Origin: Nitrososphaerales archaeon
GTDB lineage: Archaea; Thermoproteota; Nitrososphaeria; Nitrososphaerales; UBA213
Direction: 5' to 3'
DNA length: 35,573 nt
NCBI GenBank assembly: GCA_038868975.1
Contig: JAWCSA010000005.1
Span: 1 to 35,573, forward strand
Shown: piece after piece, positions 1 through 35,573 of the stretch
Numbering within the stretch: the stretch's first letter is position 1
Layout: every line of letters starts with the position of its first letter
The notes under the pieces: generated by a model
The model's input: only the letters and a program-made list of their open reading frames with translations
Databases searched by the model: none
Told to the model about the DNA's origin: nothing
Translations under genes and position numbers: made by a program

Positions 1-176
1 TCCCTCTTCATCACTGCTGACATCACCTCCTCGATCACAGTGCTTATTCCTATCTTCTCTCCCTGCTTCATCCTCTCTATGTAAGAGTCAGCTGCTTTGT
101 TTATCAGGTCCATCATTTCAGCATCAAGCTTTGGCTTGCTATCCTTCTTCTTATTGCTCTCTTTCTCTTCTATCAT
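1..176 (-). CDS. IS256/Mutator-type transposase, N-terminal part, cut by window edge
   Basis: Read on the minus strand, an ATG at 176 opens a frame of 58 codons that runs off the left edge without a stop. A strong Shine-Dalgarno sequence (GGAGGTGAT) lies just upstream, which supports this start. The charged N-terminus is followed by a helix and the stretch STVIEEVMSAVMKR, which resembles the early segment of IS256/Mutator-family transposases (LLEEVLNALMKAERE is typical). The catalytic DDE residues would lie outside the window, so the family is inferred from this one segment. It faces away from the second transposase remnant, whose recognisable part begins about 25 bases away, so this element may have inserted into that one. 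Confidence 0.5.
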   Translation of the reverse strand, partial: MIEEKESNKKKDSKPKLDAEMMDLINKAADSYIERMKQGEKIGISTVIEEVMSAVMKR

Positions 177-197
177 ACCTATCACCTCCACTTACAC

Positions 198-752
198 AAT
201 TTTCAAGCTTACTCCCCAGATGCAAGATGGGGATTCTCAAGAAGCAAGGGATGGGTATTTGGATACAAACTGCATATAGCATGTAGCACTGGTTCATTGA
301 TAGTTCTATTATCTGCCGATTTTAGTACAGCGAATGTCTCTGATAATACTATGTATGAAAGCGTAACAACATCGTTGCCAGAAGGGGTAAGGTATGCTGT
401 TGCAGATGAGGGATATGATGACCATGCACTGTATGAGTTCAGCAAAAACATGAATCTTGAGCTCGTGTGTCCAATAACAAGGTACGAGCATACAGATGGT
501 GAAAGGCTTGAACTATTACACTTTTACGATTCTGAACTGGGGCAGTGCGTATATGCATGGAGGAGCAAGTCTGTTGAACCATTGATATAGCACATCAAGG
601 ACGTATTTGATATAGACCCATTGCCAGTAAGAGGATTGGATAAGGCAAAGAGCATAGTGCTATTGTCAGTACTGCTTTACTAGGTGATGGTATACTACAA
701 TTACCTGACAGGGAGACCGTTAAGAGCTATTAAGCATATGCTTGGAAGTTAA
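198..752 (+). pseudogene. Decayed DDE transposase (IS4/IS5-like), truncated with internal stops
   Basis: One reading frame from about position 198 to the TAA at 750-752 gives transposase-like protein: DARWGFSRSKGWVFGYKLH, then LLSADFSTANVSD, then VADEGYDDHALYEF, which holds the second catalytic Asp of the DDE_Tnp_1 fold. An Arg-Ser-Val-Glu-Pro-Leu-Ile stretch should supply the catalytic Glu region. The frame is broken by TAG at 588-590, where GAG (Glu) would be expected in EHIKDVF, and by TAG at 681-683, probably from CAG. The similarity continues in frame after both stops to LRAIKHMLGS at the end. The N-terminal part with the first Asp is missing; the recognisable sequence starts close to the end of the IS256-like element. 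It is therefore a dead fragment. The exact IS family is uncertain. Confidence 0.75.
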
Positions 753-877
753 TCGATATTCTTGACAAATCAGAATACTCCAGATTGAATTATGCCCATG
801 CCTCAGTTATATACCGCTGTTCGTGAACTCCACAGACAGTAGAACTCCAATCCCACCGAGCCCGTTAATACCAATAC

Positions 878-886
878 ATTTATTTT
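878..886 (+). promoter_or_regulatory. TATA box for the 39-codon membrane peptide gene
   Basis: The stretch atttatttt is centred about 27 bases before the ATG at 909. This is the spacing expected for an archaeal TATA box that drives a leaderless transcript starting at or just before the ATG. No BRE element was recognised with confidence. Confidence 0.4.
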
Positions 887-908
887 CGCTATCATCAACT
901 GAATCTAT

Positions 909-1028
909 ATGGCTGAAATTACAAGTACCCTTACGGTTGCCTCCATTGCGGTATTCATCGTCGGTTTATTTGTGATAATGCTATATGAACGTGAACGAGC
1001 AAAGGAAAGAAAGCATGCAGAGCACTGA
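909..1028 (+). CDS. Small single-pass membrane protein, 39 aa
   Basis: ATG at 909 to TGA at 1026-1028 encodes 39 residues. Residues 7-25 form one hydrophobic span (TLTVASIAVFIVGLFVIML). It is followed by a strongly charged tail, YERERAKERKHAEH, which would be placed in the cytoplasm by the positive-inside rule. A TATA box lies 27 bases upstream. The last 14 bases overlap the chosen start of the Lhr helicase at 1015, which suggests translational coupling. I do not recognise the family. The clean hydrophobic-then-basic pattern, the promoter spacing and the overlap make a real gene more likely than chance, but such a short frame needs comparative support. Confidence 0.55.
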   Translation: MAEITSTLTVASIAVFIVGLFVIMLYERERAKERKHAEH

Positions 1029-3744
1029 CCTGGCTATAATTGATAAATTCAAGAGAGTTGGGTACAATAAATTAACACCTATCCAAGAAAAGGCTCTGCC
1101 TGTTCTAGCAAGAGGTGTTAATGCGTTATTGGTAGCTCCTACTGGTTCTGGCAAGACAGAATCCGCAGTCATACCAATCTTTGCCATGCTTTCATCGGGA
1201 AGGAGTGAAGGCATAAGAGCAATTTACATTACGCCGCTAAGAGCGCTAAACAGAGATGTTTTGCGTAGAATCATAAGATATGCAGAACTTGAGGGCTTGA
1301 AGGTGGACGTGAGACATGGAGACACTTCTGAAAGCGCCAAGAGGAGAATGACCAAGGAACCTCCAGACGTTCTAATTACAACGCCAGAAACGTTGGCAAT
1401 AATCCTAACAAACGAAAAGATGCTAAATGTTATGAAGAACCTTCACTGGGTTGTTATCGATGAAGTTCACGAATTGGTTTCGAATGAGCGAGGGGCTCAT
1501 TTAGCCTTGAGTCTTGAAAGGCTGCAAGCTGCAAGCACTAACGAAATAATCAGAATCGGTCTGTCTGCAACTATAGGAAATCTTGATGAAGCAGCAAAGT
1601 TCGTTGCAGGCATTGATAGGAGATGCGCCGTCCTTGTTGATAGTTCGGTTAGAGAATATGATATAGAGGTAAAGTTTGTGCAGGGATCGCTAAATGATGT
1701 GTCAAGGCTTATAGCTGACCATGTGAAGGAAAACTTTCCAAATAACTCGGTCTTGCTATTTACAAACACTAGGGATGAAGCAGAATACATCTCTACAGTT
1801 ATGAAGAACCATGCAAACGGCGTGAAAATAGACGTTCATCATGGTTCATTATCCAAAGATATGAGGGAGGAAACCGAGTCTAAATTAAGGAATGGCACAA
1901 CTGGAATCGTGGTTTGTACCTCGTCTCTCGAGCTTGGCCTAGACATAGGCTCCGTTGAACTTGTAATCCATTATGGTTCTCCAAGGCAGGTCTCCAAATT
2001 AATACAGAGGATTGGTAGAAGCAGACATAAGCTCAGACAGTCTGCAAAAGGGCTCTTGGTTACCAACAGTTCAGATGATGAACTTGAGGCAATGGCCATC
2101 ATTAGAAGAATGAAAAGAGGTTCAATAGAGCAGCAGCTGATGCACGAGCTTTCATTGGACGTTCTTACACACCATCTAGTGGGATTGGCGCTGCAGCACA
2201 AGAACGTAACCATTGATCAGGCTTACAAAATAATAGCAAGAGCATACCCCTTCCGGCAAGTAACGACGCAGGATATAGAATCATGTTTGCGCATACTAGA
2301 TAGTAACAGAATAGTAAATTATGACCGCGAGAACTCGACATTTAGGAGGCGGATAAAAGCATACAAATATTATTTTGACAACATATCCACAATACCAGAC
2401 GTTTTAAAGTTTGAAGTTGTAGATACCGTAAGTAAGAGGATCATAGGAAGTTTGGATCAGGAGTTTGTTGGAGATTACGGTGAGCAGGGTAACGTCTTTG
2501 TACTGAGGGGTTCGCAGTGGCGTGTTCTTGCTGTTGATGATTCCAAGCTGCGCGTAAGTGTTGAACCCATGCGTGGTGCGGCCGTAAACGTACCATACTG
2601 GGTTGGCGAGATGATCCCAGTTGATTATGAAACTGCAGTAGAGGTTGGAAGGTTGAGAAGGATGCTAGCCAAAGGAAGTACATTGGTTAATGGTAAAACG
2701 GTACAGCATTTTTACAGGGATTTGAAGGTGATTCCTGATCATAACACAATAGTTGTAGAATCATCTAGGCAGAAAAATGCAATAGTAATACATGGATGCT
2801 TTGGCACAAAGGCGAATAATACCCTTTGCGCACTTCTCTCAACTATACTTTCCTCCAAACTAGGTTACATGGTAGAGTCAAGATCAGATGCTTACAGGAT
2901 AATACTATCTTCAAACGCAAGGATAACGAAGCAGCACATAACGGATTGTTTCAATGATGAGTATGACCTTGAGACTGTGATAATTGCTTCACTAACGAAC
3001 ACTCACAATGTAAACTGGCGTACATGGCAGGTCGCAAAACGCTTTGGACTAATTGATAAGAAAGCGGTTTATGATAGAAAGGCAGCTCGCCTTATCTACG
3101 AAAGGTATGCAAAGACTGCCATAAGCAAGGAAGCAATAAGAGAGTTGATGCATGACAAGTATGACATTAAAACAACATCCTACATACTGCAGCGTATAAA
3201 GAAAAATGAAATCAAAGTTATATGGATTGATGTTGAAGGATTTTCAGACCTAGCCAAGCCTATACTTGAGCATTCCACGCGTTTCTCTGCCATGCCGTTG
3301 AGTGTGGAGCAGGGAGTTATCGAACTCGTTAAAGAGCGCCTGCAGAAAACCAAACATAAACTGATATGCATACGCTGTGGCAAGTGGGAACGTCTGATGG
3401 AAACAAAGGACGTCCCAGAAAAGTTGTACTGCACCCTATGCAGATCGCGACTTATAACTACCACATACGCATCTGACTACGAACTTGCCAATATAATAAG
3501 GACTAAACTGAACGGTGGGAAACTGTCGCAAGATGATGAACATAGGTTCAATAGAGCATGGAAGGCAGCATCGCTCATACACAACTTTGGAAGAAAGGCT
3601 TTGGTGGTACTATCTGGCTATGGCGTCGGTGTTGATACCGCTGCTAGGGTGCTGCGCAATTCCATTGATGACTCTGAAATATACAGGCAGATATACGAGG
3701 CCGAACGTCAGTATATAACAACAAGAGGCTTTTGGGATGACTAG
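1015..3744 (+). CDS. lhr: Lhr-type superfamily 2 DEAD/DEAH helicase
   Basis: This is a large superfamily 2 helicase of the Lhr (large helicase-related) group, a 3'-to-5' DNA/RNA-translocating family tied to replication-coupled repair or RNA metabolism. Counting from an ATG at 985, Walker A APTGSGKT is at 51-58, DEVH at 159-162, SAT at 194-196 and QRIGRSRH (motif VI) at 341-348. The region after the two RecA-like domains matches the winged-helix and Lhr-core part of the family. Near the C-terminus, four cysteines (795, 798, 816, 819) form a CxxC-CxxC zinc-ribbon pattern. I prefer ATG 1015 over 985 because a purine-rich AAAGGAAAG precedes it; both are in frame. At about 910 residues it has the usual archaeal Lhr length. 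Its last four bases, CTAG, are shared with the stop of the convergent RPA gene. Confidence 0.9.
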   Translation: MQSTDLAIIDKFKRVGYNKLTPIQEKALPVLARGVNALLVAPTGSGKTESAVIPIFAMLSSGRSEGIRAIYITPLRALNRDVLRRIIRYAELEGLKVDVRHGDTSESAKRRMTKEPPDVLITTPETLAIILTNEKMLNVMKNLHWVVIDEVHELVSNERGAHLALSLERLQAASTNEIIRIGLSATIGNLDEAAKFVAGIDRRCAVLVDSSVREYDIEVKFVQGSLNDVSRLIADHVKENFPNNSVLLFTNTRDEAEYISTVMKNHANGVKIDVHHGSLSKDMREETESKLRNGTTGIVVCTSSLELGLDIGSVELVIHYGSPRQVSKLIQRIGRSRHKLRQSAKGLLVTNSSDDELEAMAIIRRMKRGSIEQQLMHELSLDVLTHHLVGLALQHKNVTIDQAYKIIARAYPFRQVTTQDIESCLRILDSNRIVNYDRENSTFRRRIKAYKYYFDNISTIPDVLKFEVVDTVSKRIIGSLDQEFVGDYGEQGNVFVLRGSQWRVLAVDDSKLRVSVEPMRGAAVNVPYWVGEMIPVDYETAVEVGRLRRMLAKGSTLVNGKTVQHFYRDLKVIPDHNTIVVESSRQKNAIVIHGCFGTKANNTLCALLSTILSSKLGYMVESRSDAYRIILSSNARITKQHITDCFNDEYDLETVIIASLTNTHNVNWRTWQVAKRFGLIDKKAVYDRKAARLIYERYAKTAISKEAIRELMHDKYDIKTTSYILQRIKKNEIKVIWIDVEGFSDLAKPILEHSTRFSAMPLSVEQGVIELVKERLQKTKHKLICIRCGKWERLMETKDVPEKLYCTLCRSRLITTTYASDYELANIIRTKLNGGKLSQDDEHRFNRAWKAASLIHNFGRKALVVLSGYGVGVDTAARVLRNSIDDSEIYRQIYEAERQYITTRGFWDD

Positions 3745-5147
3745 AGTTTGGTTATGCTGGAGAACGGTTTCAACCTTAGTTCAGTGCTACCATCTCTTCC
3801 ATTGTAGGCCATTACGCCATATACCTTGATCTTCTGACCAATGCCTAGATCAGCAATCATGCCGGAAGTTTCCCTCCAACCAACAAGTCGCACTTCGGCA
3901 GTGTCATCGCCAATCATGATTTCTGCATACCTTGCTTCACTGCCGTCCTTCATTTGAATGTCTTGCACCTTTGGAGCTGAAAGCGTTATGGCTTCCAAGA
4001 AGTACAGTTCTTGGGATGATTTAATGTCCTTAATTTTCTTCTCCAGGGATGTTGCACCTGGAAACGATGGATCGTCGCCTGTAACTCTTACATAAGCATC
4101 ATCCTGCAGCAACAGTGTTGTACCATAAATCCTCGTTGGCACGCATTCAACAATTGCATTGGTCTTCAAGTGAACAAGAAACAGATCGTTCGCTACAATT
4201 GTAAAGACTTGTTTAGCCCTGTCTACAGCAAGTGCAAACGATTCGTCTCTCTTTCCTGCATCTTTAACAGAAATTATTCGTAACGGCAAGATCTCTATCT
4301 CTGCAGGTTCATCGATAAGCTCTATCATAGTTCCCTCATCGCCATGCAATTCCGTATCGCCAAACTGCCCCTCCCTTGTTCTTACGCCTATCAGTTTTAT
4401 TCGTGAGTTTATGTTAATCACTTTTGGAATTCTTTCTTCATCTACGTTCCATATAACAACCCCAAGTGTTTTACCGTCTATACCAGCGATCTGCATGTGC
4501 ATTACTTTACTTGCCTCCCCCCTCATGTTAGTGAAACCAGATACACGGGGGCTCGTCTTCACAGTACCAGTTACTACCATATTCTCTTCAGAACCAGTTA
4601 TTTCGCTAACATCTCTCGCCAGTGCTTCAATATCACGAATGTGTGGGACATTCTCCCTTATGACTTCAACAGTGGTTCTTGCTCCGCTATTGACTGTAAC
4701 CTTACCGTCCATACCCGAACGCGCATATGCTTTCGATATCTTTATGGCATCACCGGGTCTAAGCGCAATTTTGTCTGGCAACTCTGCAATTTCATCCCAC
4801 AATTTTACCCTAAGGCTAGCATCGTTATCATACACAACCATTGTCCTCAAACGTGCTTCAGAGCCGTCCTTCCTTCTATATCTCTTCAACGGATACACGT
4901 TCAGTACACGCCCGACTATGCTAACTTCCTTTGCACCTGCATAAACATCCTTGAGACTCATCTCGAGCCTAGGTAGTTCCTCAAGCATTACCCCCAGATC
5001 GGCAGCTATTAGAAATAGGGCACCTTGATCCGTAAGATAGCCCGCACCTATTTTCTGCTTCTTTTCCTCTACCATTTGTATAAGATCGTCCTTGGTTAGA
5101 TTACTATTCTGTCTAAGTATAGCATCGATTAGTTTCTGTACGTCCAC
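3741..5147 (-). CDS. Replication protein A-like ssDNA-binding protein with several OB folds
   Basis: The protein binds single-stranded DNA in replication and repair. After an N-terminal helical segment (DVQKLIDAIL... VEEKKQKIGAGYL) come repeated OB-fold units. Each carries recognisable strand motifs: VSIVGRVLNVYPLKRYRRKDG with LRTMVVYD; VVTGTVKTSPRVSGFTN; and a C-terminal unit with EARYAEIMIGDDTAEVRLVGW. These match the archaeal multi-OB RPA type. The open frame extends 49 codons further upstream, but that part is poor protein sequence and overlaps the divergent ABC gene. A GTG at 5147 gives a natural N-terminus of 468 residues. No C-terminal zinc finger is visible. It ends head-on with the helicase gene, sharing a palindromic CTAG that supplies both stops. 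Confidence 0.85.
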   Translation of the reverse strand: MDVQKLIDAILRQNSNLTKDDLIQMVEEKKQKIGAGYLTDQGALFLIAADLGVMLEELPRLEMSLKDVYAGAKEVSIVGRVLNVYPLKRYRRKDGSEARLRTMVVYDNDASLRVKLWDEIAELPDKIALRPGDAIKISKAYARSGMDGKVTVNSGARTTVEVIRENVPHIRDIEALARDVSEITGSEENMVVTGTVKTSPRVSGFTNMRGEASKVMHMQIAGIDGKTLGVVIWNVDEERIPKVININSRIKLIGVRTREGQFGDTELHGDEGTMIELIDEPAEIEILPLRIISVKDAGKRDESFALAVDRAKQVFTIVANDLFLVHLKTNAIVECVPTRIYGTTLLLQDDAYVRVTGDDPSFPGATSLEKKIKDIKSSQELYFLEAITLSAPKVQDIQMKDGSEARYAEIMIGDDTAEVRLVGWRETSGMIADLGIGQKIKVYGVMAYNGRDGSTELRLKPFSSITKL

Positions 5148-5262
5148 ATCATCCGTTATAATATCAATACTAATTAATCTTGCAGTTGATAGAAAACTAA
5201 CCGTGTTAGTATGTAAACGACAGAATAACATAATTAACAGGTAATTTACACAGAAAGTATAG

Positions 5263-6207
5263 ATGTTCTGCATCACGGTTGAGGATCTGCACAAGCGTTA
5301 CGGCAATGTTAAGGCTATAGACGGAATGTCTTTCAATGTTAATTATGGAGAGGTATTTGGTTTTCTTGGTCCTAACGGTGCAGGCAAGACAACCGCGATC
5401 AAAATATTCACTACCCTTGTACCTCCTACCTCTGGAGATGTAACCGTTCTTGGCTATGACCTGATAAAAGGTTCTATCCAGATAAAGGAAAGAATAGGAG
5501 TGGTGCAGCAGAAGCCCAGTTTCGAATCAAATCTCAGTGTAGAAGGCTCCTTGGATCTCTATGGCAAACTATGGAACGTTGGCAACGGCGAGAGGAAAAG
5601 GCGTGTTGCAGATCTATTGGAGACCTTTGGGCTTGCTGAGGTTAGACATGTTAAGACTGAGGAACTTTCAATAGGGCAGAGGAGGAGGTTGCAGGTGGCA
5701 AGAGAGTTCATGCATGACATGGATCTTCTGTTCTTAGACGAGCCAACCGTAGGTTTGGATCCAGCGGTGCGCAGAACATTGCTCAATTACATAAAAGAGA
5801 AGGTCAGAGGCGGACTAACAATATTCTTCACCACGCACATAATGGAGGAGGCTGAATACCTTTGCGATCGTATTGCAATAATCAACAGGGGTAAGATAAT
5901 TGCGATGGATACCCCTGCTGGATTGAAGGAAAAGTTTGGAGGGGTTAAGACAATTGAAGTAAAACTTGCCGAGCCGCTTGACGGCATAGAGAAAATGATT
6001 AGTGCATTTGACGTTTCTGGTACCATAGAATTTCCTGACAATAGCAGCATAAAGATCGCTGCTAAAAACGCGGAACATATCCTTAGCAATGTAATCGAAG
6101 CATTGGGCAAGCGAAACTTGCAGGTATCCAGCATTTCCGTCAACCCTCCAACCTTGGAAGAGATATTTCTGGCAATGGTGGATGGTTCAAATGCATCAGG
6201 TTCTTAG
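5263..6207 (+). CDS. ABC transporter ATP-binding protein (DrrA-like)
   Basis: This is the ATPase subunit of an ABC-2 type exporter, of the DrrA/daunorubicin-resistance group. Walker A GPNGAGKT is at residues 36-43, the signature is LSIGQ (135-139, a common variant of LSGGQ), Walker B LLFLDE is at 155-160 with the D-loop GLDP after it, and the H-loop histidine is near 192 in TTHIMEEAEY. The C-terminal ~90 residues form the small accessory domain typical of DrrA proteins. An AT-rich TATA-like stretch (ggtaatttac) lies about 26 bases before the ATG, which fits a leaderless transcript. The permease gene begins inside the last 26 bases, so the pair is an operon. The substrate cannot be read from the sequence; lipids, drugs or glycans are all possible. 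Confidence 0.9.
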   Translation: MFCITVEDLHKRYGNVKAIDGMSFNVNYGEVFGFLGPNGAGKTTAIKIFTTLVPPTSGDVTVLGYDLIKGSIQIKERIGVVQQKPSFESNLSVEGSLDLYGKLWNVGNGERKRRVADLLETFGLAEVRHVKTEELSIGQRRRLQVAREFMHDMDLLFLDEPTVGLDPAVRRTLLNYIKEKVRGGLTIFFTTHIMEEAEYLCDRIAIINRGKIIAMDTPAGLKEKFGGVKTIEVKLAEPLDGIEKMISAFDVSGTIEFPDNSSIKIAAKNAEHILSNVIEALGKRNLQVSSISVNPPTLEEIFLAMVDGSNASGS

Positions 6208-6952
6208 GCTAGTGCACAGAAACTTAACAGCAACGATTGACAAACCCTTTCTGATCTGGCAGATTTTATTTCCATTGATTTACATCTTCATTGCAGGTTA
6301 CGCTTACACATCGATAATAGAATATGTCAATGTAGGTGACGTCATGATTGACTACCCTGCGTTCCTTGCATCCGGTATGATTGGGTTTAACGTTATGAAC
6401 AGCAGTCTTATAGCTGGGACTATAATATGGAGTGATAGGAGGAACGGTATGTTTGAACAGATTTTGGTAGGACCTTTTACGAGAGCGCATTACATAGCAA
6501 GCAACATACTTACCATAACCATGCTGGGACTGGCAAGCGCGGGCATTATTGTATTGGCAAGCACATTTACAGTTTTCAGCGATGCACCGATATTCTTGCC
6601 CACAGTTCCATACGTGGTACTGGCAATGATCTTGGGTTCTATATTATTTGGTTCAATTGCGATAATAGTATCGATCAAGATGCGTTCAACGGAGAGCTTT
6701 CAGATAACGATAAACACGACATTCCTTTTCTTTGCGTTCGTAAGCACTACATTCTATCCCATGCAGGGAGCACCAGAAGCCTTGGGAACCGCATTCTTGG
6801 TTAACCCGTTAACCTATGTTGTTGATATAATACGCTTTGGATTGTTTGCCAGTGGCAGTCCACTGTTGATCTACGAGGGCATTACATTAGCTCTGGCAAG
6901 TACCGTCATGTTCTTCGTTGCTACCTTCATGCTTGCCAAGCTGAACATTTAA
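6182..6952 (+). CDS. ABC-2 type transporter permease (DrrB-like)
   Basis: This is the membrane partner of the preceding ATPase. It has about six hydrophobic spans spread over 256 residues: FLIWQILFPLIYIFIAGY near the start, FLASGMIGFNVMNSSLIAGT, then LTITMLGLASAGIIVLAST, VVLAMILGSILFGSIAIIV, FLFFAFVSTTFYPMQGAPEA and a last span near the C-terminus. The stretch FYPMQGAPEALGTAFLVNPLTY matches the conserved end of ABC-2 permeases (FYP...LP..l......NPLTY). ATG 6182 overlaps the ATPase by 26 bases; an ATG three codons on (6191) is an alternative. The length is normal for DrrB. Confidence 0.88.
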   Translation: MVQMHQVLRLVHRNLTATIDKPFLIWQILFPLIYIFIAGYAYTSIIEYVNVGDVMIDYPAFLASGMIGFNVMNSSLIAGTIIWSDRRNGMFEQILVGPFTRAHYIASNILTITMLGLASAGIIVLASTFTVFSDAPIFLPTVPYVVLAMILGSILFGSIAIIVSIKMRSTESFQITINTTFLFFAFVSTTFYPMQGAPEALGTAFLVNPLTYVVDIIRFGLFASGSPLLIYEGITLALASTVMFFVATFMLAKLNI

Positions 6953-7052
6953 GCATGTGAAGGATAAAGCACTATATCAATTCGTTTATCGTTAATAGCA
7001 CAACATTTTAATTTCGTGCCGTTATGCCGAAATATGGCGACAAGTTTTGGGA

Positions 7053-8324
7053 ATGACCATAACAGAAAAGATCCTTGCCAGAGCATCTGGAAGAGAAAGG
7101 GTATCAGCTGGAGACGTTGTGTTTGCAAAGGTAGACAAGGTAATGCTGCACGATGTTTCAGGTCCGGGCGTTATGACGGTATTCAATGAGCTGGAGAAGA
7201 AGGGAAGGAAGATTGAAAAGATATGGGATCCAAGCAGGGTATGGGTAGCCGAAGATCACTTCGTTCCAGCAGTGGACAAGCTTGCGGCCCAGAATATTGT
7301 CTTGGTACAGAATTTTGTAAAGAAATTTGGAATACAGAAGCATTTTAGGTATGGCTTGGGGCAGTACGGAATTTGCCACACACTGTCGCACGAGGAAGCG
7401 CTTGTGCTTCCCGGAGAGGTGTACATTGGGGGGGATTCACATACAAATACAACTGGTGCTGTAGGTGCTTTTGCAACAGGGATGGGTCATACAGATGTTG
7501 CATATGTTTTGTTGCATGGTAAGATATGGTTCAAGGTTCCGGAGACCATACTGTTCAAGATAGAGGGCAAGACTCCTGACTATCTTATGGCAAAGGATAT
7601 CATACTTAACATAATTGCAGACCATGGAACAGATGTTGGTAATTACAAGGCAATCCAGTTTGCTGGTTCTGCAATAACTAATATGTCTATGGACGAACGT
7701 TTCACCCTTACAAATATGACTACTGAAGCCGGGGCGAAAAATGGTATAATAGAACCCGATCAGACGACAATAAATTATGTAAAGGAACGTACCAGTGAAT
7801 CGTTTGTACCGGTAGTTGGAGACACTGATGCGGAATTTGTAGATGTTCACACTTACAATGTGGAGAAGATGGAGCCCGTAGTTGCCAAGCCGTTCTCTCC
7901 TGCTAATAGAACAGTTGTAAGAGAACTTGGCAATGTACCAATAGATAAGGCATACATAGGCTCATGTACTGGTGCAAAGTACACGGATTTGTTAGAGGCT
8001 GCCAAGATTATCAAAGGAAGGAAGGTGAAGGTAAGAACGGAGGTATTGCCAGCAGCACAGAGCATTTACATGCGAGCCTTGAAGGATGGTTTGATCAACA
8101 TCTTCTTAGAAGCTGGTATAGTAGTGGGCCCTCCTACCTGTGGTGCATGTTGCGGTGCGCATATGGGAGTGCTGGCAAAGGACGAGGTATGTATAAGCAC
8201 AACTAACAGGAACTTCCCAGGAAGAATGGGACATGTCGAGTCGAAAACATACCTAGCTTCACCAAAAGTTGTGGCAGCATCTGCGATAACAGGTGTGATA
8301 ACGGATCCAAGGGATGTAAGGTGA
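7053..8324 (+). CDS. leuC: 3-isopropylmalate dehydratase large subunit
   Basis: This is the large subunit of isopropylmalate isomerase, which converts 2-isopropylmalate to 3-isopropylmalate in leucine synthesis. It belongs to the aconitase family and needs a [4Fe-4S] cluster. Cluster cysteines are visible in YIGSCTGAK and in PTCGACCGAHMG (the CxxC pair). The substrate-binding GGDSHTNTTGAVGAFATGMG stretch is intact. At 423 residues it has the archaeal length. ATG 7053 gives the classical N-terminus MTITEKILARASG. An earlier ATG at 7034 is in another frame and closes after a few dozen codons. The TATA-like stretch near 7004-7014 suggests a short leader. leuD follows at once. Some archaeal members act on homologous substrates such as homoaconitate, so the exact substrate is inferred. 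Confidence 0.93.
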   Translation: MTITEKILARASGRERVSAGDVVFAKVDKVMLHDVSGPGVMTVFNELEKKGRKIEKIWDPSRVWVAEDHFVPAVDKLAAQNIVLVQNFVKKFGIQKHFRYGLGQYGICHTLSHEEALVLPGEVYIGGDSHTNTTGAVGAFATGMGHTDVAYVLLHGKIWFKVPETILFKIEGKTPDYLMAKDIILNIIADHGTDVGNYKAIQFAGSAITNMSMDERFTLTNMTTEAGAKNGIIEPDQTTINYVKERTSESFVPVVGDTDAEFVDVHTYNVEKMEPVVAKPFSPANRTVVRELGNVPIDKAYIGSCTGAKYTDLLEAAKIIKGRKVKVRTEVLPAAQSIYMRALKDGLINIFLEAGIVVGPPTCGACCGAHMGVLAKDEVCISTTNRNFPGRMGHVESKTYLASPKVVAASAITGVITDPRDVR

Positions 8325-8326
8325 TT

Positions 8327-8809
8327 ATGAGAGGCATAACGCACAAGTATGAAATAGACAATATCGATACCGATGTTATCATTCCGGGGCCGTATCTTAA
8401 AATAATGGATCCTGATGAGCTCGCGAAACATGCGATGGAAGGATTGGATAGAGACTTTGTAAAGAAGGTAAAGCAAGGAGATTTTGTTGTTGCGGGTGAA
8501 AACTTTGGATGCGGTTCAAGTAGAGAACATGCTCCAATAGCACTAAAACATGCAGGTATAACAGCTGTGCTAGCGCTATCGTTTGCTAGAATATTCTACA
8601 GGAATTCGGTGGATGGTGCACATCTATTACCAATAGAGATTGATAGAGATGCATATGAAAACATAAGCGATAAGGATGAGTTGGAGATCGACATAACCAA
8701 GGGAGAGGTAAGGAATATTACGAAGAACAAAACATATAGAATGAAGCCTTTTCCTGAACTAATCAAAAAAATAATCGACGCAGGCGGTCTGCTTAACTAT
8801 ACCCCTTAA
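8327..8809 (+). CDS. leuD: 3-isopropylmalate dehydratase small subunit
   Basis: This is the swivel-domain subunit that pairs with LeuC. The N-terminus MRGITHKYEIDNIDTDVIIPG is the family hallmark, and FGCGSSREHAP with FARIFYRNS follow. At 160 residues it has normal archaeal length. ATG 8327 gives the usual start. A GTG at 8321 overlaps the leuC stop as GTGA and would add two residues, so translation is coupled either way. The TAA stop lies inside TTAA at 8806-8809, which also gives the stop of the convergent ferritin-like gene. LeuC and LeuD together form the heterodimer. Confidence 0.93.
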   Translation: MRGITHKYEIDNIDTDVIIPGPYLKIMDPDELAKHAMEGLDRDFVKKVKQGDFVVAGENFGCGSSREHAPIALKHAGITAVLALSFARIFYRNSVDGAHLLPIEIDRDAYENISDKDELEIDITKGEVRNITKNKTYRMKPFPELIKKIIDAGGLLNYTP

Positions 8810-9291
8810 ATTTCTAGCTGGGATAGTATATCTTCCAGATCCTGTTCCTCCTTCACTTCTTCTGCTAATATATCACTCACTATTTCATATGTTACAAAGT
8901 CCACATCTTTGACCTTATGCATTATCTTGTTGTAGTGCTCCGTAACTACTCCTGCTATCTCCATCGCTTTCTGAACAGATTTCTTGAATGTGAGGTACTG
9001 CTGTGGTTCGACGTCTCCAACATTACTGTTCTTTAGCCATTCGGCAGGATTGCTGAAAGCATGTGCACCCAGCTGATTAAGTCTATCTGCAAGCATTTCC
9101 GCATGTTTCAGTTCACCCATTGCATTATTCTTGAATAGCTGGGTAAGTGTTGCAAACCCGAGCCCTTCCATGTATATCGCTGTGTACCAGTAAAAGTGGA
9201 AAGCAACCATTTCATCAGCATAGGCTTTTTTCAGCATACTGATAATTTCTTCACGTGCAGCTCCAACTATTTCCTTGCCTTTATTTCCCAT
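8806..9291 (-). CDS. Ferritin-like diiron protein (bacterioferritin/Dps-like)
   Basis: The 161-residue protein is a four-helix-bundle ferritin-like protein, probably for iron storage or peroxide detoxification. Helix 1 has a metal-ligand Glu in ADEMVAFHFYW (E27). Helix 2 has GELKHAE with the ExxH pair E60 and H63. Helix 3 has VTEHYNKIMHKV (E118), and helix 4 has LAEEVKEEQDLEDIL with a Glu-rich ligand set. These are the positions expected for a diiron centre. I cannot tell ferritin, bacterioferritin and Dps-like subtypes apart here; there is no clear haem methionine. The ATG at 9291 shares a 39-bp promoter region with the divergent gene at 9331; a TATA-like ttaaata lies about 26 bases upstream on this strand. 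Confidence 0.85.
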   Translation of the reverse strand: MGNKGKEIVGAAREEIISMLKKAYADEMVAFHFYWYTAIYMEGLGFATLTQLFKNNAMGELKHAEMLADRLNQLGAHAFSNPAEWLKNSNVGDVEPQQYLTFKKSVQKAMEIAGVVTEHYNKIMHKVKDVDFVTYEIVSDILAEEVKEEQDLEDILSQLEI

Positions 9292-9301
9292 ACGATCAGA
9301 G

Positions 9302-9320
9302 TTTAATACAAACTATTTAA
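9302..9320. promoter_or_regulatory. Compact divergent promoter, two TATA boxes
   Basis: The 39-bp gap between two divergent starts holds two TATA-like stretches. tttaatac at 9302-9309 is about 26 bases before the plus-strand GTG at 9331. tatttaa at 9314-9320, read on the other strand, is about 26 bases before the minus-strand ATG at 9291. Both transcripts would therefore be leaderless, and the two polymerase sites would overlap and compete. Confidence 0.45.
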
Positions 9321-9330
9321 CTATTAACTT

Positions 9331-9546
9331 GTGGCTAGGAAGGGCAAGTTGGAAGAGATATTTAGCAGAGCCATGCACGCCGATGATCCTGCCTTGTATA
9401 CTGTAGGTTATAGGGATTATGATGAAATTAAAGAGTTGTCATTACTGGATTTTTTAGATGTATCAGAAAATTTTCAAATTATACCTGCTAACCGCATCAA
9501 GTATGTGAAGAGGGCTGGTGAAATAATATACAGTAGATCTAAATGA
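9331..9546 (+). CDS. Small MJ1316/DUF504 (UPF0248) family protein
   Basis: This 71-residue protein starts with GTG. The order is KLEEIFSRAMHADDPALYTV, then YRDYDEIKELSLLDFL, then IIPANRIKYVKRAGEIIYSR. This matches the MJ1316/DUF504 domain, which is proposed to recognise RNA cyclic-phosphate or otherwise modified ends. That function is a family-level proposal and not shown here. A TATA-like box 26 bases upstream and the absence of a leader fit a leaderless transcript. It is monocistronic as far as can be seen, divergent from the ferritin-like gene. Confidence 0.7.
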   Translation: MARKGKLEEIFSRAMHADDPALYTVGYRDYDEIKELSLLDFLDVSENFQIIPANRIKYVKRAGEIIYSRSK

Positions 9547-9632
9547 AAAGGTCACTTCGTTTTCTATAGAGCTTTTCCTATAAAATATTAATACTATAGT
9601 ATCGCATTGAGCGTAAGGAGCACATCTAAGAT

Positions 9633-10799
9633 ATGGGTTGGTTGAACGCCAAGCTGAAGTTATCCCGTTTAGATAACGGCTTTGCCTATGTTACACTAGG
9701 AAATTTATGTTCCGGCGTTCTAGGGGCCATCTTCTGGCTCATACTCGCATCTATGCTTATTGCAGAAGGTTATGGGCAGTTGAACTATCTTCTTTCCTTA
9801 ACTTTCATTTTTGGCACCGTAGCATTGCTCGGCTTGAATCCAACAGTTACTACTTTCATGGCAAAAGGGAATCGGAGGATCAGATATCAGGCAAACACGT
9901 TAGCACTTGTTTCAAGCATGGCTTTCATTGCACCGTTAATTCTTTTAACAGGGTATGTGTTTCTGAGCGTTCTGTTGATCGGTGTTGCCTTCTTTCATAT
10001 GTCGATGGCAGAAATCTTGGGCAGAAAGCAATACAAAGAATATATGCTGATACTTGCTGGTCAGAGAGCTGTACAGATTGCGTTTGGGATATCAGTGTAC
10101 TTTCTGCTTGGAATTGATGGTATAATACTGGGTTACACGATCTCCTTCCTTGCATTTAGTTACAGATACTTTCTTACTGTGAAATACCTCAGACCAAGCA
10201 TACAGGAAATACGTAGCAATTTCAAATTTACAATGCATAGCTATGCGATGGAACTTGCCAGAACTGTAAGTATGTTCTCCGACAAGTTGTTGATAGCACC
10301 TTTATTCGGCTTTACCATGCTGGGTATTTATCAGCTTGGAGCACAGTTCTTGATCTTCTTGGGCATGATACCAACTATACTGTACCATTATTTGCTGCCT
10401 CAGGAGGCAAGCGGCATTCATTCAAGAAAAATCAGCCTTGGCGCCTTTGCGATTTCATCTATTCTTGCTATAGGCTTTATAGCTGCTGTACCGTGGATAA
10501 TAACAAACTTCTTTCCCAACTTCGCTGACTCTATCTTACCTGCGCAGATCATGAGCATGGGTATAGTACCTTTGACCATTACATCTATCCTTGGTTCTAG
10601 ATTTCTTGGAATGGAACAGAGCAGACCAGTGTTCATAGGTGCCATTGTTTACGTTGCTACTCAGTATGTAACAATAATGATCCTTGGTAATATGCTTGGT
10701 ATAGTAGGTTTGGCATTATCATTGATAATTGCCCTTACTGCACAGGCAGCCTGCTTGCTTGTTGCAAATAGGATGTGGAAACCTACAATAGCCAAATAG
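9633..10799 (+). CDS. Polysaccharide/oligosaccharide flippase (Wzx/MurJ-MATE superfamily)
   Basis: The 388-residue protein is almost entirely hydrophobic, with about 11-12 membrane spans. The start (FAYVTLGNLCSGVLGAIFWL, then SMLIAEGYGQLNYLLSL) matches RfbX/Wzx-type flippases, which move lipid-linked sugars across the membrane. In the middle, ARTVSMFSDKLLIAPLFGF, GIYQLGAQFL and a YLLPQEASG loop fit the same family. It is shorter than the typical 400-500 residues. A Shine-Dalgarno-like AAGGAG is at 9615-9620, about 12 bases before the ATG. It ends two bases before the convergent uS9 stop. It is not next to other glycan genes; the amino-sugar locus is 12 kb away, so a link is possible but not shown. 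Confidence 0.8.
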   Translation: MGWLNAKLKLSRLDNGFAYVTLGNLCSGVLGAIFWLILASMLIAEGYGQLNYLLSLTFIFGTVALLGLNPTVTTFMAKGNRRIRYQANTLALVSSMAFIAPLILLTGYVFLSVLLIGVAFFHMSMAEILGRKQYKEYMLILAGQRAVQIAFGISVYFLLGIDGIILGYTISFLAFSYRYFLTVKYLRPSIQEIRSNFKFTMHSYAMELARTVSMFSDKLLIAPLFGFTMLGIYQLGAQFLIFLGMIPTILYHYLLPQEASGIHSRKISLGAFAISSILAIGFIAAVPWIITNFFPNFADSILPAQIMSMGIVPLTITSILGSRFLGMEQSRPVFIGAIVYVATQYVTIMILGNMLGIVGLALSLIIALTAQAACLLVANRMWKPTIAK

Positions 10800-10801
10800 G
10801 A

Positions 10802-11245
10802 CTAACGGTACGACTTTTGTTTTCTTCTTCTAGGACCAGGACCACCAAACTTCTTTGGTTCAGAACGTCTCGGGTCTCCTATCAACAGATGCTTATCATA
10901 TTCGATCAGCCTTTGCCTAATCTGCTCTCTAACAGATTTATGCAATGGATGATCCTTTGGCTCCTTCCTTCCCTTTGCGTAGCCTGTTAACGCCCTTGAG
11001 ATGGCAACAGCAGAAGCAAATGCCCTGCCAACAAAGCCTCCTCCCTCTACCCTTACATTTATGTCAACTTTATTTCGTGCATCGCCGGCTATCTCTACCG
11101 GTGTAAGTATGATCTCTCGCGCTATCTCAGGAGTTACCAGCTCTGCAGGTATGTTGTTTACCCTCACTCTGCCGGAGCCTTTTGTTATACTTGCAACAGC
11201 TCGTGCGGTTTTTCTCGAGGCAGGATAAAGTTCAATCTGAGTCAT
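10802..11245 (-). CDS. rps9: Small ribosomal subunit protein uS9 (S9p)
   Basis: This 147-residue protein is ribosomal protein uS9 of the small subunit. Hallmarks are KTARAVASITKGSGRVRVN near the start, VRVEGGGFVGRAFASAVAIS in the middle, and the basic C-terminal tail DPRRSEPKKFGGPGPRRRKQ ending in KSYR, which reaches the P-site tRNA in the ribosome. It is the last gene of the rpo3-rpl18e-rpl13-rps9 operon, and its ATG at 11245 overlaps the uL13 stop by one base. The downstream genes often found in archaea after rps9 (rpo10, rpo6, rps2) are absent here. Confidence 0.96.
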   Translation of the reverse strand: MTQIELYPASRKTARAVASITKGSGRVRVNNIPAELVTPEIAREIILTPVEIAGDARNKVDINVRVEGGGFVGRAFASAVAISRALTGYAKGRKEPKDHPLHKSVREQIRQRLIEYDKHLLIGDPRRSEPKKFGGPGPRRRKQKSYR

Positions 11246-11679
11246 TACTCATTCCACCCAATAGATTTGGCAAGTTCCTTCACACTCAAGTAATATGCAG
11301 CCGGCTTTCTGATCTTGGCATCATCAAACTCCTTCATCTTACATCCCTCATAATTCCTTGGTACACCAATGTAAACTCTTAGCCGCTTCATGGCATTATC
11401 ACCCTTGGGCTTATCATGTGGTACCATACCTCTGATCATCCTTGTTATTATCCTGTCAGGCCTCCTTGCATGATATGGCCCATGTTCAGGATGAACTATG
11501 CTACCTATCTCCAAATACTCATGCCATTGTCTTATTGTAGAATGCCTATCACCAGAAAACATTGCCTTCTCGGCATTGACAATTACAACGCTATCTCCTT
11601 TGAGTAACGCCTTTGCCACATAGGAACATAATCGCCCAGCTATATGATCTGTAGCATCAACAATTATCTGTTCAGACAA
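11245..11679 (-). CDS. rpl13: Large ribosomal subunit protein uL13 (L13p)
   Basis: This 144-residue protein is archaeal/eukaryotic-type uL13. It shows IIVDATDHIAGRLCSYVAKA at the start, the central HARRPDRIITRMIRGMVPHD stretch, and LRVYIGVPRNYEG further on. The start is TTG at 11679, lying inside the end of the eL18 gene (8-base overlap), so the two are translationally coupled. The ribosomal role is in 50S assembly. Confidence 0.95.
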   Translation of the reverse strand: MSEQIIVDATDHIAGRLCSYVAKALLKGDSVVIVNAEKAMFSGDRHSTIRQWHEYLEIGSIVHPEHGPYHARRPDRIITRMIRGMVPHDKPKGDNAMKRLRVYIGVPRNYEGCKMKEFDDAKIRKPAAYYLSVKELAKSIGWNE

Positions 11680-12019
11680 TTATCTTCACCTTACTTCCCT
11701 GTGGGAATTTCTCGACAAATTCCTTTATGTTGATTATCTTGCATCCAGCAGCGGTCACCTTCTTAGCAGCACTTTCTGATAAAGAATATACGCATAGTGT
11801 GATTTTATGCTCCATCGTTCCTGTGCCCAGAACTTTCCCAGGTACTATCACAACATCCCCGTCATCTGTGTATTTTGAAAGTTTATTCAAGTTAACCTCA
11901 ACATTAGATCCAGGGCGCTCCAAGATCTCCTGCAGTTTCAGCCATATTGGAGCCCTGCTCTTCTTATAAGCATGTCTAAGGTTCAAAATAGCTTCGTTTA
12001 GCACTGGATTACTTTGCAT
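11672..12019 (-). CDS. rpl18e: Large ribosomal subunit protein eL18 (L18e)
   Basis: This 115-residue protein is the archaeal L18e. It has WLKLQEILERPGSNVEVNLN, then DGDVVIVPGKVLGTG and the C-terminal part AKKVTAAGCKIINIKEFVEK, all typical of the family. Its ATG at 12019 lies 11 bases inside the end of the rpo3 gene. It sits in the expected place between rpo3 and rpl13. Confidence 0.94.
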   Translation of the reverse strand: MQSNPVLNEAILNLRHAYKKSRAPIWLKLQEILERPGSNVEVNLNKLSKYTDDGDVVIVPGKVLGTGTMEHKITLCVYSLSESAAKKVTAAGCKIINIKEFVEKFPQGSKVKIIV

Positions 12020-12674
12020 AGGTCTTCAGCTCCTTCATCTTTTCTCCGAACATCTTAATTTTCTCGTCAAGTATCTTTACGGACTGCTGTAATACTTCTG
12101 CTGGCGTTAACATGCCAACTGTCTCCAGCTCAAGAACAAACTCTTCCTTGGCCTCATCTATTTCCTTAAGTATGGCAGCAGAAACCGGTTGCCATTTAGC
12201 ATGCATCTTACCAGTTCCCAACCTTGCATATGCTTCAACCTTCAACTTCTGTCCTGGCGCAAGCACCACTATCTGTATATCAGGGCTTACTGGTTTAACA
12301 TAGTCATCATCAGAATTCAGTTCTCCAGATAGCACAGGTCTGCTCCTTTCATCCGCAGTGGCATCAAGATAGAGAAGCACCCTGCATTTAGTACAACCAA
12401 GTGTACTCTTGCAATCACATTCATTTGCCATTACAAACCTATTCGGCTCTGTGCGCAATGGAATGAGACCCAAGCGATGAGCTATAGCCTCGTCATGAAC
12501 CACCGACGAATTATCAATTATAACAACGTCATCAATAGCCATTGTAGGGACTTCACTCAGGGCTATACGCCTCAGTGCATTGGCATATTGTCTTGGAATA
12601 CCCTTTAGTTTCAAGACTATCCTGTTATTTGACTGCTCAACAATATCTACCGATGCCAAATGCTTTTCATACAC
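12009..12674 (-). CDS. rpo3: DNA-directed RNA polymerase subunit Rpo3 (D)
   Basis: This 221-residue protein is the archaeal homologue of eukaryotic Rpb3 and half of bacterial alpha-dimer function, an assembly platform of RNA polymerase. Family marks are YANALRRIALSEVPTMAIDD and HDEAIAHRLGLIPL. Cysteines 86, 88, 94 and 97 form CxC-x5-CxxC, like the zinc loop of Rpb3; the larger ferredoxin-like domain with two Fe-S clusters seen in some archaea is not present. The start is GTG at 12674 after a GGGAG Shine-Dalgarno-like stretch. It heads the operon with eL18, uL13 and uS9. It is divergent from the SBDS gene with about 84 bases between starts. Confidence 0.95.
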   Translation of the reverse strand: MYEKHLASVDIVEQSNNRIVLKLKGIPRQYANALRRIALSEVPTMAIDDVVIIDNSSVVHDEAIAHRLGLIPLRTEPNRFVMANECDCKSTLGCTKCRVLLYLDATADERSRPVLSGELNSDDDYVKPVSPDIQIVVLAPGQKLKVEAYARLGTGKMHAKWQPVSAAILKEIDEAKEEFVLELETVGMLTPAEVLQQSVKILDEKIKMFGEKMKELKTYAK

Positions 12675-12726
12675 ACTCCCTTTCAGTCATTTAAAAATCT
12701 ACCGAAGAATTGGTAGCTCTACACAT

Positions 12727-12736
12727 ATTATATATA
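12727..12736 (+). promoter_or_regulatory. TATA box of the SBDS-exosome operon
   Basis: The stretch attatatata is centred about 28 bases before the ATG at 12759. If an in-frame ATG at 12738 were the start, this box would lie only a few bases upstream, which is too near for initiation. The box therefore decides the SBDS start in favour of 12759, with a leaderless or nearly leaderless transcript. Confidence 0.55.
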
Positions 12737-12758
12737 CATGGCGGACGGTCTAGCTATT

Positions 12759-13448
12759 ATGGCGGCAAAATTAACAACTGTTAGGCTGACCCTTCAGGGG
12801 GAGAAATTCGAACTTTTGGTTAAACCTGATCCTGCCTTGGATTTCAAGATGGGCAAGCGTACTGATGTTTCTAACATACTTGCATCCGATGAAATTTATG
12901 CAGATGCTAACAAAGGCACTAGAGTATCGGCAGAGAAGTTGATGAAATATTTCAAGACAACGGATCCTGGGGCTGTAGCAAAAATGATTCTTGAGAGGGG
13001 TGAGTTAAACATGACGGCTGAACAGAGGAAAAGATTGGTCGAGGACAAGAGAAAGCAGATAGTGCAAATAATATCAAGAAGCTATGTTGATCCCAAAACA
13101 CACCTGCCGCACCCACCAACTAGAATTGAAAATGCCATAGAGGAGGCGAGGGTAGTAATAGATCCATTCAAAAAGGCTGAGGATCAAATCAAGACGATCA
13201 TAGACGAGTTAAGATCTATTTTGCCACTGAAGTCAGAGCAATTGAAGTTCTCCGTATTAGTTCCCGCGCAGTTCGCAGCACAATCATACAGCATATTGAA
13301 GAGCGTTGGAGATCTGCAGGGTGAGGAATGGCAGGCCGACGGATCACTAAAGGCAATAATTGAAATACCAGCTGCTATGCAGTCTACGCTGATGGATAGA
13401 TTGGGTTCTGTTACAAAGGGATCTGCACAGGTAACGGTGATCAGGTAA
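12759..13448 (+). CDS. Ribosome maturation protein SBDS/Sdo1
   Basis: The 229-residue protein is the archaeal SBDS homologue, which works in late maturation of the large ribosomal subunit; in eukaryotes it helps release eIF6. It has the three family domains. The N-terminal FYSH domain holds FELLVKPDPALDFKMGKR and SAEKLMKYFKTTD. The middle helical domain holds QRKRLVEDKRKQIVQIISRS and THLPHPPTRIENAIEEAR. The C-terminal domain is ferredoxin-like with KFSVLVPAQFAAQSYSIL. ATG 12759 is chosen from the TATA position; an ATG at 12738 is in frame. Its stop overlaps the rrp4 start by one base, and it leads the exosome operon as is usual in archaea. Confidence 0.94.
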   Translation: MAAKLTTVRLTLQGEKFELLVKPDPALDFKMGKRTDVSNILASDEIYADANKGTRVSAEKLMKYFKTTDPGAVAKMILERGELNMTAEQRKRLVEDKRKQIVQIISRSYVDPKTHLPHPPTRIENAIEEARVVIDPFKKAEDQIKTIIDELRSILPLKSEQLKFSVLVPAQFAAQSYSILKSVGDLQGEEWQADGSLKAIIEIPAAMQSTLMDRLGSVTKGSAQVTVIR

Positions 13449-14140
13449 TGCAGGAGATAAGGAGGAAGTATGTAGTACCTGGAGACTATATTGCGGACGG
13501 TAATGTAAAACCGCTTACTAACGTGGTAAAAATTGGTGAGAAGATATACGCTACTAGGGTAGGAATAGCCGAGGTTGGAAGAGACGGCGCCAAGGTCATC
13601 CCCCTAAGCGGTGTATACATGCCCAGAGTTGGAGACTTGGTTGTTGGTAAGGTTATTGATCATTCTGCTATGGCTTGGGAACTTGACATCAACTCCTGCT
13701 TCTCTGGACACCTGCCTGCACAGGATGTTTACGGGAAGGATTTCTCGCCATCTCATGATGACCTGACAAAAACCTTCCGCATTGGTGATCTTGTGGTATG
13801 CAAGATAGCCAATTTCGACAGATCAAGAGATCCTTTGCTTACTGTAGCTGATAAGGATCTGGGGAAGATACCGAAGGGAGAAGTTGTGAGGATCTCCCCA
13901 ACGAGGGTGCCTAGGTTGATAGGCAAGAGGGGATCTATGATTCAAACGATTGAGCAGAGTACGCGTTGCAAGATAATCATTGGTCAGAACGGTGTTACAG
14001 TAGTTTCAGGTCAAAGTGCAGATGGTATACTTTTAGCAGTTAAGGCTATAAAGATGGTGGAAGAAGAGGCTCATACGGCAAACCTTACTCAACGCGTTAA
14101 GGAGATGTTGCAAGCCGCAACAGGTGGTAATATTGGGTAG
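13448..14140 (+). CDS. rrp4: Exosome complex RNA-binding cap protein Rrp4
   Basis: This is one of the cap proteins of the archaeal exosome, which feeds RNA to the Rrp41-Rrp42 hexamer. The 230 residues comprise an N-terminal domain (VVPGDYIADGN), an S1 domain at about 60-140 (PRVGDLVVGKVID ... RIGDLVVCKI) and a KH domain with the GxxG loop IGKRG at 158-162. The ATG overlaps the SBDS stop by one base (TAATG). The start of rrp41 lies within its last codons. Csl4, the other possible cap protein, is not in this window. Confidence 0.94.
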   Translation: MQEIRRKYVVPGDYIADGNVKPLTNVVKIGEKIYATRVGIAEVGRDGAKVIPLSGVYMPRVGDLVVGKVIDHSAMAWELDINSCFSGHLPAQDVYGKDFSPSHDDLTKTFRIGDLVVCKIANFDRSRDPLLTVADKDLGKIPKGEVVRISPTRVPRLIGKRGSMIQTIEQSTRCKIIIGQNGVTVVSGQSADGILLAVKAIKMVEEEAHTANLTQRVKEMLQAATGGNIG

Positions 14141-14864
14141 TTTGATTAATGAACAAGGAATAAGAACAGACGGAAGGAAGATAGATGAGCTTAGGCCAGT
14201 CAGGATTGAAGCTGGCGTATTGAAAAATGCAGACGGCTCTGCCTACATTGAATTTGGAAAGAACAAGATCATGGTAGCAGTCTACGGTCCAAAGGAGGTA
14301 CATCCAAAACACATGGCATTATCGGATAGAAGCGTTCTTAGATGCAGGTATCACATGGCTCCATTCTCCGTTGAAGAACGAAAGAACCCAGCACCGTCTA
14401 GGAGAGAAATTGAGATATCAAAGATAACCAGAGAGGCATTGGAACCAGCTCTGATACTAGAAGACTATCCCAGAACAGCGATCGATGTTTACATTGAAGT
14501 GTTACAGTCAGACGGGGGTTCAAGGTGTGCTGGTATAACAGCAGCTTCTGTAGCGCTTGCAGACGCTGGAGTTAACATGAGGGATCTCGTTGCTGCTTGT
14601 GCTGCCGGCAAAATAAGCAATACTATTGTTTTAGATATAAACGATGAAGAGGACAAGGAAGGACAGGCAGACATGCCAATTGCATACCTGCCAAATATGA
14701 AGCAGATAACTCTGATGCAGCTTGACGGTGTACTTTCCAAGGACGAGTACAAGAAGTGTTTGGACATGGCTCTTCAGGGCTGCATGAAGGTATATCAGTT
14801 GCAGAAAGATGCGCTTATGAGGAAATACTTTGGTGGTGAGGTTGAAGTGGGGGAGATGACTTGA
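14133..14864 (+). CDS. rrp41: Exosome catalytic exoribonuclease subunit Rrp41
   Basis: This is the catalytic RNase PH-like subunit of the archaeal exosome, which degrades RNA 3'-to-5' with phosphate or adds tails. The opening RTDGRKIDELRPVRIEAGVL is the family hallmark. RNA-binding arginines are in RSVLRCRYHMAPFS and the phosphate-binding region is DGGSRCAGITAAS. The acidic catalytic site lies in LDINDEEDKEGQADMPIAY. The protein has about 243 residues. The start is uncertain: GTG 14124, TTG 14133 and TTG 14142 are all in frame and all overlap the rrp4 end or lie just past it. TTG 14133 is a compromise; the conserved INEQGIRTDGRK begins just after. Its stop overlaps the rrp42 TTG start by four bases (TTGA). 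Confidence 0.94.
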   Translation: MGSLINEQGIRTDGRKIDELRPVRIEAGVLKNADGSAYIEFGKNKIMVAVYGPKEVHPKHMALSDRSVLRCRYHMAPFSVEERKNPAPSRREIEISKITREALEPALILEDYPRTAIDVYIEVLQSDGGSRCAGITAASVALADAGVNMRDLVAACAAGKISNTIVLDINDEEDKEGQADMPIAYLPNMKQITLMQLDGVLSKDEYKKCLDMALQGCMKVYQLQKDALMRKYFGGEVEVGEMT

Positions 14865-15685
14865 GTGCTGCAAGAAAGTCCAACATGATAGTGGAGCATC
14901 TTCGAAGGACACAAATGCAGGATCTTCTTGCAGAGGACAAGCGACTGGATGGAAGAGGTCTGATTGAAAGCAGACCAATCAAGATTGAAACAAATATCAT
15001 TCAAAAGGCAAATGGCTCAGCGCGTGTTACAATGGGCAACACTCAGGTTATTGCTGGTGTCAAGGTAGATACAGACGAGCCTTTTGAAGGGCTAGAGAAC
15101 AAAGGCATATTGATCTGTAGTGCAGAAGTTCTGCCATTAGCTTCTGCATATTCTGAACCAGGCCCACCTGATGAAGATGCTATAGAACTTGCTAGAGTGG
15201 TAGACCGTGGCATAAGGGAGTCTGAGATGATTGACCTAACAAAACTTGTACTAGTCGAAGGCAAGATCGTGTATGCAGTCTTTGTTGATGTCAGTATTTT
15301 GAACATTGGTGGTAACCTTTTCGATGCTTCATCATATGCGGCCGTTAGTGCTCTGTTAACTGCCAAACTACCAAAATTGAGGGTAGAGGATGGGAAGGTT
15401 GTTAACACTGGAGAACTGATGTCCACGCCTGTAAGAACAATTCCTGTCTCAGTTACCATGGCAAGAATAGGGGATGCCATAATAGCTGATCCAACATCTG
15501 AAGAGGAAGCTGTCATGGACGGAAGGGTTACGATGACAACAGACGCTGAAGGCAATGTTTGTGCAGTGCAGAAAGGAGGCACTGGGGCCTTCACAGTAGA
15601 ACAGATACATCATATAGTAGATAGCGCTATTACAAAAGGACAGGAGATAAGGACAATACTAAAGAAGGTTGTGGAAAGTGGGTAG
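14861..15685 (+). CDS. rrp42: Exosome structural subunit Rrp42
   Basis: This is the non-catalytic RNase PH-like partner of Rrp41; the two alternate in the hexameric ring. The 274 residues show DKRLDGRGLIESRPIKIETN, then KANGSARVTMGNTQVIAGVK, LASAYSEPGPPDEDAIELAR and VDVSILNIGGNLFDASSYAA, all standard Rrp42 features. The start is TTG 14861, overlapping the rrp41 stop by four bases. The stop lies eight bases inside the eL43 gene. Each junction in this operon is an overlap, which implies translational coupling. Confidence 0.94.
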   Translation: MSAARKSNMIVEHLRRTQMQDLLAEDKRLDGRGLIESRPIKIETNIIQKANGSARVTMGNTQVIAGVKVDTDEPFEGLENKGILICSAEVLPLASAYSEPGPPDEDAIELARVVDRGIRESEMIDLTKLVLVEGKIVYAVFVDVSILNIGGNLFDASSYAAVSALLTAKLPKLRVEDGKVVNTGELMSTPVRTIPVSVTMARIGDAIIADPTSEEEAVMDGRVTMTTDAEGNVCAVQKGGTGAFTVEQIHHIVDSAITKGQEIRTILKKVVESG

Positions 15686-15905
15686 ATCAAAGGTCAAGGA
15701 ATCGCTGCGGGGCCTGCACCAGAAGTACGGTGCAACGCTTAGGCGTAGATATACAAAAGCATACCTCACGTTAAAGCAGAAACGAAGATGCCCAAGATGC
15801 GGTTCATGGAGGTTCAGAAGAAAGGCACTAGGCATTTGGAAGTGCCCCAAGTGTCAGTATACTGTTGCTGGCGGAGCATATGACCTTGTTACCAAGAAAA
15901 TTTAA
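15678..15905 (+). CDS. rpl37ae: Large ribosomal subunit protein eL43 (L37Ae)
   Basis: The 75-residue basic protein is the zinc-ribbon ribosomal protein L37Ae. It starts at GTG 15678 with MGRSKVKESLRGLHQKYG, and has RRCPRCGSWRFRRKALGIW followed by KCPKCQYTVAGGAYDL, giving the CxxC-CxxC zinc site. An in-frame TTG at 15669 would add three residues. It overlaps the rrp42 end by eight bases. In many archaea the next genes are rpo12, pcc1 and prefoldin beta. Here the next plus-strand housekeeping gene is pcc1, more than 2 kb further on. Confidence 0.94.
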   Translation: MGRSKVKESLRGLHQKYGATLRRRYTKAYLTLKQKRRCPRCGSWRFRRKALGIWKCPKCQYTVAGGAYDLVTKKI

Positions 15906-16002
15906 GAGATCTGGTTGAATAGGTTTTGAAAGTAGGATTTGAAAGATTTTTCTGTAACATACAATGCAGTTGCTAACTGAAAAGAGAGATCGGTGGCATA
16001 AG

Positions 16003-16013
16003 TTATTTATTTA
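16003..16013 (+). promoter_or_regulatory. TATA box of the FN3-like secreted protein gene
   Basis: ttatttattta is centred 28 bases before an ATG at 16036. This spacing predicts that transcription starts at that ATG. The long coding frame, however, is in a different phase from it and opens only at TTG 16055. Confidence 0.45.
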
Positions 16014-16054
16014 ATGTAATTTGATCTTACACGCTATGAGAAATCACTGCGCTG

Positions 16055-16438
16055 TTGTCTGCGATTTCACTGCTGGGTTTTGTAGGAGCAGCAAATACAG
16101 TTATGGCCAGCCATGCGCCGGCACCCACTAGCGTAACATGCGGTATTGCTGGAACCGACGTAAATGTTGATTGGGATGACATGAGCATCAACGGTACCCC
16201 AATTACGCACTATGGGATTGAATTTATAACAACGTACGGAGATGAAGTCAGAGAATTCGATTTCAGCGTCAACAATGTATCAGAATTTTCAACACCACTC
16301 ACTACATTCGACATCGATACTGATAATGATGGCACACCAGATACAAACCCTGATACTCTAGAAGTGACGGTAAAATCCTTGAACCCAGGTAAACACAGGC
16401 AGAACAATGCAAAAGCTGGCCCTGTGTCCTGCGCCTAG
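16055..16438 (+). CDS. Small secreted fibronectin type III-like protein, apparent frameshift at the start
   Basis: From TTG 16055 the frame gives 127 residues: SAISLLGFVGAANTVMA is the end of a signal peptide, followed by a mature part with APTSVTC, VNVDWDD and GTPITHYGIEF. The Trp and Tyr spacing is that of a fibronectin type III fold. A loop carries DTDNDGTPDTNPD, a calcium-binding-like Asp repeat. The true start is probably ATG 16036, which has a well-placed TATA box, but that frame hits a stop and differs by one base. Removing one base or adding two between 16036 and 16055 would give a normal signal peptide with a basic N-terminus. Either the gene is frameshifted, the sequence has an error, or TTG 16055 is used. 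Two cysteines, near the ends of the mature part, could pair. The function is unknown. Confidence 0.6.
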   Translation: MSAISLLGFVGAANTVMASHAPAPTSVTCGIAGTDVNVDWDDMSINGTPITHYGIEFITTYGDEVREFDFSVNNVSEFSTPLTTFDIDTDNDGTPDTNPDTLEVTVKSLNPGKHRQNNAKAGPVSCA

Positions 16439-16450
16439 CCATAGTCCACC

Positions 16451-16467
16451 TCTTTTTTCTTTTTTCC
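16451..16467 (+). terminator. T-rich transcription terminator
   Basis: A pyrimidine run of mostly T (tcttttttcttttttcc) begins about 13 bases after the stop of the FN3-like gene. Archaeal RNA polymerase stops readily at such T-tracts without a hairpin. Confidence 0.5.
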
Positions 16468-16679
16468 CTGCAAACGCCTACGCTATCATGTTCCTTTATC
16501 TCACTTTACATGTATGACAATCAGAATGCATGATACATGTTAACTTGCACAAATTCAACATCGATGCAAGTCAGTAAGAATTTCTGTTATGATATATGCT
16601 ACTATTGCAAGATGTTAATAGAAAATGCATTCATTTCTTATTCAGTTCAATATAGCAGTAGAACTTTAGTACTGCCAAG

Positions 16680-17771
16680 CTAACGTATTCTTATTATGAA
16701 CTCTTTTATTGCACTTTCATTACCTGCAATATCAACTGCCTTGAACTGCACTCTGTATTGTCCGCTCTTTTCGAAGTTCATATTAACTGTACGCGGAACC
16801 TGATCCTCCACTTTATTCCATGATAGCCCCTTATCCAATTTATAGTAAACACCCTTGATACCACTTATTCTGTCACTGCCAAACATTTCAAAAGTGATCG
16901 CCTCGTCTACATCTACGCTTATAATGCATTTATTCTTGGCCTTACAGAGGCTACCAATTGGAATATCACCCTTATTCGTTGTACTGATCTTTGTTAGATA
17001 CACATCAGGTGCTTGCGCATCTACTCGCACAGATAATGTCTGAAGCTTCTCGGAACGTCCTTCACTATCCAGAGCGTAATAATGTACAGTAACAATACCC
17101 TCATTGAGTCCTGTTCGTTTGTCAAGTTTCAACGAATCACCAGTTCGCAAGAGGCATTTTCCTTTACTGCACTTTTCATCAAAGCTCTTGTGAAATACTA
17201 CTATCTCCTTAATATTGGAAATGCTGGAAGTTGCGGTAAATGTTGCTACTGGCGCACTGCCATAATACCATCCCGTTTCTTCGTTATAGTTACCGGAGAT
17301 TCTAACCGTGGTCCTGGGTTCGAATGATACAATTGTTGGACTAATGTTAAAAGCATCTGTGATCCAACCAGTTTTGTAGAATTGGTTACCGTAGGGCGGC
17401 ATCGAATCCCATATAGTAGTCACATAATCATAACTACCAAGTGGTGCTGAGGCTGGAATTACGAATGATCGCTGGTACAACTTTTTGCCTGGTTCTATTG
17501 TCGCCGGGGTGTCATTGGACTTGTCATTTATGATAGTGCCAGTACTTGAGTGCCTTACGCTGGCCCCTAGCCACACGTTAAGCTTTTCGAATGTTGGATT
17601 ATCTATTTCATAGTAAATGGTTAACATTTTTCCTGGTACTATAGAGTCGGAAGACAAATAGGAATGCTGTATCGTTATAGCAGCATCATTGCCAGCTGTT
17701 GCCGTGGGTATAAGTAAGAATTGCACTAGCATGGTGCAAAGTGCTAGCCCTGCCAGCGACCACCTACTCAT
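16680..17771 (-). CDS. Secreted protein with Ig-like domains
   Basis: The 363 residues begin with a clear signal peptide (LAGLALCTMLVQFLLIPTATA, cut after Ala). Next comes a beta-rich domain with DSIVPGKMLTIYYEIDNPT, which is like the conserved strands of CARDB-type adhesion domains. The C-terminal half holds two bacterial Ig-like units; the last has SDRISGIKGVYYKLDKG and QYRVQFKAVDIAGNES, a pattern typical of OmpL47/Big-type repeats that bind or space surface structures. There is no C-terminal membrane anchor, and two pairs of cysteines (CSKGKC and CKAKNKC) could form small disulfide loops. It lies on the opposite strand inside the split exosome superoperon. The exact role is unknown; an extracellular or cell-surface place is well supported. 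Confidence 0.75.
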   Translation of the reverse strand: MSRWSLAGLALCTMLVQFLLIPTATAGNDAAITIQHSYLSSDSIVPGKMLTIYYEIDNPTFEKLNVWLGASVRHSSTGTIINDKSNDTPATIEPGKKLYQRSFVIPASAPLGSYDYVTTIWDSMPPYGNQFYKTGWITDAFNISPTIVSFEPRTTVRISGNYNEETGWYYGSAPVATFTATSSISNIKEIVVFHKSFDEKCSKGKCLLRTGDSLKLDKRTGLNEGIVTVHYYALDSEGRSEKLQTLSVRVDAQAPDVYLTKISTTNKGDIPIGSLCKAKNKCIISVDVDEAITFEMFGSDRISGIKGVYYKLDKGLSWNKVEDQVPRTVNMNFEKSGQYRVQFKAVDIAGNESAIKEFIIRIR

Positions 17772-17989
17772 AAGTTAAGGATGGCAGGCTTACTCATACT
17801 TGTTCGTGTGTCAGATGTAAAACATACACCTAGATAAAAGCAGACTAGGATCATGCAAGTGGAATATCCACGTGTTTGTAACAAATGGAAATTCCTGTAG
17901 CCATCGGGGTTATTACATAGGAATCGTATATTTTACTAAAGTCTGAAATCTGTCAGGCCAGTAACGGTTCGAGGTGATAATTTATACAT

Positions 17990-17999
17990 ATAAAATATA
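17990..17999 (+). promoter_or_regulatory. TATA box for pcc1
   Basis: The stretch around ataaaatata ends about 26 bases before the ATG at 18025. This supports ATG 18025 and a leaderless transcript rather than the in-frame GTG at 17974, which lies upstream of the box. Confidence 0.5.
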
Positions 18000-18024
18000 T
18001 GGTATTAGTATTGCTAACCGTATC

Positions 18025-18270
18025 ATGCAAGGGGGAAGATTTAACGCTACCATTGAAATAAGGACCAGAAATCCTGATGTTATCTATTCGGCGCTTAAAC
18101 CTGACATCAGCCATATAGTCGAGGGGCATACAAGGTCTAGGATGAAACTTGTTAACGGTTCAGTAGTCATAGACATCAGTTCAGAGGACCTTTCTCATCT
18201 AAGGGCTAGTCTAAATTCCTATCTGAGGCTGGCGAAGACCGCTATCAGCTGCTTGGATGTAACGCTATAA
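18025..18270 (+). CDS. pcc1: KEOPS complex subunit Pcc1
   Basis: The 81-residue protein is the dimerisation subunit of KEOPS, the complex that makes the t6A modification of tRNAs. It has FNATIEIRTRNPDVIYSALKPD, then RSRMKLVNGSVVIDISSEDL and LRASLNSYLRLAKTA, which fit the Pcc1 fold. ATG 18025 is chosen from the TATA box. The prefoldin beta gene follows 30 bases after its stop, as commonly seen in archaea. Kae1/Bud32 and Cgi121 are not in this window. Confidence 0.85.
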   Translation: MQGGRFNATIEIRTRNPDVIYSALKPDISHIVEGHTRSRMKLVNGSVVIDISSEDLSHLRASLNSYLRLAKTAISCLDVTL

Positions 18271-18300
18271 ATATAATTAAGACAGACATATGCTCTGAGC

Positions 18301-18681
18301 ATGAGCGAACAAGAATTGCCTCCTTGGTTACGTGAGCAGGTAGCGAGGCTTAACCAACTGCAGCAGAACCTGCAGGCGATACTTATGCAGAAGCAGCAGA
18401 TAGAGATTGAACTCGCAGAAGCGGATAAGGCCCTAGAGGAGTTAAGGAAAATTAATGCAGGCGATGCTGTTTACAAGACAGCAGGACCAGTATTGATCAA
18501 GGCAAATAAAGACGAAGTCATAAAAGAATTGGAGGAGAAGAAGGAACTTGCTAATACACGTGTGATGGTTTTGTCAAAACAGGAAACTAGGTTAAAAGAG
18601 AACCTGAAGGAGGTCCAAGGCAAGATAGATGAAATGATCCGCGGCGCTGGCGCTAGTTCAACAAAGCCGAGAGCGGAGTAA
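18301..18681 (+). CDS. pfdB: Prefoldin beta subunit
   Basis: The 126-residue protein is the beta subunit of prefoldin (GimC), an ATP-independent chaperone that hands unfolded protein to the thermosome. Two long coiled-coil helices flank a short hairpin: LNQLQQNLQAILMQKQQIEI in the first, VLSKQETRLKENLKEVQGKI in the second, and the hairpin VYKTAGPVLIKA between them. This is the normal length. Its last 24 bases overlap the 3' end of the convergent deacetylase gene. Confidence 0.93.
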   Translation: MSEQELPPWLREQVARLNQLQQNLQAILMQKQQIEIELAEADKALEELRKINAGDAVYKTAGPVLIKANKDEVIKELEEKKELANTRVMVLSKQETRLKENLKEVQGKIDEMIRGAGASSTKPRAE

Positions 18682-21576
18682 TTTATCATGTCTATGCATC
18701 GAGCATTTGGAAGGTTTGAAACGCACGAAGATCAAAAATCCAAAAGTTGAAGCTAATGTTAGCAAAGCTAGGTTAAACTCAGGAACTACATGCAGCGACT
18801 CTTCAGAGCGATGATCTACGTATACCACCCATGTTTCCTTATCTTCATCAAGCCAGCTCATAGAAGGCAAAGCCTTTACACCATCGTATACTATGGGCCT
18901 ATCCGGCATTACGCTTGTTGGTATGAAGAGTAAAAGTGGTTCGTAAGACATCTCATTTCTTTCTATGTAGATTTTCTCCAATTGCATTTTGACATTAATG
19001 TCCGCGTTGCTCTTTACAACGATCCTTTCATCATTCCATGAAATATTATACTCATGAAGCACTACCTCCGGAGCATATTCAACTGGGCTAACAGCTGACA
19101 TACCACCCCAATACGCCGCAACAATTCCAGTGCCTTTATCCCTGATCCTCCATTGAATGGCATTTATGTTCGTTATATCAGGAGAACCGGTAACAACAGC
19201 CTCATCAAATGTCAAAGTGATAGGTATCCATATGTTGTTTTTCAACTTTATATCGTTATCAATCTTGAAGGTGTACCAAGATGAAAGAAAATTATCAGAT
19301 GATAGATAGAACCAGAGCTCCTGCAGATAATTTGTGTCAGTTACCTTTACCCACACCTTAATGTATTTGTTCGAAAGGTCAAGTGAAGGATTAATTGACA
19401 TCTTCCTAGTGAAGACAGGAATACCATTTCCATCTGAAACAAGTTGCAGGCTTTGCATGCCTTTTACAAAATCATTATTTTCATCAAGTTGCATTCCAGC
19501 TAGCGATTGTTTTCTAAATCCATGATCACCATTGAATTCTATAATGGGAATCTCTTTACTATATTTGGGAATCCATCCTTGCTTATCAATTTCACTTATT
19601 GTTACCATGGCGAACTCTTTTTTCAATTCACGCAGCAGGTCACGCAGTGCTTCTATCCTTTCCTTTTCGTAAATGTAATTGGAACCGTCTCTATCGTAAT
19701 ATGCTACAGGGTGCATTGATACAACAGCAAAACCATGCAGATCAACGGATTTCCTGATTCTTTCTAGCACCTGTTCATTTGCAAGTACTGTCCATTTGCC
19801 AGTAGGGGTGTCAACGTTGCTAACAAATGCCGTTTGTGGGAAGTGGAATATGGAATCACCATCTTTTAATGGGTATGGAGGTCTGTCAGGCCGTGTGAAA
19901 ACAGAACCACTTATGTGTGTTAGACCATTCTGCTGCATAACTACCAAAGTCTGTTCGTTAAAGGCATTTTCAGGAGGTATGAAGGTTTTAGGCCGCACCC
20001 CAAAGAGCTCTTCTATACGTTCATTGGTCTTCACAATAGAGTCCTGCTGCTCATCAAACGCCATTACAGAATGATCTTTATGATTCCAGCTATGGTTAGC
20101 AACCTCTATACTTCCCTTTGATACAGCATTTTGAAGAAACTCAATGAGATCCCTATCCTCATGTAAGTATCCCCCTATGATGCCAATAGTCAACGGTGCG
20201 TGCTCATCAAGAAACATGTTTATCAAGTCCTTTTGCGCATCCCTAGTAAAGTAATCCTGAACATCATCAAGCCTGAATGCTACACACTTGCAGCTGTAAG
20301 GGATTGATGATGAAACAGGGCTATTTTGTTCACTTTTCGAAACAGTTGTATAACTGGAAATTGATGAAAGATCTGTAACGTCATAAGCATGTAGCCAACC
20401 GACCTGATCTGTAACTACTGAATCATTTATGCTGGTAATGATGAATGCATAGTAGGTTCCTATCTCGTCAGGAATTATTTTCATTTCTACATTCTCTAGG
20501 TTTTGAGCAGGTATTGTTAGTGTTACATTCTGTACAATATCATATGGAAGCATACGATCCTTGTCAAGTATTAATGCAATAGTTACGTTCTTTGCTACGT
20601 GTGCAGGATTATGTATTAGCGCAGAAAATAGTGTTCTATATGTAGAAGACACGTTCGTTAATTGCCAGCTATTTATGAACGGCTCACTTCTTACAAACTT
20701 CATAGATACCTGCTTGGACGCAAGGGTGATATTCTTGCTGCCCCATTCTTCTAAATCATACAATAAGCCTTCTCGTTCCCTAAAAACGCGTACAGCATAT
20801 TCCCCTATAGGTATATTTGTGAAGAAGGCATCACCCTTTCTGTTAACTGCAGATTTAATAACCTTCTTACTATCCACGTTTTGCAACTCCACATTAAACC
20901 TTCCGTCAGACTCGTTTACAGCTTCAGATGATGTCTTGTAAACTGATAACAGGAACTGATCTACCTTTGATGGCCACGGGGTTACTACATTTATCTCCTT
21001 ACGCAATGCAGGCTCGAGCCTTATGAGGGAATGCTCGTAAACGATGTTCTTTCCCATTGAAACACTTGCTCGGTAGTAATCGCTATCAATGATGGTAGAT
21101 TGTAGCCAGAAGCGAAGTGTTTTTCCTTCGCTGTCTGTTGTGGTTTGACGCAGCAAATTTCCATCTCTGGTCTTAATGGAAACCAGCGCTCCCTCTACAG
21201 GAGTAACGCCATCATCATAGAATACATTAAAACGCATGCCACCAGAGAGTGCTATCTTGACATCAATTTTAGACTGCGTGCTTATCAGGTCTATTGAGCC
21301 GGAGCCAGCATACATTCTATTTTTATATACGTCTATCAAATACTTGTGGTTCAAAGGAATAGATGTTAGAACGTATGGATTGCTTGATACCGTATCTATG
21401 TGGGCAATAGGATTATTGTATGAATCCTGATATATCTTAAGAACCATATCCCACGGATCAACCCTGTCGCCGTTAGTATATTCTACTAGAATCTCCAATG
21501 ACCCATTTTGTTCGGAGTAAGAAGCGGCAGGTTGTACTATAATCAAAGCAAGTGTAAATAATATTAGGCACTTCAT
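18658..21576 (-). CDS. Large secreted, membrane-anchored polysaccharide deacetylase (NodB domain)
   Basis: This 972-residue protein has a signal peptide (KCLILFTLALIIVQPAASYS) and, near the end, one membrane span (LALLTLASTFGFLIFVRF), so it is bound to the outer face of the membrane. The N-terminal half holds several beta domains of the carboxypeptidase-regulatory/Ig kind. The central NodB domain covers about 430-660, with the metal-site motifs RLDD (435-438) and HSWNH (495-499), a PPENAF stretch (534-539) and SMHP (620-623). These residues support an active carbohydrate de-N-acetylase. The C-terminal third has a jelly-roll, carbohydrate-binding-like region. ATG 21576 gives the signal peptide. 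It is divergent from the amino-sugar polymer operon, so its likely substrate is that polymer. The substrate is inferred. Confidence 0.85.
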   Translation of the reverse strand: MKCLILFTLALIIVQPAASYSEQNGSLEILVEYTNGDRVDPWDMVLKIYQDSYNNPIAHIDTVSSNPYVLTSIPLNHKYLIDVYKNRMYAGSGSIDLISTQSKIDVKIALSGGMRFNVFYDDGVTPVEGALVSIKTRDGNLLRQTTTDSEGKTLRFWLQSTIIDSDYYRASVSMGKNIVYEHSLIRLEPALRKEINVVTPWPSKVDQFLLSVYKTSSEAVNESDGRFNVELQNVDSKKVIKSAVNRKGDAFFTNIPIGEYAVRVFREREGLLYDLEEWGSKNITLASKQVSMKFVRSEPFINSWQLTNVSSTYRTLFSALIHNPAHVAKNVTIALILDKDRMLPYDIVQNVTLTIPAQNLENVEMKIIPDEIGTYYAFIITSINDSVVTDQVGWLHAYDVTDLSSISSYTTVSKSEQNSPVSSSIPYSCKCVAFRLDDVQDYFTRDAQKDLINMFLDEHAPLTIGIIGGYLHEDRDLIEFLQNAVSKGSIEVANHSWNHKDHSVMAFDEQQDSIVKTNERIEELFGVRPKTFIPPENAFNEQTLVVMQQNGLTHISGSVFTRPDRPPYPLKDGDSIFHFPQTAFVSNVDTPTGKWTVLANEQVLERIRKSVDLHGFAVVSMHPVAYYDRDGSNYIYEKERIEALRDLLRELKKEFAMVTISEIDKQGWIPKYSKEIPIIEFNGDHGFRKQSLAGMQLDENNDFVKGMQSLQLVSDGNGIPVFTRKMSINPSLDLSNKYIKVWVKVTDTNYLQELWFYLSSDNFLSSWYTFKIDNDIKLKNNIWIPITLTFDEAVVTGSPDITNINAIQWRIRDKGTGIVAAYWGGMSAVSPVEYAPEVVLHEYNISWNDERIVVKSNADINVKMQLEKIYIERNEMSYEPLLLFIPTSVMPDRPIVYDGVKALPSMSWLDEDKETWVVYVDHRSEESLHVVPEFNLALLTLASTFGFLIFVRFKPSKCSMHRHDKLLRSRLC

Positions 21577-22040
21577 AAGCAAAGTCAACCCGCTACTGCT
21601 AAAAATTTTTGTAATTCTTTCAAAACCATGACAGATCCGAGAAATGTTCTAACTAAATTTATGGAGCATATGTATCTGCAATCTATTGTATTCATATCAA
21701 TCAAGCATCTTTCTATGACAATGAATGTAAGGAATACTGTGGAGAGCGTGAAACTTCCGTTTCTTCATGTTTTAAGTAATCATCATAAATAAAAGTTTCA
21801 ATTGTCTCCACAGGATTCCTTATGTTGTTACATGCCTATCTATAGCGCGGTAAAAAATGTACGCAAGATCATCGTTGTGCTTTGAGCTAGTAAGAGAAAC
21901 ACTGATTTACAGTCTAGGTAATTTTCCAAAGTTTGAATTTAATGTTTGTAAATTCGAGATGTCTTTGAGACACACACATCGATATCTAGAGTATTTTTCT
22001 TACAGTCTCAAAGGTTGGAGAGATCTTAGGGTGAAATAAC
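21577..22040. other. Intergenic region between divergent glycan genes
   Basis: This 464-bp stretch separates the start of the large deacetylase (minus) from the dehydrogenase that leads the plus-strand operon. It holds the long inverted repeat at 21728-21822. A frame of 60 codons at 21857-22039 has no recognisable protein character. Promoters for both directions must lie here, but no single TATA box is clear enough to call. Confidence 0.5.
21728..21822. repeat. Long imperfect inverted repeat (29-30 bp arms)
   Basis: The left arm 21728-21756 and right arm 21793-21822 are reverse complements apart from one mismatch and a short unpaired bulge. The cores are aaggaatactgtggaga and tctccacaggattcctt, followed by tgaaactt and aagtttca. 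A 36-base A/T-rich loop separates them. It is upstream of both divergent genes, so it is not a terminator for either. It could be a small MITE-like element, the remains of an IS end pair, or a regulatory hairpin. A related half-site occurs at 29893-29911. Confidence 0.75.
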
Positions 22041-22904
22041 ATGGAAGCAAAGAGGGTTCTTGTAATAGGATTGGGGCAGATCGGGTACAGTAACGCTGAA
22101 TACATGTCATCAAAAGGAATAGAGGTAGATGGATATGATATAAGTGAAAAAGCGGTTAAGAGAGCATTAGATAACAATGTAATTAGAAGCAGAGCAAAGA
22201 GTTTCCATGATTATGATTACTATGTTATTTGCATTTCAACACACAAACCTGACAACATGTTCATACCATATCTAGATGGTCTTTACGACATAGCCAGAAG
22301 AATATCGTATGAAGGTAAAACAGGTGCGCTTGTGGGAATTGACAGCACCGTTACGAGAGGTACATGCAATAGAGTGAAGGAAATCCTTAACCACCGGCTC
22401 CATGTTTCTCATGTACCCCATAGGTATTATGTTAATGAGGCTAAAGAGCATGGCGTAAGGCAGACAAGGGTGCTTGCTGGCTGCGAGCCTTGTTGCACAA
22501 GGGAAGCTAGACACTTTTATGGACATATGCTTGATATTCCCTTACACGTTGTAAGCTCAATTGATATTGCAGAACTTTCCAAAGTAGTTGAAAATTCCTA
22601 CAGATTTGTTGAGATTGCCTTCGCAGAAGAGCTGAAAATGATTTGCGATGGCTATGGCATAGATTTTAATGAATTAAGGACAGCTGTGAACACAAAGTGG
22701 AACATCAAGATTCTAGAAGCTAGAGATGGCATAGGAGGACACTGCCTTCCAAAGGATAGTCAGATGTTTCTTAGCCTATCAAGTAATGTATTGGAATCAA
22801 GCATCGTCGAGGCAGCAAAGCTAATCGATTACAAATACAGGGCGCATATTGGGCAGAAGGCTACACAAATAATGTCGTTAAGAAGTGAGGGATCGGAACT
22901 TTGA
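22041..22904 (+). CDS. Nucleotide-sugar (UDP-Glc/UDP-ManNAc type) dehydrogenase, short form
   Basis: The 287-residue protein belongs to the UDP-glucose/GDP-mannose dehydrogenase family, which oxidises NDP-sugars to uronic acids with NAD. It has the Rossmann motif GLGQIG (10-15, usually GxGYVG), DSTVTRGT, the central helix SKVVENSYRFVEIAFAEEL with the catalytic-site Lys (181) and Asn (185), and GIGGHCLPKDS with the catalytic Cys (235). The third domain of the family, about 100 residues that help bind the UDP, is absent; the frame ends soon after the central domain. It is the first gene of the plus-strand run, and its stop overlaps the next start (TTGA). A working enzyme is possible, since the catalytic residues are kept, but the substrate is unknown. 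Confidence 0.8.
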   Translation: MEAKRVLVIGLGQIGYSNAEYMSSKGIEVDGYDISEKAVKRALDNNVIRSRAKSFHDYDYYVICISTHKPDNMFIPYLDGLYDIARRISYEGKTGALVGIDSTVTRGTCNRVKEILNHRLHVSHVPHRYYVNEAKEHGVRQTRVLAGCEPCCTREARHFYGHMLDIPLHVVSSIDIAELSKVVENSYRFVEIAFAEELKMICDGYGIDFNELRTAVNTKWNIKILEARDGIGGHCLPKDSQMFLSLSSNVLESSIVEAAKLIDYKYRAHIGQKATQIMSLRSEGSEL

Positions 22905-23641
22905 AACTACTCCATTTAGCAGCAATCTCCACTGGAATCGTAATTGCATTGGGCATATTGATGGTGGCTCCAGCTTTTACTCAGATGCGACATCAAACTC
23001 CGAAATCAATAGTGATGCTTTCCTTTAGTGTAGTTGATGATACAGATGTTCTAACATGGTGCAACGAGCTATCATCTGTTCTAAATAAGCATAATATCAA
23101 AGCAACTGTATTTGTCACGGGCAAGATAGCGGAACAATACCCTCAATGCGTTACTGATTTTGTAAATAACATCAAGATCGATATTGGCAGTCAGACATAC
23201 AACTATGTAGATCTTACTTCAATTTCTGATTATAGTATACAACTTGAGGAGGTCAGGAATGGTAAGCTAGCAATAGATGAGGCAGGGAGAATCTATTCAC
23301 GAGTTTTCAAAGCACCGTATGGTGCTACTGATGACAATATCTACTCAATTCTAAGCAGGTCTGATATAATTGCCGATTTTTCATATGACAAGCGATACAA
23401 CAAATATTACAATGATCAGTTTATCTGGTTCACAATCGATACATATAGCGGTTCTACGTATTCAGCCAGTTTCTTCCAAACTCTTCCTGTGCTTGATACA
23501 CCAATTATTATCAGTTTCGATAACCTCACATCTTCAAGGGAAATTGATACTTTTATTTCCCAACTAAAATCAAGTAGCGTTCAGTTTGTTAATGCATCAG
23601 AGCTGACCGGTCTGGAACTTACCATTAGGGGGAGTATTTAG
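22901..23641 (+). CDS. NodB-like deacetylase homologue with metal ligands lost (likely pseudo-enzyme)
   Basis: The 246-residue protein has an N-terminal signal or anchor helix (ISTGIVIALGILMVAPAF), then the polysaccharide deacetylase fold: CNELSSVLNKHNIKATVFVTG, the strand IDIGSQTYNYVDLTSIS and FKAPYGATDDNIYS. In active members the second stretch reads GSHTYxHxDL; here both metal-binding histidines are Gln and Tyr. The first motif (TFDDG) is SFSVVDDTDV, so the Asp pair is displaced. The RxPYG motif is partly kept as KAPYG. The fold is clear, but zinc chemistry is unlikely. It may bind polymer or help the synthase. TTG 22901 overlaps the dehydrogenase stop, and the GT2 gene starts two bases after its own stop. 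Confidence 0.78.
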   Translation: MKLLHLAAISTGIVIALGILMVAPAFTQMRHQTPKSIVMLSFSVVDDTDVLTWCNELSSVLNKHNIKATVFVTGKIAEQYPQCVTDFVNNIKIDIGSQTYNYVDLTSISDYSIQLEEVRNGKLAIDEAGRIYSRVFKAPYGATDDNIYSILSRSDIIADFSYDKRYNKYYNDQFIWFTIDTYSGSTYSASFFQTLPVLDTPIIISFDNLTSSREIDTFISQLKSSSVQFVNASELTGLELTIRGSI

Positions 23642-23643
23642 AT

Positions 23644-25047
23644 TTGCCACTAGAACATCCGACCTTAACAACGTCAAATAAAACATTTTCTACACTACGT
23701 TGTGGCCAACAAATCGCAAAAAGTGGTAGGATCAAGGTCAGTAAAAAAGCATGGTCTGTAAGATTTGTAGCATTATTGGGCGCTAGTTTTTTTGTTGCCT
23801 ACAACATATTACTAGGATTAGAAGTGAAGGATCCATTCGTTATATATTCAACATTGCTACCATTACATTCAGTAGCGTACTTGGTTGTAGGTTGGTTATT
23901 TTACAGGAACCCAGCGACCGGAAAGGTAGGAAATGATCTAGTATCAGTTATAATTCCAGTATATAATCAGAAGACAGTTATAGAGGATGTTATCGATGCG
24001 GTTTACAATTCTACTTATAAAAATATTGAAGTTATCGCAGTTAACGATGGAAGCAAGGACGGCACGAGAGAAGTCCTCGATTCAATTGCAAAAAAGCATC
24101 GTGGTCTGAAGGTTATACACAAACATAATGAGGGAAAAAGGAAAGCAGTTGCCACAGGTTTCTATGAATCTAAGGCCAACTTTGTCGTGTTAATTGACTC
24201 GGACAGCATTATAGACAAGCATGCAATTACAGAACTTATGAAAGCGTTTTACGCAGATCCAACTATTGGTGCTACAGTTGCATATGCTAAGGTGGCAAAT
24301 GTGAACAAGAATATTATAACAAAATGTCAGGATGCTTGGTACGACTATTCTTTCAATATCAGGAAAGCAGCAGAAAGCAGTTTCGGGAATGTGTTGTGTT
24401 GTTCTGGGTGTATGGCAGCATACAGACGTGAAGCTATAGCTCACTACATTCCATATTGGATCAGATCTAGGCTGCCAAATAGTGATGATAGAGAACTCAC
24501 AACATCAGTGATACTACCTCCTTTTACCAAGAAACTATTGGAAGCGATGGCAGCGTACGATGATGCTGAAGATCGTGGATTAACAGGACAAGCATTGGTT
24601 GAATGGAAGGCTGTGTATGTTCCCACTGCAGTTGTATATACCGAAGTTCCTTACACAATGAAGATATTTCTAAGACAGCAGAAACGATGGAAAAAAGGTA
24701 CCACACGAGTGAACTTCTTTATGAGTGCGTTCTTCTGGCGTAAACATCCAGTTATGTCACTAATTTTTTACATCGATTTTATGATGACGTTCACCACGCC
24801 ATTTATAGTTGCCATAATATTCGTGTATAACCCTTTCATACTACAGAATGCTTGGTTATCGACTTCATTTATTGCAGGTATGGTGTTTCTAAGTATAGTT
24901 CATGGATTAGACTACAAGTTCCGTGATCCCATATCCACAAATTGGAAGTATAAACCGTTGATGAATCTGATCACGGCTTTCATACTTTCTTGGTTGATAT
25001 TTCCTGCAATCTGGAGTTACAGAAAAAACGAGTGGGGAACAAGGTAA
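23644..25047 (+). CDS. Processive GT2 glycosyltransferase, hyaluronan/chitin/NodC-synthase type
   Basis: The 467-residue membrane protein is a processive beta-glycosyltransferase that polymerises sugar from UDP-donors and moves the chain through the membrane. Two spans (about 42-58 and 68-86) precede the catalytic domain. Key motifs are VNDGSKDGT (133-141), DSDS (185-188), CCSGCMAAYRR (252-262), SDDREL (280-285, the GDDR acceptor motif) and QQKRW (345-349, the QxxRW of processive enzymes). Three or four further spans follow. Between the last two motifs there are roughly 25 more residues than I recall in streptococcal HasA. The start is TTG 23644. The sugars cannot be read from the sequence; the neighbouring GlmS and GNA1-like genes point to GlcNAc in the product. 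Confidence 0.9.
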   Translation: MPLEHPTLTTSNKTFSTLRCGQQIAKSGRIKVSKKAWSVRFVALLGASFFVAYNILLGLEVKDPFVIYSTLLPLHSVAYLVVGWLFYRNPATGKVGNDLVSVIIPVYNQKTVIEDVIDAVYNSTYKNIEVIAVNDGSKDGTREVLDSIAKKHRGLKVIHKHNEGKRKAVATGFYESKANFVVLIDSDSIIDKHAITELMKAFYADPTIGATVAYAKVANVNKNIITKCQDAWYDYSFNIRKAAESSFGNVLCCSGCMAAYRREAIAHYIPYWIRSRLPNSDDRELTTSVILPPFTKKLLEAMAAYDDAEDRGLTGQALVEWKAVYVPTAVVYTEVPYTMKIFLRQQKRWKKGTTRVNFFMSAFFWRKHPVMSLIFYIDFMMTFTTPFIVAIIFVYNPFILQNAWLSTSFIAGMVFLSIVHGLDYKFRDPISTNWKYKPLMNLITAFILSWLIFPAIWSYRKNEWGTR

Positions 25048-25060
25048 GAACGAGGTTATT

Positions 25061-25276
25061 ATGATGCGAAACACTCAACGTTGCAAGAAACACACTGAAC
25101 CGATGCCACTATTCCCATGTAAAATATTTGGAAATGTGACAGTCGGATACTACTGCGTTGCATGCCATGATTTCATTGCTATACCAATAGTACCTGAGGT
25201 AGATGTGTTAAACAAACTGATAGAAACGTGCAGGAACGGCACGTTTGAGAGGAGTGAATTGCAATGTGCTCAATAA
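25061..25276 (+). CDS. Small Cys/His-rich protein of the glycan operon
   Basis: The 71-residue protein is not one I recognise. It has four cysteines and one histidine in its first half, arranged as CKKH (8-11), FPC (21), then CVAC (32-35) in VGYYCVACHDFIAIP. This CxxH...C...CxxC order suggests a zinc-ribbon-like metal site. The second half is a helix, VDVLNKLIETCRNG. It starts 13 bases after the synthase stop and overlaps the glmS start by 13 bases, so it is almost surely translated with them. A regulatory or binding role for the synthase or GlmS is possible but only a guess. Confidence 0.65.
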   Translation: MMRNTQRCKKHTEPMPLFPCKIFGNVTVGYYCVACHDFIAIPIVPEVDVLNKLIETCRNGTFERSELQCAQ

Positions 25277-27018
25277 TAGGATACAAGGGGAAATTGGCTG
25301 CGGCACCCATCTTAGTAGAAAGCCTGCAGCGTATGGAGTACCGGGGCTATGATAGTGTAGGGATGGCAATCATTAATGATCGCAGAATTCTCTTGCGAAA
25401 AGGGGTTGGCAAGGTCTTAGAAGTAAATCGATCTTTGAACTTGGAAGAGATGAGCGGTAATATAGGTATTGGACATACTAGGTGGGCTACACACGGAGCG
25501 GTTACAGATTACAATGCCCACCCGCATTCCTCATGCTCCAATGACATCGTAGTGGTGCACAATGGTATAATAGAAAATTACATGGAACTCAAGGAAGAGC
25601 TAATTCAGAAAGGGCATGTGTTTAAGAGTCAGACTGACAGCGAAGTGATCGCTCACCTTCTTGAAGAATATTATAATCGTAGTGTTAAAAGAGCAATAAT
25701 TCAGACCTGCAAAAGGCTCAAGGGGTCATATGCCTTTGTGGCCGTTTTTACAAATGGAACAATTGCTGGGGCTCGATATGATGAACCGCTAATCGTTGGT
25801 ATAGCGAAAAACGGCTACTTTCTGTCAAGCGATGTTCTTGGCTTCTTGAAATATACTGACAAGGCAATATTTCTGGATAACTGCGATATAGTTCTCTTAA
25901 ATCATGCATTATCGATATTCGATTTCAGTGGCAGAAAGATCACACGTCCAGTTACCCAAGTTGCCTGGGAGCTTGGTGCTGTTGAAAAGGGCAGGTATGC
26001 CCATTATACACTAAAGGAAATAAATGAGCAGAAGTATACGATCGTTAATGCTGCCAATCAGAATGAAACGATGATGCAACTTTTCTGTGATATCATATCA
26101 AAAGCAAGGAGCCTGTACATTACTGGCAGTGGCACAAGTTACAACGCTGCATTAATAGCAAAGCATATCTTCGCAAAATTTGTCAAGATAAGAGCAGAAA
26201 CGATAATGTCAAGCGAGTTTCAATATGCACCAGAGATCTTAGACGAAGATTCTGTATTAATTGCAATTTCGCAGAGTGGTGAGACTGCAGATGTGTTGCA
26301 ATCTGCAAAGACTGCTAAAGCGTTCAAGGCGAGAGTTCTCTCAATAGTGAACATTCCAACATCTTCACTTGCTAGGATCAGCGATGCATTTTTGGGTATA
26401 AACTGCGGTCCTGAAGTGGGAGTTGCGGCAACGAAGAGTTTTACCGGACAGTTGGCAGTGATCTATAATGTAGCTGATAGGCTTTGCGAAGGCTGCATTG
26501 GAATTGCAGATAGAGAGGATATCACAAGAACAGTAAAAGCAGTTCTTGCAGAATCGGAAGTGATAGCAGATATTGCTAATGAGTTTCAAGATGTTAAAGA
26601 CATCTATTTGCTTGGAAGAGCATCTCACTATCCAATAGCTTTGGAAGGTGCATTGAAACTAAAGGAGTTAGCATATGTGCATGCGGAGGGCATAGCAGCA
26701 GGAGAGTTGAAACATGGACCACTTGCATTGATGGACAAGGATACCGAAGTCATAATCTTGAACCCTTCAGATTCAACCTACGATGATACGCTATCAAACG
26801 TCCATGAGATAAAGGCCAGAGGTGCAAAGATCATAGGCATTTCCGACAAGTATGATAGTGTGTATGATCATTTGATCAAAATTCCAAAGGTGAATGAGGC
26901 ACTCTATCCTCTGATCGAGGTTATTCCCTTACAGATGCTTGCATATCATACTGCTTTAATGAGAAATGCTGATCCAGACTATCCCCGTAATTTAGCAAAG
27001 TCGGTTACGGTCAAGTAA
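25264..27018 (+). CDS. glmS: Glutamine-fructose-6-phosphate aminotransferase (isomerising)
   Basis: This 584-residue enzyme makes glucosamine-6-phosphate from fructose-6-phosphate and glutamine, the entry to amino sugars. Cys2 after the start Met is the glutaminase nucleophile (MCSIIGYKG). HTRWATHG (71-78) and HNGIIENY (99-106) belong to the glutaminase domain. Two SIS sugar-isomerase domains follow, with GSGTSYN (288-294) and SQSGETAD (about 335-342). The family end, with HAEGIAAGELKHGPLAL and PRNLAKSVTVK, is intact. It lies in the operon after the GT2 synthase and before the GNA1-like acetyltransferase, so supply of precursor and polymerisation are co-transcribed. Confidence 0.96.
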   Translation: MCSIIGYKGKLAAAPILVESLQRMEYRGYDSVGMAIINDRRILLRKGVGKVLEVNRSLNLEEMSGNIGIGHTRWATHGAVTDYNAHPHSSCSNDIVVVHNGIIENYMELKEELIQKGHVFKSQTDSEVIAHLLEEYYNRSVKRAIIQTCKRLKGSYAFVAVFTNGTIAGARYDEPLIVGIAKNGYFLSSDVLGFLKYTDKAIFLDNCDIVLLNHALSIFDFSGRKITRPVTQVAWELGAVEKGRYAHYTLKEINEQKYTIVNAANQNETMMQLFCDIISKARSLYITGSGTSYNAALIAKHIFAKFVKIRAETIMSSEFQYAPEILDEDSVLIAISQSGETADVLQSAKTAKAFKARVLSIVNIPTSSLARISDAFLGINCGPEVGVAATKSFTGQLAVIYNVADRLCEGCIGIADREDITRTVKAVLAESEVIADIANEFQDVKDIYLLGRASHYPIALEGALKLKELAYVHAEGIAAGELKHGPLALMDKDTEVIILNPSDSTYDDTLSNVHEIKARGAKIIGISDKYDSVYDHLIKIPKVNEALYPLIEVIPLQMLAYHTALMRNADPDYPRNLAKSVTVK

Positions 27019-27028
27019 GGGTGGATTG

Positions 27029-27250
27029 ATGAAACCGTTGCAAAAGAAACATCATGCTCTCGTAAAGCAGATTTCCACATTTGAAGCAAATGCAAGGATA
27101 GAGGTTAGAAAATTTGCAATGATGAATGATCTATCAATTAAGGAAGTTATTAATAAACTGGGCTCAACTCACCTGTTGTATATTTCAGAGACAGGTCAAT
27201 GCACAATAATGCCAAAGAACATCCAAGATACATTGCGACAATCTAGATAA
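27029..27250 (+). CDS. Small unknown basic protein of the glycan operon
   Basis: The 73-residue protein is mostly helical and basic: KPLQKKHHALVKQISTFE, then ARIEVRKFAMMNDLSIKEV and a short strand-like end LLYISETGQCTIMPKN. I do not recognise it. ATG 27029 follows a GGGTGG Shine-Dalgarno-like stretch 11 bases after the glmS stop, and the acetyltransferase begins 31 bases after its own stop. The spacing makes it part of the same transcript. The middle (NDLSIKEVINKLGSTHLLYI) could be a small helix-turn-helix-like fold, but this is not secure. Confidence 0.55.
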   Translation: MKPLQKKHHALVKQISTFEANARIEVRKFAMMNDLSIKEVINKLGSTHLLYISETGQCTIMPKNIQDTLRQSR

Positions 27251-27281
27251 GACTTATTATCAGTCTCAGACACTCAGAAAT

Positions 27282-27743
27282 ATGCCACCTAAAACTAAGA
27301 TTAATTTCAAAATACGCGAAATAAAAGAAGATGACTTGGGCAAAGGATTCTTTAAAACGCTATCCAACCTAGCTGAGATAGGAGAGGTTTCCAAGAATTC
27401 TTTAAAAGCAAGAAAGATTCTACAAGCAATTAAATCAAATCCTCTGCACAAGATCTTCGTTGCTGTAAGTGACGATGGCGAGGTTATAGGGTTAACTACG
27501 TTGCTTATAGAACAGAAATTTATTCATGATGGAGGCAAGGTTGCGCATATAGAAGACGTTGTAACAAGGAAAGAATACCAAGGTCTTGGCATAGGCTCAG
27601 CCTTGATTCACAAGGTTTTGAAGTTGGCAAAAGAAAGGAATTGTTATAAGGTCATCCTTGATTGTTCAGAGAGAAACGTAGAGTATTATGAGAAGTTAGG
27701 CTTCAAAAGGCATTCTGTTAGCATGAGATATGACTTGAAGTGA
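27282..27743 (+). CDS. Glucosamine-6-phosphate N-acetyltransferase, GNA1-like (GNAT)
   Basis: The 153-residue GNAT enzyme resembles eukaryotic GNA1 far more than a general acetyltransferase. It has EQKFIHDGGKVAHIEDVV, the acetyl-CoA loop YQGLGIGSAL (99-108), AKERNCYKVILDCSERNV and EYYEKLGF (134-141). Yeast GNA1 has RKFIH...GHIEDIVV, CYKIILDCDEKNV and FYEKCGF in the same order. GNA1 acetylates GlcN-6-P to GlcNAc-6-P before isomerisation, unlike the bacterial GlmM-GlmU order. Here it directly follows GlmS, whose product would be its substrate. The catalytic role is inferred from similarity and context. A stem-loop with 10-bp arms follows the stop. Confidence 0.82.
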   Translation: MPPKTKINFKIREIKEDDLGKGFFKTLSNLAEIGEVSKNSLKARKILQAIKSNPLHKIFVAVSDDGEVIGLTTLLIEQKFIHDGGKVAHIEDVVTRKEYQGLGIGSALIHKVLKLAKERNCYKVILDCSERNVEYYEKLGFKRHSVSMRYDLK

Positions 27744-27762
27744 TTGAGACCCAGTTCTGTAC

Positions 27763-27793
27763 GAATGAGTTGAATTAGAGGAGCAACTCATTC
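27763..27793 (+). terminator. Hairpin after the glycan operon
   Basis: A perfect 10-bp inverted repeat, gaatgagttg and caactcattc, with an 11-base loop, lies 20 bases past the stop of the acetyltransferase gene and is followed by ctttcta. It may end the operon transcript or stabilise its 3' end. Archaeal terminators do not need such a hairpin, so the call is tentative. Confidence 0.45.
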
Positions 27794-28023
27794 CTTTCTA
27801 ACATGTCAATCACACTAGCTAGAAGTTTAGCATTGCATCTAATCACGATCTTACAATATAGAAAGATGAGTAGTGATTTTATGAACCTCAGATATTTAAT
27901 GGAGCAAGAATTCCTATTCTATACCAATTTTTATTTATACAACTAGCTCTATATTATTTGCATATATCTACAAGTATGTGTGATCTAGGATACTTATTAT
28001 CGTGGGCTAAAATGTTATGATAC

Positions 28024-28647
28024 ATGCGACATATGATAATTTTTGGGATAGCAGGATCATTGCTACTGTTGTCACTCTTATCGTTATCGAATCTTCAAGT
28101 AATAGCTACCGAATCTGATAAGAGTAATTCTATAGGTATATGTTGTGCTTGGAACAGTAAGCTTGCAGATGGTGAACTGAGCTTCAAAATAAGTGGCGGT
28201 GATGAAACTGCTCGTAACGCAGTTCGAGATGCGATAAAAGAGTGGGAGATCGTACAGGATCTTACACTTACCGAAATCTCTGGAAAGGAGAAGATTGACA
28301 TAAATGTGCAGTTCAAGAAAGGTGGCGGCATGATAGCTGGACAAGCTCTGCGCAAATTCGATGGCAACAGTTTCATAGATTCCGTACAGATACAGATATC
28401 AGGCAGTGCTTTTGGCACCCCAAGTAATGTCGCAACGGTAAAGCAGATAACAAGACATGAAATGGGCCATGCCTTGGGTATAGGACATGCAAACTTTGAC
28501 GGCGATCTAATGTCAACTACTGTTCAATCAGGAAGCGAGAACGTATCTATATGTGATATCAATGGAGTAAAAGCGGCAAATCATTTGAAGTTTGAAGATA
28601 ACAGTTCTCCGCATCATCCACATACAGATCATGTGCATTGTACATAG
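28024..28647 (+). CDS. Secreted matrixin-type zinc metalloprotease
   Basis: The 207-residue protein has a signal peptide (MIIFGIAGSLLLLSLLSLSN) and the metzincin zinc motif HEMGHALGIGH (145-155), with an Asp-rich stretch and Met163 as the Met-turn (DGDLMS). This is the matrixin/M10 pattern. The N-terminal part, LSFKISGGDETARNAVRDAI, matches the usual strand and helix before the active site. The tail is unusually rich in histidine (HHPHTDHVHC, 197-206), so it may bind extra metal. No propeptide cysteine switch is obvious, but C40-C41 lie near the start of the mature part. A TATA-like tacttattat is about 28 bases before the ATG, which suggests a leaderless transcript. The target is unknown. Confidence 0.82.
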   Translation: MRHMIIFGIAGSLLLLSLLSLSNLQVIATESDKSNSIGICCAWNSKLADGELSFKISGGDETARNAVRDAIKEWEIVQDLTLTEISGKEKIDINVQFKKGGGMIAGQALRKFDGNSFIDSVQIQISGSAFGTPSNVATVKQITRHEMGHALGIGHANFDGDLMSTTVQSGSENVSICDINGVKAANHLKFEDNSSPHHPHTDHVHCT

Positions 28648-29936
28648 CCTTCTCTATTTGTTTTAGTGCTATAGAAGAGAACTGTCTTGGCTCTTACGCC
28701 TCATTTAGCATAATATATGGTTATTACTGGAATGGTGCGATGGAAGTACGACCCCGTATATAGTTGATCTTAATAAATCACTTTAATTGAAACCTATTAT
28801 TCTAAGAAATAATGTGAGTTCTAGACTCTTTCTCTTGACAAAAACATTGTAAAGCAGAGTGGTAAAGAAATGCTTGATGCCCGCCCATGAAAGCAAAAGA
28901 GGGGATGGGTACAATAAAAAGAAGTGCTGATAAGAACGATATTTTACTATTGATATGCTTAGAAAAATTCCATGATATGTATATACTATTTTGAATACCT
29001 CATACGGCAATTGACATTTTTGAAAGATTTCAAAAGGTTCAACGGCCATTTAAAAACATGTCATAGAATGAAAGTTTCGGTGTGGTACTGGCTTCCTATA
29101 CCGAGTGACCTGATTTCGAGACCCACTGCTCCACGCTTAGTATTTGAGCAGTCCTAGTTCTTGCGAGACCAGAAATTTAGGAAATAGCAATTGTTATACA
29201 GTATATGGAGATGGTAGCGTTCAGGTATTCTATGGGCATAAATGGGAAAAGTTATGCTATGCTATGCTACGTTACGCAAGGTAAGAAAGCTTATGCAAAT
29301 ACAGACGCATAAAAGTGCTAGCGGGGGAGGGGGTTCGTATATAAAGAAATTAGAACGCATACGCATGCAAGCAAGTAGAGAGATAGGTAGAATATATAGA
29401 ACATGGCTAAACTGTATTCCTCCTGTTACAGAAAATATTCCACTAACCTATGATTCTTCAGTAATGTTAGATCACGGATTTAGGAAAACCAGTTTAACTT
29501 AAGCGATACCAAACTGCAACTAGGGTAATGGTATTTTCGAGGAGAAGAATATAGTAGAGTCACGTTCATTACTTTCGACTATACACCTAAAGCATCCATA
29601 CAGGCGCAGAACTTTACTGATCTTGCATAGCGAGTCATTCTATATTTGTAATATTGATCGATAAGGCTTTTGTGATCTAAACCCTGTCAATCAGACATAT
29701 TAGCCTGCAAAAGGTGTCTCCATTACCTATGCATAAACTTGATACCCATACTTATCACATGAATCTTGAACAGTTTAATTGCAAACTTTTATTAGCAACA
29801 ACCCTTCCCCCCCATTTTTTCTTTATGGACAAATTATCCATACGCTTTTTGGAACCACTGTTTCACTGGTTCATGTTTAGATGAAACTTGTGCTTCGCAG
29901 GATTCCTTATGATATCTGTTGTTAATTAATTGATAC
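28648..29936. other. Gene-poor stretch of 1.3 kb
   Basis: No frame here has recognisable protein character. The longest open frame (29242-29502, 86 codons) is basic with a Gly run and begins in a short ATGCT repeat; I do not trust it. The region holds a run of seven C then six T at 29807-29820, two small inverted repeats at 29824-29872, and a half-site like the 21.7 kb inverted repeat at 29893-29911. It could hold decayed genes, a non-coding RNA or a regulatory region. Confidence 0.5.
29824..29872. repeat. Two small inverted repeats upstream of a winged-helix gene
   Basis: tatgga and tccata (29824-29842) and gaacca and tggttc (29852-29872) form two adjacent 6-bp inverted repeats with short loops. 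They lie 65-113 bases before the ATG at 29937, and just after the C7-T6 run. They may be operator sites or parts of an RNA fold. The arms are short, so chance is not excluded. Confidence 0.3.
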
Positions 29937-30419
29937 ATGAACATGCAAAGTATACTGATAACATTGATTGGCGCAATAGTTGCAGCGACCTTAGCAATGG
30001 TACTGGTATGGTATAGCAAGAAGACGATAATGAATGCCATGTCAAAGCGTCATGTGCTACATACGCTAAAAACAAGGAGCATGAATGGTAAACAACTTGT
30101 GGATTCTGCAAAGGAGTGCAGGAGTGACGCTATATCACCCAAATTAATACCCCTTTTGCTAGTAAAACTGCAGGAAGAGGGTTTGATACAGAGAGCTGGA
30201 AGTAATATGTATGCAATAACAACCAAGGGCTTGGAGTCATTAAATAATTTGGAATCGATGAACAAAGAATTTAAGAAGATCCTTAGTATAATGCAAAAAA
30301 CATCTGTGATAGGTAAACTTATGTTAAATGAAGTGCTAGAGAGGATTGCGATGATCTCCAGCATAGATAACATACAGGACTTTCAGCGCAGGAAGGAAGA
30401 AGCAGTAGTTCAACAATAA
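29937..30419 (+). CDS. Membrane-anchored winged-helix protein
   Basis: The 160-residue protein begins with one membrane span (SILITLIGAIVAATLAMVLVWY, about 5-26), with the rest in the cytoplasm. Residues about 40-104 look like a winged helix: HVLHTLKTRSMNGKQLVDSA, then LIPLLLVKLQEEGLIQRAGS and MYAITTKGLESL, with the recognition helix and a wing hairpin. A helical C-terminal part follows. The likely role is a DNA-binding regulator tied to the membrane. I do not know its signal or targets. ATG 29943 is an alternative start. It lies upstream of another membrane-spanning winged-helix protein on the same strand. Confidence 0.65.
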   Translation: MNMQSILITLIGAIVAATLAMVLVWYSKKTIMNAMSKRHVLHTLKTRSMNGKQLVDSAKECRSDAISPKLIPLLLVKLQEEGLIQRAGSNMYAITTKGLESLNNLESMNKEFKKILSIMQKTSVIGKLMLNEVLERIAMISSIDNIQDFQRRKEEAVVQQ

Positions 30420-30446
30420 ACCCATCCATATTTTTTGGTTCATGTA

Positions 30447-30476
30447 GGTTAATAGGGTTGATGCTAATCCTTAACC
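30447..30476 (+). terminator. Hairpin after the winged-helix gene
   Basis: ggttaa and ttaacc enclose an inner, partly paired agggtt/aatcct stem. The structure begins 27 bases after the stop of the winged-helix gene. It may mark the 3' end of that transcript; support is weak. Confidence 0.25.
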
Positions 30477-30573
30477 CATGCGCATAATATTAGTTTGAAA
30501 ACACCCCTACAAGAAATATTTTAATCTGTCCATATTAGAAATGTTCAGTTCTTATCTACAAAAATTGAGCAGA

Positions 30574-30587
30574 CCGTATTTATAATA
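30574..30587 (+). promoter_or_regulatory. TATA-like element of the cupredoxin-wHTH gene
   Basis: gtatttataataat is centred about 39 bases before the TTG at 30619. With a GGAAAGTG Shine-Dalgarno-like stretch at 30607-30614, this suggests a short leader of about 12 bases rather than a leaderless transcript. Confidence 0.4.
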
Positions 30588-30618
30588 ATGCAGCAACTGC
30601 ATAACAGGAAAGTGAATC

Positions 30619-32253
30619 TTGTTGGGCTTTTCTTTCCTAGTATCGAGTTGTAACGTTGTCCGTCGTAGTTTTCTACTCTCTGCTCTTTTGACCGTTATTG
30701 TTGCATCTCACGCTTTTCAATTTGTTATAGCACAGAGTACTGATAGGGAAAGATGCGAGGCAGAGATCTGCCATGTTGAGATAATAAAGGACGGTTTTAT
30801 TCCGCGCACATTGATAGTGAAACGGGGTGCAACAGTTGTCTGGACAAACTATGATGAAAGCAGGCATACCGTTACCAGTGGTTCGCCAGGAGAGATTACT
30901 ACACCACTTAAATCACTGCTTCTAGACAAGGGAGATATATACCAATTTACATTCGATCCCTCTAGCACCTATCTTGGGAGTTACAAGTATTTTGATCAGG
31001 TAACAAGGATCATGCGTGGAGAAATAATTGTGGAACAGGCAAAAGCTGTGAAAGAGGTGACAATGGTTCAAACAAATGCAATAAAGATAGATTTTAACAA
31101 TGCCAAGTCCGGAGTGAAGGAAATTTCCTTTCAGAATGGCAGCGTTAAGAGCGTTGAAATTGATCCTGACGTTCTTGCCTTAATAGTAACGTTGGAAAAT
31201 GTAGTAACGACAGGTAAACTGCACATTACATTGGATAGAAATTTGATTGATGCTAAAAATGATAACAGAGATACTTCTTTTACGATTCTTGTTGACGATA
31301 AGGAAGCGTTCCATGAAGAAATATCTGCCACACCTAGCGAACGAGCATTATATATCGTTGTACCAAGCAAGGCGACGAAGGTAAAGGTAGGAGGAACGGT
31401 TTCTCTTGTGATGCTTGCAAGTGAAGCTCTAACCAATGCCGAAATTAGCATAACGGAACATAAGAGCAGGGGTGTAGTTGTAACGGATGCCGAAGCCAAA
31501 TTGAATGAAGCCAAAGATGCTTATGATAATAGCATGTATATGGATGCCAAAATCCTTGCAGATGATGCCGAGGCAATCGTTATTAACTTAAGCAACGTTG
31601 CATTAATTGCCAGCAAGTCAATAGATCTTGCTGAAGCGGCTATCAAAGAAGGCAGTGCAAAAGAACTTGATGTTTCCAAAGCAAGGCAGTTCTTGGATCT
31701 AGCTAAGCAGGAATATGTTAATGGCAACTATGAAAAAGTACTAAGCTTGACCCAGCAGGCTAAAACTGCAGCCTCTAATGCTACGGCTATTGTTAAGCGT
31801 GATGTTACGGCACGCGCAGAAACACTTGCGGTAAATAATGCAGATACAAGAACAGAAGCGCTTGATCAAGCATATCTGATGTATGGCGCAGTTGCTGCCT
31901 CACTTGCGGCCGTGGGAGCTGCTGTATATGCACACGTCACAAGGCGTGATGGTGCTGGAACTGCACACATGTCAGCTAACTCCGAAACTAAGAGAGTGAT
32001 AGATCTAAACAAAATACTCGCGGAAAAACCATATCTTCGGGACTATGATGCAGAAGTCGTGAAATACATTGTTGAGAAAGGCGGAGCAGCCTATGAAGCA
32101 GAGATCCGAGAGAAGTTCAATCTTCCCAAATCTACAGCATGGAGGCTTGTTAGGCGTTTGGCGCGAGAGGGACTAGTTGAAGTAAAGAAAACTGGTGGTC
32201 AGAACCTTCTCAGAATAAGAGAAGAGTATACGCAAAAAGGCAATTCCATATAA
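30619..32253 (+). CDS. One-component membrane regulator: cupredoxin-like outside, winged helix inside
   Basis: The 544-residue protein has an N-terminal signal or anchor (SFLLSALLTVIVASHAF). Residues about 51-139 are cupredoxin-like: IIKDGFIPRTLIVKRGATVV and WTNYDESRHTVTSG hold the strand order and one copper-type His (83). The second ligand loop reads YKYFDQVTRIMRG where blue copper proteins have YxYYCxxHxxMxG, so Cys and His are lost. A beta-rich part and a helical, Ala/Glu/Asp-rich stalk (290-400) follow. One membrane span lies at 417-440, then a cytoplasmic winged helix at about 474-533 (AEIREKFNLPKSTAWRLVRR, LAREGLVEVKK). This design fits a sensor that changes DNA binding directly. The start is TTG 30619; TTG 30622 is also possible. 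Confidence 0.82.
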   Translation: MLGFSFLVSSCNVVRRSFLLSALLTVIVASHAFQFVIAQSTDRERCEAEICHVEIIKDGFIPRTLIVKRGATVVWTNYDESRHTVTSGSPGEITTPLKSLLLDKGDIYQFTFDPSSTYLGSYKYFDQVTRIMRGEIIVEQAKAVKEVTMVQTNAIKIDFNNAKSGVKEISFQNGSVKSVEIDPDVLALIVTLENVVTTGKLHITLDRNLIDAKNDNRDTSFTILVDDKEAFHEEISATPSERALYIVVPSKATKVKVGGTVSLVMLASEALTNAEISITEHKSRGVVVTDAEAKLNEAKDAYDNSMYMDAKILADDAEAIVINLSNVALIASKSIDLAEAAIKEGSAKELDVSKARQFLDLAKQEYVNGNYEKVLSLTQQAKTAASNATAIVKRDVTARAETLAVNNADTRTEALDQAYLMYGAVAASLAAVGAAVYAHVTRRDGAGTAHMSANSETKRVIDLNKILAEKPYLRDYDAEVVKYIVEKGGAAYEAEIREKFNLPKSTAWRLVRRLAREGLVEVKKTGGQNLLRIREEYTQKGNSI

Positions 32254-32313
32254 CACAGGAATTAGTTTTCATCGAAAATGATATTTATATTGAACCCACA
32301 AATTAGAACGTAA

Positions 32314-33291
32314 TTGTCTTACATTTTGTTCAGGCAGAGATTCAAGTCGATTTATATAATAACACATAGGCTTGCCGATGCCGATGCCTATTGTTCCGCA
32401 TATGGCATGGCAAAATTATTAACTAACATAATGAAAAATTCAAAGGTTAAGGTTGTATTTCCTGAGGGACTGAATAGTTTAGCAAGAAAGATCTATGATA
32501 AATATCCTATCAAAATAGAAAGTAACCCCAATTTCAAGAGAGCAGATCTGATAGTTATAGTTGATACCAATAATCCCTTATTGTTGTCAGAATTGATGCA
32601 TGATGTGTTGCAGAGTGATGCCAAGAAGATACTTATCGACCATCATCCCTTGAATCGAGATGTAAAGAAAATTTCTGATGTGACAATCATAGATACCAGT
32701 GCGTCTTCTACAAGTGAAATCGTCTACGATCTTTACAGAACAAAAAAGGTGAATGTAAGCAAGAAAGTAGCGCAGGTACTGTTGATAGGAATAATGGCAG
32801 ATTCGCAACATCTTTTTCTGGCTACTGGAAGGACCATAACAGTCGTAAGCGATTTGTACAAGAGAGGTGCCTCCGTAGAAGTTGCAAGGACGCTACTTTC
32901 TCGAGAAAGAGAGTTTCCTGAGAGAATAGCTAGGTTAAAAGCTGCCAGCAGAATTGCATTGTATAGTACGAATAGTTTGCTGGTTGCATTTTCTAGGATA
33001 GGTTCATTTCATGCTTCTGCAGCAAAGGCTTTGGTCGATCTTGGTGCTGATCTTGGCATTGTAGTCGGCAGCAACGGAAAGGAATCCAAGGCAAGTCTTC
33101 GATCAGCACAGAACTTCTATAAATCAACAAAAGTGCATTTGGGAACTGATATAGCTGCCACGATTTCAGAGTTTGGCGGCGGACATCCTACCGCTGCATC
33201 ACTTTCAAGTAAAATTGACGCAAACGCACTAGAGAAGCTTTTGATGAAATGTATAGAAGAAAAGTTGGGCAAACTGGATGCTGTAAGGTGA
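32314..33291 (+). CDS. DHH/DHHA1 family phosphoesterase
   Basis: The 325-residue protein belongs to the DHH superfamily, whose members split phosphoester bonds in short RNAs, nucleotides or cyclic dinucleotides. THRLADADAYCSA (17-29) carries metal ligands in place of the more usual HxxPDGDA. VDTNN (83-87) and DHHP (109-112) are the next motifs. The C-terminal DHHA1 domain has the GGGHPTAAS signature. This is the domain order of NrnA-like exonucleases, though the substrate cannot be told here. A TATA box, atatttatat (32281-32290), is about 28 bases before the TTG start, so the message looks leaderless. The XPF gene follows at once, possibly a nucleic-acid-processing pair. Confidence 0.85.
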   Translation: MSYILFRQRFKSIYIITHRLADADAYCSAYGMAKLLTNIMKNSKVKVVFPEGLNSLARKIYDKYPIKIESNPNFKRADLIVIVDTNNPLLLSELMHDVLQSDAKKILIDHHPLNRDVKKISDVTIIDTSASSTSEIVYDLYRTKKVNVSKKVAQVLLIGIMADSQHLFLATGRTITVVSDLYKRGASVEVARTLLSREREFPERIARLKAASRIALYSTNSLLVAFSRIGSFHASAAKALVDLGADLGIVVGSNGKESKASLRSAQNFYKSTKVHLGTDIAATISEFGGGHPTAASLSSKIDANALEKLLMKCIEEKLGKLDAVR

Positions 33292-33296
33292 TATAT

Positions 33297-34007
33297 ATGC
33301 ATGGAAAGGCAAGGATAGTTGTAGACGAGAGAGAAAGACAGAGTGGGGTTGCAGAGAAACTTTCCACATTGGGCACAATAGTAGATTTTAAACAATTGGA
33401 TGTGGGAGATTACATAGTAGCGACAGACTGTGCCATTGAACGCAAGTCAGTGCAAGATCTTATAAAGTCCATTTATGACGGTAGATTATTTATTCAATGC
33501 TCTCAGCTTTCTGCCCATTATAACAGGCCTATTCTGGTTCTTGAAGGCAGTACCGACTCGATTGAAAGGCTTGTTGACAATCCTATGGTATTCTATGGCG
33601 CACTTGCATCGATTGCGCTAGATTTCAGGATACCAATAATACATACAACATCTGTGAACCACACTGCAGAAGTATTGGTAGCACTAGCGAATAGAGTGAT
33701 TAAAAATGGAAAGACTGGACCACTACTTATGAAGGTAAAGAAAGGTAATCAAACACAAATTCAGCAACTAACCATCCTAACATCCCTGCCAGGTGTTGGT
33801 AACAAACTAGCTGTTAGACTGTTGAAGAAATTCAAAACACCGATCAAGGCATTAAACGCATCAACCGCTGAACTTGCCAGCATAGAGGGTATGGGATACA
33901 CTAGGGCTGCGAAGATACGGAAGGTGCTTGATACACATGATACGGATAAAAAAGGGATATGCCAGACCGCGTTGGACGGTTATGATGTTGATAATAACAA
34001 TACATGA
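33297..34007 (+). CDS. xpf: XPF/ERCC4-type structure-specific nuclease
   Basis: The 236-residue protein is the short archaeal XPF without the helicase part. The nuclease domain has RIVVDERERQSG at the start, then LDVGDYIVA and the catalytic ERKSVQD (48-54, the ERKxxxD motif). Two helix-hairpin-helix motifs follow: LTSLPGVGNKLAVRLLKKF and ASIEGMGYTRAAKIRKVL. Such enzymes cut 3' flaps and other branched DNA in repair, and in related archaea depend on PCNA. No clear PCNA-binding box is seen in the tail DGYDVDNNNT. ATG 33297 is chosen; a GTG at 33288 overlaps the DHH stop as GTGA and would add three residues. Confidence 0.92.
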   Translation: MHGKARIVVDERERQSGVAEKLSTLGTIVDFKQLDVGDYIVATDCAIERKSVQDLIKSIYDGRLFIQCSQLSAHYNRPILVLEGSTDSIERLVDNPMVFYGALASIALDFRIPIIHTTSVNHTAEVLVALANRVIKNGKTGPLLMKVKKGNQTQIQQLTILTSLPGVGNKLAVRLLKKFKTPIKALNASTAELASIEGMGYTRAAKIRKVLDTHDTDKKGICQTALDGYDVDNNNT

Positions 34008-34090
34008 TATTCGCATATGAAATCAAACATGCGTGATTATAGAATACATAACTGATCGATTATAGTCGAAGAAGGAGTGCCAATCGGGTG

Positions 34091-34603
34091 CTACTGTTTC
34101 TGTACACCCTTCAATCTCGCTCTAAGCCTGTTTCCACAAATTTCACAAACTTTCTCATTCTTTGTATAACATATACCACAAGCAGTGCAATATCTTATCC
34201 ACCTTCCAACCTTTGATATCCCCTTGCTCATAACGTACGATATCTTAATGTTTGAAAGTTTGGCAACATTTGCTATCGCATAGTCATCAGTAACTATCAT
34301 AGGGTTAGCATCTCTCATTTCCAGTGCCAATGCAATTACAGAAAGATCAGCATCGGACATATTTACAAGGTCACCGCTCCTTCTTGCAATTTCCCTAGCA
34401 ATACCTATGTACTTCTTTTCAGGTTCCTTGATTACAACATTGCCTGCATCTATGAGTGCTTCAATTACAGAAAATGCTTTTTTGATATGCTTTATTTCAT
34501 TGAGTATGCTACCTGTTGTGTAACATTTTGAAGATCCCAAAAAAGGTATGCCCGCATAAAATGCGCTTGCATCGAGAATAACGCTAGAAACCGAGTTTTG
34601 CAA
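34091..34603 (-). CDS. nob1: Endoribonuclease Nob1 (PIN domain plus zinc ribbon)
   Basis: The 170-residue protein is the archaeal Nob1, which makes the final 3' cut of small-subunit rRNA. The PIN domain begins VILDASAFYAG with the first catalytic Asp, and later has NMSDADLSVIALALE and VTDDYAIANVA with the other acidic residues. The C-terminal zinc ribbon has CTACG and CEICG (CxxC-CxxC). The start is TTG at 34603, about 20 bases inside the end of the NAD kinase gene, so the two are coupled. Confidence 0.92.
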   Translation of the reverse strand: MQNSVSSVILDASAFYAGIPFLGSSKCYTTGSILNEIKHIKKAFSVIEALIDAGNVVIKEPEKKYIGIAREIARRSGDLVNMSDADLSVIALALEMRDANPMIVTDDYAIANVAKLSNIKISYVMSKGISKVGRWIRYCTACGICYTKNEKVCEICGNRLRARLKGVQKQ

Positions 34604-35399
34604 GCTGCCTCAAACCCTTGGTTTTGAATCTAACAAAAACTGCATCATGTTCATACCTGGCCACCCTGATATTTTCTTCAGGTTTTATCTCAAAGACGTC
34701 TTGTCCATCGACCACAATCCGTGATTCAAAATTGCTCCTTATTTCAATTGGCTCGTCTGGGAATATCAGAGGCGGCATTCTATTGATGGAATTAACAGGT
34801 GTCAATAGAAGTACATCAAGTTCCTCATACAAAACAGGTCCACCAACAGAATACGAATGTCCTGTCGACCCAGTTGGTGTCGAAACTATAACACCATCCA
34901 TCCTTTGATGCAATTCATCTTCCTTGAACTTGATAGTGTAGGTTGGTGTACGCGTAACATTAACTCTGCTTATATAAATTTCGTTAAGTGCTGGTGCCGA
35001 TTTGATACTGCCTATAGATGCGTATATACGCATCCTCCGTTCCAAATGAAACTCATTCGAAAATATTTTTTTTATCGCCGATTCAAGTTCCTCCACGTCT
35101 ATGGTAGCCAAAATTCCGCGCATGCCTCCACCTCTGATGCCAAAGACTGGCACACTGTTGGTGAAAGCCCTGACAATTCTTAATGTTGTGCCATCACCAC
35201 CAACAGCCACAGCTAGATCTATGTCCTTATCATTTAGTTCGTTTATATGATTTAACGTGACTCCTTGCTCAACATTAAACGGTGATATAGTATATACAGT
35301 AGCCCCTTTCTCCTGAAGAATTTTAGCGGTTTTTCTAGCCACGTCGGCCGCATACGAACTATCATGTTTTCTTATAATAGCAACGTTACGGATATTCAT
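34584..35399 (-). CDS. nadK: NAD kinase
   Basis: The 271-residue enzyme phosphorylates NAD to NADP. GGDGTTLRIVR (the GGDGT motif) lies in the N-terminal domain. GIRGGGMRGILATI, NEIYISR and the C-terminal beta-sandwich VIVSTPTGSTGHSYSVGGP are standard. TPVNSINRMPPLIFPDE replaces the usual TPI..HxLs.RPl/vl in archaeal style. It ends overlapping nob1. A TATA-like stretch, read on this strand as gttttatg near 35424-35433, is about 26 bases before the ATG, so it too appears leaderless. Confidence 0.93.
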   Translation of the reverse strand: MNIRNVAIIRKHDSSYAADVARKTAKILQEKGATVYTISPFNVEQGVTLNHINELNDKDIDLAVAVGGDGTTLRIVRAFTNSVPVFGIRGGGMRGILATIDVEELESAIKKIFSNEFHLERRMRIYASIGSIKSAPALNEIYISRVNVTRTPTYTIKFKEDELHQRMDGVIVSTPTGSTGHSYSVGGPVLYEELDVLLLTPVNSINRMPPLIFPDEPIEIRSNFESRIVVDGQDVFEIKPEENIRVARYEHDAVFVRFKTKGLRQLAKLGF

Positions 35400-35423
35400 T
35401 TGTACTATATGATGGGCATTAAC

Positions 35424-35433
35424 ATAAAACCCT
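35424..35433 (-). promoter_or_regulatory. TATA-like element of the nadK-nob1 operon
   Basis: On the minus strand ggttttatg is placed about 26-30 bases before the nadK ATG at 35399, the spacing seen at other leaderless genes in this window. Confidence 0.4.
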
Positions 35434-35516
35434 TGCTAGATCCGGCGTTGTTGCCTAATTCGTTTTAGCACATGATCAATGCTATCTTATCAATTCGCAT
35501 TTTGATCGGAAATGGT

Positions 35517-35573
35517 ATGTGCCCCTTATGTCTGAACACAATAGACGTGAAGGCTACTGGAAGTACTACCACC
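35517..35573 (+). CDS. Possible start of a small CxxC protein, cut by the window edge
   Basis: From ATG 35517 (or the in-frame TTG 35502) a frame runs to the edge and opens with MCPLCLNTIDVKATG. The CPLC motif suggests a zinc-binding start. The opposite strand is also open here for about 35 codons, and no promoter is clear. The call is tentative. Confidence 0.25.
   Translation, partial: MCPLCLNTIDVKATGSTTT

Follow-up and report, generated by a model that had tools for sequence, protein, structure and literature searches.

A NodB-fold protein lacking the metal-binding and catalytic residues of CE4 deacetylases, encoded beside a polymer synthase in archaea and Chloroflexi

Why would a protein with the fold of a polysaccharide deacetylase, but without its catalytic residues, be kept next to a polymer synthase? 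The question is raised by a gene in the window analysed here, a stretch of 35,573 nucleotides from a Nitrososphaerales archaeon (assembly GCA_038868975.1, contig JAWCSA010000005.1). The host genome (1.82 Mb, 133 contigs, 97.8% complete) is that of an ammonia-oxidising archaeon, as judged by its AmoA (E 6e-113). The gene, whose family we call F0, is the middle member of a three-gene cassette, and the genes considered at this locus are as follows.

22041..22904, + strand: short UDP-sugar-dehydrogenase-like gene, 287 aa, NAD and central domains only
22901..23641, + strand: F0 pseudo-NodB gene, 246 aa, TTG start, N-terminal membrane anchor (as read from the model) and NodB barrel
23644..25047, + strand: processive-type GT2 polymer synthase gene, 467 aa; nearest named proteins PgaC/IcaA, NodC and hyaluronan synthase
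25264..27018, + strand: GlmS-like glucosamine-6-phosphate synthase gene, adjoining the cassette here and in three Chloroflexi loci
18658..21588, − strand: 976-aa secreted-looking protein, divergent from the cassette, with an intact-looking NodB domain in mid-protein (motifs FRLDDV and NHSWNH kept)

The dehydrogenase-like gene overlaps F0 by 4 nt, and GT2 begins at 23644, with 2 nt between it and the F0 stop; the first-pass annotation had described this spacing as two bases. The first residue of F0 is matched by aligned relatives with ATG starts. A small secreted-looking protein with a zinc-protease-like motif, HEMGHALGIGH (recognized by eye), is encoded at 28024-28647.

Fold and catalytic motifs of F0

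By profile and predicted structure, F0 is a NodB-fold (CE4-like) protein. It matches PF01522 (Polysacc_deac_1) in Pfam above the cut-off (E 5.7e-17), and an AlphaFold2 model built on 24 aligned family members shows a barrel preceded by a helix at the N-terminus (residues 2-30), with a pLDDT of 91.8 and a pTM of 0.83. The top Foldseek match of this model is the Bacillus cereus deacetylase 4l1g (E 5e-11). In VIA-align 2 the model superposes on 7fbw with a Z of 19.6 and an rmsd of 2.4 for 178 aligned positions, on BA3943 and BA0150 with Z values of 19.4-19.5 and 18.8, and on EcCDA (2vyo) and PuuE (3cl6) with Z values of 17.6 and 17.0, respectively. IcaB (4wcj) and PgaB (3vus) are weak Foldseek matches (TM 0.36-0.46) and are not among the best 50 VIA-align 2 matches. 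The first-pass annotation had called the rest of the NodB fold well kept, and the domain match and the superposition of a confident model on CE4 folds, pseudoenzymes included, bear this out. The N-terminal hydrophobic helix has conserved Thr11, Gly18 and Pro24; we read it as anchoring the protein in the membrane, its N-terminus presumably inside.

The catalytic motifs were placed by aligning F0 with intact NodB proteins, most of them from genomes that also carry the F0 family, and the placement of MT2 was also drawn from alignments to solved structures. The resulting features are all on the + strand.

22904..22975, +: N-terminal hydrophobic helix, residues about 2-25, from the model and column conservation
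23027..23032, +: MT1 remnant, Ser43-Val44 in place of the Asp-Asp of active enzymes, from the alignment with intact homologues
23189..23206, +: MT2 remnant, S97-Q98-T-Y-N-Y102 in place of (N/S)-H-(T/S)-x-x-H
23306..23323, +: MT3, mostly kept as FKAPYG (Arg replaced by Lys, the first Pro by Ala)
23375..23401, +: family signature DFSYxxxYN, with D159 and S161 invariant and Y166 and N167 nearly so
23516..23521, +: MT5 remnant, Phe206-Asp207 in place of the xH of active enzymes

In this alignment Gln98 and Tyr102 stand on the two MT2 His columns and Ser43-Val44 on the MT1 Asp pair, so the earlier remarks that both MT2 histidines have become Gln and Tyr, and that SFSVVDD is without the DDG form, hold. 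We rejected the idea that the VDD here is a DDG that has shifted, since Ser43-Val44 occupy the Asp-pair columns and D46-D47 lie in the loop after MT1, where they are unconserved (Asp in 10 and 3 of 30 relatives, respectively). Beyond what had been listed before, the MT5 His is also lost, Asp207 taking its place. What is left of MT5 sits towards the C-terminal end, which is the NodB1 arrangement; in the NodB2 order (IcaB/PgaB type) MT5 comes first. The Asp-His-His metal triad and the catalytic MT1 Asp and MT5 His of CE4 deacetylases are absent from the F0 protein of the window.

The same residues were counted in 32 distinct full-length F0 sequences from Nitrososphaeria, Bathyarchaeota and Chloroflexi, after removal of three fragments (L023, L030 and L085) and one partly masked sequence (L082). 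The metal Asp column holds Ile, Val, Met or Leu in 32/32 sequences and never Asp. The second MT2 His column holds Tyr in 25, Asn in six and Lys in one (His 0/32), and the MT5 column Asp in 30, Asn in one and Ser in one (His 0/32). The first MT2 His is kept in a single sequence (L079; 1/32). The first MT1 position varies among Ser, Asp, Glu, Asn and Ile, with Asp in 6/32 and Asp or Glu in 10/32. S97, D159 and S161 are found in 32/32 sequences, N167 in 31/32 and Y166 in 30/32. No conserved His column was found anywhere in the F0 family, by alignment or profile. A C54-C83 disulfide was considered as a family feature and dropped, Cys54 being present in 30/32 sequences and Cys83 in only 23/32.

The loss of the motifs is more than chance, because it is common to all 32 distinct relatives, and its simplest reading would be that the motifs were lost once, in the ancestor of the family. 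The first-pass annotation had named intact ligands in relatives at the same locus as the finding that would count against it; the metal Asp and the second MT2 His are absent in 32/32 relatives and the first MT2 His in 31/32, and with a single basal loss as the simplest reading this sequence-based refutation fails. Canonical CE4 catalysis has, very probably, been lost in F0.

The gene does not behave like a relic. In four close Nitrosotalea pairs (L061/L062, L061/L063, L062/L063 and L062/L067) the dN/dS of F0 is 0.053-0.085, compared with 0.039-0.065 for the GT2 gene; two more distant pairs give 0.15 and 0.45 for F0, with dS > 1, and are little informative. Positions of the former groove have a mean conservation of 0.71 against 0.60 for the rest of the barrel, a value reached by 6/204 circular shifts, with groove ranges that were picked after viewing the alignment. 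F0 evolves faster than GT2 (mean distance 0.90 versus 0.59 in archaea). On the substitution ratios, F0 is under purifying selection and is not decaying. That a decaying deacetylase relic is simply carried along with the synthase would fit the lost catalytic residues and the faster evolution of F0, but the dN/dS of 0.05-0.09 in close pairs, the identical losses from archaea to Chloroflexi and the conserved fold make this reading barely credible.

The cassette and the pairing of F0 with the synthase

We compared 26 loci, 25 from named genomes and that of the window. The named genomes are of Nitrosotalea, Nitrososphaera, Nitrosopumilaceae, Nitrosarchaeum and Bathyarchaeota, together with three contigs labelled Chloroflexi. 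The genes usually run in the order dehydrogenase, F0, GT2: the GT2 gene adjoins F0 in 25/26 loci and the dehydrogenase gene is present in 23/26, some of the missing genes being due to contig ends. The genome of L073 has a GT2 gene of the cassette kind on another contig. F0 and GT2 overlap by 4 nt in 13/25 loci, and they overlap or lie within 11 nt of each other in 24/25, with a crude choice of starts. The first-pass annotation had proposed a pseudo-enzyme kept in an operon, and this is strongly supported by the family-wide loss, the purifying selection and the conservation of the cassette in two archaeal groups and Chloroflexi.

F0 is rare and patchy. An orthologue was found in 20/400 genomes of the class, the full-length copies having 42-55% identity (the copy of the window left out); 24/400 genomes gave a match, four of them only through weak matches to ordinary NodB proteins. 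These weak matches (L024-L027) were considered as intermediates and rejected, as they look like ordinary NodB proteins, with an acidic MT1 and H..H in all three that were read. Elsewhere F0 occurs in 6/398 genomes sampled in the phylum, in 2/294 of the class of one Chloroflexi carrier and in 7/256 of the class of one Bathyarchaeota carrier. A search for viral relatives gave four pattern matches and no F0 relative among them. We recognized no published account of the family in literature searches, which mostly did not reach subscription papers.

The nearest named models of the GT2 protein are PgaC_IcaA (E 6e-43) and NodC, and its nearest solved structures are those of hyaluronan synthase; every named model scores below its own curated cut-off. 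The dehydrogenase of the window contains PF00984 and PF03721 and no PF03720 in Pfam, and its nearest solved structure is a UDP-ManNAcA dehydrogenase (4r16). The archaeal cassette dehydrogenases (20 loci, from among L061-L084 and the window) are about 280-345 aa long, too short for the C-terminal UDP-binding PF03720, and those of Chloroflexi are 418-446 aa long, with PF03720 present in L077. Where 4r16 has PER, the archaeal proteins have PHR in 19/19 readable cases (by eye), and the cysteine of GHCLPKD is kept. Re-purposing may thus have reached the dehydrogenase, with which the cassette opens, as well. In Nitrosotalea the cassettes (L062:12191-16566) are followed by genes for an MBOAT acyltransferase and for a DltD-like protein that carries long pentapeptide repeats; these neighbours suggest that the polymer is acylated.

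The distances between F0 proteins follow those between the synthases. Among 21 loci with all three genes (L070, L082 and L085 left out), the 19 archaeal ones give a correlation of 0.70 between F0 and GT2 distances. With the dehydrogenase partialled out it is 0.56 (permutation p 0.0002); the partial correlation is 0.36 (p 0.015) for F0 and dehydrogenase given GT2 and 0.22 (p 0.08) for GT2 and dehydrogenase given F0. In the pairs L068/L083 and L065/L074 the dehydrogenases are 89% and 91% identical, the F0 proteins 44% and 54%, and the GT2 proteins 54% and 68%, as if F0 and GT2 had been replaced jointly. Where the synthase is more distant (30-44% identity), in 12 loci from the same order (L132-L143), F0 was absent from 12/12, within about 9 kb on each side or up to the contig end. 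Extra GT2 genes of the F0-linked subclade without their own F0 occur in G136 and in the genome of L072; in these two genomes F0 would be either shared or dispensable for synthesis. A Nitrososphaera-like locus (L144; G132:C1) has two tandem dehydrogenase-F0-GT2 cassettes, and L145 (G136:C1) has a cassette and then a dehydrogenase-GT2 pair without F0.

Likeness to known NodB-fold systems

BA0150 and EcCDA are precedents of lost function among CE4 proteins, and PuuE is a metal-free NodB fold (PMC10967932). The pseudoenzyme labels of BA3943 (7bkf, 6hpa and 6hm9) and BA0150 (4m1b), and the inactivity of EcCDA (2vyo), are taken from the PDB titles and from the same paper. Like F0, these three have a NodB fold from which metal or catalytic residues are lost. 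Unlike F0, they are bacterial or microsporidian, and no tie to a polymer synthase was found in the parts of the sources consulted; F0 forms a family of its own that goes with a single GT2 subclade. PuuE (3cl6) resembles F0 in the loss of the MT1 Asp pair and of the second MT2 His (PMC10967932); it keeps the MT5 His, however, whereas F0 lacks it (0/32) and has a membrane anchor.

Among synthases, the Streptomyces PNAG synthase MatB has GT2 and NodB-like esterase parts, and both MatB and the staphylococcal IcaA/IcaB couple a processive GlcNAc-type GT2 with an extracellular NodB domain (PMC5972031), much as F0, presumably extracellular, adjoins a GT2 that is nearest to PgaC/IcaA. The NodB parts of MatB and IcaB are described as deacetylases, whereas F0 is a separate chain without catalytic residues, occurs in archaea and Chloroflexi, and has a dehydrogenase gene next to its own. 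PelADA of Bacillus cereus is an extracellular CE4 domain with a proposed feedback on polymer synthesis; unlike F0 it works by catalysis, and its MT1/MT2 mutants give no detectable polymer (PMC13254593). MatB, PelADA, PuuE, BA0150 and EcCDA are likenesses and do not define membership: F0 has the NodB fold and lacks the features of a CE4 enzyme.

Candidate roles of F0

We consider it reasonably probable that F0 is a membrane-tethered, non-catalytic partner of the GT2 synthase, whose old groove holds or guides the nascent amino-sugar polymer or reports its presence. Hyaluronan-synthase-like GT2s export their own product through their own membrane part. The N-terminal helix would tether F0 next to the synthase, with the barrel outside the membrane and close to the exit of the synthase channel. 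There the old substrate groove, minus its metal ligands and catalytic His and Asp, would hold or guide the emerging polymer or, alternatively, would signal its presence to the synthase; the polymer would not be deacetylated. In this model we infer the topology, the binding of polymer and its nature, GlcNAc-like or with an amino-uronate. The anchor, the conserved groove and the joint evolution of F0 and GT2 would fit the suggestion of the first-pass annotation that the protein may bind or guide polymer where it leaves the synthase. Against the partnership stand the faster evolution of F0 relative to GT2 and the extra GT2 genes without their own F0 in G136 and the L072 genome.

The invariant residues could instead belong to a rebuilt enzyme, in which D159, S161, Y166, N167 and Asp207 carry out metal-free chemistry, as in the allantoinase PuuE, on the nascent polymer or on another substrate. 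S97, D159, S161 and position 207 lie in loops after strands, at the old active site (secondary structure of the model); the first three are invariant and the last is Asp in 30/32, and PuuE offers the precedent of a NodB fold working without metal (PMC10967932). However, a binding groove explains the invariant residues too, no known catalytic constellation was recognized and the first MT1 position is variable, and we regard a rebuilt enzyme as rather unlikely. That the F0 pocket is a metal-free active site working on polymer as it leaves the synthase, which would make F0 a new type of NodB-fold enzyme, is a long shot. Sequence comparison might also misread a normal deacetylase whose metal site has moved; in favour of this are the acidic residues (Asp or Glu) that 10/32 sequences keep at MT1 position 1 and the conserved Asp207 and Asp159. 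Such an enzyme is highly improbable, as the MT5 His is replaced in 32/32 sequences along with the metal Asp and the second MT2 His, and the family has no conserved His column.

F0 might also act as a regulatory subunit that pairs with a nearby intact NodB deacetylase or passes polymer to it. In 17/26 loci there is a NodB-like protein from a loose cluster, F3, mostly with FRLDD-type motifs; the copy in the window is the one at 18658-21588. Its place, strand and length vary, however, and none lies near the cassette in 9/26 loci, some of which are cut by contig ends. In two Chloroflexi genomes, whose completeness is not stated, F0 is the sole PF01522 protein found, and an intact NodB partner is therefore seemingly unneeded there. 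This pairing seems to us distinctly improbable.

A non-catalytic partnership with GT2 would bear on how such genes are read. Family models label F0 proteins as polysaccharide deacetylases, and work on the matrix of ammonia-oxidising archaea takes such annotations as deacetylases; in N. viennensis grown on filters, genes for a glycosyl transferase and for an annotated 'exported polysaccharide deacetylase' rise (PMC11561398). A study of how these archaea gained EPS genes names no deacetylase in its main text (PMC7554672). If F0 is a non-catalytic subunit of the synthase, the polymer of the cassette may stay acetylated. The cassette would then provide a compact, conserved system in which to study how a NodB domain can control a processive synthase by non-chemical means, much the question that the feedback proposed for PelADA raises (PMC13254593).

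Follow-up and report, generated by a model that had tools for sequence, protein, structure and literature searches.

A copper-less cupredoxin as the outer domain of a putative single-span membrane regulator in an ammonia-oxidising Nitrososphaerales archaeon

Results

The gene at 30619–32253 (+ strand) of the window, the whole 35,573-nt stretch analysed here and the entire contig C5 of a 1.82 Mb genome in 133 contigs, encodes a protein of 544 aa in which an outer half carrying a copper-less cupredoxin is joined to the stalk, span and winged helix of a membrane-anchored family. On balance we favour the assignment of this protein as a putative single-span one-component transmembrane regulator, whose copper-independent outer half would act as a receptor and alter transcription. 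A regulator with an exchanged outer part is argued for by the replacement of a copper-ligand Cys by Asp in 5/5 copper-less proteins, a dN/dS of 0.19 for the cupredoxin domain, the presence of the same architecture in two families and invariant residues of the recognition helix. The source genome contains archaeal AmoA and the organism is therefore an ammonia oxidiser.

The reading frame begins with TTG, just downstream of an in-frame stop (TGA at 30613), and the parts of the protein given below lie on the + strand. Residues 1–39 (30619–30735) are a predicted signal peptide, hydrophobic at residues 19–37 and helical at 13–30 in the model. Residues 43–139 (30745–31035) were assigned as a cupredoxin domain by Pfam, a PDB match, structure prediction and fold search. 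Specifically, Cupredoxin_1 scored barely above its Pfam cut-off (27.1 vs 27.0 bits, residues 33–138), amicyanin (PDB) matched residues 52–139 by sequence at E 0.002, and an NCBIfam search of the protein gave amicyanin and Lrs14/Sta1 matches, all sub-threshold. A model of residues 41–262 built from 27 sequences had a pLDDT of 92, and its top solved match was the purple cupredoxin 5fc9 of Nitrosopumilus maritimus (TM 0.84 by target length, 1.6 Å), a fold test that is not independent of sequence homology because the input alignment includes true cupredoxins. Sequence evidence and fold match agreed, so that the cupredoxin-like outer domain (a Greek-key beta sandwich) proposed in the initial annotation holds up in the predicted structure.

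The full-length AlphaFold2 model, built from 16 sequences, showed in order a signal-peptide helix, strands at 43–139, strands at 166–259, helices at 263–406, a helix at 408–442 that includes the span, and the winged helix; it had a mean pLDDT of 78 and a low pTM (0.43), and so does not fix the arrangement of the domains relative to one another. Residues ~151–260 (31069–31398) thus form a second beta domain, with the consequence that the helical stalk comprises residues 263–406 only (31405–31836), a region that is helical in the model and aligns in relatives. The initial annotation had missed this beta domain, and its long helical stalk is shortened accordingly. The second beta domain is ~100 residues long and recurs in many surface proteins with PEFG/PEFP anchors from these archaea (e.g. 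L005, L006 and L027), and from the sequences compared here it appears to be known only from such proteins. No solved relative or good Pfam family was found for it by sequence search, nor did the fold search return a match to this domain itself among the matches listed. Its identity with the usual outer domain of the winged-helix family described below was considered and rejected, the two profiles being unrelated; for that usual outer domain no solved relative was found either.

The membrane span lies at residues ~418–440 (31870–31938), where a hydrophobic stretch (418–436; Kyte-Doolittle 1.7) inside the single predicted helix 408–442 is followed by Arg-Arg. The signal peptide and the Arg-Arg after the span place the outer half outside and the winged helix inside, a predicted topology in agreement with the single span and inner winged helix first suggested. 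The winged helix at residues 463–533 (32005–32217; recognition helix at ~504–516) was identified by Pfam, model and alignment, with a pLDDT >90 in the full-length model and narrow passes of the Pfam cut-offs for DUF7343 (27.9 vs 27.6, residues 476–533) and TrmB (26.9 vs 25.6). Domain searches of the protein found neither a kinase nor a receiver domain, the input and DNA-binding parts being in one chain.

In an alignment with amicyanin and 17 cupredoxins of relatives, the ligand Cys is replaced by Asp126 and the second ligand His by Thr129 within the loop YFDQVTRIM (residues 124–132; 30988–31014), leaving His83 (30865–30867) and Met132. Both amicyanin and purple cupredoxin 5fc9 share the fold of the window protein but, unlike it, keep the Cys ligand. 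The copper-less group consists of the window protein, three fusion proteins from other genomes (L067, L068 and L069) and a paralogue in the same genome (C26). Across these five the Cys column is Asp in every case and the second-His column reads T, R, R, S and T, respectively; at the Met132 position L068 has V and L069 has I, and L069 has lost all four copper ligands, including His83 (Leu). The other cupredoxins of the comparison set have Cys in 17/17, the second His in 16/17 and Met in 17/17, and Cys and both His are also present in each of the seven other cupredoxins read from the same genome. This difference between Asp in 5/5 and Cys in 17/17 marks the copper loss as a clade trait and not an error. 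A sequencing or assembly error behind the missing Cys was ruled out, since four other genes carry the same change. The window protein thus lacks the His-Cys-His(-Met) ligand set of blue (type 1) copper cupredoxins, and, judging from the alignment, no metal ligand set is conserved in the copper-less clade. The initial annotation, which had noted the retained His83 and the altered loop and considered a blue copper centre unlikely, was correct on each count; loss of the copper centre from the outer domain is supported, the absence of copper being predicted from the ligand residues. Neither the structure prediction nor the ligand alignment, both proposed there as checks, spoke against that annotation.

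The residues left at the former site could nevertheless serve a metal or redox sensor, in which His83, Met132 and Asp126 bind copper or another metal weakly, or the pair Cys46-x4-Cys51 (30754–30771) reports the redox state. The window protein retains His83 and Met132, and all five copper-less proteins share Asp126 and the Cys pair, but L069 is without His83 and neither L068 nor L069 has Met132. A structural disulfide would suffice to explain the Cys pair, as N-terminal Cys pairs are also found in many ordinary cupredoxins of the order, and we consider this sensor improbable.

Evolutionary rates point to continued use of the altered domain. Between L067 and L068 the dN/dS (Nei-Gojobori count) was 0.19 for the cupredoxin, 0.18 for the stalk, 0.31 for the winged helix and 0.83 for the span with the linker, from which it follows that the cupredoxin domain has been kept by selection after copper loss. 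A copper-less domain persisting as a spacer or decaying remnant with no receptor role would agree with the loss of all four ligands in L069; it is at odds with the low cupredoxin dN/dS and the fixed Asp, and we regard it as very unlikely.

The inner linker, together with the span, is the fastest-evolving and a poorly conserved part of the protein, and residues 439–456 between span and winged helix have a pLDDT <50. Such a low-confidence, poorly conserved linker does not favour rigid coupling across the membrane. Its looseness and fast evolution also make a real rival of release by cleavage, whereby an external change would render the protein susceptible to proteolysis within or close to the membrane, and the winged helix, once released, would move to its targets. 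The gene at 28024–28647 (+), 2 kb upstream, encodes a secreted matrixin-type metalloprotease (Peptidase_M10 at E 5e-12; motif HEMGHALGIGH) that would fit such a scheme, although a protease gene was not seen next to the relatives, and release by cleavage seems to us unlikely, if less so than metal or redox sensing.

The inner half of the protein belongs to a Nitrososphaerales family of membrane-anchored winged-helix proteins, with a match at an E threshold of 1e-8 in 256 of the 400 sampled genomes of the order. The usual form of this DUF7343/TrmB/MarR-like family has the winged helix preceded by a signal peptide, an outer domain, a helical stalk and one span, and is represented in the same genome by L002 (contig C74), to which the inner half of the window protein is 57% identical. 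The winged helix alone shares 72% identity with that of L002 and 32–62% with those of other members. Stalk, signal peptide and a single span before the winged helix are all present in the window protein; the usual-type outer domain is missing, and the cupredoxin and second beta domain stand in its place. Over 20 members, Pro, Trp, Arg and Arg are invariant in and around the recognition helix, which is basic and near-invariant, and from these residues we infer that the winged helix of the window protein binds DNA. As a usual form with an unrelated outer domain, one that is not a cupredoxin, is encoded in the same genome, the window protein can be read as a paralogue with an exchanged outer part, found in at least two families. 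The initial annotation had overlooked both the membership of stalk, span and winged helix in a widespread family and the status of the protein as a paralogue with exchanged domains and with relatives in a second family.

The usual-form gene adjoins that of topoisomerase IB in this genome and in several families (L101 4609–7672; L103; L109; L110), an adjacency that suggests a link to chromosome upkeep. Members of the family might accordingly be tethers that hold the chromosome to the membrane or surface layer and not transcription regulators, a reading in keeping with this gene order in several genomes and with one family member in most genomes of the order. A mere anchor would, however, have no need of the changed input that the exchange of the outer domain in some genomes suggests, and a near-invariant recognition helix is more usual for sequence-specific binding; a tether is thus a poor candidate, about on a par with the metal or redox sensor. 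Both are less likely than the ligand-binding mechanism proposed below.

The full architecture of the window protein occurs in three further genomes (G082, G085 and G166), all from one genus of another family, and a fourth fusion copy (G088) is cut by a contig end. Fusion proteins of the three genomes share with the window protein the order of parts, the Cys-to-Asp loop and Cys-x4-Cys, and are ~35% identical to it overall; genomes with fusion proteins also hold the usual form. With an intact ORF and the same Cys-to-Asp change in three other genomes, chance or assembly error as the source of the architecture was excluded. No such fusion was found in genome G055, one scan of the genome_contigs collection returned two ordinary cupredoxins only, and the architecture was not seen outside the order among the matches listed from 250 sampled genomes of the phylum. 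No neighbour genes were found to be shared between the window and the relatives' loci, so that gene neighbours define no regulon.

The C26 paralogue (L102 12130–12955) shares ~54% identity with the window protein over the outer half and has the loop YKYFDQVTQIM. Its copper-less cupredoxin and second beta domain are followed by a PEFP-type surface anchor, without stalk, span or winged helix. Its reading frame is broken in the assembly at a run of eight A, which may be a real frameshift, a slippage site or an assembly slip. A DsbH-like thioredoxin gene follows it. A tree of the outer halves joins C26 to the fusion proteins (93/90) and places it next to the window protein; this tree and the cupredoxins of the same genome bear out the suggestion that the domain was drawn from cupredoxins already present in the lineage. 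For the inner halves, the tree unites the fusions, L002 and L009 in a starred group, and a single clade of fusions was not rejected (p-AU 0.18). The simplest reading of these trees is that one old fusion preceded the parting of the two families and that exchange between paralogues followed in this genome; the alternative is independent fusions.

Directly upstream of the gene, at 29937–30419 (+), lies a gene whose 160-aa product has one span and an HTH_45-like winged helix that scored below the cut-off; its relatives occur in 33/61 related genomes, nearly always as one copy, and in two copies in this genome. Further upstream, 18658–27018 contains a polysaccharide deacetylase, pieces of a UDP-sugar dehydrogenase (the ORF at 22041–22904 appears short), a chitin-synthase-like glycosyltransferase and a GlcN-6-P synthase-like gene, and looks like a surface-polysaccharide cluster. 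With these genes and the protease upstream, a surface polymer or protein is a reasonable guess for the signal, although none of these neighbours recurs at the relatives' loci. Just after a TATA-like box, at 30588–30602, the inverted repeat ATGCAGcaaCTGCAT is a weak, possible operator for self-control. Near matches to it in the genome numbered 14 per strand against 2 for a reversed control, and a shuffled region of that size contains such a repeat in 11% of cases, so that it is not distinguishable from chance.

Discussion

In the mechanism that we favour, the outer half would bind a ligand other than copper, a protein or polymer of the surface being most likely, and binding would alter how the stalk helices pack or pair. 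Since these run almost directly into the membrane helix, they could determine how far apart two winged helices sit on membrane-proximal DNA, and a change in this distance would alter transcription of the gene itself and perhaps of nearby genes. Neither electron transfer by the cupredoxin domain nor phosphorylation would be involved. The narrower proposal, that a cupredoxin has become a copper-free extracellular receptor controlling genes via one membrane helix, with the signal read through the Asp site or the Cys pair, is put forward tentatively and with less confidence than the regulator assignment itself. We know of no earlier prokaryotic case of a cupredoxin as such a receptor. No paper on this protein type was found in the openly accessible literature, and, in the main text of the paper on copper limitation in N. 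viennensis, no named gene could be linked to the fusion relative.

Single-chain membrane regulators are a known kind; a copper-less cupredoxin as the exchanged outer part is new to us. In the ToxR/CadC family the DNA-binding part is N-terminal. The window protein would work likewise with the order of parts reversed, its winged helix being C-terminal after a signal peptide, and it is thus not a member of that family, whose regulators combine in a single chain one span, a winged helix inside and a sensor part outside (PMC5430869, PMC7888679). The archaeal membrane-bound one-component regulators ArnR and ArnR1 of Sulfolobus have an N-terminal HTH, HAMP-like and sensing parts and two C-terminal spans (PMC6396743). 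They are without a cupredoxin, whereas the window protein has a cupredoxin, one span and a C-terminal winged helix, and it does not belong with them either.

With its copper site lost from a relative of electron-transfer proteins, a former electron carrier is probably now the receiving end of a gene switch. A copper-protein fold that has lost its copper site and is still under selection would represent a clean case of an electron-transfer fold reused. Little is known of how ammonia-oxidising archaea perceive their environment, and a regulator family with exchangeable outer domains provides concrete candidates.
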